NCBI GenBank assembly: GCA_019359115.1
Contig: JAHHHW010000086.1
Coordinates: forward strand, 1-62,750
Origin: Pelatocladus maniniholoensis HA4357-MV3
GTDB lineage: Bacteria > Cyanobacteriota > Cyanobacteriia > Cyanobacteriales > Nostocaceae
Length of the DNA: 62,750 bases
Direction: 5' to 3'
Within the stretch, counting starts at the first letter, position 1. The number at the start of each line of letters is the position of its first letter. Below, one piece after another: positions 1 through 62,750 of the stretch. Below the pieces are notes generated by a model, which did no database searches, was not told the origin of the DNA, and saw nothing but the letters and a program-made list of their open reading frames with translations. A program made the position numbers and the translations under genes.

Positions 1-1
1 C

Positions 2-215
2 CGTATTTCTCAAATTCGAGCAATCCCCTCTCTTGCCCAAGTTATTCGGGAGAAATCTTCTCTCATTCCATTAGGCTGGTCGTGGCAGCTTGAATCACTG
101 CCTACCCCGAATTATTGAGCCGATACAAAATCATGATGTTTTGGAACTCTGGAGAACAGACGATAAGTGGTTTTCCACAATTCGAGTTCAAGCAGCATTG
201 AAAGTAATTAATTAA
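2..215 (+). pseudogene. 3' remnant of an unrecognised, frameshifted gene
   Basis: An open frame enters from the left edge and stops at 116-118. A second frame overlapping it runs on to a stop at 213-215 and ends with the residues KWFSTIRVQAALKVIN. The two pieces read like one protein C-terminus broken by a frameshift near 110. I do not recognise the family. It could also be a normal gene end at 118 followed by noncoding DNA. Confidence 0.3.
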
Positions 216-256
216 TAGTCCATTTTTAAGGTGTAATGTACTTTTATTTGTGTCTT

Positions 257-294
257 ATACCAATTTTCTGTACAGCTTCATAAAGAAATGGTAT
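257..294. repeat. Internally deleted copy of the ATACCAATT...AATGGTAT element
   Basis: Only the two ends of the element seen in full at 40704-40803 and 50843-50958 remain: ATACCAATT and tgtacagcttcat on the left and AAATGGTAT on the right. An 8-bp direct repeat GTGTCTTA flanks it (250-257 and 297-304), which could be a target duplication, although this octamer also belongs to a common short repeat. Confidence 0.6.
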
Positions 295-296
295 TA

Positions 297-349
297 GTGT
301 CTTAGTGTTTCAAAAGTTGATTTTTTAACCACTAAGATACTAAGACACC
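297..349. terminator. Inverted repeat downstream of the permease/Lgt-like pair
   Basis: The arms gtgtcttagtg and cactaagatactaagacac can pair across a T/A-rich loop. The site lies about 20 bp past the stop of the minus-strand ABC permease gene, so it may end that transcript. The same words (ccactaag..aagacac) recur near 44400, so it is also a dispersed repeat. Confidence 0.4.
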
Positions 350-366
350 AAGGTGAAAAATCCAAA

Positions 367-936
367 TTAAGACTTTTTCCCTTCCGAGACAAGTTGTGCC
401 AGAATATTACCTGTAATATCTAATAGTTGATCCAAGAAAAAGCCAATAGCGCCAATATAAATTACACCCTCAATAATATTATTATAGTTACCTCCTCTGT
501 AACCATTCCAAATCAAAAACCCCAATCCTTTTCCGACTGTCAACATTTCAATTGCAATCACAGTGAACCAAGCTATCCAAAGACCGGTTCTTAAAGCATC
601 GAATATATAACTGATTGCTACACGAAAATTATTGTCTTGGAGACGACTTTTTCGCATACCCGTAGCTGTGTTAATCATCACTGACCAGATAGCACTAAAA
701 AAAACAACCATACTTGCTGCTACTTCTACTTCTTTAAAAAAGATGAAAGCGAGTGGTACAAGTGCTATGGGAGGAATACTGTAGGGAATTTGTAGCAATC
801 GCTTACATAGTTGATAAAGTAAGGGATTTGTACCAATTGCACTTCCCAGTAAAATCCCTAAGATTGCAGCAGGGATAAAACCCACAAATAACAACTGTAG
901 GCTAGATAAAAAATCTAACAATTTACTATGCTCCAT
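367..936 (-). CDS. ABC transporter permease, NitT/TauT (NrtB/CmpB-like) type
   Basis: This is an inner-membrane permease of a substrate-binding-protein-dependent ABC importer. The motif IPPIALVPLAFIFF near residue 53 matches the IPPIAWIPLA motif of nitrate/bicarbonate/sulfonate permeases. The C-terminal part with EMLTVGKGLGFLIW resembles NrtB/CmpB. At 189 residues it is shorter than the usual 250-280 and lacks about one N-terminal helix. About five hydrophobic segments are visible. Neither the ATPase nor the binding protein is adjacent. Its start lies 3 bp past the stop of the upstream Lgt-like gene, so the two are probably co-transcribed. Substrate unknown. The short length could mean a partner supplies the missing helices, or a decaying gene. 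Confidence 0.75.
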   Translation of the reverse strand: MEHSKLLDFLSSLQLLFVGFIPAAILGILLGSAIGTNPLLYQLCKRLLQIPYSIPPIALVPLAFIFFKEVEVAASMVVFFSAIWSVMINTATGMRKSRLQDNNFRVAISYIFDALRTGLWIAWFTVIAIEMLTVGKGLGFLIWNGYRGGNYNNIIEGVIYIGAIGFFLDQLLDITGNILAQLVSEGKKS

Positions 937-939
937 GCC

Positions 940-1680
940 TCACGATTTCAATTGCAACATCTCAGGAATAGAGCGATTGTAATAAATAATAGCGCACAAA
1001 CAAGCAATTTGAATCGCACTCATTCCTAAGAAAATATGAAAGTCGGGCTTTATAAAATCTATCAAAAATCTAAAAATTAAATAACAAACTAAATAAAATT
1101 TAAATAAATCACCTTCTTGGTATTGATAGCGACTGCGAAGGCGTATAAATATAATTAAGATGATTAAAAATATGATTTCATATAATTGGGTGGGATGACG
1201 GATAATACCATCACCAAAATCTACACCCCAAGGTAATTTTGTGGCAATTCCATAAGTGCGATCGCTCAATCCAGTTAAAAAGCAACCAATCCTACCAATC
1301 GCCGTTCCTAATATTAATGGATAGACAAATACATCACCAGTAGAACGCTTCACACCAATAATTTTTTTGGTAATTTCTACTCCAATCACAGCACCTAATA
1401 AAGCTCCAACAACTGTTTTCCCTTGCAATAAGAGCAATAAAAATAGCTGAGAATTTTGCCACAATAAATCAATATGTTGCAGTAAAACTAACGCCTTTGC
1501 ACCCACAAGCGCACCCAACATCCCGCCCACAATAATAGAAGTGCGTTGTGGTGGTGTAATAATATCCTTGCGGACATTACGCAACACTAAACGTAACGCC
1601 ACAGTATAAGCGATGGATTCAAATAAAATATGTGGGTGAATCCGCAATGAACCCAGATAAAAATAAACGGGAAATGTCAT
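940..1680 (-). CDS. Lgt-like prolipoprotein diacylglyceryl transferase family protein
   Basis: This is a 246-residue polytopic membrane protein. GRIGCF (about residues 129-134), TKLPWGVDF and RHPTQLYE (161-168) are hallmarks of the Lgt family, which moves diacylglycerol from phosphatidylglycerol to the lipobox cysteine. The C-terminal RFLIDFIKP followed by LGMSAIQIA also fits. It is a little shorter than housekeeping Lgt and sits with an ABC permease rather than in a conserved lipoprotein locus. It may therefore be a second, specialised Lgt or an Lgt-fold enzyme with another lipid-linked role. The gene is first in a two-gene unit with the permease 3 bp downstream. Family assignment is firm; the substrate is inferred. 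Confidence 0.8.
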   Translation of the reverse strand: MTFPVYFYLGSLRIHPHILFESIAYTVALRLVLRNVRKDIITPPQRTSIIVGGMLGALVGAKALVLLQHIDLLWQNSQLFLLLLLQGKTVVGALLGAVIGVEITKKIIGVKRSTGDVFVYPLILGTAIGRIGCFLTGLSDRTYGIATKLPWGVDFGDGIIRHPTQLYEIIFLIILIIFIRLRSRYQYQEGDLFKFYLVCYLIFRFLIDFIKPDFHIFLGMSAIQIACLCAIIYYNRSIPEMLQLKS

Positions 1681-1782
1681 TGGTCAAGATTCAATAGTTA
1701 AGACTCAAGTGTCAAGTGTTTAAGTATCAAAAGTCAAGAGTTATTCACAAATGACAAATGACCAATGACAAATAACAAATAA

Positions 1783-2358
1783 CTATTTTCCCATCTTCCG
1801 CTTCATCTGTTCCAACTCAGCTTCAGTTTCCCAACGGCGGAATGTTTCTTCTAAAGGATCATTCCCGCTAGAATAACTACGGCTTTGATTTGACCAACCA
1901 GCACTTTCAACACGCTGCTGTGCTTGCGCTTGAGCTCGTGCGCTTTGTGCTTCCGCAGCTTTTGCTTGTACTTCTTGACGTCGTTGTTGAACTTTCTTGA
2001 GTAGATCCTGTGCTTGGGTAACGCGTTCTTTGACTCCTTGCATTTGTCCCCACTGCTGATTTCCTTGACGCAAAAGTGCAGCTTCTCTCTCTTGTGCTTT
2101 TGCTGCTAAATCCTCTCTACCACCATTTTTTGCCTTTTGGACGCGAATATGCCATCTTTGAATTTCTTGTGCTGTGGACAAAATTTCGTCTTGCGATCGC
2201 TTCTCTTGTAATTGTAGATCTGCAATCAACTTTAAAGTATCTTCCTCTTGCTCCCGCAGCTGTTCTAACAAAGCTTCTAATTCCAGATGCGGATTACTTC
2301 GCAAGAATTCCTCTAAACGATTTTCCAGAAACCGACTCAAATCATCAAATAAACCCAC
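1783..2358 (-). CDS. Cyanobacterial coiled-coil protein, TIGR04376-like
   Basis: The protein begins VGLFDDLSRFLENRLEEFL and continues as a long charged helix (about residues 20-150) rich in E, Q, K and A, then a short acidic tail ending QMKRKMGK. This matches the cyanobacterial TIGR04376 family, whose function is unknown; the design recalls PspA/Vipp1-type coiled coils. I chose the GTG at 2358 over the longer ATG frame (2388): GGAG lies about 9 nt upstream of it and the family starts with GLFDD. The protein would then be 191 residues. It is probably cytoplasmic or peripheral to membranes. Confidence 0.75.
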   Translation of the reverse strand: MGLFDDLSRFLENRLEEFLRSNPHLELEALLEQLREQEEDTLKLIADLQLQEKRSQDEILSTAQEIQRWHIRVQKAKNGGREDLAAKAQEREAALLRQGNQQWGQMQGVKERVTQAQDLLKKVQQRRQEVQAKAAEAQSARAQAQAQQRVESAGWSNQSRSYSSGNDPLEETFRRWETEAELEQMKRKMGK

Positions 2359-2388
2359 AGCTAGAACTCCAAAGGTGAAGTATATCAC

Positions 2389-2728
2389 TTTATTGTAGTC
2401 ATTATTATCACCTGCGAAAAGCTAATGAAAAAATAAAAAGGTAAATATGCAGGTAAAATAGTCTTGTAATATTGTGTTCAATTTCAAGAATATTTTTAGT
2501 CTTTAGACTTAGATTTTAGCTTCAAGCTTCCTTCTCAAGGTTGAAGTATTTTATGATTATCTTGCTTAATTTATATATATAGGTATAACGAAACCTCGTC
2601 TACCTAAAAGAATTTATAGCCATGACATTCATAAAATTTATTTAGTTATAGGAATTCTATTTTATTTTTGTTGGTATAGCTTACACTCTGCGCTTAAAAA
2701 ACTTAATACACTACCTGTTAAGCGTTCC
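2389..2728. other. Divergent intergenic region, no gene seen
   Basis: This is AT-rich DNA between two divergently transcribed genes and presumably holds both promoters. I see no ORF, RNA fold or named operator that I can defend. Confidence 0.5.
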
Positions 2729-2764
2729 TTGTTTTCAAGTCAGCTTTTGCGTTGGGAAAAAATC

Positions 2765-3277
2765 ATGAATTATCTTATTGCAGTTTTATCAGATAGAATA
2801 CAGGTAGAAGAAGCTTACTCTGCTCTGGAAAAAGAAGGTTTACCTGTCAATCAAATTGATATTTTAGGTAAAGGCTACAAAAGTGCTGATGAATATGGGT
2901 TAATCAACCCAAACGTTCAAGCGAAAAAGGGAGCAAATCGTCTAGGAGTTTGGCTAATTCCCTTTGGTTTTATAGCAGGTTATGCTTTCAATGTTTTGAC
3001 AGGTATTGAAATATTTCCGATTGGTAGCTTTGGCAATCATATCATCGGTGGACTTTTAGGAACTGCTGCTGGTGCTTTAGGTGCATACTTAGTTGGTGGC
3101 GGAGTTGGTTTAACTGTGGGTAGTGGGGATGCTTTACCTTACCGTAACCGTTTAAATCAAGGAAAGTATTTAATTATAGTCAAAGGTACTGAGGAATTGA
3201 CTCGTCAAGCAACTCGCATTTTACGCCAGTTTGAACCAGAGAATTTACAAGGATATATTGAGCCAACTGGAGCATAA
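2765..3277 (+). CDS. Conserved membrane protein with flexible glycine-rich core, GsiB/general-stress-17M-like
   Basis: This is a 170-residue protein. The N-terminal alpha/beta segment MNYLIAVLSDRIQVEEAYSALEKEGL resembles the fold found in general stress protein 17M-like and DUF1269-type proteins. Two hydrophobic, glycine-rich stretches follow (GFIAGYAFN; GGLLGTAAGALGAYLVGGGVGL), then a C-terminal strand KYLIIVKGTEELTRQATRIL. I prefer the ATG at 2765 over the one at 2729 because the homologous start is MNYLIAVL and GGGA lies about 7 nt upstream. It is probably a membrane-associated stress protein. The function is not known and the family name is a resemblance only. Confidence 0.6.
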   Translation: MNYLIAVLSDRIQVEEAYSALEKEGLPVNQIDILGKGYKSADEYGLINPNVQAKKGANRLGVWLIPFGFIAGYAFNVLTGIEIFPIGSFGNHIIGGLLGTAAGALGAYLVGGGVGLTVGSGDALPYRNRLNQGKYLIIVKGTEELTRQATRILRQFEPENLQGYIEPTGA

Positions 3278-3309
3278 ATTATCCTTATTTTAGAGTTAAA
3301 TAAGTCAAG

Positions 3310-3339
3310 AAAAGGTTAGAGTTAAAAATCTAACCTTTT
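3310..3339. terminator. Bidirectional terminator hairpin
   Basis: AAAAGGTTAGA and TCTAACCTTTT form a perfect 11-bp stem around an 8-nt loop. It sits between two convergent genes (stop 3277 on plus, stop 3356 on minus) and has U/A tracts on both sides, as expected for a shared Rho-independent terminator. Confidence 0.85.
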
Positions 3340-3355
3340 ATGTTTTGCTGCTTAT

Positions 3356-4483
3356 TTACATTTTTGAACGCAACTGAGCAAAACGACTTAATGCACTAAA
3401 TTGCGGCTTATGTTTGAAGTCATCTAAGTGCATAAGTTTTGCGTTTTGAGCAAGTCGTTGTCCAACAATTTCTTGATAAACAGCTTCATAGCCATCCACC
3501 ATTTTTTGTACGCTGAAATTATTCTCGACATGCTCACGACACCCATAGCGATCAAGCTGTTCCAGCTTCCTCACAGCATCGACGCATTCTGCAATACTAT
3601 TACAGAGAAAACCAGTTTTCCCGTGAACAACTACTTCTGGAACTGAACCCATATTCATCGCAATCACGGGTGTTCCTGCTGCCATTGATTCTACCATTAC
3701 TAAACCAAATGGTTCTCGCCAAGTAATAGTAAATAAAGTTGCTACCGCACCACCCATCAGAGCATTTTTCTGAACATGATTTGCTTCACCCAAGTATTCT
3801 ATTTGCTTACCATCAATGAGAGGTTTAACTTCTTTTTCAAAATATTCTTGATCAACTACATCTATTTTGCCTGCCATTTTTAAACGCCAACCAGCTTCTT
3901 TAGCAATTTGTATTGCTATGTGCGTTCCTTTTTCTGGTGATATCCTACCCAAAAATGCCAAGTAGGGTGATTCTTCTGGTTGAGCATGAAATTGATGGCT
4001 GCTGACATCAATTCCGTTATAAACTGTTGCTGCATAATTCAACCCTAACCTCGGTTCACGCTGTGAATTAGAAATACTCACGTAGGGTTGATTTTTAGCA
4101 TGTACAAATAATTTTTCGTTGTCAGGTGTAAAAATCCCATGCAACGTATGTACAGTAGGTGTCTTGACTAAATTAACGTAGGGTAATGCATTACAACCCA
4201 TATGAGAGTGAATGATATCAAACTCATCTGCTGACTCATACACTCGACTCAATTCCAACATCTCATAGACGCCATACTCTTTGATACTTTTATCAAGTCG
4301 TAAAGCACGAGGATGAACTGATACTAGCTTTGCTAAAGTGAGAGAATCTCCCGATGCAAATAGTGTGACTTCGTGTCCACGTCTGACTAACTCATCGGTT
4401 AATAAACCCACTACTAACTCAGTTCCACCGTAACCTGGAGGTGGTACTCTTTCCCACAGTGGAGCAACCTGAGCGATTCGCAT
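3356..4483 (-). CDS. Glycosyltransferase family 4 protein
   Basis: This is a 375-residue GT-B retaining glycosyltransferase. The N-terminal domain opens MRIAQVAPLWERVPPPGYGG, the GGTE loop typical of the acceptor side. The C-terminal domain has LGRISPEKG (about residue 178) and the nucleotide-sugar motif REPFGLVMVESMAAGTPVIA (about 257-276), whose E-x7-E pair contacts the donor. There is no signal peptide, so it acts in the cytoplasm or at the inner membrane face. It most likely makes exopolysaccharide, glycolipid or another glycoconjugate. No other glycan genes are adjacent, so donor and acceptor cannot be named. It converges on the preceding membrane-protein gene. Confidence 0.9.
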   Translation of the reverse strand: MRIAQVAPLWERVPPPGYGGTELVVGLLTDELVRRGHEVTLFASGDSLTLAKLVSVHPRALRLDKSIKEYGVYEMLELSRVYESADEFDIIHSHMGCNALPYVNLVKTPTVHTLHGIFTPDNEKLFVHAKNQPYVSISNSQREPRLGLNYAATVYNGIDVSSHQFHAQPEESPYLAFLGRISPEKGTHIAIQIAKEAGWRLKMAGKIDVVDQEYFEKEVKPLIDGKQIEYLGEANHVQKNALMGGAVATLFTITWREPFGLVMVESMAAGTPVIAMNMGSVPEVVVHGKTGFLCNSIAECVDAVRKLEQLDRYGCREHVENNFSVQKMVDGYEAVYQEIVGQRLAQNAKLMHLDDFKHKPQFSALSRFAQLRSKM

Positions 4484-5260
4484 AATAGACTCCTGAAAAG
4501 AAAGATCACAATTAAAAAGCGGCTACATTGTTTCTAATATGTGTTTTAAAGCAACTCATTGAATTTGAGAGCCTATTTTAAACACTAGTCGAGCCAGGGA
4601 TTAATACAAAGTTTATATTTCTATAAAGTAAAATTTTGTCTACCCTTAGTGAGGATATATTTGCTTTCAGGTATGAAAAAGAAGTTATTTACAGCCTAAG
4701 TTATTCATCAATTAATTTGTCATCTCTCGTAAGAGTGACAACAGAATAATTAAACTCATCTAAAAGGCAGAAATTACCTAGCGTGGAACCTCCAGCCATG
4801 TATTAGCTCCTCGAACCCGTAGGTAAGGAGGAGAAGTTTTATTTGTGTATTGCATTCTTGTTTCAAGTTGGTATTAATTGGTATGAGGTTGTAGTTAGAG
4901 GTAGCATCTGAGTTTCTATGTTTTCCTTTTGTTGGTGCTGCAAAATTCTGTTGAAATAGCTAGAATAAAATTAATACCAGATCAAAATGTAAATTCCCTT
5001 CGCTCTATTAAATCAAAGTAAATTTGATTTTGACGAATGCTTGTGTGTATTTAGAATTATTAAAGTGAGGAGTTTATAGCTTCAATTCCTAATTCTGCCC
5101 TGTAATAAATTACTAAAAGCAAGATAGATGAAAGTTTTTATCTCTGTTTTAGAGTCATTCTTAATTCGTCATCAAAGCATATAAAAGTCTGATTTATCTG
5201 TTTGTCGATCAGACATTGATCATCAATTCATCAATTCATTAATTCTCGAAATCACTGCTT
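4484..5260. other. Long AT-rich intergenic region
   Basis: No convincing protein gene is present. Around 4770-4840 a short hairpin can form: CTCCTC pairs with GAGGAG around a loop holding cccgtaggt, just downstream of a G/C-richer patch. This could be part of a small RNA, but nothing names it. Confidence 0.3.
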
Positions 5261-5362
5261 ATGAACCGTCTAATCAACTTATTTCAAAACAAAGCCATTT
5301 TATGGATCAGTGTTGTTCTCGTGCTTGTTCTTTACTGGTTGATAGTGAATATTGCCATGTAA
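5261..5362 (+). CDS. 33-residue single-span membrane micro-protein
   Basis: The frame runs from ATG 5261 to TAA 5360-5362. It encodes a short basic/amphipathic start (MNRLINLFQNK), one hydrophobic helix of about 18 residues (AILWISVVLVLVLYWLIV) and a tiny tail NIAM. The positive-inside pattern (R3, K11 before the helix) predicts the N-terminus in the cytoplasm. It is not one of the known photosystem or cytochrome small subunits that I recognise. There is no strong Shine-Dalgarno. A clear coding-like membrane helix in otherwise noncoding DNA is the only evidence, so it may be chance. Confidence 0.5.
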   Translation: MNRLINLFQNKAILWISVVLVLVLYWLIVNIAM

Positions 5363-5372
5363 ACTGATTCAA

Positions 5373-5526
5373 TTGGAGCATCTCAAAGGTTAAAAAAATC
5401 CGCCTGCAATTTCAATCGCAGTTTCATAACTCAAGTCTGCTTCAGCAGACTACTTGATTTCTACTTGTGCTATTAGCTAAAAAATGAGATCTTTAGCGGT
5501 ATATTGAAAAAATTGAGATGCTCCCA
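5373..5526. repeat. MITE-like element with TTGGAGCATCTCAA / TTGAGATGCTCCCA ends
   Basis: The ends TTGGAGCATCTCAA (5373-5386) and TTGAGATGCTCCCA (5513-5526) are near-perfect inverted repeats about 125 bp apart. The interior has a palindrome AGTCTGCT-tc-AGCAGACT (5434-5451). Single ends of the same family (TTGGGATGCTCCCA) lie at 11012, 24663 and 44524 in this window. No ORF is inside, so any mobility would need a transposase elsewhere. Confidence 0.6.
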
Positions 5527-5569
5527 TTAGCGATTAGATATAGCAATTCTAAATCATTCGTGAACAACA

Positions 5570-5603
5570 AGATCCCCAACAACTTTTACGAATTCGGGGA
5601 TCT
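5570..5603. repeat. AGATCCCC...GGGGATCT hairpin repeat (degenerate copy)
   Basis: AGATCCCC and CGGGGATCT pair around a loop. Better copies of this dispersed hairpin are at 26289-26322, 49954-49991 and 53709-53741, where they stand just after gene ends. Confidence 0.55.
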
Positions 5604-5750
5604 GACTTCTTTATACGATTAGCAGAATGTTTGATTGATTTGAGTCGTATAAAGAGGATTTGTGCTACGAAACTAAAAGTTTAAACAAGGTGCATTTGCA
5701 AGTAAAATACTAACTAATGTATTTATTTAATTTAATTATTAGGATTAACA

Positions 5751-6161
5751 ATGATTTTTGCAGGTAAACGACCATCAAACTTAGGTGTTCGCGATCGCAC
5801 ATTAGCACCTTGTCCAAATAGCCCAAATTGTGTTTGTAGCCAGAGTACAGACGCAGTTCACAAGATAGCGCCATTAACTTATACTTCCAGTCCAGAACAA
5901 GCACTAGCAGATATCAAAAGTATCATTCAGTCCCTCCCAAGAACAACTATCATCAACGAAAGTGATGATTATTTGTATGCTGAGTTTAAAAGTGCCTTGA
6001 TGGGATTCGTAGATGACGTTGAATTCTATTTAGACCGTAATGACAATATTATCCATGTTCGTTCAGCTTCACGACTGGGTCAAAGCGATTTGGGTGTGAA
6101 TCGCAACCGCGTAGAGACAATTAGAACAAAGTTAAACGAGATACAGCAAAACCGTCGTTAG
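5751..6161 (+). CDS. DUF1499 domain protein
   Basis: This is a 136-residue protein matching DUF1499 along its length. The early Pro/Cys cluster LAPCPNSPNCVCSQ (about residues 18-31) is the family signature, followed by the DYLYAEFKSALMGFVDDVEFYLD core and the end motif RSASRLGQSDLGVNRNRVETIR. The signature is RxGxxDLGxNxxRV. There is no signal peptide or membrane span in this version, so it is likely soluble. The biochemical function of the family is unknown. It lies 62 bp ahead of a disulfide reductase gene on the same strand and may share its transcript. Confidence 0.88.
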   Translation: MIFAGKRPSNLGVRDRTLAPCPNSPNCVCSQSTDAVHKIAPLTYTSSPEQALADIKSIIQSLPRTTIINESDDYLYAEFKSALMGFVDDVEFYLDRNDNIIHVRSASRLGQSDLGVNRNRVETIRTKLNEIQQNRR

Positions 6162-6223
6162 CTAGATGAAAAATAATCACTAGAGTTTTAGGATAAACAA
6201 TATTACTTATTAAGTGGCCAGTC

Positions 6224-7783
6224 ATGAGCCAAGCAGTATTTCCACCTACAGATCAACCCATAAGTGTTCCACCTATGGATCGCTATAATCAGGAGTTGAT
6301 CGAAAACCTCCACCCGCCAGATTGGAGTAACCCTGAACCCGCACCTTGTTACAACTTGGTGGTAATTGGTGCGGGTACTGCTGGATTAGTGACAGCTGCG
6401 GGTGCTGCTTTGTTAGGTGCAAAGGTAGCTTTGGTAGAAAAGCGCCTGATGGGTGGAGACTGTACCAATGTTGGTTGCGTACCGTCGAAAACCATGATTC
6501 GTTCGGCGCGCTTAGTTGCAGACATCAAACATGCTGGAAAATTTGGTATTGATACTTTCCACTACATTGACATTGATTTCCCAGCCGTGATGGAACGATT
6601 GCGGCGAATTCGTACAGCTATTAGTCCTCACGATTCCGCCAAGCGGTTTCAGCAAGAATTTGGAGTAGATGTATTTTTTGGCAATGCATATTTTTCCGGT
6701 CGTGATACTGTAGAAGTAGCAAATAAAACTTTACGATTTAAAAAAGCAGTTATTGCCACTGGTTCTAGTCCTAAAAAATTATCAATTGCAGGCTTAGAAG
6801 AAGTTCAATATTTAACTAACGAAAACGTATTTTCTCTGACATGCAGACCAAATCGTCTTGCTGTCATTGGCGGAGGTTATATTGGTTGCGAATTAGCTCA
6901 AACTTTCCGTCGTTTAGGCTCAGAAGTTATTGTGCTGCAAAAAGGTTCGCAGTTGTTGGGGCGCGAAGATGCAGATGCAGCAACAATTATCCAAAAAACT
7001 TTTGTCAGAGAAGGTATTCAGTTAGTTTTAGGGGCGAATATTTACAAAGTTGAACGCCAAGACACAGATAAAGTTATCCACTATGAAGCCAACCAGAAAG
7101 ACAAACAGGTGCATGTAGATGAAATTCTCGTAGGAGTCGGGCGATCGCCTAACGTGGAAGATTTAAACTTGAACTCTGTAGGTGTCCAATATGACACAAA
7201 TAAGGGAGTCATGATCAACGATTACCTGCAAACAACTAACCCCCGTATATATGCGGTGGGAGATGTTTGTATGGCATGGAAATTTACCCACGCTGCTGAT
7301 GCAGCAGCAAGAATGGTGGTTCAAAATGCGCTATTTTCAGTCTTGGGAGTGGGACGCAAAAAACTGAGTTCGCTGATCATGCCTTGGTGTACCTATACTG
7401 ATCCAGAGGTTGCCCATGTTGGTATGTATCCTGAACAAGCAAAAGAAAAGGGTATAGAAATTGACAATTACTACATCACATTAAATGAAGTAGACCGAGC
7501 AATTATCGACGGTGAAGCAGAAGGGTTTGTCAAATTTCACGTCAAAAAAGGCACTGATAAAATATTAGGTGCAACCATTGTGGCTCGTCATGCTGGAGAG
7601 ATGATCAACGAGATTACCTTAGCAATGACCAATAATTTGGGAATGGGAGCGATCGCCAAAACAATTCATCCCTATCCTACCCAAGCAGAAGCTATCCGCA
7701 AAGCCGCCGATGCTTACAATCGTACCCGTTTGACTCCTTTAGTTAAGAAAATCGTCTCTAGTTGGTTATCATGGCAGCGTTAG
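6224..7783 (+). CDS. FAD-dependent pyridine nucleotide-disulfide oxidoreductase (mercuric reductase-like)
   Basis: This is a 519-residue class I flavin disulfide reductase. An N-terminal FAD Rossmann motif VVIGAGTAG (about 47-54) is followed by the redox-active pair in GGDCTNVGCVPSK (C80 and C85). A second Rossmann motif VIGGGYIGCELA binds NAD(P)H, then comes the FAD motif YAVGDV. The C-terminal dimer domain ends with HPYPTQAEA (H482, E489), the acid-base pair usually written HPHPTxxE. There is no MerA-type heavy-metal domain and no C-terminal vicinal cysteines, so mercury reduction is unlikely. Dihydrolipoamide or another low-molecular-weight disulfide is possible. About 40 extra residues precede the FAD motif. 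Confidence 0.88.
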   Translation: MSQAVFPPTDQPISVPPMDRYNQELIENLHPPDWSNPEPAPCYNLVVIGAGTAGLVTAAGAALLGAKVALVEKRLMGGDCTNVGCVPSKTMIRSARLVADIKHAGKFGIDTFHYIDIDFPAVMERLRRIRTAISPHDSAKRFQQEFGVDVFFGNAYFSGRDTVEVANKTLRFKKAVIATGSSPKKLSIAGLEEVQYLTNENVFSLTCRPNRLAVIGGGYIGCELAQTFRRLGSEVIVLQKGSQLLGREDADAATIIQKTFVREGIQLVLGANIYKVERQDTDKVIHYEANQKDKQVHVDEILVGVGRSPNVEDLNLNSVGVQYDTNKGVMINDYLQTTNPRIYAVGDVCMAWKFTHAADAAARMVVQNALFSVLGVGRKKLSSLIMPWCTYTDPEVAHVGMYPEQAKEKGIEIDNYYITLNEVDRAIIDGEAEGFVKFHVKKGTDKILGATIVARHAGEMINEITLAMTNNLGMGAIAKTIHPYPTQAEAIRKAADAYNRTRLTPLVKKIVSSWLSWQR

Positions 7784-7816
7784 CTAGAGTGCGATCGCCT
7801 CACATAATCACATGTC

Positions 7817-7921
7817 TCATTTTTTCTGTGTCACCAAAACACGCCAAAGAATAAAGACTGTAAATCCCACATAGGCAAATACAGTCAGCCATTCTTGAGG
7901 ACTACCAAACGTGTCATCCAT
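7817..7921 (-). CDS. 34-residue membrane micro-protein downstream of exbD
   Basis: The frame runs from ATG at 7921 to TGA at 7817. The product starts MDDTFGSPQEWLT, has one hydrophobic helix VFAYVGFTVFILW and ends RVLVTQKK. A purine-rich GGGAAAG lies about 8 nt before the ATG. It begins 44 bp after the exbD stop on the same strand, so it is likely the third gene of an exbB-exbD unit. The acidic N-terminus and basic C-terminus suggest the C-terminus faces the cytoplasm. I recognise no named family. It could tune or stabilise the ExbBD motor; that is inference from position alone. Confidence 0.6.
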   Translation of the reverse strand: MDDTFGSPQEWLTVFAYVGFTVFILWRVLVTQKK

Positions 7922-7965
7922 TTTTGATCTTTCCCACCATAAGTCTAATGTAACCCAAACCACTA

Positions 7966-8370
7966 CTATGGTTTTTGAGTCGCAATAGCCAACTTAGCTC
8001 CCTTAACTTGTCGTACCTTATCCATTACCGTCACAACTTGACCGTGACCAACTTTTTCATCAGCACTAATAATTACCAAAGCTTCTGGATTAGAACCCAC
8101 CAAAGTACGTACTTGTCCTTCTAATGCATCAACGGTAGTGGGTTTACGGTTCAAGCTGACTTGTCCATCTTTATCTAGCGTCACAGTAATTTTAGTCGGA
8201 ATTTGCTGTTGCTTGGCTGTTGCTGCCTTGGGTAAACTGACTGGTAAACCCTCCGAACGAGTTAAATACAATGTTGACATAATAAAAAATGTCAAAATTG
8301 CAAAAATCACATCTATCATCGGTACGATATTAATCTGCGGTGGTAAATCTGGTTCATCTAGTGGGCGCAT
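7966..8370 (-). CDS. exbD: ExbD/TolR-family proton channel subunit
   Basis: This is a 134-residue protein with a short cytoplasmic N-terminus MRPLDEPDLPPQINIVPMIDVIFAILTFFIMS. The helix carries the essential aspartate in PMIDVIFAILTFF (about residue 19), the proton-binding residue of ExbD/TolR/MotB-type stators. A periplasmic domain follows (ITVTLDKDGQVSLN...VVTVMDKVRQVKGAKLAIATQ). Together with ExbB it converts proton motive force into work on TonB. The gene overlaps exbB by 17 bp, showing tight co-translation. A divergent tonB gene completes the set. Confidence 0.95.
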   Translation of the reverse strand: MRPLDEPDLPPQINIVPMIDVIFAILTFFIMSTLYLTRSEGLPVSLPKAATAKQQQIPTKITVTLDKDGQVSLNRKPTTVDALEGQVRTLVGSNPEALVIISADEKVGHGQVVTVMDKVRQVKGAKLAIATQKP

Positions 8371-9007
8371 AACTTCTTCCTCCTCTCTCGTAACGACGAC
8401 GATACAGTAATTCTAATTGTCCACCGTATTCTTGAATCGAAGCTATTTGACGCTGGTACAGACCTCGGAACGTATTAGCGAAAAGTAATGTAAAGATAGC
8501 TACAACCAATCCTGATGCTGTAGACACAAGCGCTTCACTAATACCTGCGGTGACACCTGCGGTTTTTGTACCTCCCACATCACCAATATCCAGTGCTGCA
8601 AACGAGACAATCAATCCCAATACAGTTCCCAGCAAACCCAACAGTGGTGCAAGACCGATGATTGTCTCGAAAATGTTTTGGAAACGCTTGAGGACAGGAA
8701 TTTCTGCTTGAGCTTCACTTTCTAAAGCCAGACGGAATTCTTCCGGTGTGGGTTCTTCTAATTGCAACGCCGAGAGAAAAATCCGCGCGATGGGTAAGTC
8801 GGCATTTTTTTTCAGTTTATCTATTGCACTAACAACGTTCTCTACACGATAGAGATTTAATACTTCTCGTACTACTTTATTTTGACGAGTGTTGATGCGA
8901 TACCAGAAAAGCACCCGTTCAATAATCAATGCGATCGCCACCACACTAAATGCAAGCAGGGGCCACATAACCACGCCACCTGTCGAAAATAACTGATTAA
9001 TTACCAT
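8354..9007 (-). CDS. exbB: ExbB/TolQ/MotA-family proton channel protein
   Basis: This is a 217-residue inner-membrane protein. An N-terminal helix (VVMWPLLAFSVVAIALIIERVLFW) is followed by a cytoplasmic region and two C-terminal helices, the first in IFETIIGLAPLLGLLGTVLGLIVSF and the second in GISEALVSTASGLVVAIFTLLF. These carry the family proline/glycine pattern and the conserved threonines. It forms the pentameric stator around ExbD. It is transcribed away from tonB, with about 290 bp between their starts. Confidence 0.95.
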   Translation of the reverse strand: MVINQLFSTGGVVMWPLLAFSVVAIALIIERVLFWYRINTRQNKVVREVLNLYRVENVVSAIDKLKKNADLPIARIFLSALQLEEPTPEEFRLALESEAQAEIPVLKRFQNIFETIIGLAPLLGLLGTVLGLIVSFAALDIGDVGGTKTAGVTAGISEALVSTASGLVVAIFTLLFANTFRGLYQRQIASIQEYGGQLELLYRRRYERGGRSYAPTR

Positions 9008-9041
9008 GTAATACTTTCTTGAAAGATGAATAATATCACAG

Positions 9042-9233
9042 TTAGACTAGCAGTAAATGATATAACTTATCAATAGTCTTTCCAATGAGTAAAAACTCCC
9101 TATCAAACTTAATTAGCTCTTCTTGAGATAAAAATTGATTATAACTGCAACGCTCTTGTAGACTCAAAAGCTTGCTAAATGAAGTTTTACGTATCGTCAT
9201 CTTCCATGAAGAGTTAACTAAAAATTTCCTCAT
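9042..9233 (-). CDS. Possible small protein upstream of exbB (doubtful)
   Basis: This is a 63-codon frame that would encode a leucine- and lysine-rich peptide (from an inner Met: MTIRKTSFSKLLSLQERCSYNQFL). It lies 34 bp ahead of exbB on the same strand. It has no recognised domain and no strong ribosome-binding site. The protein-like composition gives it some weight, but it may be chance or a relic in the exbB leader. Confidence 0.25.
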   Translation of the reverse strand: MRKFLVNSSWKMTIRKTSFSKLLSLQERCSYNQFLSQEELIKFDREFLLIGKTIDKLYHLLLV

Positions 9234-9301
9234 ATTATTGCTTGACTTTTGCTTCTAAGCATTCTAACCTAACTACTTAGGTAGTAATTAATTGCAATAT
9301 T

Positions 9302-10918
9302 ATGAGCTTTTCCAGCATTGCAGTACAGCAGCGAGAAAAAGAAGCCAAAGCTCTAAAGTCTCTTTTGGCCTTTAGCTTGATTGGCTCGCTAACGTTGCAT
9401 ATTGGGATATTAGCTTCTGGCATTGGCAATCTTTTCAACAAACTGCCTTCTGAAGAAGAACCAATAGAATTTACAATTGTTGAACCTGCAACCCTGGAAA
9501 CGCCAAAACCACCAGAAGAAACCAAAAAAGAAACTGCCAAAGACAAACCCATAGAAAAATCTATAGACAACACTAGTGTTCTGAGTGCAAAAGCGACTAC
9601 TGACTCTACCAATAATACCGAAATCCTACCTGTACCAAAACCCCCTCAACCATTGGTAAAAGTTGAGAAACAACCGATACCACAACCTACACCTGTTGAA
9701 CCTGTTAAAGAACAACCAAAACCTCTTGCTACACAGCCAACAGTTACTACCGAAGCTCAAAAGCCTGTTGTCCAGCAACCAGAGAATACACCAAATTCGC
9801 GACCGAATCCTACCATTGCAACTACTACTTCACCCGCACCAGCACCAGTGCAGAATAATACAAAGCCAAGCAATGAAAATTTGCGACAGCTTTTAAGCGG
9901 AGTAAGAGACTCTAGAAACAGTCAAGAAAATAGAGTTTTAACTAGCAACAATATTGAAAACTCTTCTGTTGCAACAAGTACAGGTACTACAACAAATACT
10001 AGAACAGGAAATACCTCTGGAAATCCAACCAGTACAGGTACTGCGACAAGCACTAGAACGGGAAACACTTCCGGAAATCCAACAAATACGGGAACTGGTT
10101 CGCAACAAAGCCAACGGGAAAATGTAGCCACAGCACCAACTCCTCCCAAGCTGCAAACAAGTTCAGGAAATGGTCGTGCGGCTTGCCGTGAGTGTAATTC
10201 CAAATACCCTGAAGATGCCAGACGTAGAGGTATAGAAGGACGAGTTGAAGTAGCTGTTGATACTGATAAAAAAGGTAATGTTACAAATGTGCGGATTATT
10301 AAATCCAGTGGAAATCGCAAACTAGATGAAGCACATCTCAACCAAGCCCGTAACTGGAAATTAAAACCTTCAGACAGTGGTAGACAAGGAGTAGCGATCG
10401 CCACTGAATACGCCCTACAAGGTTCGCGTCGTTACCGTAATGTCAAAAAACGTCAAAGACAAAGAGAAGAACAACAAACAAATCAACAAGCAACTTCTAA
10501 TTCCGCCAGCACACCACAACAAACATCACGACGTAGAAGACGGTTGACTTCAGGAACTATTGTTGATGTTCCCCCAGAAGTCAGAACTAGAAAACAACAG
10601 AATACATCTACACCATCTTCTTCAAATCAAACAAATTCAAACCAAACAACATCAAACCAAACAGCAACACCTACTCGTCGCTTACGCCGTCAGCGTGTGC
10701 AAACTCCTTCACAGAGTATAAACCAAACTACCCCAAAACCTAGACAGCGACAACAGCAAGTTGCACCTAATAATCCCACCCCAGCAGCACAATCTACGCG
10801 TCGTCGCAGACAGATAAATACATCATCGGGATCATCTGGTAATCAGACTCAGTTGAGACAATCACTACGTCGTTTCAAACAACAATCTGCACCTGTTGTA
10901 CCTCCGGCTTCTGAATAA
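9302..10918 (+). CDS. TonB-family energy transducer with long low-complexity tail
   Basis: This is a 538-residue protein. A cytoplasmic start (about 1-20) and one transmembrane anchor (about 21-43, LLAFSLIGSLTLHIGILASG) come first. A Pro/Glu/Lys/Thr-rich periplasmic spacer (about 50-290) contains near-identical TGTxTxTRTGNTSGNPT blocks, and a TonB C-terminal domain follows at about 293-380 (YPEDARRRGIEGRVEVAV, then SSGNRKLDEAHLNQARNWKLKP). Unusually, about 155 more residues rich in Q, N, T, S and R come after that domain, with several RRRR/RRLRRQR patches. In canonical TonB the domain is terminal. It probably moves energy from ExbBD, encoded divergently, to outer-membrane receptors. The basic tail might bind cell wall; that is a guess. 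Confidence 0.88.
   Translation: MSFSSIAVQQREKEAKALKSLLAFSLIGSLTLHIGILASGIGNLFNKLPSEEEPIEFTIVEPATLETPKPPEETKKETAKDKPIEKSIDNTSVLSAKATTDSTNNTEILPVPKPPQPLVKVEKQPIPQPTPVEPVKEQPKPLATQPTVTTEAQKPVVQQPENTPNSRPNPTIATTTSPAPAPVQNNTKPSNENLRQLLSGVRDSRNSQENRVLTSNNIENSSVATSTGTTTNTRTGNTSGNPTSTGTATSTRTGNTSGNPTNTGTGSQQSQRENVATAPTPPKLQTSSGNGRAACRECNSKYPEDARRRGIEGRVEVAVDTDKKGNVTNVRIIKSSGNRKLDEAHLNQARNWKLKPSDSGRQGVAIATEYALQGSRRYRNVKKRQRQREEQQTNQQATSNSASTPQQTSRRRRRLTSGTIVDVPPEVRTRKQQNTSTPSSSNQTNSNQTTSNQTATPTRRLRRQRVQTPSQSINQTTPKPRQRQQQVAPNNPTPAAQSTRRRRQINTSSGSSGNQTQLRQSLRRFKQQSAPVVPPASE
9965..10100 (+). repeat. In-gene tandem repeat of the TonB spacer
   Basis: Three partly decayed units of about 48-51 bp encode ST.T.T.TRTGNTSGNPT. 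The units differ by synonymous and a few amino-acid changes. They probably vary in number between strains and lengthen the periplasmic spacer. Confidence 0.7.
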
Positions 10919-11011
10919 TGCTAAGGAATAGATAATTTGGGATCTGTTTGCTTAGTCTTTGACGATTCTGAGCTTTTTGGGTTTAAACCCAAGCGCGATA
11001 TATTAAAAAAA

Positions 11012-11025
11012 TTGGGATGCTCCCA
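11012..11025. repeat. Single end of the TTGGGATGCTCCCA element
   Basis: TTGGGATGCTCCCA is preceded by atattaaaaaaa, like the right end of the element at 5373-5526 (atattgaaaaaa). No partner end is seen nearby. The palindromic core GGGATGCTCCC could fold and may help end tonB transcription. Confidence 0.5.
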
Positions 11026-11062
11026 GAAACAGGGGATAAGGAAAGGAGGGCGATTAACTGCT

Positions 11063-11857
11063 TTATTGACGTTTTTGCTTGATCAAGCCTTTGAGGGTTT
11101 GTAAATTGTACTTCCCTACTTTTCCAGTACTAAAAAGTAAATATCCCACAGCTAATAAAGCAGATGCTACTAGAAAAGCCAAAAAATTCACTGAAGCGAA
11201 AACACCACCAGTAAACACAATAACTCCTATTCCACCCAAGATCAAAAGCAATCCAAAAATCGGATTAAAGCGTCCCCAAAGTAGTATGCCAACTCCTGCG
11301 ACGCACAGCAATACACCGGGAAGCCTTACGAAAATTCCAATTTGAGTACTAGAAGCTAAAATTACAATTCCAGCAATAATGAGGGATGCACCTAAGACTT
11401 TGCTAGTTCGATCAACCTTGTTTTTTTGACTTATGTTAGTATTCTGGGGCTGAAACGCTGTGGGATTGGAAATAGAAATATTATTTGTTTGATTTGGTTG
11501 TTGATTTTGAAATATAAAAGTAATTTTTTCCCCTTGAGCCAGGTTAATTTTATCTCCTAAATTGAGGGAATAGCGAGTTTGTGGCTCTAACTTTGTATTA
11601 TTAAGATATGTGCCGTTAGAGCTTCCTAAATCCTCAATATAGTAGCTATTACCTTCTATATGAATTTCTGCGTGTAGGCGAGAAACTACATTAGCGTCTG
11701 GTAAAAAAGTAACATCTATATCTGGATTGATTTTTTCATTCGGTTTACCAATACGAATTACAGCCGGAGGTGTTGGTATTGCGAATGATCTACTAGTTTG
11801 AACATGAAACAATTCTAAGTTTAGCCCTGTTATTTGTGATGTACCTAGATTTTGCAT
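11063..11857 (-). CDS. FHA-domain protein with C-terminal membrane helices
   Basis: This is a 264-residue protein. Residues about 30-115 form a forkhead-associated domain that binds phosphothreonine, with the signature IRIGKPNE (glycine-arginine-like strand), VSRLHAEIHIEG (the S-R-x-H core) and DLGSSNGTYLN. A Gln/Asn-rich linker leads to about four hydrophobic helices (about 150-250: LGASLIIAGIVILAS, GVLLCVAGVGILLWG, FGLLLILGGIGVIVF, FLAFLVASALLAVGYLLF). It is likely a membrane-anchored receptor for phosphorylated partners of Ser/Thr kinases. The partner cannot be named from the neighbours. It lies downstream of the nurA-domain gene on the same strand. Confidence 0.88.
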   Translation of the reverse strand: MQNLGTSQITGLNLELFHVQTSRSFAIPTPPAVIRIGKPNEKINPDIDVTFLPDANVVSRLHAEIHIEGNSYYIEDLGSSNGTYLNNTKLEPQTRYSLNLGDKINLAQGEKITFIFQNQQPNQTNNISISNPTAFQPQNTNISQKNKVDRTSKVLGASLIIAGIVILASSTQIGIFVRLPGVLLCVAGVGILLWGRFNPIFGLLLILGGIGVIVFTGGVFASVNFLAFLVASALLAVGYLLFSTGKVGKYNLQTLKGLIKQKRQ

Positions 11858-11985
11858 AGGTCATACCATTTTGAATTTTGGATTTTGGATTACCCTGCGG
11901 GTAGACACGAAGTGGCTTCCAAAGGTAGCCGCAGAAGCGTCTATAGATTTTGGATTGTAATATTTTATTTTGGCTGTATTTTGAG

Positions 11986-13200
11986 TTAGGCAATACTCCC
12001 CCTTTTCCTTGCTTCTTTATAAGAAGTTCCCACATTTCTTATACCAGCTTTAATCATTTGTCGTTCTAACAAAGCAAAGAAACGTGCTTTATCTCCACCA
12101 CGTACTACTGCTTGATTGTGTGCTTCAGCTATTGCTACAGGGTAGCCATATCCTTTTTGCACTTGTGCCAACATTAATCCCAGTGCTTCATCAAATAAAG
12201 ATGTATTTTCAACTACCCACACAGGTATTTCTATCCGAGCGATTTCGGCTCCTACATGGACATAACAAAAATAAATTTGCAAATCTTCGTATAAGTCTAG
12301 AATACGAGCATTACTGCGCCACAAAGGTCCGCGTTGTCCTGGTTTGAGTTGCGTTGTCCAAACTGTTGTATCGCGTAGTGACTCAAACAATTTACAAGCA
12401 ACTTTTTCCATTTGATTTGGGCAAAAACTCATACAATCAGGCACAGGATGGGGACAAGCCACAAGTCGCAAAAAGTTCATTGCTTCAATGCTGCGAGATG
12501 CACTCAGATAACCCATTAGAGGAATTTGAGCATCTCGCATTTGCCGCCAAGCTTGCAGAATTGGAGGTAAGATATGATCGCGTGCATCAAAAGGTAATTG
12601 TTCTAAAAACCAGTAGATTAACGAACCATCCACCATGGCGAGGGTGGGGATTTTTGGCGATTGGGGATTGGTATTGTTCTTTGCTCTAAGCTCTTCTACT
12701 ACACTACGCGCTAATTCTGCTAAGACTGTTGCTTCGCTAGCAGTACGGCAAAAACTCATCCATTCTTCAGTTTTAATTCCCCATTGACGCGAAATATATA
12801 AATCCTCTGGGCGATAAAATATCTCCGGCAAACTATCTAGAATTGGGTGTTTATTTTGACCGTAATGTAAAACAACTCTGCCAATATTGAGCAGATAGCA
12901 GTAGGCTATTTCATGATGGTTAGGGCTAATTTGGGAACCATCAGTAGCGATCACAGTATGAACTTTTGGCGGAACAGGGATTTCAATACAACTGTTGAGT
13001 GGTTCAACAGGAGTAGCATTCATAAACGGAATGCGATCGCGCCATTTTTCCTGTTTCTGTACAAACTCTTCTTGGCGATCGCAAGCTTTGAGAAAATGTT
13101 GTTGAGCTAATTCTAAACGTTGGCGACTAGCAGCAGCTTCTTGTGTAAGATGCTGACTCAAACCCTGCATTTGTCGTGTCAGTTTCGTCAGGTCAAGCAT
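11986..13200 (-). CDS. NurA-domain nuclease-like protein
   Basis: This is a 404-residue protein with an N-terminal coiled coil (about 1-55, rich in Q and E) and then a NurA fold. The first acidic motif is in VIATDGSQISP (D87), a second in LAMVDGSLIYW (about residue 190), and the conserved tail motif is IAEAHNQAVV (about 365). NurA is the 5'-3' nuclease that works with the HerA helicase in archaeal end resection. Cyanobacterial relatives are usually annotated only as NurA-domain proteins. No herA-like gene is adjacent. The aspartates of the active site look intact, so activity is plausible but unproven. Confidence 0.85.
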   Translation of the reverse strand: MLDLTKLTRQMQGLSQHLTQEAAASRQRLELAQQHFLKACDRQEEFVQKQEKWRDRIPFMNATPVEPLNSCIEIPVPPKVHTVIATDGSQISPNHHEIAYCYLLNIGRVVLHYGQNKHPILDSLPEIFYRPEDLYISRQWGIKTEEWMSFCRTASEATVLAELARSVVEELRAKNNTNPQSPKIPTLAMVDGSLIYWFLEQLPFDARDHILPPILQAWRQMRDAQIPLMGYLSASRSIEAMNFLRLVACPHPVPDCMSFCPNQMEKVACKLFESLRDTTVWTTQLKPGQRGPLWRSNARILDLYEDLQIYFCYVHVGAEIARIEIPVWVVENTSLFDEALGLMLAQVQKGYGYPVAIAEAHNQAVVRGGDKARFFALLERQMIKAGIRNVGTSYKEARKRGSIA

Positions 13201-13259
13201 AGGATCGGGGATTGGGGATTGGGGAAGGTAGGGGTCCCCTGGAGGGGATAAGGGGTAAT

Positions 13260-13571
13260 CAGGGTGGTTTCATACAAGCAGAGAAAAATTAAAATCTTCT
13301 TTTAAAGCCTCTCCTCTTAATAAGGCTGCGGTGTACACATAAATCCTCTGATCCCCCTAAATCCCCCTTAAAAAAGGGGGACTTTGATTCTAGTTCCCCC
13401 TTTTTTAAGGGGGGTTAGGGGGGATCAAAACGCTACTAGGCAACTTTATAAGACTTCTGTGTACACCGCAGTCTTAATAAGGGGAGAGGTTTGGAGAGGG
13501 GTAAAAATCTATGCTTCAAAACGATAAATACAGACTTCCATATTTTTCTTTTTTCGTATGAAACCACCCTG
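13260..13571. mobile_element. MITE family A, copy 1, carrying a nested element
   Basis: The ends CAGGGTGGTTTCATAC and GTATGAAACCACCCTG are inverted repeats. The sequence is nearly identical to the 155-bp copy at 25403-25557, except for an insert at 13326-13471 flanked by an 11-bp duplication. Removing insert plus one duplicate leaves exactly 155 bp. It has no ORF. It lies between nurA-domain and ABC exporter genes. Confidence 0.88.
13326..13471. mobile_element. Nested element (family B) inside MITE A
   Basis: This is a 146-bp element with inverted ends CTGCGGTGTACACA and TGTGTACACCGCAG and an inner inverted repeat of C/G runs (gatccccctaaatccccc... and its complement). It is flanked by TCTTAATAAGG on both sides (13315-13325 and 13472-13482), an 11-bp target duplication. 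Related ends (tgtgtgtacaccgtagcc) lie at 37058 and 37133. Confidence 0.88.
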
Positions 13572-13583
13572 CTTACACTACAA

Positions 13584-15464
13584 TTAAGTTCCTAACATTT
13601 GTAAGTTGTGTAAGGTAGCATAAAGTCCTCCTAATTGTATTAACTGTTCGTGATTTCCCTGTTCGATTAATTCTCCGCGTTTGAGTACAAAAATCCGATC
13701 TACGTTGCGAATTGTGGATAGGCGGTGAGCGATCACAATTGCAGTTCGTCCGATCAATAGCTGGTTTAAAGCTTGTTGAATTAATGCTTCTGTTCCTACA
13801 TCTAGGCTAGCAGTGGCTTCATCCAAGACTAGAATTTGGGGGTTGCGAATAGCTGCACGGGCGAAGGCTAATAGTTGCTTTTGACCGCTAGAAAGGTTTG
13901 TACCTCTCTCTCGCAATTGAGTATCATACCCTTGGGGAAGTTCTTCGATAAATTGGGCAATGTTGGTTTTCTCTGCTGCTTGTCGTACTTCCTCAAAGGA
14001 ATAACCATCAGCCAAGGTGATATTGCTTTTTACATCGCCAGCAAATAAAAAACCTTCTTGTAAAATAACTGCCATGTAGCGGCGTAGTTCGGCTTGGAGT
14101 AATTCTCTGATATCTATACCATCAACTAAAATGCGTCCTTGGCTGGGTTCGTAGAGACGACACAAAAGACGGATGATAGTAGTTTTACCAGCACCAGTGG
14201 GGCCGACTAAGGCGATTTTCTCGCCAGGATGAATTGTGAAATTTAAATCTTTAATCACGTAATCATCTTCTTTATAACCAAACCAAACATGTTCAAATTT
14301 GATTTCTCCTAATTGTGGTTTGGGATTTTCGGTTTCAGAGTCGAGATGATCGACTATTTCGTCAATATATCCAAATTGAACATCCAAAACTGATACTCTG
14401 GGATTAGCGCGATCGCGGATTTCTATGGGTTCATCTAAAATATCAGAAACACGTTCGATGGCAGTGAAACCTGATTGGATGACCGTAAACTTTTCGGCAA
14501 ATTGTTGTAGAGGCTGAAATAATTTTTCAGCATACAATACAAAAGAAGATAAAATTCCAAAAGTCAAGTTTTTTTGCAAAAGAAAATAACCACCAGTCCA
14601 CAAAACAGCTGCGATCGCCACCAAGGAAATCCATTCTAATGTTGCAGATACAGCCGTGTCATGAAAGATAGTTTTATCTACTTCTTTGACATAACGTTTA
14701 TTGCTTTTGCGAAACAACTCAGCATTAAATTTTTCTCGGCGGAAGAGTTGCACAACATTAATACCAACAATATTTTCTTGTAGTTGGGAATTTAATATTG
14801 AAAGTTCTTCTCTAGATTTGTAATTAGCTTTGCGGTACTGTTGTTGAAAATAAATGATTAAAGCTGATACAGGTATCAACATCAACAGCAGCATCAAAGC
14901 GAGTTTCCACTGGAGCGAAAACATAAAACCGAGAATCACCAGCATGGAAAACAAATCAGATACAATGCCAATTGCCCCAGTCGCAAACACATCTCCTAAC
15001 ACTTCCACATCGCTGGTCAGTCTAGTGATTAATTTGCCTACAGGTGTGCGATCAAAAAAGCGCACTGCTAAAGAAGTAACATGATGAAATAAATCTTGGC
15101 GAATATCAGCAGTGATTTGTTGCCCTACCTTCTGTACTAAATAACCTTGAAAACCTGTAAATATCAGTCGAATAATTACCGTGACGACGAACACTCCTTC
15201 CAAAAGGTGTAAAGCCGACCAAAAGGGAAGATTGCGTAGAAATTCATAGGTACTCGGTTCTTTACGAATCAGAGAAATAATCTGTCCAATCAATAATGGT
15301 TGGACAGCATTAGCCAAAGCTACTGGTACAAGTAATACTATTGATAATGCAAGCGATCGCACATGCCGACGACCATAGGGTGCTAATCGCAAAAATAACC
15401 GCCAGTCGTTTTCACGTTGACGGTATTCTGAGTGAGATTTCTTTCGAGGTATAGAGATGCTCAT
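13584..15464 (-). CDS. ABC exporter, fused permease and ATPase (MdlB/MsbA-like)
   Basis: This is a 626-residue half-transporter that should act as a dimer. An N-terminal six-helix exporter domain (about 35-340) is followed by an ATPase domain (about 385-620) with Walker A GPTGAGKTT (about 418), Q-loop in VILQEGFLF, signature LSSGQKQLLAFA (about 527), Walker B ILVLDEATASLD and the H-loop IAHRLST. The spacing between membrane and ATPase domains is longer than in MsbA because of an acidic linker (IDEIVDHLDSETENP). The substrate is unknown; lipids, peptides or drugs are all possible. The gene is monocistronic, with a MITE downstream. Confidence 0.92.
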   Translation of the reverse strand: MSISIPRKKSHSEYRQRENDWRLFLRLAPYGRRHVRSLALSIVLLVPVALANAVQPLLIGQIISLIRKEPSTYEFLRNLPFWSALHLLEGVFVVTVIIRLIFTGFQGYLVQKVGQQITADIRQDLFHHVTSLAVRFFDRTPVGKLITRLTSDVEVLGDVFATGAIGIVSDLFSMLVILGFMFSLQWKLALMLLLMLIPVSALIIYFQQQYRKANYKSREELSILNSQLQENIVGINVVQLFRREKFNAELFRKSNKRYVKEVDKTIFHDTAVSATLEWISLVAIAAVLWTGGYFLLQKNLTFGILSSFVLYAEKLFQPLQQFAEKFTVIQSGFTAIERVSDILDEPIEIRDRANPRVSVLDVQFGYIDEIVDHLDSETENPKPQLGEIKFEHVWFGYKEDDYVIKDLNFTIHPGEKIALVGPTGAGKTTIIRLLCRLYEPSQGRILVDGIDIRELLQAELRRYMAVILQEGFLFAGDVKSNITLADGYSFEEVRQAAEKTNIAQFIEELPQGYDTQLRERGTNLSSGQKQLLAFARAAIRNPQILVLDEATASLDVGTEALIQQALNQLLIGRTAIVIAHRLSTIRNVDRIFVLKRGELIEQGNHEQLIQLGGLYATLHNLQMLGT

Positions 15465-15542
15465 AATAGGAAAATTATATTAATTTTTACAATACTATAA
15501 GCAAATTTTTTTAATATAGTGTTCGCGTTCCTACTCATCACC

Positions 15543-16097
15543 ATGCTAAAGATTGAAACCACGCGATTGCACCTCCGACCCTACACTCTTGATGATATCG
15601 ATGAAATAGCGGTAATTTTGAGCAATCCAGAAGTAATGAAATATTCCCCCAGAGGGCCTATTCCTAAAGATCAAGTCAAAGATGTCACACAACAGATTTT
15701 AGAATTTTTTATTCAGCATTGGAAACTACACGGCTTTGGAGTTTGGGCTGTAGTAGACAAAGCTACAAATAAATTGATTGGTCATTGCGGATTAAATTTT
15801 TTACCAAACAGTCCCGAAGTAGAAGTTCTTTATCGTTTGGATCAAGCTTACTGGTATCAAGGTATCGCCACAGAAGCAACAAAAGCCAGTTTGAGGTATG
15901 GTTTTGAAGAGGTCAAATTAGATAAAATTGTTGCCATAACAGCACCAGAACATACTGCTTCCCGGCGTGTGATGGAAAAAGCCGGATTAAAGTATGAAAA
16001 AGATGCTCATTTCTATAATTTAGATGTAGTGTATTATGCTTTGACACGAACAGCTTGGCAACCGGATGAATCTAGTTATCATCTGCAATTTTCATGA
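15543..16097 (+). CDS. GNAT acetyltransferase (RimJ-like), first of a pair
   Basis: This is a 184-residue acetyl-CoA-dependent N-acetyltransferase of the Acetyltransf_3 type. It opens MLKIETTRLHLRPYTLDDIDEI, has GFGVWAVVDKATNKLIGHCGL in the middle and the acetyl-CoA loop YWYQGIATEATKASLRYGF, then SRRVMEKAGL. I chose the ATG at 15543 over an upstream in-frame ATG at 15519 because the family begins there. The stop overlaps the next gene in ATGA, so the pair is translationally coupled. The substrate is unknown; small amines or protein N-termini are typical. Confidence 0.88.
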   Translation: MLKIETTRLHLRPYTLDDIDEIAVILSNPEVMKYSPRGPIPKDQVKDVTQQILEFFIQHWKLHGFGVWAVVDKATNKLIGHCGLNFLPNSPEVEVLYRLDQAYWYQGIATEATKASLRYGFEEVKLDKIVAITAPEHTASRRVMEKAGLKYEKDAHFYNLDVVYYALTRTAWQPDESSYHLQFS

Positions 16098-16621
16098 ACT
16101 TGCTACATAGCGATCGCCTACACCTAAGACCATGTCAACTTGAGGATCTTGACTCTCTACACAATTTATGGTGTGAAGCAGATATTCGGCGATTTCTCTT
16201 CGATGACCGCCAAATTTCCTGTGAAGAAGCCCAAACCTTTATTGAAGCCAGTATTGCTAGCTTCAGCAATCACGGTTACGGAATTTGGTTATTTTTTGAC
16301 AATCACAGCGACCAGATAGCCGGGTTTGCAGGTTTACTCCAGACTGAAGAATTACCTAGTTTAATTTTTGGTGTCCGACCCCAGTTGTGGGGACGTGGCT
16401 ACGCAACCGAAGCTACTTTAGCTGTGCTTGATTATGCATTTGCCAACTTGGGTATTAAATATATAGTTGCAGATGTTGATGAGCCAAACGATCGCTCAAT
16501 TCGCGTCTTGGAGACAATAGGTATGTCTCGGACAAAAAGAGCCATAGTTAACGAAAGACCTTTGCTTTACTACAAGATTTATGCTCCTAGTAGGGAAAAT
16601 ATCAAGAATGATAGAGATTAA
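16094..16621 (+). CDS. GNAT acetyltransferase, second of a pair
   Basis: This is a 175-residue Acetyltransf_3-type enzyme: start MNLLHSDRLHLRPCQLEDLD, middle GYGIWLFFDNHSDQIAGFAGL, acetyl-CoA loop LWGRGYATEATLAVLDYAF, and DRSIRVLETIGM. It starts inside the stop of the preceding acetyltransferase (ATGA) and is clearly a diverged paralogue, so the two may act on related substrates or form a heteromer. Just past its end begins a broken phosphotransferase fragment. Confidence 0.88.
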   Translation: MNLLHSDRLHLRPCQLEDLDSLHNLWCEADIRRFLFDDRQISCEEAQTFIEASIASFSNHGYGIWLFFDNHSDQIAGFAGLLQTEELPSLIFGVRPQLWGRGYATEATLAVLDYAFANLGIKYIVADVDEPNDRSIRVLETIGMSRTKRAIVNERPLLYYKIYAPSRENIKNDRD

Positions 16622-16728
16622 CGCTTACGAACATATTGCGGAAGCTGCCCTCAATCAATATGCTGTACAGGGAGAACTTCGGTTTTTGGGTCATAGTGGA
16701 AACGTGACCTTTTATGTGGAAACTTGAT
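16609..16728 (+). pseudogene. N-terminal fragment of an APH/choline-kinase-type phosphotransferase
   Basis: From ATG 16609 the frame encodes MIEINAYEHIAEAAL...LRFLGHSGNVTFYVET and then stops inside a tandem repeat. FLGHSxNxTFxVE is the nucleotide-loop start of aminoglycoside phosphotransferase/homoserine-kinase-type enzymes of about 330 residues. Only about 39 residues remain. The rest was lost, apparently at the repeat array that starts at 16721. It overlaps the end of the acetyltransferase gene, suggesting a former operon. Confidence 0.65.
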
Positions 16729-16880
16729 TTACAACTCAGAAACTTGATTTACAACTCAGAAACTTAATTTACAACTCAGAAACTTGATTTACAACTCAGA
16801 AACTTGATTTACAACTCAGAAACTTGATTTACAACTCAGAAATTTAATTTACGACTCAGAAACTTGATTTACAACTCAGA
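16721..16880. repeat. Tandem array, 8 copies of a 20-bp unit
   Basis: The unit AACTTGATTTACAACTCAGA occurs eight times without spacers, with single substitutions in copies 3 and 7. A partial ninth unit (AACT) follows. It marks the break of the phosphotransferase fragment. There are no spacers, so it is not a CRISPR array. Similar arrays of 21-bp units with other sequences occur at about 33538 and 53487. Confidence 0.95.
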
Positions 16881-17068
16881 AACTATTTATAGCGTTTTTC
16901 AGGTAAATAAAGTAAACGTGTATGGGCGTAGACATCCCTACAATCCTATAAATATTTGGGATTAATAAAGGAATCCTTATGTGTAAGGATTTCTATTTGT
17001 GTATATCGGTGGTCGATTTCTAAAACATAAATATTGTCGTGTTTTCAACTCATATTAGACGTAACTCT
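16881..17068. other. Decayed intergenic DNA with one hairpin
   Basis: AATCCTTA-tgtg-TAAGGATT near 16972-16993 forms a neat stem and could end a transcript. I see no gene otherwise. Confidence 0.4.
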
Positions 17069-17206
17069 GTGCATAAGCAAACTTATCTGAAAGTACCTTT
17101 TGTTTGGGAAGAACCTCAGCCACTTATCGAAGTTCCTCCTCGATTGAAGGCTGAATTTATGAGGCAAGCTATTCAAGAAGCATTAGATAAACTCGAAAAA
17201 CAATAA
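17069..17206 (+). CDS. Short conserved-looking protein or C-terminal remnant
   Basis: A GTG at 17069 opens a 45-codon frame: an N-terminal TYLKVPFVWEEPQPLIEVPPRL and an amphipathic helix KAEFMRQAIQEALDKLEKQ. The composition looks real and the end is helical, but there is no Shine-Dalgarno and no family that I recognise. It may be the surviving 3' end of a larger gene lost with the flanking phosphotransferase. Confidence 0.35.
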   Translation: MHKQTYLKVPFVWEEPQPLIEVPPRLKAEFMRQAIQEALDKLEKQ

Positions 17207-17274
17207 AATTAAAACCGTACAAAAAAAGAATGGAATGTAGCTTGTGATTGCTATCATTCCATTTTGGAAGAAAG

Positions 17275-17698
17275 TTGGTAGTAAGCCGGGTTCTGTTCTC
17301 TTAAAATCAAGAGGGCGGTTATCTATCTGGGACGACTGTTACCAGACGCCTCTAGCGGCTCTTGTTGTGGAACTGGTAAAAGACCAACCATAGTTCCATT
17401 TTGCCTTGCTTCCAACCGGGGTTTACCGAGCCAACACCTCTCGATGTTGCTGGTGCGCTCTTACCGCACCTTTGCACCCTTACCCTTTTCAGTTATCAGT
17501 TATCAGTTATCAGTTATTTACTGTTCACTGACAACTGTTCACTGTTTACTGAAAGAAGGCGGTATTTTTCTGTGGCACTATCCTCGCGATCGCTCGCACT
17601 GGGCGTTACCCAGCAAGTTTGGTCTTTCGGAAGCCCGGACTTTCCTCAAACTAGCCACGTATTGACTAATCTGCAACCGCCTACGCCTACTCTCTCCC
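17275..17698 (-). ncRNA. rnpB: RNase P RNA
   Basis: Read on the minus strand, the RNA starts near AGAGAGTAGGCGTAGGCGGTTGC, carries the universally conserved GAGGAAAGTCCGGGC near 17630-17650 (CR I, P4), and ends with ACAGAACCCGGCTTAC near 17280-17296, the 3' partner of P4. Type A bacterial architecture is expected. It is the catalytic subunit that cuts 5' leaders off pre-tRNAs. Positions 17488-17553 hold an inserted short-tandem-repeat block, as described for heterocystous cyanobacteria. The exact ends are estimated to within a few bases. Confidence 0.96.
17488..17553. repeat. Short tandem repeat insert inside rnpB
   Basis: Heptamer-type repeats CAGTTAT x3-4 followed by ACTGTTCACTG words are bracketed by TTCAGT and ACTGAA, so the insert can fold on itself. 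The same words occur in spacers at about 18530-18590 and 28075-28110. This is a place where heterocystous strains vary in rnpB length. Confidence 0.85.
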
Positions 17699-17768
17699 AA
17701 TATTTAGTTTAGTATTGAATGACTTTGTTCTGTTACTTCTAGCGTTGAATCCCTAATCTCTCAAGAAA

Positions 17769-18479
17769 TTAACGCCTTTTATTCCAAGGCATTGCGTAAT
17801 ACCAAGGCAGTTTTTTGATTGTAAAAGGACAATCGACAATACACATAGCAGGTTTATTTTCACCTGGAACTAAACCAACCCGCAATTCGGAGATCCTCAA
17901 TACTAACTGCAAGGAAAATTTTAATTCTTGTTTTCTATCTATAAAAGCTTGAAATAATTTTCTTTGGGCTTTAACAGGACTTTTTTCTAGCGCACTGATA
18001 TTAATCAAAGGTGTATTAACTTGGTATGTTTTTGTTAATTCATCCAATTTAAAAACATCCTCAGCGGCCACTGCTGCTGAAAGAGTTTTGGTAGGAGCAA
18101 TTAAGCTAGGACTTTGCGGTACAGCAAGGTCACGCGTCAAATCTGGGGATTTGCGAATTACTCGCCGCGATTGTTTGCTATATTCAACTACTAAAGAGCA
18201 ATTGTCCCAGTCTACATACAAAGCTAGGTTTTGTGATTTATTCTCAATACTTACAGATAATTCCTTCAATTCATCAATGAAATATGAGGGACTAAGTCTA
18301 AAAGATATGCCGATATCATCTTGGAGATTTTTTTCTTTGAGTTGCTCATCAACAATCTTTTTCTCATAAATAAACTTAATTTTGTCGTCGATGGACTCAA
18401 TCATCTTCGTAAACGTATAAGTGACGCCAATAATATATAGCGTTAAAAAAATTAAATTCCCCTCATTCCTAGCGACCAT
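17769..18479 (-). CDS. Membrane-anchored cyanobacterial protein of unknown function
   Basis: This is a 236-residue protein. The N-terminus MVARNEGNLIFLTLYIIGVTYTF is a single hydrophobic segment, probably a membrane anchor. A charged region follows (EKKIVDEQLKEKNLQDD), then a beta-rich stretch resembling an immunoglobulin-like or LEA-type fold: LSVSIENKSQNLALYVDWDNCSLVVEY and, near the end, LVPGENKPAMCIVDCPFTIKKLPW. I do not recognise a named family. It ends 70 bp from rnpB, which is read in the same direction. Confidence 0.6.
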   Translation of the reverse strand: MVARNEGNLIFLTLYIIGVTYTFTKMIESIDDKIKFIYEKKIVDEQLKEKNLQDDIGISFRLSPSYFIDELKELSVSIENKSQNLALYVDWDNCSLVVEYSKQSRRVIRKSPDLTRDLAVPQSPSLIAPTKTLSAAVAAEDVFKLDELTKTYQVNTPLINISALEKSPVKAQRKLFQAFIDRKQELKFSLQLVLRISELRVGLVPGENKPAMCIVDCPFTIKKLPWYYAMPWNKRR

Positions 18480-18590
18480 ATATATAAGCTCCTGTAAAAT
18501 ATTTCATCGGCAATTATTTGCCAAACATTTATCAGTTATTGATTCTACAGTAATTTACTGATAACTGTTAACTGTCAACTGTTAACTGAT

Positions 18591-19730
18591 TTAACGGTCT
18601 AACCTCGAACTATTTTCTAGCCAACCCCTGCGCCAAAAAATGTATAGTAAGATAACGGCTATCACTGCCATCACTAATAAACAAGCTGGATACCCCCAAT
18701 ACCAGTTCAACTCAGGCATATTATATGGTGATTTTTCTGTATTAAAGTTCATTCCATAAACGCCAGCAATAAAAGTTAGAGGAATAAAAATTGCTGAAAT
18801 CACAGTTAGCAATTTCATGATTTCATTCATTCTATTACTGACTGCCGAAAGGTAAACATCCATTAAGCCCGAAGCTAATTCTCGATAGGTTTCTACCATA
18901 TCTATTACTTGCACCGCATGATCATAACAGTCTCGCAGGTAAATACGAACTTCATGACTTATCATCTCGCTATCGTCTTGAATCAGCTTATGAAGTGCAT
19001 TGCGTTGGGGCCAAATCGCGCGACGTAGTTGTAATAATTCTCGTTTAACTTTATAGATTTTCTTTAATGTTTTTGGTGTAGGTTGAGCAATGACTTCATC
19101 CTCTAAATCTTCAATACGTTCACCAAATTTTTCCAACACAGGAAAAAAGCCATCAATAATTGCATCTAAAAGAGCATAAGCTAAATAATCTGTACCATTT
19201 TTGCAGATAATACCCTTGTTTTTAAAAATGCGCGATCGCACTGGTTCAAAACAATCTCGTTTTGGTTCTTCTTGAACTGTCAACAAGTAATGTTTTCCTA
19301 ATACAAAACTGACCTGTTCACTGTGGAAACCATGAGATTTTTTTTTAGGCATAACCATACGCGCAATGATTACTAATTGGTCTTCATAATCTTCTACCTT
19401 TGGGCGTTCTGGCACATTAACAACATCTTCTAACACCAAGGGATGTAACTCAAAAACCTGCCCCAATCTTTGTAAAATATCTTCACTACCTAAACCACGC
19501 ACATCTACCCAAGTTACCGACTTAGTATCTAGATAAGCAGCACACTCTTCTGGTGTTTCTACTTCTTTGCTAATTGCTTCAGTGGAACTATAATCGATTA
19601 ATACAATCTTTGGTGGTGGTGCGTCTGCATCAACAATAATAGTCCCTGGTAAAGTTCCAGGATAATGATAGAAATCTTCGTGATCTCCTTCAGTTACTAT
19701 TGAATTTGAGTGATGCTTTTTTTTAGCCAT
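18591..19730 (-). CDS. corA: Magnesium/cobalt transporter CorA
   Basis: This is a 379-residue CorA-family channel. A large cytoplasmic N-terminal domain (about 1-310) includes VTWVDVRGLG and LHPLVLEDV, typical of CorA. A long stalk helix leads to two C-terminal transmembrane helices: ISAIFIPLTFIAGVYGMNF, whose GMN selectivity motif is at about 325-327, and WYWGYPACLLVMAVIAVILLYIFW, followed by a basic RRGWLENSSRLDR tail. It works as a homopentamer in the inner membrane and is gated by intracellular Mg2+. The gene appears to stand alone. Confidence 0.95.
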   Translation of the reverse strand: MAKKKHHSNSIVTEGDHEDFYHYPGTLPGTIIVDADAPPPKIVLIDYSSTEAISKEVETPEECAAYLDTKSVTWVDVRGLGSEDILQRLGQVFELHPLVLEDVVNVPERPKVEDYEDQLVIIARMVMPKKKSHGFHSEQVSFVLGKHYLLTVQEEPKRDCFEPVRSRIFKNKGIICKNGTDYLAYALLDAIIDGFFPVLEKFGERIEDLEDEVIAQPTPKTLKKIYKVKRELLQLRRAIWPQRNALHKLIQDDSEMISHEVRIYLRDCYDHAVQVIDMVETYRELASGLMDVYLSAVSNRMNEIMKLLTVISAIFIPLTFIAGVYGMNFNTEKSPYNMPELNWYWGYPACLLVMAVIAVILLYIFWRRGWLENSSRLDR

Positions 19731-19886
19731 GCTCTTTTACCCAAATAGTTAGTATAGTTAACGGTCAAGGGTCAAGGGTCAAGAGTTAATAGTTATTGAT
19801 CATTACCACTAACCACTGTACGGGCATACAGCTATACGCCCCTAATAACCACTAATTACTAAGATTACTAAATAAAAATGAAAAAA

Positions 19887-19912
19887 CAGTTTGCCTTAGC
19901 TAAGACAAACTG
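19887..19912 (-). terminator. groEL terminator
   Basis: CAGTTTGtCTTAG and its complement form a 26-bp near-perfect palindrome. On the minus strand it is followed by TTTTTT. It lies about 37 bp past the groEL stop and reads as a classic Rho-independent terminator. Confidence 0.9.
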
Positions 19913-19948
19913 CTTCAAAATTTGTAGATATAGACAGACAGTATGAGA

Positions 19949-21655
<1,707 letters not shown>

Positions 21656-21684
21656 TTAATTTGTGAGTTCTTCCATTAGACAAT

Positions 21685-21711
21685 TTAGCACTCACAAGGC
21701 AAGAGTGCTAA
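21685..21711. promoter_or_regulatory. CIRCE operator (HrcA site) of groEL
   Basis: The site is TTAGCACTC-N9-GAGTGCTAA, a perfect match to the CIRCE consensus, lying 45-71 bp upstream of the groEL start. HrcA binding there represses heat-shock genes until heat stress. Confidence 0.97.
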
Positions 21712-21720
21712 GTCAGTCAA

Positions 21721-21772
21721 TTTTGGATTTTAGATTTTGGATTTTAGATTGACCTCAATCCAAAATCTAAAA
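21721..21772. repeat. Inverted repeat of ATTTTGGATTTTAGA words
   Basis: Arms of the type ttttagattttggatt and aatccaaaatctaaaa can pair. Such short words recur widely in Nostocales spacers (also at 11870-11960), so this is more likely a repeat than a regulator. Confidence 0.5.
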
Positions 21773-22020
21773 TTGCTAGTCAACAAGCCATAAGCTGTTG
21801 AGTTTATTAATCTTTAACTAGGCTATAGGAGGATATCGGTTGATGGATGTAGGGGAATCCACCCATAAAAATCCAAATTTCCTCCTATTGCCTCAATAAA
21901 TGCTACTGAAAGCAAAATAAGACACATCCATATACCCTCATATTTGTAGTGAGAAAAAAAAATGATTGTTATACACTTGATGCTGATGTTGGATACTGGC
22001 ATTAATGGTGGAAGCGATAG

Positions 22021-23100
22021 ATGAATATATACAGCTTCCTTGAGGCGCTTGGTATTGCTGAACCTAGCGGTTCCGGCTGGTTAGCAGTAGTGTTTACATT
22101 TCTCTTAGCGTGGGTTGTGACGTGGCGTTTAATTCCGGCGGTACGTAAATTTGCCTTGCGAGTTGGTTGGGCGGATCAACCCAATGCACGGCGTTTGAAC
22201 CGAGAACCTTTGCCTAATGCAGGGGGTCTGGCGATCTACGCGGGAGTAATAGCGGCTTTGATCTTAGCAAGCCTGTTAAGACCAATTGAACTTCAAGGCG
22301 TACTAGCTCAGGTTTTAACCATTCTTTTGGGAGGTTCGATATTAGTCCTGGTAGGCTTTATCGACGACCAATTCGGCTTACCTCCCTCAGTTCGCCTGTT
22401 AGTACAAATTCTGACGGCGCTACTGTTAGTTGGGAATGGCATTAGCATTCAAGTTACTTTTGGTACTCCCATTGACTCGCTACTCTCAACATTGCTAACG
22501 GTGTTTTGGGTGGTAGCAATTACTAATGCCATTAATTTAATGGATGGTATGGATGGTTTGGCGGGAGGAGTTAGCTTTATTACTGCTATGAGTTTACTGG
22601 CAGTTTCAGCACAGTTTCCTAACTGGGCAGCAGCGACACTAGTTTTAGCAGCCTTAGCAGGAGCAGCACTAGGTTTTTTACGCCATAACTTTCATCCGTC
22701 GCACATCATTATGGGTGATGCCGGAGCATACTTTTTTGGCTATGTGCTAGCCGCAACTGCTATTGTAGGCGACCTACAAGCCACTACAATCTTTTCTTTA
22801 GTACCGCCTGTTTTGTTTTTGCTTTTGCCTGTGCTAGACACTACTCAAGTATTTGTGCGGCGACTATTGGCAGGTAAAAATCCTCTTAGTACTCCAGGAA
22901 AAGACCATTTGCATCATCGCTTGCTAGCTTGGGGCTTATCTCAGCGCCATGCAGCTCTGACTCTCTGGTCAATTGCTTTAGTTTGTAACTGGCTGGCGAT
23001 GACAATACGAGGCATGAGTTTGGTAGTTATACTTGCCACTACTCTCAGTATTATCACTTTGTTAGGTTTCACTGTTTGGCAGAGGATAAAGGCAACATGA
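22021..23100 (+). CDS. WecA/TagO/MraY-family glycosyl-1-phosphate transferase
   Basis: This is a 359-residue polytopic enzyme with about 10-11 helices. The family signatures are present: GWADQPNARRLNREPLPNAGGLAIY (the D and N-rich loop), LVGFIDDQFGLPPSVRLLVQI (the catalytic DD), AITNAINLMDGMDGLAGG (the NxxN...DG(M)DGL motif), FFGYVLAATAIVGD and the C-terminal GKDHLHHRLLAWG, whose HHR motif is typical of WecA. It moves a sugar-1-phosphate (usually GlcNAc-1-P) onto undecaprenyl-type phosphate at the inner membrane, starting a glycan. The HHR motif favours WecA over MraY. It converges on fabG, with only 71 bp between. Confidence 0.92.
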   Translation: MNIYSFLEALGIAEPSGSGWLAVVFTFLLAWVVTWRLIPAVRKFALRVGWADQPNARRLNREPLPNAGGLAIYAGVIAALILASLLRPIELQGVLAQVLTILLGGSILVLVGFIDDQFGLPPSVRLLVQILTALLLVGNGISIQVTFGTPIDSLLSTLLTVFWVVAITNAINLMDGMDGLAGGVSFITAMSLLAVSAQFPNWAAATLVLAALAGAALGFLRHNFHPSHIIMGDAGAYFFGYVLAATAIVGDLQATTIFSLVPPVLFLLLPVLDTTQVFVRRLLAGKNPLSTPGKDHLHHRLLAWGLSQRHAALTLWSIALVCNWLAMTIRGMSLVVILATTLSIITLLGFTVWQRIKAT

Positions 23101-23131
23101 AAGTCAAAAGTCAAAAGTCAAAAGTCAAAAG
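23100..23131. repeat. Heptamer tandem repeat AAAAGTC
   Basis: About four copies of AAAAGTC occur directly after the WecA-like gene stop. This is a typical short tandemly repeated repetitive (STRR) sequence of heterocystous cyanobacteria. Confidence 0.8.
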
Positions 23132-23171
23132 AAATAATCTTTTAACTTTTAACTTTTTACTTTTGCCTTCT

Positions 23172-23951
<780 letters not shown>

Positions 23952-24008
23952 TTACATTGAGATATTGCGCTAACTATCTTAGTGGGAATTGGGGATCGGG
24001 GATCGGGG

Positions 24009-24053
24009 ACAAGGAGGACAAGGAGGACAAGGAGGACAAGGAGGACAAGGAGG
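24009..24053. repeat. Nonamer tandem repeat ACAAGGAGG x5
   Basis: Five perfect copies lie in the fabG-trxA divergent spacer. Shorter runs of the same unit lie near 60099-60120. On the plus strand the unit looks like Shine-Dalgarno sequence, but no start follows. Confidence 0.9.
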
Positions 24054-24180
24054 AATTATTTAACAAGTTTCTTCCCAATCCCTCATCCCCGATCCCCAGT
24101 ATTGCAAACATGCTTTACAATCATCTAGGCTGCTAGCAACTACTATTAAAATCAAACTATAAAAAACTGGTGCGTATCAC

Positions 24181-24498
24181 ATGTCTACAAAAAAGCAATT
24201 CAATAGCTTTGAAGAGATGCTATCTGGTTCTGATGTACCTGTATTAGTAGATTTTTATGCTGACTGGTGTGGCCCTTGCCAGATGATGACTCCGATTTTA
24301 GAGCAAGTTAATGCCCAACTCCAAGGTCAAATCAGAATCGTCAAAATTGACACAGAGAAATACAAACAATTAGCTACTCAGTATAAAATTGAGGCTCTAC
24401 CAACTCTAGTATTGTTTAAGCAGGGTCAGCCAGTAGACCGAATTGAGGGTGTTTTACAAGCACCGCAATTAGTACAGCGTCTAAGAACGTTGATGTAA
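24181..24498 (+). CDS. Thioredoxin
   Basis: This is a 105-residue single-domain thioredoxin. The active site WCGPC gives C30 and C33, with D26-type acid in VDFYADWC. Downstream are IVKIDTEKYKQLATQYKIEALPTLVLFKQGQ, including the cis-proline in LPTL, and a final amphipathic helix. It reduces protein disulfides in the cytoplasm using thioredoxin reductase or ferredoxin-thioredoxin reductase. Several thioredoxins exist in cyanobacteria; the type cannot be fixed here. The adjacent Yfr1 RNA motif that often precedes trxA in other cyanobacteria is not visible. Confidence 0.95.
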   Translation: MSTKKQFNSFEEMLSGSDVPVLVDFYADWCGPCQMMTPILEQVNAQLQGQIRIVKIDTEKYKQLATQYKIEALPTLVLFKQGQPVDRIEGVLQAPQLVQRLRTLM

Positions 24499-24513
24499 GG
24501 TGGTTGGTAGTTA

Positions 24514-24566
24514 GAGAGTGAACTACCCACACTGACCTGATGGTACAGTGTGGGCTTCCAAGTTCA
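24514..24566. terminator. Hairpin after thioredoxin (IS605-type right-end structure)
   Basis: The nested arms GTGAACT...AGTTCAC and CCCACACTG...CAGTGTGGG give a strong interrupted stem. It overlaps the tnpB remnant and probably derives from the IS end. Confidence 0.5.
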
Positions 24567-24650
24567 CAGAGGAATGCCGCATCTTGGATTTGCGTCCTCG
24601 AATTGGTCTTATTTCCTCTCCATTGGTGTTAGCGTCCCTCGTCCCAGAGG
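24523..24650 (-). pseudogene. 3' remnant of an IS200/IS605-family tnpB
   Basis: Read on the minus strand the frame ends ...RHSSVNLEAHTVPSGQCG-stop, which resembles the C-terminus of cyanobacterial TnpB proteins. The stop lies within a hairpin with stem CCCACACTG/CAGTGTGGG and outer arms GTGAACT/AGTTCAC, like the right-end structure of IS605-type elements. The rest of the gene is gone. The hairpin may now act as a terminator for the thioredoxin gene, whose stop is 24 bp away. Confidence 0.55.
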
Positions 24651-24662
24651 ATTTTTTTTAAA

Positions 24663-24676
24663 TTGGGATGCTCCCA
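24663..24676. repeat. Single end of the TTGGGATGCTCCCA element
   Basis: It is preceded by a T-run and AAA, like the other ends at 5513 and 11012. It sits 7 bp past the double-glycine peptide stop and may serve as its terminator. Confidence 0.5.
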
Positions 24677-24682
24677 GTTTTT

Positions 24683-24970
24683 TTAGCTAGTAACTAAATT
24701 TGAACGCCAGGAATTTGTCACCACTTCAGTACTCTTAGTACGTCCATCTGGAGATGTGTAATTTTTTCTGGTTGTAGTACTACCAGAGTCTTGATTACCT
24801 TCATCTGAACCTTCACCAATACCTAATAACCCAAAAACTACAACAGGCTCAATCGCAAAAACATTATATCCACCCGATACTTTTTCGCTCTGGTCATGGC
24901 TGAGTTCTTCAAAATACAAACCAATATTTTCCAACTCATAAATGTTTAAGTCAAATGGATGATGCATCAC
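24683..24970 (-). CDS. Double-glycine-leader peptide (orphan bacteriocin/RiPP-like precursor)
   Basis: This is a 95-residue peptide. The leader is about 34 residues, acidic, and ends ELSHDQSEKVSGG (Gly33-Gly34), the pattern cut by C39-type peptidase ABC exporters. The following core (YNVFAIEPVVVFGLLGIG) is hydrophobic, then rich in S, T, N, D and G, with no cysteine. A strong AAGGAG lies 7-8 nt ahead of the ATG pair. No peptidase-exporter, HlyD or modification gene is within view, so maturation would rely on genes elsewhere. The core without Cys argues against lanthipeptides. It may instead be a secreted signal or class II-like peptide. Confidence 0.7.
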   Translation of the reverse strand: MMHHPFDLNIYELENIGLYFEELSHDQSEKVSGGYNVFAIEPVVVFGLLGIGEGSDEGNQDSGSTTTRKNYTSPDGRTKSTEVVTNSWRSNLVTS

Positions 24971-25294
24971 AGGCTCCTTATTTAAATTCCAAAGTCGCGC
25001 ATTCCAAAGTCAAAAATCGTTTCTTGACTTTGTATAACCTATTTAATTTCCCCAATTTGAAGTAGGGGCTAGCGAGCAAAAAATAACTAAATTGTGTTGA
25101 GGGAAAATCAAAATTTTAATTTCTACCCCTAATTAAAATTTAATGTCAATGTTGTATCTATTTCCAGGTAAATTGCGTAATTTAATTTACCTAAATATGA
25201 AGAGAAAATTTCATTTTTCAGCAAAGTGTAATTAGTCAGTGGTTAGTGAGGGTTTTAAACTGTAAGTTAATTTTTGAACAAAGTTACCTATACC
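24971..25294. other. AT-rich spacer
   Basis: This region should hold the promoter of the double-glycine peptide gene. I see no ORF or stable fold worth naming. Confidence 0.4.
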
Positions 25295-25635
25295 TTACTG
25301 TTTGTCAAAGTCTTTGGTTAATTCATCAACAAATTTTCTAAGCCGTTCTTGCCAGTTGGGAAGTTGCCACAGCACTTGCTACCCCTAACACTGTCATTAA
25401 AGCAGGGTGGTTTCATACAAGCAGAGAAAAATTAAAATCTTCTTTTAAAGCCTCTCCCCTTAATAAGGGGAGAGGTTTGGAGAGGGGTAAAAATCTATGC
25501 TTCAAAACGAGAAATACAGACTTCCATATTTTTCTTTTTTCGTATGAAACCACCCTGCCCTCACACTGTCATTAAAGGGATCTTGAATTTGATATTTGCA
25601 ATTTTGTCAAATATTTTACTATAACTATTATTCAT
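25295..25635 (-). pseudogene. Small gene split by a MITE and frameshifted
   Basis: On the minus strand, ATG at 25635 begins MNNSYSKIFDKIANIKFKIPLMTV and runs straight into a MITE (25403-25557). Beyond it the codons resume with LMTVLGVASAVATS and then, after a +1/-1 shift, QLPNWQERLRKFVDELTKDFDKQ and a stop at 25295-25297. The repeated TTTAATGACAGTGT is the target duplication. Rejoined, it would encode roughly 57 residues with one hydrophobic segment. I do not recognise the family. Both the insertion and the shift argue that it is dead. Confidence 0.55.
25403..25557. mobile_element. MITE family A, copy 2 (intact, 155 bp)
   Basis: The ends are CAGGGTGGTTTCATAC and GTATGAAACCACCCTG. The sequence is nearly identical to copy 1 at 13260-13571 without the nested insert. 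It is flanked by ACACTGTCATTAAAG on both sides (25388-25402 and 25563-25577), consistent with a long target duplication. It lies inside a small broken gene. Confidence 0.88.
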
Positions 25636-25783
25636 ATATTTCTAGATTAGAACTACGGGCGATCGCTTGATACTCAGTTTCTTTTGTAGGTCAATAAAAA
25701 TCACTCCACAAGAGTGAAAACCAGAATTTTGGCGATACTCCGTGAATTTTCTAATCTTAAGTATAAAAATTAAAACTCCAACC

Positions 25784-26092
25784 CTAATGGGGTGGTTTTT
25801 TCTTTGCAATACTCAGCATTGGTAAAGTCTGACTAGAAGAGCGCGAAGGTAAGTAATGTTGTACCACAGACTCTTCAACAGGTAGAGGACGACGCTGTTG
25901 ACGTAGCCACAATTTTAATAAAAGCGTTACTCCTGCTGTTCCTAAACCAAACACGAATAAAGACCACTCATCATCAAATCCACCGATCAGCGCGTCTACC
26001 ACTCCCATCGTAATCAATACGCTGATTAGCGGTTCTTTTCGGTAGGCTGACTTTAAAAAACGAGGCAATACAGCATTTACAGCATTCATCAC
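25784..26092 (-). CDS. Small conserved membrane protein
   Basis: This is a 102-residue protein: a basic start (NAVLPRFLKSAYRKEP), then two hydrophobic stretches (LISVLITMGVVDALIGG and WSLFVFGLGTAGVTLLLKLW), then a basic, low-complexity tail (RQQRRPLPVEES...SIAKKKPPH). I know of no functional domain. The helices and the positive flanks suggest an inner- or thylakoid-membrane protein with both ends in the cytoplasm. It is followed downstream by broken DNA and preceded by the HLIP gene on the same strand about 280 bp away. Confidence 0.65.
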   Translation of the reverse strand: MMNAVNAVLPRFLKSAYRKEPLISVLITMGVVDALIGGFDDEWSLFVFGLGTAGVTLLLKLWLRQQRRPLPVEESVVQHYLPSRSSSQTLPMLSIAKKKPPH

Positions 26093-26288
26093 AGCTTGGT
26101 TAATTTCAGTTCACCTTTCGCGTAAATTTACTGAGAGTTTTTCACCTACATTGAGCGCCCTAAACTAGAGCCTACATTTACATCATAATATTATATTTAT
26201 TTATTCAACCAAAGTATTGCGATAGGCTACTTTTGGGCGGTTTTCCGAACGTTTATAATACTGATAAATATTTAAGATAAATATAAAT

Positions 26289-26322
26289 AGATCCCCGACT
26301 TCTCACAAAAGTTGGGGATCTT
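26289..26322. terminator. AGATCCCCGACT hairpin repeat after the HLIP gene
   Basis: AGATCCCCGACTTCT and AGTTGGGGATCT form a strong stem. It lies about 50 bp past the minus-strand HLIP stop. This dispersed hairpin also occurs at 49954 and 53709, in the last case again just after a gene. Confidence 0.65.
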
Positions 26323-26373
26323 GTTTATCAATTTCACTGACTTACAAGTCGTAAACTCGCAGTTTTTTGTGAT

Positions 26374-26547
26374 TTACTTGAGACCGAGCCATGTTAGCAC
26401 ACCCTTATCGGTGAAGTATTCAATCAACACCATCAGGATAAAGCCGATCATTGCAGCTCGACCATTTAAGCGTTCGGCATATTCACTAAATCCAAATTTT
26501 GGCTCTTCCAGCTTAGGGGTTACGCTTGGTTGTGGTTGTGTCATCAT
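26374..26547 (-). CDS. High-light-inducible protein (HLIP/SCP, CAB-like)
   Basis: This is a 57-residue one-helix protein. After a short hydrophilic start (MMTQPQPSVTPKLEEPKFGF) it has FSEYAERLNGRAAMIGFILMVLIEYFT, the chlorophyll-binding ExxNGRxAMxGF motif shared with light-harvesting antenna proteins. It ends DKGVLTWLGLK. HLIPs bind chlorophyll and carotenoids at photosystem II assembly complexes in thylakoids and quench excess energy. I chose the paired ATG at 26547/26544, with GAGG about 10 nt upstream, over the longer frame from 26619. Confidence 0.95.
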   Translation of the reverse strand: MMTQPQPSVTPKLEEPKFGFSEYAERLNGRAAMIGFILMVLIEYFTDKGVLTWLGLK

Positions 26548-26619
26548 TTGAAAAAACCTCTTTGTTGGGAAATGTTCGGTAACTACACTTTTGTGGTATT
26601 GCACATTGAGCGATATCAC

Positions 26620-26938
26620 TCGACAACTGTTTTACATTTTTTTACTATTCTTAATATATTTTAGGAATACTCAGGAAATCGTCAAGTCCGTTTAGGGGAA
26701 ACAAGGAATACAACAAGGACACAGCAATTCAAAATTCAAAATTCATAACTTGTTGTCCCGATCCCCGATCCCTATTCCCTTCCTCAATCCCTGCTCCCCA
26801 ATCCCCTTTCCTCAACTGAAGTCAATGTTAAATTGGTGATATCAGGGCAAACTCAGGCGAATTCGTATTATTGGATTCAACATACTAAGGACAAGACTGA
26901 CAAACTAAAGCTACACAAAAATTAATTAGGGGCAGTGA
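26620..26938. other. Divergent spacer between HLIP and ald
   Basis: It holds both promoters and runs of the GATCCCC/CAATCCCC short repeat (about 26757-26815). I see no operator I can defend. Confidence 0.4.
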
Positions 26939-28027
26939 ATGGATATAGGTATTCCCAAAGAAACTAAAGACCAGGAGTTTCGAGTTGGGTTAAGTCCCTC
27001 TAGTGTCAGGGTACTAAAAGAAAGCGGTCACAATATATTTGTAGAAACTCAAGCTGGCGCAGGTGCAGGATTTACGGATGATGACTACAAAAATTCAGGT
27101 GCGGAAATCGTCCCAACATCTGAAGCTGCTTGGAATCGGGAGTTAGTGGTAAAAGTCAAAGAGCCACTGGCAATAGAGTATAATTTTTTGCAAAAAGAGC
27201 AGGTTTTATTTACTTATTTGCACTTAGCTGCTGATCGAAATTTAACTGAGAATTTAATTAATAGTGGCGTTTGTGCGATCGCCTATGAAACAGTAGAACA
27301 ACCAGGTACAAACAGACTACCCCTACTGACGCCAATGAGTGTGATTGCTGGGCGTTTGTCGGTGCAGTTCGGAGCAAGATTCTTAGAACGGCAACAAGGG
27401 GGTAGAGGTGTCCTTTTAGGTGGAGTACCTGGTGTTCAACCAGGTAGAGTAGTAATTTTAGGTGGCGGTGTAGTTGGCACAGAAGCCGCCAAAATTGCTA
27501 TCGGTATGGGGGCTAGGGTTCAAATTCTAGATGTGAATGTAGAACGCCTGAGCTACTTGGAAACTCTTTTTGGTTCACGAATAGAATTACTTTACAGCAA
27601 CTCTGCTCATATTGAAGCAGCAGTTCGAGAAGCAGACCTATTAATCGGTGCTGTTCTAGTACTAGGACGAAGAGCGCCCGTTTTAGTGTCTCGTGAATTA
27701 GTCAAACAAATGCGACCAGGATCAGTAATCGTTGATGTAGCAGTTGACCAAGGTGGCTGTATAGAAACTGTGCAGACTACATCTCACACCAACCCTGTCT
27801 ATATTGAAGAAGGTGTATTGCACTATGGTGTCCCTAACATGCCAGGGGCAGTTCCTTGGACGGCAACTCAGGCACTTAATAACAGTACTTTACCATACGT
27901 GGTGCAATTAGCAAATCAGGGAATGGAAGCGCTAAAAAATAACCCTGCATTAGCCAAAGGTGTAAACGTGCAAAATCATCGCTTGGTGCATCCCGCCGTG
28001 CAAGAGGTTTTTCCTGATTTGGTGTAG
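26939..28027 (+). CDS. ald: Alanine dehydrogenase
   Basis: This is a 362-residue NAD-dependent enzyme that interconverts alanine and pyruvate plus ammonia. The start [20 protein letters not shown] contains the substrate-binding Arg15, [11 protein letters not shown] carries Lys/His-type catalytic residues, and the Rossmann motif [17 protein letters not shown] (about 170-186) is followed by [12 protein letters not shown] (catalytic Asp) and [24 protein letters not shown] lies about 8 nt before the ATG. In heterocystous cyanobacteria Ald supports nitrogen fixation by feeding reduced carbon in heterocysts. It is monocistronic here. Confidence 0.96.
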
Positions 28028-28139
28028 ATATTAGGGACAAAGGGACAAGAGGGACAACTAATCAGTTAACAGTGATCAGTTATCAAATTAAACTGTTAAC
28101 TGTTTACTGTTAACTGATTTATGCCCGATCCTTAATCCC

Positions 28140-29297
28140 CTATTTCACCTTAATTGGTGTGAGAGCTACACCTTTGTAGTAATATCCTAAAATTTGCAGG
28201 TGGTTGGCTCCCTGTAAAGCCAAATTGTAAGCGCCCCATTGACTCATGCCAATAGCATGACCAAAACCTAGTCCTTGGAGTGTGAAACCACCGTTACCGT
28301 TGGAGATGCTAAAGCGGGTACTTTTTAGTTTTAAAGCTGTACGCACTTCTTCGCCTCTGAGTATCTTTTCGCCTTTGTCGCCAACTATTTTCAGGGTTTT
28401 CACACTGTTAAAAGGCGATCGCTGTTCAATAATTATTTGCTTGGCGTTACCGATTTGGGGAAATTTGCTGCTAATTTCCGTAGGGCTAAAAGTTCTCATC
28501 CAGTAGCATTCGCGGATATTTTGATCAAAGTCGGGAACCGCACGTAGGTATGGTTCTTTGCTTGACCAAACATCTTCGACGTTTTCGGTGTGTCCACCTG
28601 AACAAGCATGAAAAACCGAGAGGATAATTTGGTTCTTGTAAGTTAGTATTTGTCCGGCGGTACCATCAACAGCCGCATAAGTAGGGCGAGATTCGCTAAT
28701 CACACCTTTATAAATCTGCCAACGATCTGGACTTGCACCCAAATCATAAATGGGATTATTGCGCTGTCTTGATCGCTCATAAAGAGCATAGGTACGAGCT
28801 GCGATCGCTTGGGCTTTGAGGGCTTCTAAAGGCCAACGACTATCCATTTCACCACCCAAAACACTGTAGAGATATTCTTCTAAATCTACCCAGTTGACAG
28901 CAGTGACACCTTTATCTGTGGGGACAACTAAAGTTCTACCTCGATACCAGCGATCGCCTATATAAACAAATCCCTCCTTACCCTTTGGTTCAATCCAAAA
29001 TAAACCAGAACGCCACTTATCTAAGGCTATTCCACCAGGAACCGCTTGGGCATAATAAGCATTCATTGCTGGTAGTTGTCCCAGAGTACGCCCGCTACTA
29101 TCCTTGACAACCGCAGTTGTAGAACTGCCAACTTTAACCTGCTTGACATCCCGTTCAATAGCTACTCGCAGGATCACAGACGCTTGGGCTGGTAGACATA
29201 ATGCAATCCATAAAAGCACACCCAGCCACCAATGGCGTCCTTTGATGTGGGAAAACAAAGAGGCTAACAACAGTTGGAATTTCATGCCATTGATCAT
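28140..29297 (-). CDS. SpoIID/LytB-domain protein
   Basis: This is a 385-residue protein. A hydrophobic signal segment (about 17-40, WWLGVLLWIALCLPAQA) implies export. The SpoIID/LytB domain follows: RGRTLVVPTDKGVTAVNWVDLEEYLYSVLGGEMDSRWPLEALKAQA with its catalytic Glu in GGEM, AARTYALYER, and the C-terminal GLGFGHAIGMSQWGAYNLA. SpoIID of spore formers is a peptidoglycan lytic transglycosylase. Cyanobacterial relatives may act in cell-wall remodelling or septal maturation. No partner gene is adjacent. The enzymatic role is inferred from the domain. Confidence 0.88.
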   Translation of the reverse strand: MINGMKFQLLLASLFSHIKGRHWWLGVLLWIALCLPAQASVILRVAIERDVKQVKVGSSTTAVVKDSSGRTLGQLPAMNAYYAQAVPGGIALDKWRSGLFWIEPKGKEGFVYIGDRWYRGRTLVVPTDKGVTAVNWVDLEEYLYSVLGGEMDSRWPLEALKAQAIAARTYALYERSRQRNNPIYDLGASPDRWQIYKGVISESRPTYAAVDGTAGQILTYKNQIILSVFHACSGGHTENVEDVWSSKEPYLRAVPDFDQNIRECYWMRTFSPTEISSKFPQIGNAKQIIIEQRSPFNSVKTLKIVGDKGEKILRGEEVRTALKLKSTRFSISNGNGGFTLQGLGFGHAIGMSQWGAYNLALQGANHLQILGYYYKGVALTPIKVK

Positions 29298-29412
29298 TTG
29301 GTTACAGTTTATATTTTAGGACTTACGCATTGACAGAAAAGTCAAAATAACAGGTATAGTTTTCAAGGCTTATAGCTAGATTTTTCAATGATATTTTAGC
29401 GATGTCTACTAA

Positions 29413-29440
29413 AAAAGTAGCCCTGAAATTCAGGGCCACT
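29413..29440 (-). terminator. gnd terminator
   Basis: On the minus strand GCCCTGAA-TTCAGGGC folds into a strong stem extended by flanking pairs and followed by TTTTTT. It lies about 35 bp past the gnd stop. Confidence 0.85.
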
Positions 29441-29473
29441 TTGTATCTTCCCAGTTTATAACTTGATGAAGAT

Positions 29474-30904
29474 TTAATGGGATGCTTCAGTAATTGGAAC
29501 CCATTCCGTGTGGAAAGAACCTGGTTTGTCAATGCGCTCATAGGTATGTGCGCCGAAGTAGTCGCGTTGAGCTTGAGTGAGATTTTGTGGCAAGCGATCG
29601 CGACGATAGCTGTCAAAGTAATCTAAAGATGCACTAAATGCTGGTACGGGAATTCCCAATTTAGCAGCAGTTGCTAATACTTCCCGCCAAGCAGCCTGTC
29701 TATCGAGAATTGTTTGCTTAAATTCTGGCGCTAACAATAGGTTAGGTAATGCTGGGTCTTCGTTAAAAGCCTTCTTAATCTTGTTTAGGAATCCAGCACG
29801 AATAATACAGCCACCTTTCCAAATTCGCGCCAATTCACTCAGCTTCAAATTCCAGTTGTATGTTTGTGAAGCTTTGGATAGCAACGCCATCCCTTGAGCG
29901 TAAGAACAGATTTTTGAGCAATACAGGGCATCACGCACCATGTTGACAAAATCTTTGGTTGCGCCGCTATATTTGCCAGTAGGCCCTGTAAGTACCTTGG
30001 ATGCTGCTACACGCTCTTGTTTGTAGGAAGAAATAATCCGAGCATTTACTGCTGCGGTGATTGTCGGTATGGAAACCCCCAACTCCAACGCTGTCTGCAC
30101 AGTCCAACGTCCAGTACCTTTTTGTCCAGCCGAATCTACAATCAATTCGACCAAAGGCAAATTTGTATCTGGGTCGATGTAGGGGAAAATGTTGGAGGTG
30201 ATCTCAATCAAAAACGAATTGAGTTCGTCAGTGGTATTCCACTCTGTAAATACTTCGTGCAGTTGATTGTGATCCAATCCACCAGCATTTTTTAGCAAAT
30301 CATAGGCTTCAGCAATGAGCTGCATATCGCCATACTCAATGCCGTTGTGTACCATTTTTACGTAGTGGCCAGAACCACCAGGCCCAATATAGGTAACACA
30401 AGGACCATCATCAACTTGAGCGGCAATTTTATTGAAGATCGGCGATAGATACTGATAAGAGCTTTCAGTACCTCCTGGCATCAAAGAAGGACCATTGAGC
30501 GCCCCTTCTTCACCACCACTTACACCCATACCAATGTACCGGAATCCGGCAGGTTCCAGTTCTTGAGTGCGTCTATCTGTATCTTCAAACCAAGAATTAC
30601 CGCCATCGATAATGATGTCACCTTCATCAAGCAAAGGTTTGAGCTGGCCAATCACTGCATCCACAGGTTTGCCAGCCTGTACCATGATTAGGATTCTTCT
30701 GGGACGTTCTAGAGAAGCGACAAACTCTTCCAGGGTAAAAGCAGCTTTAGCGTTTCTGCCCTGAGCGCGCTCCGCCATGAACTTGTCGGTTTTTTCGCGT
30801 GAGCGATTGTAAACGGCAATAGGGAAGCCATTACGCTCAACGTTGAGAGCGATGTTTTCCCCCATGACGGCCAAGCCAATCACACCAAAGCTTTGTAGTG
30901 TCAT
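29474..30904 (-). CDS. gnd: 6-phosphogluconate dehydrogenase, decarboxylating
   Basis: This is a 476-residue cytoplasmic enzyme of the oxidative pentose phosphate pathway (6-phosphogluconate plus NADP to ribulose-5-phosphate, CO2 and NADPH). The NADP fold has [18 protein letters not shown] (residues about 10-27) with YNRSREKTD giving NADP preference. Catalytic motifs are [30 protein letters not shown], and [18 protein letters not shown] with the catalytic Lys. The C-terminal helical domain ends with [20 protein letters not shown]. The length is normal. In heterocysts this pathway supplies reductant for nitrogenase. Confidence 0.97.
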
Positions 30905-31077
30905 AGATTTTTTGGCTAACTCTTCGTGATCTTTTATCTTTAAGGGTAGTCCGAGATTTTCGCTTCTCCCCTAAAGAAGACATTAAAAGTTCAGCGACCG
31001 AGTAGAAATGCACAACTTACACAGATAATTAATTTTAATTTGTATCGAAATCAACACTTCTCTTGCAAAATTAGTTA

Positions 31078-31138
31078 ATGGTCAATAGTCAACAGTCAAT
31101 GGTCAATGGTCAATGGTCAATAGTCAACAGTCAATGGT
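31078..31138. repeat. Heptamer repeat GTCAATG/GTCAATA/GTCAACA
   Basis: About eight tandem, slightly varied heptamers, followed by a run of CCCCGAT/CCCCAAT words (31155-31200). These are typical STRR sequences between gnd and the Ycf66 gene, in a 328-bp spacer with no other visible content. Confidence 0.85.
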
Positions 31139-31232
31139 AAAAGATTAATAACCAATCCCCAATCCCCGATCCCCGATCCCCAATCCCCGATCCCCAATCT
31201 CTAATCATGACGTAGTTAAGGAGAAATACGAA

Positions 31233-31994
31233 ATGCTGGCAAATGTCCTAGCACTGACAGTCGGTCTTGGTAGTATAGCTATTTACTTAGCAGCTTTCTT
31301 TTTCCCAGAAATTCACCGTAAAAATGATTTTATCTGGAGTGGTGTAGGACTGTTTTACGCGTTGATGTTATGGGTGTTTGCACCACGTATTACCGGAGGT
31401 CTTTTACTAGGTCATATTGCTAGTGTGGCGCTCTTAGTTTGGTTTGGTTGGCAAACACTTTCATTACGTCGTCAATTAGCACCTTCTGCACAACAAACTC
31501 CTGTACCTAGTACCGAAGTAGTGCAAAATACGATTCAGCAACAGGTTACTAAATTATCGCTTCCCCAACGCTTAGGGCAGATACAGAGTAGTATCGGTGG
31601 GATTTTCTCTGGTGCAAAAAATCGTGTTCAAGAGACTGTGAGCAAAAAGACACCAGAAATCCCTCAACCTACAGAAAAATCAACGGTTGAAATTGTCGAT
31701 AATCGTACTGTCACAGATGAACCAACATCAGAAACAAGCACAACTTTAGAAAAACCTACAGATACATCTGTGACTACTGATACTGAAGCCACAACCGAAA
31801 CAGCAGAAGCAATTCCACCCCATCCTCCATCACCTGAATTGGTAGAAGCTGCTAAAGAAGCTGCTGCTCAAGCAGAAGAAGTGACAGAAAAATTAGAAAA
31901 TATTCCTGTTGAAGAAATTGCTCCTGATGCTGAACTTGCGCCACCAGCAGAAGCCCAAACTGAGCAAACACCACCCAATAATCAGGCTGGTTAG
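31233..31994 (+). CDS. Ycf66 family protein
   Basis: This is a 253-residue protein. The N-terminal third (about 1-85) holds three hydrophobic helices (MLANVLALTVGLGSIAIYLAAFFF, IWSGVGLFYALMLWVFAP, GLLLGHIASVALLVWFGW) ending with LSLRRQL, the Ycf66 domain known from cyanobacteria and some plastids. The rest is a soluble tail: basic around 110-145, then acidic and T/E/P-rich. The family function is unknown; it is probably a thylakoid or inner-membrane protein. AAGGAG lies about 8 nt upstream of the ATG. Confidence 0.9.
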   Translation: MLANVLALTVGLGSIAIYLAAFFFPEIHRKNDFIWSGVGLFYALMLWVFAPRITGGLLLGHIASVALLVWFGWQTLSLRRQLAPSAQQTPVPSTEVVQNTIQQQVTKLSLPQRLGQIQSSIGGIFSGAKNRVQETVSKKTPEIPQPTEKSTVEIVDNRTVTDEPTSETSTTLEKPTDTSVTTDTEATTETAEAIPPHPPSPELVEAAKEAAAQAEEVTEKLENIPVEEIAPDAELAPPAEAQTEQTPPNNQAG

Positions 31995-32015
31995 TTCAAT
32001 AAACTGGACAAAGCT

Positions 32016-32131
32016 CAATACGGTTCGGATAAGACAAATTGATTAACATTTAAATCCAGTACCAGACGCGATATATCGCGTCTGGTACAATCCCAAAATT
32101 ATGACGAAAAATCCTTAATCGAACCGTATTG
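32016..32131. mobile_element. 116-bp MITE with perfect termini and target duplication
   Basis: The ends CAATACGGTTCG and CGAACCGTATTG are perfect 12-bp inverted repeats. The direct repeat GGACAAAGCT (32006-32015 and 32132-32141) flanks it, a 10-bp target duplication. Inside is a perfect 30-bp palindrome (32059-32088) with core ACGCGATATATCGCGT. Related palindromes occur at 44314-44341 and, in part, at 57957-58002. Confidence 0.85.
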
Positions 32132-32206
32132 GGACAAAGCTACGTTCGCGATCATGATGGAGATGCGAGCAAGGTCGCATCTCCGCTTATTTAAAAAATT
32201 TGATAT

Positions 32207-32884
32207 CTAACTCTTTTTCCGAAACCTGTAAAATAATAATCCTATTAAAAATAACGCGATTAATAATATAAATAAATTACCCCATTGGATGACAATACCA
32301 AACCCTTGTTTGGTGTTATACCAACGGAAAAACCAGAGTATTTCTGTACCAACTACGAAAGAAGGGACTTCCAAAATTTTCATAATTGGTATCAGCAAAA
32401 ATCCTAAACAAACTAATAATAGAAAAACTTTTAAACTGGTATTTAACCAAGTTATTGTTAAATAATGAGGTCTACGTTGTTCAGTTCTACGAAAAGGAAG
32501 TTTCTGTAAACTCACACTAGATGGAGCATAAATTGCCATACCTTCTGCACGATCTTCAATTTTGATTGACTGCGGACAGCGTAAAAGTTGCGCCACCATC
32601 CAAATATCGCCAATTGCACCTGCTGTGTTAAATACTATGACCCAAGCTAACCAATAAGCTTGAGGAAAAATTGCTAACAATATCAAACACACCACATCTA
32701 TTACTACTAGCGGTGCCAGTGCAATGAGAATATATTTATTACGCTTGAAACGATCTCCTGGTGAAGTGGCATACGCTAAAGGTAACAAATACTTAATCTT
32801 AAAACCATAACGCGGTGAACCACCAAAAGCAGCAAAAGTAATTCCATGTACCAATTCATGGACAACGATAGTTCCGAAGGTCAT
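32207..32884 (-). CDS. DUF3267 zinc-metalloprotease-like protein, C-terminal part of a split gene
   Basis: This is a 225-residue membrane protein. It starts MTFGTIVVHELVHGITFAAFGG, with the zinc motif HELVH (residues 9-13) in a hydrophobic helix, as in site-2-protease-like DUF3267 proteins. FKIKYLLPLAYATSPGDRFKRNKYILIALAPLVVIDVV and later helices follow. Its first codon overlaps the stop of the 73-residue frame upstream (ATGA at 32881-32884). Family members are normally one chain with an extra N-terminal helix, which that upstream frame encodes. This is probably a frameshift, although translational coupling of two halves cannot be excluded. Confidence 0.7.
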   Translation of the reverse strand: MTFGTIVVHELVHGITFAAFGGSPRYGFKIKYLLPLAYATSPGDRFKRNKYILIALAPLVVIDVVCLILLAIFPQAYWLAWVIVFNTAGAIGDIWMVAQLLRCPQSIKIEDRAEGMAIYAPSSVSLQKLPFRRTEQRRPHYLTITWLNTSLKVFLLLVCLGFLLIPIMKILEVPSFVVGTEILWFFRWYNTKQGFGIVIQWGNLFILLIALFLIGLLFYRFRKKS

Positions 32885-33102
32885 AGCAGCAAACTTGCAA
32901 ATATGAAAATTACTGACCGGATAGATAGAGGTGAACTTTCAATACTGAAATTTAATGATTGTCCGTGAATTGTTTGATAAAACCAACTCACCGCAGCTCC
33001 TGATATTATCAATAGCAATGTACCTAACACAGTCCAAATCAAAGATATCTCTGGAGTTAGGCGAAATATATAGACAGGTTCATTATTGGTAGCGCTATTC
33101 AT
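32881..33102 (-). CDS. DUF3267 protein, N-terminal part of a split gene
   Basis: This is a 73-residue frame: NNEPVYIFRLTPEISLIWTVLGTLLLIISGAAVSWFYQTI is one transmembrane segment, and SIRSVIFIFASLLL begins a second helix that is cut by TGA. Shifting frame by one base at the GCTGCT run (about 32888) restores ...FASLLAMTFGTIVVHELVHG, a continuous hydrophobic helix leading into the zinc motif. This is direct evidence for a single ancestral chain. Confidence 0.65.
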   Translation of the reverse strand: MNSATNNEPVYIFRLTPEISLIWTVLGTLLLIISGAAVSWFYQTIHGQSLNFSIESSPLSIRSVIFIFASLLL

Positions 33103-33232
33103 GATTAATATATCTTGCGATTCATCATTTTGAAGCTAAAATCGTCAAAAGTATTTATTGACTATAGGGGTTCTCATTTGAATCAAATACACCGCCATGA
33201 ACAATGTAAAGACGTTACATGTAACGTCTGGG

Positions 33233-33268
33233 CGCAGCGTATTGCACACAACCGAGAAGCGCTATATA
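33233..33268. repeat. Partial copy of the TATAGCGCTTCTCGGTTGTGT element end
   Basis: The complement reads TATAGCGCTTCTCGGTTG followed by TGTGCAATACG. This matches the left end of the larger element at 61267-61399. No partner end is seen here. Confidence 0.5.
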
Positions 33269-33410
33269 AGTATTTAAGCTATCGGTTAATTGTGGAATTC
33301 TAGAGTAGATAACAAGAAAGTCTGGGAAAAGCCAATTTGTGAAAGTATGAGCGGAGTTTTACTTTTCAGTTTTTGGCTAGAAATTTTAGTTTCTATGTAG
33401 TATGTTTAAC

Positions 33411-33532
33411 AGACCTCTTGCAAAAGTCGAATGAACCCCCCTCAATCCCCCCGTGAACGGGGGGAAGATTTAGTTCCCTCCCCGTTTACGCTTAGGGTTA
33501 GGGTGGGGTAAAAATATTTTTGCAAGAGGTCT
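33411..33532. mobile_element. MITE with AGACCTCTTGCAAAA ends (122 bp)
   Basis: AGACCTCTTGCAAAA (33411-33425) and TTTTGCAAGAGGTCT (33518-33532) are perfect inverted repeats. The interior has C/G-run arms (accccctcaatcccccc and its G-rich partner). The right half of another copy lies at 37151-37200, fused to a family B end. Confidence 0.8.
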
Positions 33533-33537
33533 AATGT

Positions 33538-33650
33538 TCTAACGACACAACTTAGTGTTGTAACGACACAACTTAGTGTCCTAACGACAGCAACTTGTGT
33601 CCTAACGACAGCAACTTGTGTCCTAACGACAGCAACTTGTGTCCTAACGA
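33538..33650. repeat. Tandem array, about 5 copies of a 21-bp unit
   Basis: The units CCTAACGACAGCAACTTGTG and variants with CACAACTTAGTG are joined head to tail without spacers. It directly abuts the MITE at 33411-33532. A frame through it encodes VVRTQVA repeats on the minus strand, which I take as a chance translation. Confidence 0.88.
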
Positions 33651-33738
33651 AATCAAAAATTTTGATTGAAATTGCGTAATTGCAGAGCAAACTCGTGTAT
33701 TCATAAATTAAGTAGAATGCACATCAGCAAAGTAGCAC

Positions 33739-33888
33739 ATGGAACCTTTCACTACTGCTGCGATCGCAATTGGCTCTGTAGTCGCCACCAAGGCGTTAGA
33801 GAAGACGGGGGAAAATAGCCGTTCTGGGCATGTGGATTCTATAATTATTGGAACATCATTTGCTGCTAATTCAGGCATGAAACTGTGA
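33739..33888 (+). CDS. 49-residue ORF overlapping the ileS start
   Basis: ATG 33739 opens MEPFTTAAIAIGSVVATKALEKTGENSRSG... and ends ...SGMKL with a TGA that overlaps the ileS GTG (GTGA, 33885-33888). The N-terminus resembles the start of larger Nostocales proteins (ME/DPxTTAAIAxxxxATKALEKTGE), so it may be a truncated relic. It also contains five Ile codons, three of them in a row, so a leader-peptide role for ileS is possible but unproven. The four-base overlap would couple its translation to ileS. Confidence 0.4.
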   Translation: MEPFTTAAIAIGSVVATKALEKTGENSRSGHVDSIIIGTSFAANSGMKL

Positions 33889-36761
33889 CAGAAACTGGAA
33901 GTTATAAAGATACTGTAAACTTACCCAAAACTAAATTTGATATGCGGGCAAACGCTAGCAAGCGCGAACCCGAAATTCAAAAATTTTGGGCAGAAAATAA
34001 AGTCTACGATCGCCTATCTCAAAACAATCCCGGCGAATTATTTATACTGCATGATGGGCCTCCCTATGCAAACGGCTCTCTGCATATTGGTCATGCTTTA
34101 AATAAAATTCTCAAAGATATTATTAATCGCTACCAACTTTTACGTGGTCGTAAAGTTCGTTATGTACCTGGTTGGGACTGTCACGGTTTGCCAATTGAGT
34201 TAAAAGTTTTACAAAACATGAAAGCCGCCGAACGGCAAAACTTGACACCTTTACAACTACGACGAAAAGCGAAAGAATTTGCTTTAAATGCTGTCAACGA
34301 ACAGCGCAATAGTTTCAAACGCTACGGTGTTTGGGGTGATTGGGAACATCCATATTTAACATTGACGCCAGAATACGAAGCCGCACAAATTGGTGTATTC
34401 GGAGAAATGGTGTTAAAAGGTTACATTTATCGTGGTTTGAAACCAGTACACTGGAGTCCCAGTTCTCAAACAGCTTTGGCAGAAGCAGAATTAGAATATC
34501 CAGAGGGTCACACTTCTCGCAGTATCTACGCTGCTTTTGGGGTGACGAGTTTATCGGAGGCGAGTAAATCTAAACTATCAGAATTTCTACCAAAATTAAG
34601 TGTAGCAATTTGGACAACGACACCATGGACAATTCCTGGTAACTTAGCTGTAGCATTGAACCCGGAACTAAATTACGCAGTCGTAGAAGTGACTGGACTT
34701 CAGGAAAATTCAGGGTTTAAATACTTAATTGTTGCTGCGGATTTAGTAGAACGCCTTTCTGCCACACTGGAAACTCCGTTAACAGTAAAAACCACAATTC
34801 AAGGGAAAGATTTAGAACATTCCACCTATCGTCATCCTTTATATGACCGTGAAAGCCCAATTGTAATTGGTGGCGATTATGTAACCACTGAGTCTGGTAC
34901 TGGCTTAGTCCACACTGCACCTGGTCACGGTCAAGAAGACTACATTGTCGGTCAGCGTTATGGTCTACCTGTCTTAGCGCCAGTTGATGACAATGGTAAC
35001 TTTACCGACGAAGCAGGACAATTTGCTGGATTGAACGTGCTTGGTGATGGAAACCAGGCGGTAATTGATGCTTTGAGCGCTGCTGGTTCTTTGTTGAAAG
35101 AGGAACCTTACCTGCATAAATACCCCTATGACTGGCGGACAAAGAAACCAACAATTTTCCGCGCCACAGAACAGTGGTTTGCTTCAGTAGAAGGATTCCG
35201 CGAAGAAGCACTCAAAGCGATCGCTTCTGCAAAATGGATTCCCGCCCAAGGTGAAAATAGAATCACACCGATGGTTGCAGATCGTTCTGACTGGTGTATC
35301 TCCCGTCAGCGCAGTTGGGGTGTACCAATTCCGGTATTTTACGACGAAGCCAACGGTGAACCATTGCTAAACGAGGAAACCATCGCCCACGTGCAAGCAA
35401 TTATTGCCGAAAAAGGTTCTGATGCTTGGTGGGAATTATCAGTTGAGGAATTGCTACCAGAACCATATCACAATAATGGGCGCACCTACCGTAAAGGTAC
35501 AGATACGATGGACGTGTGGTTTGATTCTGGCTCATCTTGGGCAGCTGTACTCAAACAGCGTCCAGAATTACGCTATCCTGCGGATGTATACTTAGAAGGC
35601 TCAGACCAGCATCGGGGTTGGTTCCAATCGAGTTTGCTTACTAGTGTCGCGGTTAACAACTGTGCGCCATATAAAACCGTGTTGACACATGGCTTTACCC
35701 TCGACGAACAAGGGCGGAAAATGAGTAAGTCCCTGGGAAATGTCGTTGATCCAAATATGGTAATTGAGGGAGGTAAAGACCAGAAAAAAGATCCTGCTTA
35801 CGGTGCTGATGTATTGCGATTGTGGGTGTCATCGGTAGATTACACTTCTGATCAGCGCTTGGGTAGCAATATCATCAAACAACTGGTTGATATCCGTAAC
35901 AAAATTCGTAACACGGCCAAAAATCTACTGGGTAATTTACATGATTTTGACCCAGAAACAGATGCTGTACCCTATGAGCAATTACCGCAGCTAGATAAAT
36001 ACATGCTGCACCGGATGACGGAAGTTTTCCAAGAAGTGACAGAAGCTTTTGATAGCTTCCAATTCTTCCGCTTTTTCCAAACAGTGCAGAACTTCTGCGT
36101 GGTGGATTTATCCAATTTTTATATGGATATCGCCAAAGATAGGTTGTACATCAGTAACAATAATGCTTTGCGCCGTCGCAGTTGTCAGACAGTGTATTGG
36201 TATGCACTGGAAAATTTAGCTAAGGCGATCGCACCTGTATTATCTCACTTAGCTGAGGATATCTGGCAATATCTTCCCTACAAAACTCCCCATAAATCAG
36301 TGTTTGAATCTGGTTGGGTACAGTTGCAGCAAAACTGGCATAATCCAGAACTAGCAGCTTTTTGGCAACAACTGCGTGATATTCGCCTTGATGTCAATAA
36401 GGTGTTGGAACAAGCTAGGGTGGAAAAAATGATTGGTTCCTCCCTAGAAGCGAAAATTTTGCTTTACATCAGTGATGCACAATTATTGAGTGCCATCAAA
36501 TCACTAGAGGCTAGTAACAGCAACAGTGTAGACGAACTCCGCTACTTATTCATTACCTCCCAAGTGGAATTAGCGGATACACCAGAAAAACTGCAAGGTT
36601 CAAAGTATAACTTGCAAGCTGATAAGTGGAGAATTGGTGTACTAGAAGCAGAAGGGGAAAAATGCGATCGCTGCTGGAATTACTCTACTCATGTGGGAGA
36701 AAATGCAGCACATCCGTTGATTTGTGAACGGTGTGTTGCTGCATTAGCAGCAGAGTTTTAA
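33885..36761 (+). CDS. ileS: Isoleucyl-tRNA synthetase
   Basis: This is a 958-residue class I aminoacyl-tRNA synthetase. The HIGH motif is in GSLHIGHALNK (about 66-76), with PYANG just before it. The editing (CP1) domain includes TTTPWTIPGNLA and GTGLVHTAPGHGQEDY. KMSKS is in GRKMSKSLGN (about residue 612), and the C-terminal zinc-binding CDRCW...CERC (about 926-953) marks the bacterial IleS type. It charges tRNA-Ile and edits Val-tRNA. GTG at 33885 is the likely start, overlapping the preceding small ORF. Confidence 0.97.
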   Translation: MTETGSYKDTVNLPKTKFDMRANASKREPEIQKFWAENKVYDRLSQNNPGELFILHDGPPYANGSLHIGHALNKILKDIINRYQLLRGRKVRYVPGWDCHGLPIELKVLQNMKAAERQNLTPLQLRRKAKEFALNAVNEQRNSFKRYGVWGDWEHPYLTLTPEYEAAQIGVFGEMVLKGYIYRGLKPVHWSPSSQTALAEAELEYPEGHTSRSIYAAFGVTSLSEASKSKLSEFLPKLSVAIWTTTPWTIPGNLAVALNPELNYAVVEVTGLQENSGFKYLIVAADLVERLSATLETPLTVKTTIQGKDLEHSTYRHPLYDRESPIVIGGDYVTTESGTGLVHTAPGHGQEDYIVGQRYGLPVLAPVDDNGNFTDEAGQFAGLNVLGDGNQAVIDALSAAGSLLKEEPYLHKYPYDWRTKKPTIFRATEQWFASVEGFREEALKAIASAKWIPAQGENRITPMVADRSDWCISRQRSWGVPIPVFYDEANGEPLLNEETIAHVQAIIAEKGSDAWWELSVEELLPEPYHNNGRTYRKGTDTMDVWFDSGSSWAAVLKQRPELRYPADVYLEGSDQHRGWFQSSLLTSVAVNNCAPYKTVLTHGFTLDEQGRKMSKSLGNVVDPNMVIEGGKDQKKDPAYGADVLRLWVSSVDYTSDQRLGSNIIKQLVDIRNKIRNTAKNLLGNLHDFDPETDAVPYEQLPQLDKYMLHRMTEVFQEVTEAFDSFQFFRFFQTVQNFCVVDLSNFYMDIAKDRLYISNNNALRRRSCQTVYWYALENLAKAIAPVLSHLAEDIWQYLPYKTPHKSVFESGWVQLQQNWHNPELAAFWQQLRDIRLDVNKVLEQARVEKMIGSSLEAKILLYISDAQLLSAIKSLEASNSNSVDELRYLFITSQVELADTPEKLQGSKYNLQADKWRIGVLEAEGEKCDRCWNYSTHVGENAAHPLICERCVAALAAEF

Positions 36762-36839
36762 GTAGGAGGCACAAATCAGGTTATAAGGATGTAGAGGGTA
36801 GACACTTTAGGGTACTTGATATCTTGCGTCAGCTTTTCA

Positions 36840-37040
36840 TCCCGCCAATAAATAAATTTATAGGCTAATAGCTAAAGTCAGATAAATCTGACTAGGACAG
36901 TGTTTGAGTATCCCGCCTAGAACTAAAGTTCCAGGCTCATAGCGAAAGTCCACTCAAGTGGACTGGAACAAACTTTTTTTTGAGTCCTCTTCAGAGGACT
37001 TGCGCTATGAGACTCGGAATTTATTCCGAGGCGGTACAGA
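36840..37040. repeat. Array of 16-18-bp palindromes (REP-like cluster)
   Basis: The palindromes AGTCAGAT-AAATCTGACT, AGTCCACT-CAAGTGGACT and GTCCTCTTCAGAGGAC are strung together with the shared words cccgcc, ataaatttat and aggctaatagc. The same set in opposite orientation lies at 53160-53460. They could form alternative hairpins downstream of ileS. No ORF is present. Confidence 0.75.
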
Positions 37041-37057
37041 TGCGCTCAACCTAGATT

Positions 37058-37200
37058 TGTGTGTACACCGTAGCCTTTGCAAGGGGAGGGTTAGGGAGGG
37101 GTAATTCGAGAACTGGTAGCAATTCGATAACTTGTGTGTACACCGTAGCCGTAAACGCTTAGGGTTAGGGTGGGGTAAAAATATTTTTGCAAGAGGTCTA
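37058..37200. repeat. Mosaic of family B ends and half of a MITE
   Basis: Two direct copies of TGTGTGTACACCGTAGCC (37058-37075 and 37133-37150) flank a G-rich piece. The second runs straight into the right half of the AGACCTCTTGCAAAA element (37151-37200). This looks like one element inserted in, or recombined with, another. Confidence 0.6.
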
Positions 37201-37300
37201 CTTACTATTGGCTAATGACTAAGACGTAAAATCGCTACATTAGAAGATGAAGAAAGAAAATCACAATTAACCCATATAGAGCGGGTGTTCACGTAAAACC

Positions 37301-39403
37301 ATGAGTGTAAACGCCATTATTACAGATAATCCTTTATTAAAAGGTTCTGGTTTGCCTGACTTTGCAAACATTAAACCAGAACATGTGGTGCCAGCGTTTA
37401 ATCAGTTACTGGCAGAATTAGAACAAGAATTAACCAACTTGGAAGCTGATGTTGAGCTTAGTTGGAGTGGTTTAGTAGAACCTTTAGAAAAAATCACAGA
37501 ACGTCTGAGTTGGAGTTGGGGTGTTGTCAACCATTTAATGGGTGTGAAAAATAGCCCCCAACTGCGGGAAGCTTTTGAAACTGTGCAGCCTCATGTGGTG
37601 CAGTTTTCTAATAAGCTTGGTCAAAGTCAACCAATTTACAATGCTTTTAAAGCCGTTGGTGCGAGTGATGCTTGGAATGGTTTTGACTCGGCCCAACAGC
37701 GCATTGTCCAAGCTGCGATCCGTGATGCAGAACTTTCTGGCGTGGGTTTACAAGGTGAAGTACGCGATCGCTTTAATAATATCCAAATGGAGTTAGCGGA
37801 ACTCTCTACTAAATTCTCTAATCATGTTTTGGATGCAACTAAAGCTTTTAGCTTGACGCTGACAAAGAAAGAAGAAGTAGACGGTTTACCGCCTAGTTTA
37901 CTGAGTTTAGCCGCACAAGCTGCACGAGATGCGGGATCACAAAATGCTACTCCTGAAAATGGCCCTTGGCGCATCACTTTGGATTTTCCCAGTTACTATC
38001 CTTTTATGCAATACAGCACTCGCGGGGATTTGCGGGAGGTGCTTTACAAAGCTTATGTCAGCCGTGCTGCTGAGGGAGAGTTGGATAATAATCCCATCAT
38101 TGAGCGCATTTTAAAATTGCGTCAAGAATTAGCAGAGTTACTTGACTACAAGACTTATGCAGAAGTTAGTTTAGCAAGTAAAATGGCTCCTAATGTCGAG
38201 GCTGTAGAAAAGCTGTTGGAGGAACTGCGCGGTGCTAGCTATGATGCTGCTGTCAAGGAGTTAGAAGAATTAAAAGCTTTTGCTGCAAGTAAGGGAGTTG
38301 CTCAAACCAATGATTTAAAACATTGGGATATGGCGTTTTGGGCTGAACGTCAGCGAGAAGAAAAGTTTGCTTTTACCGCCGAAGAATTGCGTCCCTATTT
38401 TCCTCTTCCCCAAGTGTTGAATGGCTTGTTTGGATTGGTGAAAAGACTATTTAGTGTGAGTGTGACTTCTGCTGATGGTCAAGCACCAGTTTGGCATGAG
38501 GATGTGCGATATTTCCAAATTGCTGATGAAACGGGTAAAGCGATCGCCTATTTTTATTTAGATCCCTACAGTCGTCCTGCGGAAAAGCGCGGTGGTGCTT
38601 GGATGGATATCTGTATTAATCGGGGTAAAGTCACGGAAAATGGTGTAAGTCAGACTCGCTTACCTGTGGCATATTTGGTGTGTAACCAGACACCACCTGT
38701 TGATGGTAAGCCTAGTCTGATGACTTTCTCGGAAGTAGAGACTTTATTCCATGAGTTCGGTCATGGTTTACATCACATGCTGACGAAGGTAGATTATACT
38801 TCAGCAGCGGGTATTAATAATGTCGAATGGGATGCGGTGGAATTACCTAGCCAGTTTATGGAAAACTGGTGCTATGACAGAGCTACTTTATTTGGCATGG
38901 CTAGGCATTACGAAACAGGCGAACTTTTGCCAGAACATTATTATCAAAAGCTATTAGCAGCCAAAAATTACATGAGTGGTAGCGCGACGTTGCGTCAACT
39001 CCACTTTAGCCTGTTGGATATCGAACTACATCACCGTTACCATCCTGGTGGTGGTGAAACTCCTAAAAATGTACGCGATCGTATTGCCAAAACAACTACT
39101 GTCATACCTCCGTTACCAGAAGATTCATTCTTGTGTGCTTTTGGACATATTTTCGGAGGTGGATACGCCGCAGGTTATTACAGCTATAAATGGGCAGAAG
39201 TACTGAGTGCAGATGCTTTTGCTGCTTTTGAAGAAGTTGGTTTAGAAGACGAACAAGCTGTAAAAACTACAGGTAAACGCTACCGTGATACGGTTTTAGC
39301 ACTCGGTGGTAGCAAACATCCTATGGAAGTGTTTAAATCTTTTCGGGGTCGCGAACCTAGTACTGAAGCCTTGCTGAGGCACAATGGTTTAATCGCTGCT
39401 TAG
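37301..39403 (+). CDS. prlC: M3-family oligopeptidase (oligopeptidase A type)
   Basis: This is a 700-residue cytoplasmic metallopeptidase. The zinc site is LFHEFGHGLHHML (HExxH near residue 484), with the downstream glutamate in NNVEWDAVELPSQFMENW. The N-terminal helical domain and the C-terminal FGHIFGGGYAAGYYSYKWAEVLSADAF are typical of the thimet/oligopeptidase A group. It degrades short peptides, including cleaved signal peptides. The length is normal. The gene is monocistronic, with repeat-rich DNA upstream. Confidence 0.94.
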   Translation: MSVNAIITDNPLLKGSGLPDFANIKPEHVVPAFNQLLAELEQELTNLEADVELSWSGLVEPLEKITERLSWSWGVVNHLMGVKNSPQLREAFETVQPHVVQFSNKLGQSQPIYNAFKAVGASDAWNGFDSAQQRIVQAAIRDAELSGVGLQGEVRDRFNNIQMELAELSTKFSNHVLDATKAFSLTLTKKEEVDGLPPSLLSLAAQAARDAGSQNATPENGPWRITLDFPSYYPFMQYSTRGDLREVLYKAYVSRAAEGELDNNPIIERILKLRQELAELLDYKTYAEVSLASKMAPNVEAVEKLLEELRGASYDAAVKELEELKAFAASKGVAQTNDLKHWDMAFWAERQREEKFAFTAEELRPYFPLPQVLNGLFGLVKRLFSVSVTSADGQAPVWHEDVRYFQIADETGKAIAYFYLDPYSRPAEKRGGAWMDICINRGKVTENGVSQTRLPVAYLVCNQTPPVDGKPSLMTFSEVETLFHEFGHGLHHMLTKVDYTSAAGINNVEWDAVELPSQFMENWCYDRATLFGMARHYETGELLPEHYYQKLLAAKNYMSGSATLRQLHFSLLDIELHHRYHPGGGETPKNVRDRIAKTTTVIPPLPEDSFLCAFGHIFGGGYAAGYYSYKWAEVLSADAFAAFEEVGLEDEQAVKTTGKRYRDTVLALGGSKHPMEVFKSFRGREPSTEALLRHNGLIAA

Positions 39404-39567
39404 TTTGTAGTCAGCACCAAGCGTGCTTAATTGAGCGCTTTAGCGCTCATTACAAACCAGCAGGATTACTTATGGTAAACTGTGGATTAGGAACGAGGAT
39501 AAGTTAATTACGTCTGAGTGTGGGTGGATACGGTCTTCGGTGAGACAGTTGTAAATTTTTAACTTGA

Positions 39568-40377
39568 ATGTATCGCCCAAATTATCTCAAAATAAGCCTG
39601 TCTTTGCTTTTAAAATTACTTCTGTGTGGTTTACCTTCGGTAGCTTTCACACAGACAATTGCTAAACCACAAACTTCAAGTAAACCAAATCAGGTTAACA
39701 ACCGCAATCAGCAAAGTGGAAGTGTCCAAGTCAAGGTTCCAACCAAGAGTCTTCCCGGACGTCGGGAAAATGGTAGTACACGTAGAGGTGGCTGTATTTT
39801 TGGCGAGCAACCACTTTTAGTCTTATTGTTACCATCAACTAATCTAGGATTGACAACTGCTGCGTATCCCAAGTTTTTCTGGTATATACCTGACAATACG
39901 GCTCAAACGATGCTATTTTCTCTCCACACAGTAGATGAAAAGTTGCGTCCACGTAATTTGGTATATCAAACTAATTTTAAACCCAGCAGTAAAGCTACTA
40001 TCACAAGTTTAACTTTACCTAATAATGATCAAGTTCAGCCTTTGACAATCAATCAAACCTATCAGTGGTCTGTCTCGATAGTTTGCGATATACAAGACCC
40101 TTCTCCCCGCTCTGTAATTAGTGTACACGGCTGGGTGCAGCGAGTTGCTATCAAGAATAATGTAGCTAACAGATTAAAGCGATCAACTTCAAGAGAACGT
40201 CTTTCTGTCTACGCTGAACAAGGTTTATGGTTTGATTTACTCTCAACAGTAGTGGAGTTACGCGCCTGTAGCCAATCGGACACCAAAGTTTCTGATATTT
40301 GGACAAGTTTATTACAGCAGATAGAGTTAGATTACTTAGCTAAACAGCCTTTGCGTCAACAATGTCCCCCACGTTAA
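39568..40377 (+). CDS. DUF928 family protein, exported
   Basis: This is a 269-residue protein with an N-terminal signal peptide (MYRPNYLKISLSLLLKLLLCGLPSVAFTQ). A basic, Ser/Arg/Gly-rich linker leads to the DUF928 core: CIFGEQPLLVLLLPSTNLGLTTAAYPKFFWYIP, FSLHTVDEKLRPRNLVYQTNF and YQWSVSIVCDIQDPSPRSVISVHGWVQRV. The C-terminus carries helical LYAEQGLWFDLLSTVVELRA and a short terminal. The family is common in cyanobacteria, often next to CHAT/TPR proteins. It is probably periplasmic and its function is unknown. Confidence 0.88.
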   Translation: MYRPNYLKISLSLLLKLLLCGLPSVAFTQTIAKPQTSSKPNQVNNRNQQSGSVQVKVPTKSLPGRRENGSTRRGGCIFGEQPLLVLLLPSTNLGLTTAAYPKFFWYIPDNTAQTMLFSLHTVDEKLRPRNLVYQTNFKPSSKATITSLTLPNNDQVQPLTINQTYQWSVSIVCDIQDPSPRSVISVHGWVQRVAIKNNVANRLKRSTSRERLSVYAEQGLWFDLLSTVVELRACSQSDTKVSDIWTSLLQQIELDYLAKQPLRQQCPPR

Positions 40378-40404
40378 GTTGTAAGAGACGAAAAGTTTCA
40401 TGTA

Positions 40405-40668
40405 ATGCTTATGGTAATATCTCAACAACCATCAGAACAGTTTCTAACTTTGGAAGAGTCAGCAAAAGTAGATGCAGCTTTATTATCTTCCTCAGAAAAG
40501 TTTTTATCGCGATTGACTATTTCATCATTAAAACTTTTGAAGCATATCGCCCAAGAGTACAATGTTGCTATTGAAGATTTGACAACAGAGCAAGTAATTG
40601 ACTGGTTTGAAAAAGATGGTAAACTTAGGCGAGAAAAGGGTGTAGAAGCAGCTTATTTAAAATGGTAA
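40405..40668 (+). CDS. Small conserved cyanobacterial protein
   Basis: This is an 87-residue soluble, helical protein: EQFLTLEESAKVDAALLSSSEKFLSRLTISSLKLLKHIAQEYN and then IEDLTTEQVIDWFEKDGKLRREKGVEAAYLKW. The charged helices and lack of a signal sequence suggest a cytoplasmic protein, and the C-terminal WFEKD...LKW is a conserved-looking block. No function known to me. An inner ATG (Met3) is equally possible. It follows the DUF928 gene by 27 bp, so it may share its transcript. Confidence 0.65.
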   Translation: MLMVISQQPSEQFLTLEESAKVDAALLSSSEKFLSRLTISSLKLLKHIAQEYNVAIEDLTTEQVIDWFEKDGKLRREKGVEAAYLKW

Positions 40669-40703
40669 ATAGTTATTGGTTATTAGTTAACTACTACTTA
40701 CTA

Positions 40704-40803
40704 ATACCAATTCTCTGTAAAGCTGCACATTATTTTAACCCCACCCACCCCTCTGGGGGGTGGGTGGGGTTCTTTCTATGCATCTTTGTATGGAAATGGT
40801 ATA
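40704..40803. mobile_element. ATACCAATT...AATGGTAT element, copy 1
   Basis: The ends ATACCAATT and AAATGGTAT plus shared inner words agctgcacattattttaaccc and ggggttctttctatgcatctt match the copy at 50843-50958. A C/G-run hairpin forms the centre. No ORF is present. Confidence 0.8.
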
Positions 40804-40833
40804 ACTTTAAAACTTAACTACTAACCACTAACC

Positions 40834-41469
40834 TTACCTGTAGCTTGTCTGATTGCGAGGATTACGAGCGCCAACAACCGCTCCAATCATAGCAGCAATT
40901 AAACCTAGTAAAGAGCCAAAAACAAACCACCATAAGCCAGAACGTATATTTGCTGCAACTTCACGAGCTTGTTGAGCGGTAAGGTTGGGTAAGTTTTGTG
41001 GTACAGCTACACCACCTGGTTGCTGAATTTGGTTAATCACTTCTCCTGCATTATAAGCAGCAATACCAAAAGCGCCTGATACACCACTAGCCAGTAACCA
41101 AGAACTAACTGCTAAAGTTGTAGCCCAGAGAATCGCACCGTTGAGGAGAGCTGTATTGCGGTTCATAGGGCCACAGGCGCGGGTTGTCACCCAACCACCA
41201 GTAAAAAGGGAGATTAACAAAGCTATAGTTGACCAAATACCAACATTACCAGCAATATTAGGCGCTATGGTTCTTGGTCTACCTGAAGCTTCAATGCTAC
41301 CTGCTCCAAGCGCACCAATAATCGCGCTTAAAATTAATTGAGTGGCGATCGCAATTAGTAAGCCAGAAATAATCGGCCCCCAACGAACGCGGTCATGGTA
41401 ATCAACTACTGGAGTCACTCCAACAGGTTCATTAATAACTTCACCAGTGCCACGATTTACGTAAGACAT
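40834..41469 (-). CDS. Conserved cyanobacterial membrane protein
   Basis: This is a 211-residue protein. A hydrophilic start (MSYVNRGTGEVINEPVGVTPVVDYHDRV) precedes RWGPIISGLLIAIATQLILSAIIGALG, a pattern seen in YrzE/TIGR04086-like membrane proteins. Three more helices follow (GIWSTIALLISLFTGGWVTTR; LLNGAILWATTLAVSSWLLASG; LWWFVFGSLLGLIAAMIGAVVG) and a short basic tail. The loop QQPGGVAVPQNLPNLTAQQAREV is polar and probably outside the bilayer. The function is unknown. Confidence 0.7.
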   Translation of the reverse strand: MSYVNRGTGEVINEPVGVTPVVDYHDRVRWGPIISGLLIAIATQLILSAIIGALGAGSIEASGRPRTIAPNIAGNVGIWSTIALLISLFTGGWVTTRACGPMNRNTALLNGAILWATTLAVSSWLLASGVSGAFGIAAYNAGEVINQIQQPGGVAVPQNLPNLTAQQAREVAANIRSGLWWFVFGSLLGLIAAMIGAVVGARNPRNQTSYR

Positions 41470-41836
41470 AAATTAATTTCTCCTGATTAATTTTTTAATT
41501 TTTCTTCTGATATTTTGTTAGTTATCTCCAAATTAAATTCTTATCTATACTTTTTCATATCTATCAACAGAAAGAGTTAATATATCTACCTTGAGTATTA
41601 GGTTTTGTTAACAGTAAGGCGTGTGATATTTTGTGTTTTTTTGTAATAAAAAATCACAATAATGACAGCAAATTTGGATGACAAAATACGTTAATTTGGA
41701 TTAAAAAATGTAAACTAATATATAGTTTTTTCTTTCTACAACTGTTATCAAGTATCTATACTAGTTTTCCATAATAAATAGCTTGGCAATCACAGATGGA
41801 GAATATATATGATTAGAAATTTCAGATGTGACTTTT
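41470..41836. other. AT-rich spacer
   Basis: No gene was seen. A/T-rich words such as aatttggat recur at about 41670 and 41693 but build no clear structure. Confidence 0.4.
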
Positions 41837-41855
41837 TAGAGGTTGTTTGAAAAGT
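41837..41855. repeat. Solo TAGAGGTTGTTTGAAAAGT end
   Basis: It matches the left inverted repeat of the element at 42254-42422, in the same orientation. It stands 18 bp past the ybjQ stop, so ybjQ lies between ends of the same family. Confidence 0.6.
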
Positions 41856-41873
41856 AATTGGGCTGTAACTTTT

Positions 41874-42200
41874 CTAACGCATCTTCACAGCAGTACCTGT
41901 AGCTGTGATTAATAGTAATACTCCTGACTGATCAACATTGATTGTACCTGTATCAATTTCAATACCAATAACTGCATCTGCACCTAAACGTAATGCTCGT
42001 TGCTCTAATTCTGCCAGTGCTTTGTGTTGACCTTCTTCAAATAAGCGCTCGTAGCTACCAGTGCGTCCACCAATAATATCTCGCAAACCTGCAAAGAAAT
42101 CTCGTAGAAAATTGCTTCCGTAAACGACTTCGGCTGTCACAATACCCAAATATGATTGGATAATTGCTCCTTGAATCACGTCAGTTGTAGTTAAAATCAT
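41874..42200 (-). CDS. YbjQ/UPF0145 family heavy-metal-binding-domain protein
   Basis: This is a 108-residue protein of the YbjQ (UPF0145, formerly DUF74) family: MILTTTDVIQGAIIQSYLGIVTAEVVYGSNFLRDFFAGLRDIIGG, then the helix RTGSYERLFEEGQHKALAELEQRALRLGADAVIGIEID and the end strand LLLITATGTAVKMR. It forms ring-like pentamers in known structures; the role is unclear. I took the ATG at 42200 rather than the GTG four codons before. Element ends flank the gene on both sides. Confidence 0.9.
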   Translation of the reverse strand: MILTTTDVIQGAIIQSYLGIVTAEVVYGSNFLRDFFAGLRDIIGGRTGSYERLFEEGQHKALAELEQRALRLGADAVIGIEIDTGTINVDQSGVLLLITATGTAVKMR

Positions 42201-42253
42201 AAGTAATTGCACAAAATTAAATTCATTTGTAGAGGTAGGGAACAGGAAACTCT

Positions 42254-42422
42254 TAGAGGATGTTTGAAAAGTCCTGCTGTCGGTAGTAAAACGTTGTATA
42301 TCCCCCTAAATCCCCCTTAAAAAGAGGGATTTTTTAGTTCAGTTTCCCCCCTTTTCAAGCAGTGCTATGGGCAATATACAGGTGCTTAAAATCACAATAG
42401 ACCACTTTTCAAACAACCTCTT
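42254..42422. mobile_element. MITE with TAGAGGWTGTTTGAAAAGT ends
   Basis: The left end TAGAGGATGTTTGAAAAGT (42254-42272) and right end ACTTTTCAAACAACCTCTTA (42404-42423) are near-perfect inverted repeats. The middle has C-run/A-run arms (ccccctaaatccccctt and its complement). It has no coding capacity. Confidence 0.75.
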
Positions 42423-42806
42423 AGTCCCTCACCCTAAAATCCTTATAGGTAAGATGAAAATATGATTTTTATTACATTCATTCATACATACCTACTTATA
42501 CCCCTTTTCAAGATAATTCTATTGTCTGCTTTATCAATTTGGCTCGTCATGCCCCAATAGTTAGAATTTTGAGTTTAAAATTAGAATTTTGTATTATTTA
42601 TAACCAATAATTCAAGTATTGCGATGATTGGCTATTGATTGCTGCTAATATTTATAATTATCAAAGCAGATGCTATAAATTAGCTATCGACCAAAAAAGC
42701 AAAAACGAGAAATCTTATGAATATTTGGTAAAAAATAAGCATATGGAGTTTGCAAAAGAAAAGATTTTTGTTTTAATGGACAAACAATCAGAGAAAATCT
42801 GTTCAA
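42423..42806. other. Spacer before the TPR gene
   Basis: A 75-codon frame at 42635-42862 overlaps the next gene in another frame and has no conserved look. I regard the region as noncoding. Confidence 0.4.
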
Positions 42807-43517
42807 TTGGCACAAACTTTCAGGTTGTTTGCTGTGTACAAAGGAACTTCATTGTTATTTAGTGTTCTTTTAATAGGAAGCATTGCTACAATAATGCCTT
42901 CAGTGACTCAGGCTCAGGTATTAATAGTACAGCGCCAAAGCACTCAAGAGGTAAAAGACCTGTTAGAACAAGGACGCAGATTAGTAGAGACAGGCGATTA
43001 TAGTGGTGCGATCGCTGTATACCAACAAGCAGCAAACCTAGAGCCAAAAAACCCTTCTATCTATTCTGGCATAGGTTATCTGTATGCTTTACAAGGAAAT
43101 TTCTCCGCCGCATTAACTGCTTATCGTCGGGCTGTTGCTCTTGATCCCAATAATAGTGATTATCAATATGCTTTAGGTTATATCAGTGGTAACTTAGGTG
43201 ATAATAACGGAGCGAAAAACGCTTATCGTAAATCAATACAGATAAACCGTGGTAATGTCAATGCCTATATAGGTTTAGGCACTGTTTTAGTACGATTGGG
43301 AGACTATAATAGTGCTCAATGGGCTTATGAAGAAGCAGTGCAACTTGCTCCCAAAAATCCCCAAGTTTATGAGTTACGGGGGACAATGTTAAAAAAACAA
43401 GGTAAAGCCAAAGAAGCGATCGCTATTTTTAGAAAAGCGCGTGATTTGTACGAACAACAGGGTAAGTATGAAAGCGTTACTAGAATGGAAGCTACTCTAC
43501 GCGAATTAGGCGTGTAA
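42807..43517 (+). CDS. Exported TPR-repeat protein
   Basis: This is a 236-residue protein. A signal segment is visible (FAVYKGTSLLFSVLLIGSIATIMPSVTQAQ, residues about 8-37). About five tetratricopeptide repeats follow: LLEQGRRLVETGDYSGAIAVYQQAANLEPKN, IYSGIGYLYALQGNFSAALTAYRRAVALDPNN, then YQYALGYISGNLGDNNGAKNAYRKSIQINRGN, AYIGLGTVLVRLGDYNSAQWAYEEAVQLAPKN and YELRGTMLKKQGKAKEAIAIFRKARDLY. TTG at 42807 is the only in-frame start that keeps the signal. It probably scaffolds protein complexes outside the cytoplasm. The specific partner is unknown. Confidence 0.85.
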   Translation: MAQTFRLFAVYKGTSLLFSVLLIGSIATIMPSVTQAQVLIVQRQSTQEVKDLLEQGRRLVETGDYSGAIAVYQQAANLEPKNPSIYSGIGYLYALQGNFSAALTAYRRAVALDPNNSDYQYALGYISGNLGDNNGAKNAYRKSIQINRGNVNAYIGLGTVLVRLGDYNSAQWAYEEAVQLAPKNPQVYELRGTMLKKQGKAKEAIAIFRKARDLYEQQGKYESVTRMEATLRELGV

Positions 43518-43519
43518 TA

Positions 43520-43643
43520 TTAATTTAATTGATGTCCAGTTAGTTCTACAAAAATATCTTCTAAGATAGACTTACCATAATCGTTCACAGGGCGATCGCA
43601 CAAATATTCCACTTCTTCCATATAATGCGTTGTTAGCATCGCG
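43520..43643 (-). pseudogene. C-terminal remnant of an ABC transporter ATPase
   Basis: On the minus strand the frame reads AMLTTHYMEEVEYLCDRP...SILEDIFVELTGHQLN-stop. TTHYMEExxxLCDR is the H-loop region of ABC-2-type ATPases, and LEDIFxELTG is their usual C-terminus. The segment between is mostly deleted and nothing of the Walker motifs remains. It ends 3 bp from the TPR gene stop. Confidence 0.7.
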
Positions 43644-43885
43644 TTAACTTTTATTAACACTATTTATTTATAATTGTGGAGTGAGCAATGCCCACCGTGC
43701 AAAAGCAGGTGTTAAATAGTCGCTTACTGTGCAGTCGCCCTAATTACTTGGCGATTTTCCCTATTTTTACCAGCAGAGTAAAAGCTTTTTGTCAATTATC
43801 CATAAGAGTGATTTGTATCACTGAAATTCACTGGTAAAAAATGTCAATCTAACTCTGAGTCATAAAAACGTATTTAGGGGTGAAA

Positions 43886-44206
43886 ATGCTACATATACAA
43901 TATAAGCAAAAGTTACTACATACTTTACAGGTAGGTAAATGTCAGGCAAAAATATACGAACTAGAAAACAGGCTTGGCTTTGATATTTTCCTGTATAAGG
44001 AAGGCAAGATATTCCTCAAATTTTGGCTACCGACAGAAGAACAAGCATTAGATGATGCTAAAAGCGAACTGGAATTTTGGGCTGATGAAAAAATATCGCA
44101 ATTCAGTGTTGCTAAACTACGATTTCTATATCAACAATTTGCTAGCGATCGCCCTTCAGGTGGTGAGATTAGCGAGTTTCTAAATTGGCTTGAATCAAAA
44201 AAATAA
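43886..44206 (+). CDS. Small conserved protein of unknown function
   Basis: This is a 106-residue soluble protein. It begins MLHIQYKQKLLHTLQVGKCQAKIYELENRLGFDIFLYKEGK, two strands and a helix, then KFWLPTEEQALDDAKSELEFWADE and a helical, charged end (EISEFLNWLESKK). I chose the ATG at 43886 over the GTG at 43880 because TTAGGGG sits 6-12 nt upstream. I do not recognise the family. It lies alone between an ABC remnant and repeats. Confidence 0.6.
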   Translation: MLHIQYKQKLLHTLQVGKCQAKIYELENRLGFDIFLYKEGKIFLKFWLPTEEQALDDAKSELEFWADEKISQFSVAKLRFLYQQFASDRPSGGEISEFLNWLESKK

Positions 44207-44274
44207 GCAGTACTCCAAAATACTGATTTTTTTACATAATGTTGTCTTGAAAATATTTACTAAGTTCCTTTGTG

Positions 44275-44378
44275 ATACCATTTCACAAAAAATCTGATAC
44301 AAATACAGACCCTGTAGAGACGCGATATATCGCGTCTCTACAAAATTTATGTGTATCGTGATTAACGTGAAATGGTAT
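44275..44378. mobile_element. MITE with ATACCATTTCAC ends
   Basis: ATACCATTTCAC (44275-44286) and GTGAAATGGTAT (44367-44378) are perfect inverted repeats. A 28-bp palindrome GTAGAGACGCGAT-ATATCGCGTCTCTAC (44314-44341) lies in the centre. The same palindrome core occurs in the element at 32016-32131, so cores and ends are shuffled between families. Confidence 0.8.
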
Positions 44379-44659
44379 GACTTGGTGGTGAAAATTTTTG
44401 AACCACTAAGGTCCCAAGACACAAAGAATTTTTATCTCTTTTGGTGTATAAAGGAAGTTTATTAAATGGATATGGGTGGACTGTTTGTCCACCCTAATTT
44501 TAAACTCTGGGATAAGTATCTTATGGGAGCATCCCAATTTTTGAAAAAACAAGAGCGATGTTCGCCCTGCGCGGACTAATTCTAGCCTGCGTAGGCAGGT
44601 TTTGTCTGTATAGCCCCAGACTTCCAGTCTGCTGGGATTTTAAACATTTGGGATGTTCT
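44379..44659. other. Repeat-rich spacer
   Basis: It holds a ccactaag...aagacac word (about 44400), a TGGGAGCATCCCAA end (44524-44537) and a CCTGCGTAGGCAGG palindrome near 44586 next to CAGACTTCCAGTCTG (44627). No gene is supported. Confidence 0.5.
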
Positions 44660-46360
44660 CTATCTTACTCGTTCCAAAGTCTGATAAACATTTTTAACAG
44701 CCAGCCAATTACTAGCAATAGGCATTCTCCAACCAGTACCAAAAGCGCGATCTGTAATTTTTAATCCTGGGGGTGCTTGTCGCCGCTTGAATTCTGCCCT
44801 AGCTACCATCTTGATCACTTTATCAACAATGGCTACATCGTGTCCAGCGCTGACAATTTGGGCGGGTGACTGGTGATCTTGAATCAGGCGTTGCAAGATA
44901 TCGTCAAGGATATCGTAGGGTGGTAGAGAATCTTGGTCAACCTGACCAGGTTTAAGTTCAGCGCTGGGTGCTTTGGTAAGGACGTTGTGAGGAATAATTT
45001 TGCTGTTGCGGTTTAACCAGAGACATAGTGCATAAATGCGGGTTTTGGGAACATCGGCTATGACTGCTAAACCACCATTCATATCACCGTAAAGAGTGCA
45101 GTAACCAACAGCCATTTCTGATTTGTTACCTGTTGAGAGGAGAAGATGACCAAATTTATTCGAGATAGCCATCAATAAGTTACCCCGAATTCGAGATTGA
45201 ATATTTTCTTCTGCTAGTCCAAACTCATGATCAGCAAATAAATCTGCAAAGGTTTTGTCATATACTTGCATTAAATCACCGATGGGCAATGTATTAGTTT
45301 TAATACCAAGGTTCGCTGCCAATGCCAAAGCATCAGTGATGGAATGCTTAGAACTGTGGGGAGAAGGCATGAGAACACCGAGGACATTTTCTTTACCAAG
45401 TGCTGCTGTTGCGATCGCAGCCACAACAGAAGAATCAATTCCACCACTTAAACCCAGAACTACTTTATTAAAACCACATTTACGGACATAATCTCGCACA
45501 CCTAAAACTAAAGCTTGCCAGATTTCTTCTTCCTCACATTCACAATTAGGCGCAATCAAACCTAACTTTAAATCCCGTGCTTCTTGATCAAATTCAATAA
45601 TTGATAAATCAGTTTCAAATCCACGCGATCGACAAATAATTTCACCCTGACGATTTAACGCAAAACTTCTACCATCAAAAATTAAATCATCATTACCACC
45701 CACTTGGTTAGCATAAATAATCGGTTGGCGAAAACGTACTGCACTGTGACTTAGCATGGCTTCGCGAAACCTTTGTTTGCTGAGGGTGTAAGGTGAAGCG
45801 GACAAATTCACAATCAAATCCACACCCAAAATTGCTAAATCAGCAATCGGGTTGACAGTGTAACTACGTTTGCCCCAAAATTCTTCATCGTTCCACAAAT
45901 CTTCGCAAACAGTGACACCAATATTGATATTATCGAGAGTGAAATAATTCGCTTGCAAACCTGGTTCAAAATAGCGGTGTTCGTCAAAGACATCATAACT
46001 AGGTAAAAGGCGCTTGTAAAAAATTTGTTTGACCTTACCCGCTTCCAACCAAGCAATGCTATTAAATAAACTTTTACCACCAGTTTTTTTTGCTTGGAAA
46101 TTTTCTTCTACAGTTCCGACTAATACTGCTAATTTTGGTGGTAAATCTCTAGCTAATTGTCGCAAGGTAATACCCATTGCTTCAATAAAACTGGGATTTA
46201 ATAATAAATCTCGTGGAGGATAGCCACACAAAGACAGTTCCGGTGTTAACAATAAACGCACGCCTTTTGCTACTGCTTGTTGTGCAGCCTCAAGGATTTT
46301 TTGAGCATTTTTTGGTAAATCACCAATGGTAGGATTGAGTTGAGCGATCGCAATTTTCAT
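44660..46360 (-). CDS. nadE: Glutamine-dependent NAD+ synthetase
   Basis: This is a 566-residue two-domain enzyme that converts nicotinate adenine dinucleotide to NAD+. The N-terminal carbon-nitrogen hydrolase domain opens MKIAIAQLNPTIGD, with LLLTPELSLCGYPP (Glu), FYKRLLPSYDVFDE (Lys) and IGVTVCEDLWND (Cys), the glutaminase triad. The C-terminal synthase has the P-loop VLGLSGGIDSSVVA (about 292), YCTLYGDMNGGLAVIADVPKT and KAPSAELKPGQ. I chose the third-residue-in ATG at 46360 because the domain starts there. It is last in a NAD gene cluster, 70 bp after the nrtR-like gene. Confidence 0.96.
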   Translation of the reverse strand: MKIAIAQLNPTIGDLPKNAQKILEAAQQAVAKGVRLLLTPELSLCGYPPRDLLLNPSFIEAMGITLRQLARDLPPKLAVLVGTVEENFQAKKTGGKSLFNSIAWLEAGKVKQIFYKRLLPSYDVFDEHRYFEPGLQANYFTLDNINIGVTVCEDLWNDEEFWGKRSYTVNPIADLAILGVDLIVNLSASPYTLSKQRFREAMLSHSAVRFRQPIIYANQVGGNDDLIFDGRSFALNRQGEIICRSRGFETDLSIIEFDQEARDLKLGLIAPNCECEEEEIWQALVLGVRDYVRKCGFNKVVLGLSGGIDSSVVAAIATAALGKENVLGVLMPSPHSSKHSITDALALAANLGIKTNTLPIGDLMQVYDKTFADLFADHEFGLAEENIQSRIRGNLLMAISNKFGHLLLSTGNKSEMAVGYCTLYGDMNGGLAVIADVPKTRIYALCLWLNRNSKIIPHNVLTKAPSAELKPGQVDQDSLPPYDILDDILQRLIQDHQSPAQIVSAGHDVAIVDKVIKMVARAEFKRRQAPPGLKITDRAFGTGWRMPIASNWLAVKNVYQTLERVR

Positions 46361-46429
46361 AATAGTCAATGGTCATTAGTCATTAGTCATTGGTTATTGG
46401 TTTAGAAGTCAAAAATTAAACCTTCTGCC

Positions 46430-47176
46430 TTAAATAAAAACCAATGGTTTATCCTTAAAAGGGGCAAATGCTTCTGCATCAAATCGATATAAACTAGCTG
46501 GACGCCCTGCACCTCGCGATACTTTAATCCCTGTATCACATAAAAAGCCTAACTTGAGTAAACGCGCCCGAAAATTAGAATAATCGGAAAAATTCTCTCC
46601 TAAAACGGTAGTATACAACTGATATAAATCATTTAAAGTAAAGGTTTCTGGCAAAACTTCAAAAGCGACCGGACTGTACTCCAATTTATTTTTTAAACGT
46701 CTGTGTCCGTATGCCAAAATTTCATTATGGTCAAAGGCTAATTGTGGGACTCGTTTGACTGGATACCAAGCGATACCAGCAACTTTGTCAGCAATTAATT
46801 CGGCTTCTTCATATCGCACTAAAGCAAAGTAACTGACACTGAGATAACGCACCCCATAACTATCAGTTGCTTCTCTTGGGTCACGGCTAGGTCCACCAAA
46901 ACTATATAATTGCTCTAAATAAAGATTCTTGACCTTGATTTTTTCAGCTAGAATGCGATAGGCTGCGTCTTCTAACGATTCGCCTCGACGTACTAAAGTA
47001 CCTGGAAGACCCCAATAATTTACATAGGGTTCCTGTTGTCGCATGATTAATAGTACTAGGAGTCGATTTTGAGCAGTATCTACTGAAAAAATTACATTGT
47101 CAACACCAACTTTGAAATCAGCCAAAGGTTGTTGATTTAGCGTATCTGCAAGCTTTTTCTGGATGCGTCCTGGCAT
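46430..47176 (-). CDS. nrtR: NrtR-like regulator: degenerate Nudix domain plus winged helix
   Basis: This is a 248-residue protein. Residues about 20-150 form a Nudix-like domain (VGVDNVIFSVD...NYWGLPGTLVRRGESLEDAAYRIL). Its Nudix box has lost key acids: the expected RE-x-x-EE reads R-I-L-A-E-K, so hydrolysis is doubtful. The C-terminal part FTLNDLYQLYTTVLGENFSDYSNFRARLLKLGFL...GAGRPASLYRF is the winged helix of NrtR, which represses NAD genes and responds to ADP-ribose. It overlaps nadD by 40 bp and lies between nadD and nadE, so it probably regulates its own cluster. The alternative is a plain Nudix hydrolase. Confidence 0.82.
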   Translation of the reverse strand: MPGRIQKKLADTLNQQPLADFKVGVDNVIFSVDTAQNRLLVLLIMRQQEPYVNYWGLPGTLVRRGESLEDAAYRILAEKIKVKNLYLEQLYSFGGPSRDPREATDSYGVRYLSVSYFALVRYEEAELIADKVAGIAWYPVKRVPQLAFDHNEILAYGHRRLKNKLEYSPVAFEVLPETFTLNDLYQLYTTVLGENFSDYSNFRARLLKLGFLCDTGIKVSRGAGRPASLYRFDAEAFAPFKDKPLVFI

Positions 47177-47736
47177 TTGTACAAATGCTGTTGATTAATA
47201 TAGTCAATTACAGGGGGCGTGAGAGCTTCGGAATCTCCACTGTTACGATAAGCTGTAGAGGATACATCTGGAGCATGTAACTCAGCGATCGCTATTTTTG
47301 CTCCGAGATCTTCCACTGCCTGTAAATTGGATTGATCTATGATATATCCCGGTCGTGGTATAACCAAAAGTTGGACTTGGTGTAATAAATCTTCAACTCG
47401 ATACCAGCGTGGTAGTTGAGAAAGTAAATCTGAACCTATCACCAAAGTAAATTCTGTTTCTGTTCCCCAACGCTGTTTGGCTTTATCCAAAGTTTCTAAG
47501 GTTCTGAAACTGCTGAGTTCTTGTTCCAGACTAATATTATGGTGTGGTAAATATATATCATTTATGAGTAGATGTAACATTGCTACCCGATGCTGCAAAA
47601 GTGTTTGATGCGATTTAAAAGGATTATCAGCCGCCCAAATGACTACACGATCATAATGCTGTGACAACCATTTAATAATCGCTTGATGTCCAGCCGTTGG
47701 TGGATCAGCACTAGTTCCAAATAAAGCTATTTTCAT
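47137..47736 (-). CDS. nadD: Nicotinate-nucleotide adenylyltransferase
   Basis: This is a 199-residue enzyme of the nucleotidyltransferase fold that converts nicotinate mononucleotide plus ATP to nicotinate adenine dinucleotide. The start MKIALFGTSADPPTAGHQAII holds the GxFDPxHxGH-type motif (here with T for the first His), followed by WAADNPFKSH, FTLVIGSDLLSQLPRWYRVEDLL and the C-terminal DVSSTAYR, the SxTxxR motif. It follows pncB by 45 bp and overlaps nrtR by 40 bp. The T-for-H change in the first motif is a variation seen in some cyanobacterial relatives, but activity is not shown. Confidence 0.9.
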   Translation of the reverse strand: MKIALFGTSADPPTAGHQAIIKWLSQHYDRVVIWAADNPFKSHQTLLQHRVAMLHLLINDIYLPHHNISLEQELSSFRTLETLDKAKQRWGTETEFTLVIGSDLLSQLPRWYRVEDLLHQVQLLVIPRPGYIIDQSNLQAVEDLGAKIAIAELHAPDVSSTAYRNSGDSEALTPPVIDYINQQHLYKCQDASRKSLQIR

Positions 47737-47781
47737 TTTTTGGTAATTGGTAATTGATAATTGGTAATTGCTTATTGATTA

Positions 47782-49161
47782 CTAACCACTAACCAATGCT
47801 GGTTTTTTCTTGGTTTCTTCTGTCAATCTATGTAATTTTTCAGATAATATCATTTGTATTGATATGGGATTTTCTAAATATCGAGTTTGTTCGGGTAAAC
47901 TTGCTACGGAGGCGGCGGTACGGTGACGAATTGTTGCTAAGTTTTCTGGTGATTGCATCCGTTTTCCTGCTTGCATGAATAGTTGCAATAAAGGTAGTTC
48001 TCCCAAATTAGTTTCATCTGCTAATCCCAAACAATCTATTTTCACTTTACCTGCTACGGAAGAACGAAAAACTTGTTTGCGTCCCGGATAAGTCATCTTA
48101 CCACTCGATTCTTTCATTACCGGAATGCCATTAATTTCTACTAATTTATAGACTCCATTTACAGGTTTTCCTGTTACGAGTTTGGTTCCCACGCCATAGC
48201 TATCAATCTCAGCACCTGCATTTTTTAAAGATAGAATTTCTTGCTCATCTAAGTCACCACTCGCAACTATTGATACACCTGGTAGAAGCGATCGCACTTT
48301 TTTTGATAATCCTACTAAATCACCAGAGTCTAATCTCACACCATTCAATTTCATTTTTCCAGAGTTGATTTTAAGAGCTAATCGTTCAGCAGCAGCAATG
48401 GTATCGTAAGTATCAATTAACAAGGTTGCACCTGGAAAATATTCTTGAAATGCAGCGAAAGCTTGATCCTCGCTACCTTCGGTTGCTGTTAGTGCCATTA
48501 TCAAAGCGTGCGCCATCGTACCACTTGGCTTCTCGCCCAGTTGTAGCGCTGTCAACACATTTGATGTAGCATCAAAACCAGCTGCTAATGCTGCCCTTGC
48601 TGCCCACAACGCGCCTTGGGGACTAAACGCTCGTCGGGTACCAAATTCCAGCAAATTTGCTCGTTCACCTGCAACATCACGCATTCTAGCAGCCCGTGTG
48701 GCAATTAATGTCTGGTAGTTGAGGGTATTAAGTAGATAAGTTTCCACCAGTTGTGCTTGCCATAAAGGTGCTTCTACCCGTAAAAGTGGTTGATTGGCAA
48801 ACACTGCTGTACCTTCTGGTACTGCCCATACATCCCCGCTAAAACTTCCTGATTCTAGCAGTGACCAAAAGCGTTGTGGTGCATGAGCAAAAATTCCCGT
48901 CGAACGCAAAGCTTCTATATGAGTGGAAGTAAAGCAAAATTTTTCTAAATATTCCAACGCCTGAGCTAGCCCCATGGCGATTAAATAGCCAAAATCCTCT
49001 GGTAATTTTCTAACAGATAACTCAAAGCTTGCCCGTTGTTGTTCTACGCCTTCACCAGCGTAACAAGCTGCCATTGTCAGCTGATAAAGGTCTGTCAGTA
49101 GGCTGTAATCTTCTGCACGCGGAATTAATTCCTGGTTCAATACCCCTGGGTAACACGTCAT
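47782..49161 (-). CDS. pncB: Nicotinate phosphoribosyltransferase
   Basis: This is a 459-residue salvage enzyme that joins nicotinate to PRPP to give nicotinate mononucleotide. It begins with SLLTDLYQLTMAACYAGEG, the family start. ANLLEFGTRRAFSPQGALWAARAALAAGFDATSNV, AHALIMAL, LIDTYDT, GVRLDSGDLVGLSKKVR and VASGDLDEQEI are the substrate-binding blocks, followed by DSYGVGTKLVTGKPVNGVYKLVEI. It is the first gene of a NAD cluster. A GGGGGG stretch and a HIP1 site separate the cluster leader from the ATG, and a perfect inverted repeat lies 36-58 bp upstream. Confidence 0.95.
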   Translation of the reverse strand: MTCYPGVLNQELIPRAEDYSLLTDLYQLTMAACYAGEGVEQQRASFELSVRKLPEDFGYLIAMGLAQALEYLEKFCFTSTHIEALRSTGIFAHAPQRFWSLLESGSFSGDVWAVPEGTAVFANQPLLRVEAPLWQAQLVETYLLNTLNYQTLIATRAARMRDVAGERANLLEFGTRRAFSPQGALWAARAALAAGFDATSNVLTALQLGEKPSGTMAHALIMALTATEGSEDQAFAAFQEYFPGATLLIDTYDTIAAAERLALKINSGKMKLNGVRLDSGDLVGLSKKVRSLLPGVSIVASGDLDEQEILSLKNAGAEIDSYGVGTKLVTGKPVNGVYKLVEINGIPVMKESSGKMTYPGRKQVFRSSVAGKVKIDCLGLADETNLGELPLLQLFMQAGKRMQSPENLATIRHRTAASVASLPEQTRYLENPISIQMILSEKLHRLTEETKKKPALVSG

Positions 49162-49196
49162 GCGATCGCCCCCCTTTTTTTAGGATGCTTATTTAT

Positions 49197-49219
49197 TTTA
49201 TGGTAGTTTTCACCATAAA
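49197..49219. promoter_or_regulatory. Candidate operator upstream of pncB
   Basis: TTTATGGT-N7-ACCATAAA is a perfect 8-bp inverted repeat with a 7-bp spacer, 36-58 bp ahead of the first gene of the NAD cluster. The size and position suit a dimeric regulator. The NrtR-like protein encoded in the cluster is the obvious candidate; this link is inference. Confidence 0.5.
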
Positions 49220-49370
49220 TAATGTCAATAACTAGACATAGATTTTCCAAAAACTTAGGAATTAAAGGTTTTAAGAGAAACAATAATATATTTATTGCTA
49301 ATAATTTAACTTTTTGTAATAGTTGTAATTAGTACATTAGCTAAAAATTTATAGAATTTTAAATATGTAA

Positions 49371-49396
49371 AGCCGCCTCCACAAGGGAAGACGGCT
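49371..49396 (-). terminator. CsbD-gene terminator hairpin
   Basis: AGCCG(cc)TCC...GGAAGACGGCT folds into a stem, and T-rich DNA follows on the minus strand. It lies about 76 bp past the csbD-like stop. Confidence 0.6.
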
Positions 49397-49472
49397 GATT
49401 CTGTATTTTATTCATTAGTTTTCTACTCAGCAACTAATGAATAAATTTATTTTTGCTGCTATGAACTTGAGA

Positions 49473-49655
49473 TTAGTCAATCTTTTTCTTGATATTGTCT
49501 TTGACGTCTTCTACAGAGTGACGTACTTCGCTTTCTGCTTGCTTTGTTTTACCTTCTGCTTTATCTTCTGGATCTCCAGTTACATTTCCCAATGCTTCTT
49601 GAGCTTTGCCTTCTACATTTTTAGCTGTAGCTTTTGCCCTATCTTCTAAACTCAT
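49473..49655 (-). CDS. CsbD-like stress protein
   Basis: This is a 60-residue, highly charged, helical, disordered-type protein. MSLEDRAKATAKNVEGKAQEALGNVTGDPEDKAEGKTKQAES is the CsbD domain, ending VEDVKDNIKKKID. CsbD proteins are general-stress induced in many bacteria; the mechanism is not known. AAAGGGGACTGA upstream gives a Shine-Dalgarno. It stands alone. Confidence 0.93.
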   Translation of the reverse strand: MSLEDRAKATAKNVEGKAQEALGNVTGDPEDKAEGKTKQAESEVRHSVEDVKDNIKKKID

Positions 49656-49953
49656 AAATCAGTCCCCTTTATATAAGCTTTATTTTCAAAGTTACCGTAA
49701 ATCGATGAACAAGTTTGATTTGTTTAGCTTTGATGTTTACAAATTAACCTATAATTTTGGCTTTAGCCTTCTTTCCACAGACATATTAGTTACTCTATAG
49801 AAAGAGAGAGGACAAATATATTGGTTATATTATTTCTTATTTGAGTATCAACAAATAAATATCAGGGATCAACTAAAAACTAACAACTAATAACTAATAA
49901 CTAAAATAATTTCATATATAGCAATCATAAATGAGTTGTGAATATTGAGAAAA

Positions 49954-49991
49954 CAAGATCCCTGACTTCACAAAAGAAGTCAGGGATCTTG
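49954..49991. repeat. CAAGATCCCTGACTTC hairpin repeat
   Basis: CAAGATCCCTGACTTC and GAAGTCAGGGATCTTG pair perfectly around ACAAAA. It is a member of the dispersed family at 5570, 26289 and 53709. Confidence 0.85.
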
Positions 49992-50146
49992 TTGTTCATG
50001 TTGGCGCAGCCTGCCCAAAGGGCTAATGATTTAGAAATGCTATATAGGAATCTTATTTGATTTTTGCGAAGCTAGGTAAACTTTCTGTTCCCTGTTCCCT
50101 GTGTTCACGATTAAATTTATAAACCAAACCGGATTTCTATAAAAAA

Positions 50147-50172
50147 CCCGGCTTTTCAGTAAACCGGGTTAA
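50147..50172 (-). terminator. Terminator after the RPI-repeat gene
   Basis: AACCCGG and CCGGGTT form a stem about 32 bp past the stop of the repeat-protein gene on the minus strand, followed by T-rich DNA. Confidence 0.65.
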
Positions 50173-50203
50173 TAAATTAAATTATATTTAATTCTTCTTT
50201 TCA

Positions 50204-50662
50204 CTAATCCAGATAACCCATCAAAAATTCGGAATCATCAACAGTATTTGATGCTACTGGACGATTACCCATTACAGAATAGGTTTCAGAAACTATCAAA
50301 GAACTAGAAGCAATAGGACGAATTCCAGACAAATTCATTGTATCAACTACATGCATTGTGTTTGCGCCAATGGGACGCAAACCCATAATGTTAATTGTTT
50401 CTACAACTTCCAAGCTACTTGTGCCAATGGGACGTATACCAGCAATCGAGACTGTTTCTGCTACTTGCAAATCGCTAGCAGCAATGGGACGTGTTCCAGC
50501 AATGGCAAGTGTATCAGTTACTTCTAATTTATCGGACGAGTTTGCTTGCTCTGTATTTGAGTTTTCAAGTTTATTATTTTCAACTTCCATTGTAGTTTCC
50601 CCCTTTAATTTGGCACGCTTTTGGCTAGGACTTACTGCCTTACCATTGCTGCTGACAGCCAT
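50204..50662 (-). CDS. Protein of five 19-residue RPI repeats, unknown function
   Basis: This is a 152-residue protein. A hydrophilic start (SPSQKRAKLKGETTMEVENNKLENSN) leads to five exact-length repeats at residues 46-64, 65-83, 84-102, 103-121 and 122-140. The consensus is L-x-V-x-[ED]-T-x-x-[IL]-x-G-x-RP[IV]-x-[AT]-[SN]-x. The tail is DDSEFLMGYLD. There is no cysteine, signal peptide or membrane span. The alternating V/ET/I and G-RPI pattern suggests short beta strands stacked as a solenoid. GAGG lies about 9 nt before the ATG. I do not recognise a named domain, and the neighbours give no hint. Confidence 0.75.
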   Translation of the reverse strand: MAVSSNGKAVSPSQKRAKLKGETTMEVENNKLENSNTEQANSSDKLEVTDTLAIAGTRPIAASDLQVAETVSIAGIRPIGTSSLEVVETINIMGLRPIGANTMHVVDTMNLSGIRPIASSSLIVSETYSVMGNRPVASNTVDDSEFLMGYLD

Positions 50663-50842
50663 AAACTAATACCTCTAGATTGTTAAGGATTTTTTACAAA
50701 AATTCAACCTAAGTGAAGTTTTTTCTATATATCTCAGTTTAACTTTAAAAAATATTGTATATCTATAAGGTTGTTTAAAAACTACACATAAGTAAAAATC
50801 AATAGGTTAGGGATAGGGGATAGGAGATCAGGAATCGGTGTT
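50663..50842. other. Upstream region of the RPI-repeat gene
   Basis: It presumably carries its promoter on the minus strand. AT-rich, with no named site visible. Confidence 0.35.
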
Positions 50843-50958
50843 ATACCAATTAAATATGAAGCTGCACATTATTTTAACCCCTCCCAACCTCCCCTTACCA
50901 AGGGGAGGTGCCGAAGGCGGTGGGGTTCTTTCTATGCATCTTCATATGGAAATGGTAT
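50843..50958. mobile_element. ATACCAATT...AATGGTAT element, copy 2
   Basis: It has the same ends and inner flanks as the element at 40704-40803, but a longer C/G-run centre (cctccccttaccaaggggaggtg). Central hairpins of different size with constant flanks suggest that the ends matter for mobility. Confidence 0.8.
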
Positions 50959-51088
50959 TAGGACATTAGTTATTTTTCTCTTGTATTTCTTTATCTTCCT
51001 TGTCCCCCTTGTCCCCCTTGTCCCCCCAATCGCCGGTCTCTATTCGCTACTATGAGATAGGTATTTAGGGTATTTAGAGCAACACTGC

Positions 51089-53086
51089 ATGACAAAATTT
51101 TGTCTTCAAGCACCCTTCAGTCCAACCGGCGATCAGCCACAAGCGATCGCACAGCTAGTTAGTAGTATCCAAAATCACAATCATTATCAGACATTACTAG
51201 GCGCAACCGGAACCGGGAAGACATTTACAGTCGCATCAGTGATTGAAAAGGTCGGTAAACCGACATTGGTACTGGCGCACAATAAAACCCTCGCAGCACA
51301 GCTTTGTAATGAGTTGCGAGAATTCTTTCCTAACAACGCAGTTGAGTACTTTGTTAGTTACTACGACTATTATCAACCAGAAGCGTACATTCCTGTTACC
51401 GATACTTATATTGAAAAAACAGCCTCTATCAACGATGAGATAGATATGTTGCGACACTCAGCAACGCGATCGCTCTTTGAACGTCGTGATGTGATCGTTG
51501 TTGCGTCGATTAGCTGTATCTATGGTTTGGGAATTCCCTCAGAATATCTCAAAGCTGCGATTCCCTTTCAAGTAGGAATGGAAGTTAATCAAAGACAAAT
51601 TTTGCGAGATTTAGCCTCAGTTCAATATAGCCGTAATGATATAGAAATGGGACGGGGACGGTTTCGCGTCCGGGGTGATGTCCTCGAAATTGGCCCAGCA
51701 TACGAAGATCGGATTATTCGCATCGAGTTCTTCGGTGATGAAGTTGACGCCATTCGTTACGTTGATCCGGTGACGGGTGAAATTCTCCAGAGTTTACAAG
51801 CAGTGAACCTCTATCCTGCGCGTCACTTTGTGACACCAGAAGAAAGATTAGAAGAAGCATGTGATGCGATCGCTCAAGAATTAAAAGAACGTAAAGCAGA
51901 GTTAGAATCAGCCGGGAAATTACTCGAAGCGCAAAGAATAGATCAGCGTACCCGCTATGATTTGGAAATGTTGCGCGAAGTCGGTTATTCCAACGGTGTG
52001 GAAAACTATTCTCGTCACCTTGCAGGAAGACAAGCTGGTGAACCACCAGAATGTTTAATTGATTATTTCCCCAAAGATTGGTTGTTAGTTATTGATGAAT
52101 CTCACGTTACCGTACCTCAAATTCGGGGTATGTATAATGGCGATCAAGCTAGAAAAAAAGTCTTGATTGAGCATGGTTTTCGCTTACCTAGCGCTGCGGA
52201 TAACCGACCTTTAAAAGCAGAAGAATTTTGGTCAAAAGTTAACCAGTGTGTTTTTGTTTCTGCGACGCCAGGAAATTGGGAATTAGAAATTTCCGAGGGA
52301 CATATAGCCGAGCAAATAATTCGACCAACTGGCGTTCTTGATCCAGAAATTATTGTGCGTCCTACAGAAGGACAAATTGATGATTTATTGGGTGAAATTA
52401 AAGACCGCGTAGACCGTAATGAACGAGTCTTAATTACGACTTTAACTAAACGCATGGCAGAAGATTTAACCGATTATCTGCAAGAAAATAGTATTCGGGT
52501 GCGGTATTTGCACTCTGAAATTAACTCGATTGAAAGAATAGAAATTATCCAAAACTTGCGCGACGCTAATTTTGATGTGTTGGTTGGTGTCAACTTGTTA
52601 CGGGAAGGTTTGGATTTACCAGAAGTTTCTCTAGTTGCAATTTTAGATGCAGACAAAGAAGGTTTTTTACGTGCAGAACGTTCCTTAATTCAAACTATCG
52701 GGAGAGCAGCACGTCACGTTCGAGGACAAGCGATTATGTATGCAGATAATCTCACCGATAGCATGATTAAAGCCATTGATGAAACCGAACGCCGTCGGGG
52801 TATTCAAATGGCACATAACAAGATGCACGGAATTACACCGCAGCCAATCGTGAAGAAATCTAGTAATGCAATCTTGTCTTTTTTGGAAGTTTCTCGAAGA
52901 TTAAATTCTCAAGAAATAGAAACAGTTGATCAACATATAAATGAACTACCGTTAGAAAATATTCCACAGTTGATCACACAACTGGAAGCACAAATGAAAG
53001 AAGCGGCGAAGAAACTAGAATTTGAGGAGGCGGCGAAGTTACGGGATAAGATTAAGCATCTGCGAGATAAATTGGTGGGACGTTAA
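51089..53086 (+). CDS. uvrB: Excinuclease ABC subunit B
   Basis: This is a 665-residue DNA repair helicase-like protein of nucleotide excision repair. Walker [13 protein letters not shown] (about residues 38-49), the damage-gripping beta-hairpin [14 protein letters not shown] (about 89-102), LVIDESHVT (Walker B-like DE), the helicase motifs [33 protein letters not shown] and QTIGRAARH, and the C-terminal UVR/UvrC-binding helix [18 protein letters not shown] are all present. It loads onto UvrA-detected lesions and recruits UvrC. The length is normal and the gene is monocistronic. Confidence 0.97.
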
Positions 53087-53486
53087 GTTAGAAATTTTGA
53101 ACACTGCACTTTTATTCTCTACATCTGACTAAATCCCCGCTTTGCTACTAAACCGCCTTGGAATGAAATTCCAAGGCTGATAGCTAAATTCTACTGAAGT
53201 AGACTAACTGATATCTTGCACAAACCCCATATCCCGCCTCAGAAGTAATTGGTGAGGCTAATAGCATAAGTCAGTTAAAACGGACTCAAACACCGTCCTA
53301 GTCAGATTTATCTGACTTTAGCTATTAGCCAATAAATTTATTTATTGGCGGAATGAAAAGCTGATGCAAGATATGAACTAATAGACTAAACTACATATTT
53401 CAGTCCACTTAAGTGGACTTAAGCTATTAGCCCGGAACTTTAGTTCTGGGCGGGATGACAACCCTCAGCAATTATCCTGGCATTAA
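53087..53486. repeat. Palindrome array, opposite orientation to the cluster at 36840
   Basis: It contains AGTCAGAT-TTATCTGACT (about 53303), AGTCCACTTAAGTGGACT (about 53402), GCTATTAGCC words and cccgcctcag, plus the shared piece cgtcctagtcagatttatc. The array flanks uvrB, as the other flanks ileS. No gene was seen. A 3'-end function is possible. Confidence 0.7.
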
Positions 53487-53654
53487 GTGAATGCATCGGC
53501 TTACATTGTGAATGCATCAGCTTACATTGTGAATGCATCGGCTTACATTGTGAATGCATCGGCTTACATTGTGAATGCATCGGCTTACATTGTGAATGCA
53601 TCGGCTTACATTATGAATGTATCGACTTACATTGTGAATGCATCGACCTACATT
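53487..53654. repeat. Tandem array, 8 copies of a 21-bp unit
   Basis: GTGAATGCATCGGCTTACATT is repeated eight times with few substitutions and no spacers, then a partial ninth copy follows. In one frame it reads as NASAYIV repeats with an ATG at each unit. I take it as noncoding because of the absence of a ribosome-binding site and of a conserved C-terminus. Confidence 0.92.
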
Positions 53655-53708
53655 GTGAATGCAGCCGTCTGCACAAGTTATTTAACAACATCTTCTATTG
53701 ACAAAGCC

Positions 53709-53741
53709 AGATCCCCGACTTCTTCAAAAAGTCGGGGATCT
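53709..53741 (-). terminator. AGATCCCCGACTTC hairpin after the subtilase gene
   Basis: AGATCCCCGACTT and AAGTCGGGGATCT pair around CTTCAAA. It lies 6 bp past the subtilase stop and most likely ends that transcript. Confidence 0.75.
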
Positions 53742-53747
53742 TGTTGC

Positions 53748-55640
53748 TCAGGTGATATTAATAATAGACGCAGACAAATTATCTGGTAAAACTTTACGTT
53801 TTTCAATTATGCTTTCTGTTTCCGAATCATTATAATTACTTGTGCTAGTGCTGTTATCACCAATTACACTGTTCTTGTAGTCATGCCAAAATTGCGTCCA
53901 TGCAGATGAGTTTGGCAAGGTATTGTTATGATTCTCATTTGTGGAATTGGGATTACTAGCAGAAGTAACAATATCCCTATTTATATAGCTACGACTCCAA
54001 GTAGAAGTAATATTATCAAAACTAGAAATAGCACTCATGTTAGTGTCATAACTTAAGCTATGAGTTTTGTTTTCAGTTATAGAAGTACTACTCTCGCTAT
54101 AGTTTGCAGCTTGCGTTGTGGTATTTCCTGATGTTTCTGCTAGGATTTGACGTATTTGAGCATCACTTAGGTTGGGGTTAGCACTCAGCATCAAAGCAAC
54201 TACACCCGCGACATGGGGAGCTGCCATTGATGTGCCACTATACAAGGCATACTCGTTACCTGGAAGTGTAGAATAGACATTGACTCCGGGTGCTGTGACG
54301 TAAGTAAGTTGATTTGCTCCCGCACGGTTAGAGAAGTCTGCAATATTTTTATTTTGATCTACCGCACCAACCGCAATTCCATATTTGTCTGCATAACGAG
54401 CAGGATAGGCTGGTTGTGAACCACCATCGTTACCAGCTGCCATAACCACAATAACACCTTTGTTGCTAGCATATTCAATTGCTTTTTGCAGTGTATCGTT
54501 AAAACGTCCACCACCCAAACTCAAGTTAATTACATCAGCACCATTATCTACAGCGTAGTAAATTCCACTAGCGATCGTACTATTAGAACCTGAGCCTTCG
54601 TCATCTAAAACTTTCACTGGCATAATCTTAGAATCATAGGCAATACCAGTGACACCATAGCCATTGTTCACTCCAGCAATAGTACCAGAGACGTGAGTAC
54701 CATGACCATAGACATCTAAAGTACTGTTGTTGTTGCCGTCAAAATTCCAACCGTAGTAATCATCAATATAACCATTGCCATCATCATCTTTGCCGTTACC
54801 AGCAATTTCTTTGCTATTTGTCCAAATATTAGAACTCAAGTCTTGGTGATTGTAGTCTACTCCGGTATCTAAAACAGCCACAACCACGCCTTTACCTGTA
54901 TATCCCTGCGCCCAAGTTTCTGGTGCTTTTACCAAATCAGCTCCCCAGTTGTTTCCACCCAAGTCAGGAACATCAGCAAAGGTATTTTGATTGGTAGCTT
55001 TAGCCACTGCTGCGGAAGCATTAATTAAGCCATAACCAGAAGTAGAATTATATCCTCCACTTGCTGTGTTGGTAATAGTAATTTCCCGTGCTAAAACGTT
55101 ATTTGTATTACTAATTTCTAGTACATTATCTAAAGCATCGGCTCTGTATAATATGTAGTAGTTTCCGGGCGCAAGATTACTATCTATACTCACATTTTGA
55201 GATTGAGAAGTAGAACTACCAGATCCAAGACTACCAAGCCAGTTCCAACCTAAAAGAGAGTCATCGCTACTAATATTTTTGTCTTTAGAAATATAAAAAT
55301 CTGTATAGTTAAATCCAGCACTATTTTTACCTTTATTTTTTACTTGATAAGAAACTTGAATAGTGCTACCTGCATTTGCCACACTAGGAGCAAATGCATT
55401 TTGTATTACTAAGTCTACTGCGGTTGCTTGAGATGATGCGGAATTTTTTGATTTACTATTTTTTCGTCGCTGATCACTAACATCTGATTCTAGAGTATTT
55501 TCAGTTGTTTGAAAGCTACTACGATTACTGTAATGCAAATAATAATCATCTTGAGAACTGAAATCATCTGCTGAGTATTTAGGAGTAATATTTAGCCCGT
55601 GTTCATCAAACAAGTTTTGACTATTACTTTGATTGGGCAT
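53748..55640 (-). CDS. Subtilisin-like (S8) serine protease with N-terminal CARDB-like domain
   Basis: This is a 630-residue protein. Residues about 75-190 form a CARDB-type beta-domain (VDLVIQNAFAPSVANAGSTIQVSYQVKNKGKN...), common in extracellular adhesins. The S8 catalytic domain has Asp in VVAVLDTGVDYNHQD (about 257), His in YGHGTHVSGTIAG (about 312) and Ser in YSGTSMAAPHVAGVVALML (about 467). The C-terminal about 120 residues are Ser/Asn-rich. No classical signal peptide is seen; an RTX-type or other type I export is possible. The next gene upstream on the same strand is a calpain-like protease, about 290 bp away. Confidence 0.93.
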   Translation of the reverse strand: MPNQSNSQNLFDEHGLNITPKYSADDFSSQDDYYLHYSNRSSFQTTENTLESDVSDQRRKNSKSKNSASSQATAVDLVIQNAFAPSVANAGSTIQVSYQVKNKGKNSAGFNYTDFYISKDKNISSDDSLLGWNWLGSLGSGSSTSQSQNVSIDSNLAPGNYYILYRADALDNVLEISNTNNVLAREITITNTASGGYNSTSGYGLINASAAVAKATNQNTFADVPDLGGNNWGADLVKAPETWAQGYTGKGVVVAVLDTGVDYNHQDLSSNIWTNSKEIAGNGKDDDGNGYIDDYYGWNFDGNNNSTLDVYGHGTHVSGTIAGVNNGYGVTGIAYDSKIMPVKVLDDEGSGSNSTIASGIYYAVDNGADVINLSLGGGRFNDTLQKAIEYASNKGVIVVMAAGNDGGSQPAYPARYADKYGIAVGAVDQNKNIADFSNRAGANQLTYVTAPGVNVYSTLPGNEYALYSGTSMAAPHVAGVVALMLSANPNLSDAQIRQILAETSGNTTTQAANYSESSTSITENKTHSLSYDTNMSAISSFDNITSTWSRSYINRDIVTSASNPNSTNENHNNTLPNSSAWTQFWHDYKNSVIGDNSTSTSNYNDSETESIIEKRKVLPDNLSASIINIT

Positions 55641-55873
55641 AAGTATTTTCTCCTTTTAAAAAGATTTATGGCATTAAACTATCTCCCTCTTTGCCAATAA
55701 TTACTATATAATCATCCTCGAAAATGCTAATTGTTTTACAAATGAGTTTGTTTGGATTTGATAATTCAAGAAATGCAAATATAAACAATAATTTTGTATA
55801 TTGCACAACTCAAATGATGTAGCGATCGCTTGGGTATAAATAAAAAATCGTTGGTTTCCTATCCAATATAAAA
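55641..55873. other. Spacer between the two protease genes
   Basis: Apart from the terminator at 55874 and a HIP1 site, I see nothing to annotate. A promoter for the subtilase should lie here. Confidence 0.4.
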
Positions 55874-55894
55874 AGACGTTGCACTGCAACGTCT
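55874..55894 (-). terminator. Terminator after the calpain-like gene
   Basis: AGACGTTGCA and TGCAACGTCT form a perfect stem. On the minus strand TTTTT follows. It lies about 37 bp past the calpain-like stop and separates it from the subtilase. Confidence 0.85.
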
Positions 55895-55930
55895 CTACAA
55901 TTTTTGATTGATGCTTGATTTTCTTATTTT

Positions 55931-57688
55931 TTAAACAATATTATTAGTTGTCCCATCCCAATAACTAAAGTTTGCTTCAATTTGATTCCAAGACAATTCG
56001 ATAATACTCGGTTTAGAAGTGCCGTTATCGATACCCCACGGATTAAATAGTGTAAAGATTTGAGTTGAAGAATTGTAACCTACTAATGCATAAGCATGAC
56101 TAGCAATAATATTTGCATCAATCACTGCTGATTTTGTACTCAAACCAATCATTTGCCTAGAATTGAAAGCATTCACTATTGAGTTAAAATTAAGTAGATT
56201 GGCGAGAGAAGTGTTTAATCCTGTGATATTTGTGAGTGCATCACTGACGTAACCACCATTACCAATGCCATTATAAGAATTGGTATTATCTTGATAAATC
56301 CACCCAGATTCGTTAAGTTGAGCGTAAGCTTTCTCAGCCAAAGCTAGCCATAACTCGTTATCAAAATTTCCGTAGTAATTACCTTTATTTCCGTAAACAA
56401 AATATCCTTCTTGATTGGTAGGTAAATATCTATCTACCGTCACATAATCAGCAATTCCATAATTGTAAAAACGCACGGTGAAAGTTTGATCACCGTTGTC
56501 AATAAACATATTCTCAATCATGCTACGTGAACGAAAAGCAGTTGCTGCTAAACCTGTGAGGAAAAAGCAGTCATTAATACTACCTTGTTTAATATCTTGA
56601 TAAGTAATGCCATTTTGAAACAAAGAACCATTAGCATATTGATAATTGTAGGAACTTGTGGGGCGATCGCTACCCAAAAACCACTTGCTAATTAAGTTCT
56701 CAAGTTGAATATCACTGCTACCTGCATACAAACTACCTAGCACACTTCCTTGATAACTTTGATTAGCAAGATCAGAATTAACTACTTTGTTCGATAAAAC
56801 ACGTACATAATCTGGCATTCTGAACAAAGAAGAATTATTAACTAATGTACGCAAATCTGTTAATTCGCTACTATCAACAAAACTGCTATCTTTTGCTTCT
56901 CGAAAAATAGCAATCATATCGTTGCGGTCAAGGACATTATCTGTAAAGCGCTGTCTTGCAGCTTCACGTATACCTGCATCTTGAATATTCAAGTCAAACC
57001 AGTCTTGAGTGGAAACAGGTACAATACCAAAACTGTTTTGTATAGTGTCTGTACTAGCACCTGATTGATCGTAGGCTTTTGCTGATAATACATAGTCGCC
57101 AACACCAAGACCAGATAAACTGTATTCAAAACTGGCGTAGCGGTTATCGTTACTATTGGCGATAAAATTCACTGTATCGCCGATATCTTGCCATTCACCA
57201 CCATTTTTTTGCAACCTAAAAGCTACTCGCGCTAAGTCACCTGCACCATTACCATCAAAGATACTGGTGTTTTTCAGATTAACTGTTTCGCTTTGTTGAT
57301 AAGTGGTTTTACTAGTGCTTAATTGTAATGATTGTGGCGCTTCGTTGCCAGAAAGTTTTAAGTTGTAGTAAGTACTTTTCTTCTTATTGACTCGGTAAAC
57401 CCGAATATAGTAGCTACCAGCATCTAAATTTGCACTGATGGACTCTGTCTTTTTTTTACTATTATAAGAAGCTGAAATCACATAACCACTACTATTTAGC
57501 AGTTGTAAATTAGCATCAGCCGACAAACCATCTACAACTAAGTTCAAGCTACTACGATTACTGAGATTGAAACTGTAGTAATCGTTTTTATCACTCTTTC
57601 CTACCCAATCTCTAAAGTTTTGGTTGATATAATTAACATTCAAATTTCGAGAATTATTTAAATTGTTACCTGCGAAATCTGCTGGCAT
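55931..57688 (-). CDS. Calpain-like (C2) cysteine protease with PPC-type domain
   Basis: This is a protein of about 585 residues from ATG 57688. Residues about 20-120 form a pre-peptidase C-terminal (PPC) beta-domain: DWVGKSDKNDYYSFNLSNRSSLNLVVDGLSADANLQLLNSSG...GSYYIRVYR. A second beta-domain follows. The calpain-family catalytic set is visible: Cys in QGSINDCFFLTGLAA (about 372), His in IASHAYALVGY (about 531) and Asn in LFNPWGIDN (about 548). Bacterial calpain relatives are unusual and not calcium proteases of known role. I prefer the inner ATG because the longer frame adds a nonsensical hydrophobic start. Together with the adjacent subtilase it suggests a secreted proteolysis locus. Confidence 0.85.
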   Translation of the reverse strand: MPADFAGNNLNNSRNLNVNYINQNFRDWVGKSDKNDYYSFNLSNRSSLNLVVDGLSADANLQLLNSSGYVISASYNSKKKTESISANLDAGSYYIRVYRVNKKKSTYYNLKLSGNEAPQSLQLSTSKTTYQQSETVNLKNTSIFDGNGAGDLARVAFRLQKNGGEWQDIGDTVNFIANSNDNRYASFEYSLSGLGVGDYVLSAKAYDQSGASTDTIQNSFGIVPVSTQDWFDLNIQDAGIREAARQRFTDNVLDRNDMIAIFREAKDSSFVDSSELTDLRTLVNNSSLFRMPDYVRVLSNKVVNSDLANQSYQGSVLGSLYAGSSDIQLENLISKWFLGSDRPTSSYNYQYANGSLFQNGITYQDIKQGSINDCFFLTGLAATAFRSRSMIENMFIDNGDQTFTVRFYNYGIADYVTVDRYLPTNQEGYFVYGNKGNYYGNFDNELWLALAEKAYAQLNESGWIYQDNTNSYNGIGNGGYVSDALTNITGLNTSLANLLNFNSIVNAFNSRQMIGLSTKSAVIDANIIASHAYALVGYNSSTQIFTLFNPWGIDNGTSKPSIIELSWNQIEANFSYWDGTTNNIV

Positions 57689-57956
57689 AACTGTATATTT
57701 AGAAATCGTGAAATTAATAATTTTGGCATCAAGGAAAACCAAAACCCTCAATAATAAGGGTTTTGGTTTTGATGACTTACCAGAATTTAACAGCCGTATC
57801 TCTATGCTGCTGTCGATGGAAGTAAAACAGGTATAGAAAAAATACGTATATTTTAAAACTTGATAAAGTGAATTATTCAGTAATGCTATTGTTAGTATAG
57901 ACAGCAAACTTACGGTCTATACATCAATACGCTTGGTGTTAAGCCCACAATTTTTT
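57689..57956. other. Leader region of the calpain-like gene
   Basis: AAAACCAAAACCCT and AGGGTTTTGGTTTT (57736-57772) form a strong stem 45-80 bp ahead of the ATG, so it would lie in or just before the leader. It may be a terminator of upstream transcription or an attenuator. Confidence 0.45.
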
Positions 57957-58002
57957 GTAGAGACGCGTAGCAAGATTCCACAGGGTAATTTCGCGTCTCT
58001 AC
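57957..58002. repeat. GTAGAGACGCG...CGCGTCTCTAC hairpin repeat
   Basis: The arms match the centre palindrome of the element at 44275-44378, but the loop (tagcaagattccacagggtaattt) differs. No gene is seen from here to 58450. Confidence 0.7.
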
Positions 58003-58450
58003 ATACCAATTTTATGTACTAAAAACCTTAACCAAGTAGTATTAGTTAGTGATGTTACTGGTCTGGAAATAGATAAAATGATAGATTAATTTCGATTAAT
58101 TTGTTAGGTAGTAGACAAATAACCTCGACAACTCTTGCAAAATTGGGGTTCTTGTTTTTCACGTCTCTACTTTTGGAATATTTAATAAATATATAGGTAT
58201 TTGCACCATTGATGGTTTATATTTAGCGAGAGAGTCTGACATATATCTCTGCATCTCTACTTAAACTTATGGGGTTAGAGGCAAGTCAAGTTTACTCTCA
58301 AGTCTCAAAAAGCAAAGTAGGGAAGCTGAAGCAGAAGTGTAGCTGGACTGCTAAATCAACGTTGTTTGTATTGTTGGCTCAACTGGTACACATAAACATT
58401 AAACTTAATATTCCAGCGATCGCATTACCTCTAGCTTAAAACCAACCATC

Positions 58451-60031
58451 ATGTCTAAGGTTCTCGTCTCCGATCCAATTGACCAAGCAGGGATCGACAT
58501 CTTATCCCAAGTCGCTACTGTTGATGTCAAAACAGGCTTAAAAGCAGAAGAGTTAGTACAAATCATTGGTGAATACGATGCACTGATGATTCGTTCTGGA
58601 ACCCGCGTCACCAAAGAAATCATCGAAGCTGGGACACAGCTAAAAATTATTGGCCGCGCTGGCGTCGGTGTAGATAACGTGGATGTTGCTGCTGCGACTC
58701 GTCAAGGAATTGTGGTAGTTAACTCTCCAGAAGGAAACACAATCGCTGCTGCTGAACACGCAGTGGCGATGATGTTGTCTTTGTCTCGTCATATTCCCGA
58801 TGCAAACGCTTCTGTAAAACGCGGCGAATGGGATCGCAAAACCTTCGTTGGTGCTGAAGTCTACAAAAAAACTATCGGGATTGTCGGTTTGGGTAAAATT
58901 GGTTCCCATGTTGCTGCTGTTGCTAAAGCAATGGGAATGAAATTGCTTGCTTATGATCCGTTTATTTCCACAGAACGAGCTGAACAGCTTGGTTGTCAAC
59001 TAGTGGATATGGATTTATTAGTGCAGCAGGCAGATTATATTACCCTACATATCCCCAAAACTCCAGAAACCACTCATTTAATTAATGCCAATTTGTTGGC
59101 AAAAATGAAACCCACCACCAGAATTATTAACTGCGCTCGTGGTGGCATCATTGATGAAGAAGCTCTCGCAACTGCTATTAAAGAAGGTAAAGTTGCAGGT
59201 GCAGCCCTCGATGTATTCGATTCAGAACCACTGGGAGAATCAAGTTTAAGAACTTTGGGTAAAGAAGTCATCTTGACTCCACACTTGGGTGCTTCCACAA
59301 CAGAGGCGCAAGTGAATGTGGCTATTGATGTTGCTGAACAAATCCGGGATGTATTGTTAGGATTACCAGCGCGATCGGCAGTAAATATTCCAGGATTAGG
59401 GCCAGATGTTTTAGAAGAACTCAAACCCTACATGCAACTAGCCGAAACCTTGGGTAATCTTGTCGGACAACTAGCAGGCGGTAGAGTAGAATTACTCAAC
59501 GTTAGCCTGCAAGGTGAACTAGCAACCAACAAAAGTCAGCCGTTGGTAGTCGCATCCCTCAAGGGACTTCTATTCCAAGCACTGCGAGAACGGGTAAACT
59601 ACGTTAACGCCAGCATCGAAGCTAAAGAACGTGGAATCCGCGTGATTGAAACACGAGATGCATCAATCAAAGACTATGCTGGTTCAATACATTTAGAAGC
59701 CACAGGCTCTTTGGGTACTCATGCTGTCACAGGCGCTTTGTTAGGTGACAGAGAAATTCGCCTCACAAACCTCGACGGTTTCCCAATCAACGTTCCCCCC
59801 AGCCATCACATGCTGTTTACTGTACACCGGGATATGCCAGGAATCATTGGTAAACTTGGTTCCCTACTAGGCAGCTTTAATGTCAATATTGCCAGTATGC
59901 AGGTAGGCCGGAAAATCGTTCGCGGTGATGCGGTGATGGTTCTCAGTCTTGATGATCCCTTACCCGATGGCATTTTGACCGAGATTACCAAAGTACCTGG
60001 AATTCGAGATGCGTATACTGTAACACTTTGA
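58451..60031 (+). CDS. serA: D-3-phosphoglycerate dehydrogenase
   Basis: This is a 526-residue NAD-dependent enzyme that opens serine synthesis (3-phosphoglycerate to 3-phosphohydroxypyruvate). The substrate-binding domain begins MSKVLVSDPIDQAGIDIL, the Rossmann fold has GIVGLGKIGSHVAAVAKAMG (about 146-165), and the catalytic residues are in INCARGGIIDEEAL (Arg), DVFDSEPL (Glu) and TPHLGASTTEAQ (His). A long ASB domain and a C-terminal ACT domain (about 450-526, HHMLFTVHRDMPGIIGKLGSLLGSFNVNIASMQVGR) follow; the ACT domain can bind serine for feedback. This is the long (type 1) form. Confidence 0.96.
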   Translation: MSKVLVSDPIDQAGIDILSQVATVDVKTGLKAEELVQIIGEYDALMIRSGTRVTKEIIEAGTQLKIIGRAGVGVDNVDVAAATRQGIVVVNSPEGNTIAAAEHAVAMMLSLSRHIPDANASVKRGEWDRKTFVGAEVYKKTIGIVGLGKIGSHVAAVAKAMGMKLLAYDPFISTERAEQLGCQLVDMDLLVQQADYITLHIPKTPETTHLINANLLAKMKPTTRIINCARGGIIDEEALATAIKEGKVAGAALDVFDSEPLGESSLRTLGKEVILTPHLGASTTEAQVNVAIDVAEQIRDVLLGLPARSAVNIPGLGPDVLEELKPYMQLAETLGNLVGQLAGGRVELLNVSLQGELATNKSQPLVVASLKGLLFQALRERVNYVNASIEAKERGIRVIETRDASIKDYAGSIHLEATGSLGTHAVTGALLGDREIRLTNLDGFPINVPPSHHMLFTVHRDMPGIIGKLGSLLGSFNVNIASMQVGRKIVRGDAVMVLSLDDPLPDGILTEITKVPGIRDAYTVTL

Positions 60032-60235
60032 TCAGGGAATAGAGATCAGGGATTCTCCTTACGGAGACGCTTACGCGAACGGGGATCGGGGAATAGAGAC
60101 AAGGAGGACAAGGAGGACAAGGGAGAATTATTTAAGTCTCTTCCCAATCGCCGATCCCCAATCCTCGATCCCCAATCCCTAATCCCCGAACGCGAGTGCG
60201 TCTCCTCTGGAGAATCCCCAATCCCCAATAAATTC
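60032..60235. repeat. Short-repeat spacer between serA and prmA
   Basis: Words such as gggatcgggg, acaaggagg, ccccgatccccaatcc and a piece cttacggagacgcttacgcg are strung together. No gene was seen. The same words occur at 13203, 24009 and 31155. Confidence 0.7.
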
Positions 60236-61156
60236 ATGGCTAACACTTGGTGGGAATTACAAATTATTTGTGAACCAGAACTAGAAGATAGTGTCTTTTG
60301 GCGACTGGGAAATTTTGGCTGTCGCGGTACAGCAAGCGAAAAAAAGGGAAATCACAGTCTGATTAGGGGTTATTTGCCGATCTTTCAAGCACAACTTTTG
60401 GATTTAGCAGCACTATCAATGTGGTTGCGTCAAGACGCTTTGTGTATGGAAGTTAGTGAACCTACTATAAATTGGCAGTTCATTGACGAACAAGATTGGG
60501 CAAGTAGCTGGAAACAATACTGGCTACCGCAAGAAATAGGCGATCGCTTCTTAATTAATCCTGCTTGGTATCCGGTTCCAGAAAAGAGCGATCGCTTAAT
60601 TATCCGTCTCGATCCTGGTATGGCTTTTGGTACAGGGAACCATGCTACAACTCAGTTGTGTCTGGAATCCTTGGAAATGCGATTTTCCCAAGCCCCTGCT
60701 GCTTTTGTTACAGAAAAAGAGCAGATAAAAGATACGGTAATTGCTGATATTGGTTGTGGCTCTGGTATCCTTTCTATTGGGGCATTACTACTAGGAGCCA
60801 AGCAAGTCTACGCGGTAGATACTGACCCCTTAGCGGTGCAATCAACTCAAGAAAATCTGTTGATGAACGATATTGATGCCGAACGCTTAGTTGTGGCACA
60901 AGGTAGTGTAGATATTGTGGCAAAACTCATCAACGCACCATTTGACGGTATAATATGTAACATACTAGCAGAAGTAATTATTGAACTGGTTCCCCAAATG
61001 AGTGCGATCGCCAAACCCAGCACTTGGGGAATCTTCAGTGGTATTTTAGTCGAACAATCGAAAGCCGTTGCTGATACTTTAGAAAAACATGGATGGGTGG
61101 TTGCTACTCTGTGGAAACGCAAAGAATGGTGTTGTTTAAACGTGCGGCGTTCTTAA
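60236..61156 (+). CDS. prmA: Ribosomal protein L11 methyltransferase
   Basis: This is a 306-residue SAM-dependent enzyme that trimethylates ribosomal protein L11. The N-terminal substrate domain opens [32 protein letters not shown]. The catalytic domain has [21 protein letters not shown] (about 121-141), the SAM-binding [20 protein letters not shown] (about 168-187), [14 protein letters not shown], and the [20 protein letters not shown] motif with N-I/P-L-like catalytic loop. It is a little longer than the common 290-300 residues, with an insert [17 protein letters not shown]. It is not in an operon with serA. Confidence 0.93.
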
Positions 61157-61266
61157 ACATCACGTCCGATAAAAAGAACACCAACGCGCCGAACAGGAAC
61201 GCCAACACAAAGAAGCAGCACTACAACAACCTAAAAAAAGTTATCACCTTTAGGTATAGAGACTAT
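61157..61266. other. Spacer after prmA
   Basis: AT-rich, with no fold or gene that I can support. It presumably contains the prmA 3' end. Confidence 0.3.
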
Positions 61267-61399
61267 ATAGCAGTTCTCGGTTGTGTCCAATACGTACCCC
61301 ACCCCTTAATCCCCTAAGCGCAAGCGCAAGCGCTTAGGTTTTGCGTCAGCAAAGCCGGGGTGGGGTTCCGACTGTATTGCAATCGAGTGAGAAGTGCTA
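61267..61399. mobile_element. MITE with TATAGCAGTTCTCGGTT / GAGAAGTGCTATA ends
   Basis: The ends pair imperfectly: TATAGCAGTTCTCGGTTGTGT and, at the right, AATCGAGTGAGAAGTGCTATAG. Between are a CCCCACCCC/GGGGTGGGG arm pair and a CGCAAGCGCAAGCGCTTAGG palindrome. A partial copy lies at 33233-33268. Confidence 0.65.
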
Positions 61400-61537
61400 T
61401 AGCTGAAGTGTCTGACGTCAGTTTCAACACCACCGCTTCATGGCGTTACATCTTTGGGCGGTGTCAATCTTAAATTTACAGTATAAGATGTTTACTATAT
61501 TGCCGATCTGACCTCAGTAATCCTATCATTTCCAGTT

Positions 61538-61981
61538 ATGAGTATTAGTAGCGCTAGGTTCTATTTACCAAGAGTATTTTTGTATTTAGGTTTAGTATGT
61601 GGAATATCAAGTGCGATGATCTCCGACACTGCTTATTCTCAAACTAATTCTAGGGTTTATTTGAGGATTACTGCACCTAAAGGCACGTATTTTAAGAGGG
61701 AGATTAACTGGTATAAGCAAGCACCTGATATCTATTTAGATAGCGAAAGGTGTTATGTTGGGCGAAGTCAAGAATTTCTCGTCTCATCTATTCGCCCTCC
61801 GACAGGTATGCAACCAATCAGAGAAAATGATTTTAATTCAAAGTTCTTCGGTAATATTGAGTACCCCAGTGCTTACTGGGAAGTAACGTTCCAAACCCCA
61901 ATTACATGTGGCGGTCAGGAGAATGCCGATACAGGTCCTTGGTATATTTATCGCAGGCATGTAGAACGAGTTCGCAGATAA
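61538..61981 (+). CDS. Exported protein of unknown function
   Basis: This is a 147-residue protein. The signal peptide spans about 1-34 (ARFYLPRVFLYLGLVCGISSAMISDTAYSQ). The rest is beta-rich: VYLRITAPKGTYFKREINWYKQAPDIYLDSERC, SIRPPTGMQPIREND and SAYWEVTFQTPITCGGQENADTGPWYIYRRHVERV. It has two cysteines (about 77 and 129) that might form a disulfide. I do not recognise a family. It lies 86 bp ahead of a broken DapL-like gene on the same strand, with no sign of a shared function. Confidence 0.6.
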   Translation: MSISSARFYLPRVFLYLGLVCGISSAMISDTAYSQTNSRVYLRITAPKGTYFKREINWYKQAPDIYLDSERCYVGRSQEFLVSSIRPPTGMQPIRENDFNSKFFGNIEYPSAYWEVTFQTPITCGGQENADTGPWYIYRRHVERVRR

Positions 61982-62067
61982 GTCATATCATATTCATCCT
62001 ACCCTTGGAAGGAGTGGGCTTTTCTGTCGCCGACTTTCTGTAAAAACCTGTGGTATTTGTTAAGACA

Positions 62068-62628
62068 ATGGCTGGTAAAAATTCCAAACTTAGTCAATTT
62101 AAAGAGCGCGAAACCTATACTCAGTTTGTTCAAAAGCAAGTGTGGAGGAAAGTAGAGGCTTATCAAGCTGAATATCCCCAACACAAGTTTTTCTTGATGG
62201 CATTTGGTAACACGACTCAGCCTTTAACTCCGACAGTGGAAAAAGCCTTAATCGATTCAGCCCATCGTTTAAGTAATCCCAAAACTTACACTGGATATGA
62301 AGACATCATTGGAAATCCAAATCTAAGGCAAGCCATTTGCACCGATTACTATGGAGAGAAGCTAGGTGTTGAAATCGATCTAGAAGACGTTTTTATCAGT
62401 GATGGTGCTCAATCTACTTCGGTTAATATACAAGAACTGTTCGCTGAAAATAGCAAAGTTGCCATTCCTAACCCAGTTTATCCTTCCTTCATTGAGGGAA
62501 CTTTACTGGCAGGTCGTCCACTAATTTATTTGCCTTGTGATGAGACCAATAATTTTGTACCAAACCCACCAAAGGAAAACGTAGACCTGATTTATTTATG
62601 CTTTCCCAATAACCCTACAGGGACAGTA
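62068..62628 (+). pseudogene. DapL-like aminotransferase, disrupted by an IS element
   Basis: This is the N-terminal about 187 residues of a PLP-dependent LL-diaminopimelate aminotransferase-like protein (full family length about 410): FFLMAFGNTTQPLTPTVEKALI, YTGYEDIIGNPNLRQAI, VFISDGAQSTSVNIQELF, AIPNPVYPSFIEGTLLAG and IYLCFPNNPTGTV. The match ends at a TA dinucleotide (62627-62628) where foreign DNA begins, and a stop follows at 62674-62676. The PLP lysine and C-terminal domain lie beyond the window or are lost. It diverges from housekeeping DapL, so it is probably a dispensable paralogue. Confidence 0.82.
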
Positions 62629-62750
62629 AGCTGTTCAGCATTTAAATTGGGTATAATAAAAAGCCGAATTCAGTAAAAAAATGGAATAATGCCAGCAAAA
62701 AATCATTTAACTTCCCAGCAAATAGAGAAACTACAAAAGGCTTTAAAACA
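62629..62750 (+). mobile_element. Left end of an IS630-type insertion element (partial)
   Basis: Foreign DNA starts at a TA dinucleotide inside the DapL-like gene: AGCTGTTCAGCATTTAAATT is a likely terminal repeat, followed 60 bp on by the transposase start. IS630/Tc1-mariner elements duplicate TA, which fits. The right end is outside the window. Confidence 0.65.
62689..62750 (+). CDS. IS630-type transposase, N-terminal fragment
   Basis: The frame ATG 62689 encodes MPAKNHLTSQQIEKLQKALK and runs off the window. This basic, helical N-terminus with QxxxLQKALK is typical of the helix-turn-helix start of cyanobacterial IS630-family transposases. Truncated only by the window edge as far as can be seen. 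Confidence 0.6.
   Translation, partial: MPAKNHLTSQQIEKLQKALK

Follow-up and report, generated by a model that had tools for sequence, protein, structure and literature searches.

The repeat gene and its surroundings

The stretch of DNA analysed in this study, called the window throughout, comprises 62,750 nt of contig JAHHHW010000086.1 of the cyanobacterium Pelatocladus maniniholoensis HA4357-MV3. At 50204..50662 on the minus strand it carries a gene with an ATG start for a cysteine-free protein of 152 amino acids, the RPI-repeat protein. The protein begins with a polar N-terminal tail (residues 1-45, 50528..50662; 7 K/R and 6 D/E), which is followed by five repeat units, namely unit 1 LEVTDTLAIAGTRPIAASD (residues 46-64, 50471..50527), unit 2 LQVAETVSIAGIRPIGTSS (residues 65-83, 50414..50470), unit 3 LEVVETINIMGLRPIGANT (residues 84-102, 50357..50413), unit 4 MHVVDTMNLSGIRPIASSS (residues 103-121, 50300..50356), and unit 5 LIVSETYSVMGNRPVASNT (residues 122-140, 50243..50299), and by a C-terminal tail VDDSEFLMGYLD (residues 141-152, 50207..50242) ending in LMGYLD; all of these parts lie on the minus strand. 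The original prediction had described the gene with its position and strand, a product of 152 amino acids without cysteine and five uninterrupted 19-residue units at residues 46-140, and all of this was found to be correct. The genome holds a single convincing copy of the gene, the second match having an E value of 0.006 and five stops.

Directly 3' of the repeat gene a terminator-like hairpin followed by a T run (50145..50170, minus strand) was picked out by consensus scan only. On the 5' side, 120 nt from the ATG, lies a block of 14 bases, TTTACTTATGTGTA (50783..50796, minus strand), which is a candidate promoter or operator. It occurs once in the window, is conserved in several genera of the Nostocales and was found with at most one mismatch in all eight informative aligned relatives (L010-L015, L018, and L022); the row of a further locus, L030, was drawn from the wrong flank and carries no information. 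The block is a possible regulatory site upstream of the repeat gene.

The neighbouring gene uvrB (51089..53086, plus strand) is transcribed divergently from the repeat gene, with 426 bp between the two. At 44660-49161 on the minus strand there is a run of genes for NAD metabolism, coding for an NAD synthase, a NUDIX protein with an NrtR-type winged helix, a cytidylyltransferase-like protein (nadD-type by position), and a nicotinate phosphoribosyltransferase. Just past uvrB, at 53487-53663, we noted a 21-bp tandem repeat (8.4 copies, 94% match), which can also be read as a repetitive short open reading frame (NASAYIV); further short tandem arrays are situated at 16719-16884 (20 bp, 8.3 copies) and 33535-33650 (21 bp, 5.5 copies).

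Age of the repeat and selection

The five units of the window protein share on average 8.8 of 19 residues in pairwise comparison. When the same 95 residues were shuffled 20,000 times, the mean identity was 1.39 and the maximum 3.2 of 19. At the DNA level 28-39 of the 57 bases are identical between units (18-29 differ), with a mean pS of 0.60 and a mean pN of 0.35, and Tandem Repeats Finder, run on the window, did not list the five-unit array of the repeat gene. The divergence of the unit DNA and the missing report by this program mark the array as an old, selected repeat and not as recent slippage.

Between genomes, pN/pS values for the N-terminal tail, the units, and the C-terminal tail were 0.25, 0.15, and 0.16 in the Fischerella group (15 pairs) and 0.34, 0.27, and 0.21 in Nostoc-type genomes (21 pairs); in the three comparisons nearest to the window, which contain few changes, the order was reversed (0.20, 0.22, 0.33). 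Selection on the repeat protein is purifying. The original prediction that selection holds the repeat is supported by the unit identity relative to the shuffled sequences, by the excess of synonymous over non-synonymous change between units, by pN/pS between genomes and by the register across the family described below.

Repeat grammar of the family

For the family survey 225 records were collected, that is the window and 224 loci. After leaving out L098-L102 the remaining 220 records yielded 220 matching open reading frames and 210 non-redundant proteins. From 445 units of 88 proteins the unit consensus L-x-[VI]-x-[ED]-T-[ILVY]-x-[ILV]-x-G-x-R-P-[IV]-x-x-[SN]-x was derived, with hydrophobic residues at positions 1, 3, 7, 9, and 15 in 76-99% of the units.

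The motif RP[IVMLT] was counted in each of the 210 proteins. The raw counts were 0 in two proteins, 2 in one, 3 in 11, 4 in 47, 5 in 103, 6 in 42, 7 in three, and 9 in one. Counts of 0-2 are artefacts of trimming to a start codon in L120 and in L104, which is also interrupted, and a case of decay in L103; six proteins, including all three with seven motifs, carry one chance RP in the N-terminal tail. The corrected unit number is therefore 3 in 11 proteins, 4 in 48, 5 in 104, 6 in 43, and 9 in one, so that, as the counting of repeats proposed earlier has brought out, the number differs between lineages and is mostly 4-6 with a range of 3-9.

Successive units are exactly 19 residues apart in 699 of 812 intervals, and 802 intervals fall within 16-20 residues; six of the 113 intervals deviating from 19 are due to the chance RP in N-terminal tails. 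Arginine and proline are invariant in units 2-5 of all 75 aligned proteins and in unit 1 of all 68 proteins having this unit, a count that is partly conditional because units and rows were picked via their RP. As an independent check, only two of the 812 intervals (38 residues in L006 and 35 in L087) were found to bridge a unit whose arginine has been lost.

The end of the protein is conserved to a similar degree. The C-terminus matches [LMI]MG[FY][LIMV]D in 186 of the 210 proteins, 207 of them end in D, and in 180 of 208 the last arginine stands exactly 19 residues before the C-terminus. Among six segments of a 77-row alignment the 12-residue C-terminal tail has the lowest mean column entropy, a feature to which the original prediction had not referred. 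Comparing 54 full-length rows, the same unit is identical at 9.3-11.5 of 19 positions across genomes and different units within one protein at 5.6-8.7; the units hold separate identities across species.

The N-terminal tail varies in length and sequence among the relatives, with a median of 54 residues and more than 100 in 14 of 207 proteins. Its net charge lies between -4 and +4 in 181 of 207, is at least +5 in nine, and is -5 or lower in 17. In L078 it is a low-complexity, Lys/Ala-rich tail of about 320 residues with 66 K/R versus 15 D/E. A membrane-like segment was searched for in 208 proteins, and in all 208 no stretch of 19 residues exceeds 1.6 on the Kyte-Doolittle scale.

At one locus (L080) two family genes are situated about 1-2 kb apart. 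The protein of the longer one contains two GNRPIASN motifs that 27 and 49 residues of proline-rich sequence keep apart, which indicates, for this one protein, that a motif can exist on its own. Units of the form [IV]DG-x-RP characterise a paralogous subfamily observed on plasmids and in some genomes (L004, L005, L006, L064, L085, and L179); its members have up to nine units (L179) and tails such as -DYID, -DFID, and -GYMD. A plasmid copy of Nostoc sp. C057 (L003:5976-6599) stops after about three units, has tail-like pieces in a later frame and is apparently broken.

Distribution among cyanobacteria

The closest named relative of the window protein is found in Fischerella sp. PCC 9431 (93% identity), and all 19 loci returned together with it are cyanobacterial by title. 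Relatives are present in 4 of 4 sampled genomes of the genus, in 345 of 388 sampled genomes of the order (single-protein search), and in 297 of 388 of the class (profile search); absence from all relatives, the outcome that would have spoken against the repeat, was thus not observed. In the phylum sample 99 of 292 genomes match, all 99 inside the class of the window, with 173 of the non-matching genomes not itemised by class and with the genus, order, class, and phylum samples overlapping. The listed genomes of the families f34, f49, and f32 gave no match; we take f34 to be the marine picocyanobacteria with alpha-carboxysomes. When 21 of the 43 negative genomes of the order (20 listed genomes and G195) were searched again with a profile, none yielded a match, so that the absences in these genomes are probably real. 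The repeat protein defines a one-class cyanobacterial family that is widespread and overlooked.

An origin from phages was rejected, as tblastn found no match in 50,697 phage records. Spread by mobile elements was likewise discarded: relatives occur in nine of 72,556 plasmid records, all below 60% identity, and neighbouring genes agree within groups only. Eight of the nine plasmid relatives also match the paralogue of the IDG type. By size and position in the annotation, not by alignment, L005, L006, and L102 share the same run of hypothetical genes; L004 and L100 have a pentapeptide-repeat gene upstream and L101 is without annotation.

A possible link to photosynthesis was considered using genus g115, which presumably includes nitrogen-fixing diatom symbionts. 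Three of its genomes lack an intact PsaA/PsaB match; in G195 the repeat gene is absent, in G185 it is interrupted by a stop, and in G233 it is altered, with two Arg-to-Cys changes and the tail lost. G172 of the same genus, with full PsaA/PsaB, gives a strong match to the repeat protein (E 1.1e-41). The link is nevertheless weak, since six genomes with full PsaA/PsaB (G145, G066, G119, G161, G391, and G406) are without the gene and reduced genomes lose many genes. Loss or decay in the three PsaA/PsaB-deficient genomes together with the absence elsewhere suggests a protein from which many photosynthetic cyanobacteria benefit but without which photosynthesis can proceed. The distribution fits something that many, not all, photosynthetic cyanobacteria use.

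Database searches and structure prediction

Searched up to E 10, the window protein has no match in Pfam or NCBIfam. Against PDB sequences it gave a chance-level match only (E 0.61), and the family profile found nothing below E 0.33 there. With 33 members of the family, scattered weak matches to Pfam (best 0.01) were obtained, and the AIDA-I model of NCBIfam (NF033176) was matched by five of the 33 (best E 5e-4). With 75 members, no Pfam family was matched by more than three of them (best E 0.003), and two PHROGs by one member each (best 0.0018). The view that the repeat corresponds to no named domain has thus held in the Pfam, NCBIfam, and PDB-sequence searches, none of which turned up a characterised domain.

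In a literature search we recognised no paper on this repeat protein. The copy of Synechocystis 6803 may be sll1355, a guess from gene order that is given no weight as evidence here. In PMC7853294, sll1355 is listed among late-growth genes. Cyanobacterial signature proteins are given by locus tag in PMC2823733, and the repeat protein may be among the entries of that list.

AlphaFold2, run on 75 in-register sequences, predicted two strands per unit (strands 3-8 and 12-16 and their repeats) with a pLDDT of 74. In the same model, with a pTM of 0.34, the local strands are fairly confident, but the global arrangement and the last seven residues are not; the low pTM may be due to the shallow alignment and not to real flexibility. 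The full-length prediction reached a pLDDT of 46, with block means of 39-50 in the N-terminal tail. Foldseek found no similar fold in the PDB for the predicted model. In the coupling analysis the in-register diagonal was the strongest one between units (mean z 1.42 for adjacent units) and did not depend on distance.

A multivalent adaptor as the preferred reading

Our leading reading, held tentatively, is that the repeat protein is a soluble, cyanobacteria-specific multivalent adaptor. Such an adaptor would most simply account for the Arg-Pro pair, the variable unit number, the free-standing motifs in L080, and the near-constant C-terminal peptide taken together. Each unit would form a short pair of beta-strands presenting G-x-R-P-[IV]; these motifs would be equivalent docking sites, every one of them binding a single copy of a shared partner. 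At the C-terminus, -LMG[FY][LI]D with its free carboxyl end would act as a separate anchor, docking to a second site or partner, and the avidity of several units would cluster or position the partner. A unit number that varies between lineages is as expected for valency. A hydrophobic core of purely structural function would not call for an invariant charged residue in every unit, and position 5, the likely acidic mate of the arginine, carries E or D in only 59% of the 445 units.

A bolder version, which we regard as unlikely, is that of an unnamed, widespread cell organiser. The protein would be a thread whose valency can be tuned: every Arg-Pro unit would bind one copy of a common complex in the cytosol or at the thylakoid surface, and the exact C-terminal hexapeptide would tether the assembly elsewhere; the number of units (3-9) would be adjusted by lineage, and the paralogues of the IDG type, some of them plasmid-borne, would share the grammar. 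If a multivalent organiser of this kind exists, its partner would be an assembly that cyanobacterial cells have in common and that has gone unrecognised. Independent of any such role, we are dealing with a family of strict repeat grammar and near-constant C-terminal peptide that has no curated family in the libraries searched. As a separate idea, the C-terminal hexapeptide was considered as a sorting tag shared with other proteins; this was rejected for tags of the strict form, as a search of the whole genome with the DNA pattern encoding LMG[FY]-x-D-stop gave a single match, at the repeat gene.

Alternative explanations

The main rival to the adaptor is a rigid beta-solenoid, or a beta filament that assembles itself. 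The protein would then serve as a structural rod or surface, with each unit forming one coil, the coils stacking in register and the tail capping the end. We consider this rod rather unlikely. It would explain the strict 19-residue register, the alternation of hydrophobic positions along the unit, the two strands predicted per unit, the weak AIDA-I matches and the dominance of the in-register diagonal in the couplings. The hydrophobic positions 1, 3, 7, 9, and 15 are no less compatible with a folded beta array than with exposed motifs, and the intervals deviating from 19 are tolerated by the adaptor and the folded-array readings alike. The beta-solenoid scaffold offered in the original prediction therefore stands only in part: a two-strand, beta-rich unit is indeed predicted, but the pTM is low, Foldseek finds no similar fold and the pLDDT at full length is low.

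A further reading, improbable in our view, is a different role in solution, such as that of a chaperone-like or stress-protective protein which acts without a defined partner. A gene for a CsbD-like stress protein about 0.55 kb 3' of the stop codon and the low-complexity N-terminal tail would suit such a protein. To our knowledge, however, chaperone-like and stress-protective proteins rarely keep an exact repeat register, a near-invariant Arg-Pro, and an exact C-terminal peptide, all of which are seen in this family.

The position next to uvrB raises the alternative that the protein works alongside UvrB, as a factor of DNA repair or of the nucleoid. A basic N-terminal tail would then contact DNA, and UvrB or another repair protein would be bound by the units or by the tail. 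Gene neighbourhoods were surveyed at 47 loci by fetching about 2-6 kb on each side, less at contig ends. In 18 of the 47 loci, belonging to eight families, uvrB is upstream and divergent, with the same orientation in all 18. These comprise 7 of 7 loci from the window and its close relatives and 11 of the 40 others (f2, f8, f12, f18, f21, f33, and f52), in two of which uvrB is about 2 kb away. Long Lys/Ala-rich tails such as that of L078 would fit a DNA-binding role as well. At the other 29 loci, however, uvrB was not found in the fetched stretch, and most N-terminal tails are near neutral. Moreover, UvrB is reported in PMC5101192 to be present in all cyanobacteria tested, whereas the repeat protein is absent from many. 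Two further proteins without a name belong to the uvrB block (12 and 11 of the 47 loci), so that an ancestral gene order suffices as explanation. The link to uvrB is, as far as gene order tells, an old block that may or may not reflect co-function, and a UvrB-associated factor is quite improbable. The two further proteins of the block are adjacent at L067:5819-6860, where they have 144 aa (lipoprotein-like by eye) and 171 aa; searched up to E 1e-4, these L067 copies have no Pfam match. Other loci adjoin, judged by eye, pyrB (L060), pyrD (L081), or menD (L078, L079, and L090).

Finally, the multi-core precursor of a modified peptide that the original prediction had brought up, with one product per unit, can be dismissed as highly improbable: similar tandem units do follow a variable, leader-like N-terminal tail and a subtilase gene lies beyond uvrB (53748-55640), but no maturation or export genes were recognised beside the repeat gene in the window or, by eye, at the 14 listed loci, the chain end including the very C-terminus is conserved as much as the units, the position-specific identity of the units is kept across genera, and most of the genomes sampled across a bacterial class have retained the sequence.

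Comparison with known systems

The AIDA-I autotransporter adhesin also has 19-residue repeats and is about ten times larger than the window protein. The two share a beta-rich repeat of the same length; in contrast to the five weakly matching members, the window protein itself has no match to NF033176, and it has neither a membrane-like segment nor, within 152 amino acids, room for a beta-barrel. With the beta-solenoids of the pentapeptide-repeat, curli, and bactofilin type the family shares a regular hydrophobic alternation with short turns, and the coil length of bactofilin and curli is similar to the 19-residue unit. None of these three families is among the Pfam matches, and Foldseek gives no match.

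The linkers of Rubisco, CsoS2 of alpha-carboxysomes and those of the EPYC1 type, have repeated short binding modules, a flexible N-terminal part, and a conserved C-terminal end, and the comparison is to a thread that offers several docking sites of equal kind. No CsoS2/EPYC1-type model is among the Pfam and NCBIfam matches, a negative that presupposes such a model in these libraries. The repeat family is absent from the listed genomes of f34 but equally from those of f49 and f32. Repeat length and motif of these linkers differ from those of the repeat family; like the linkers, the window protein strings several similar short modules together in one chain.
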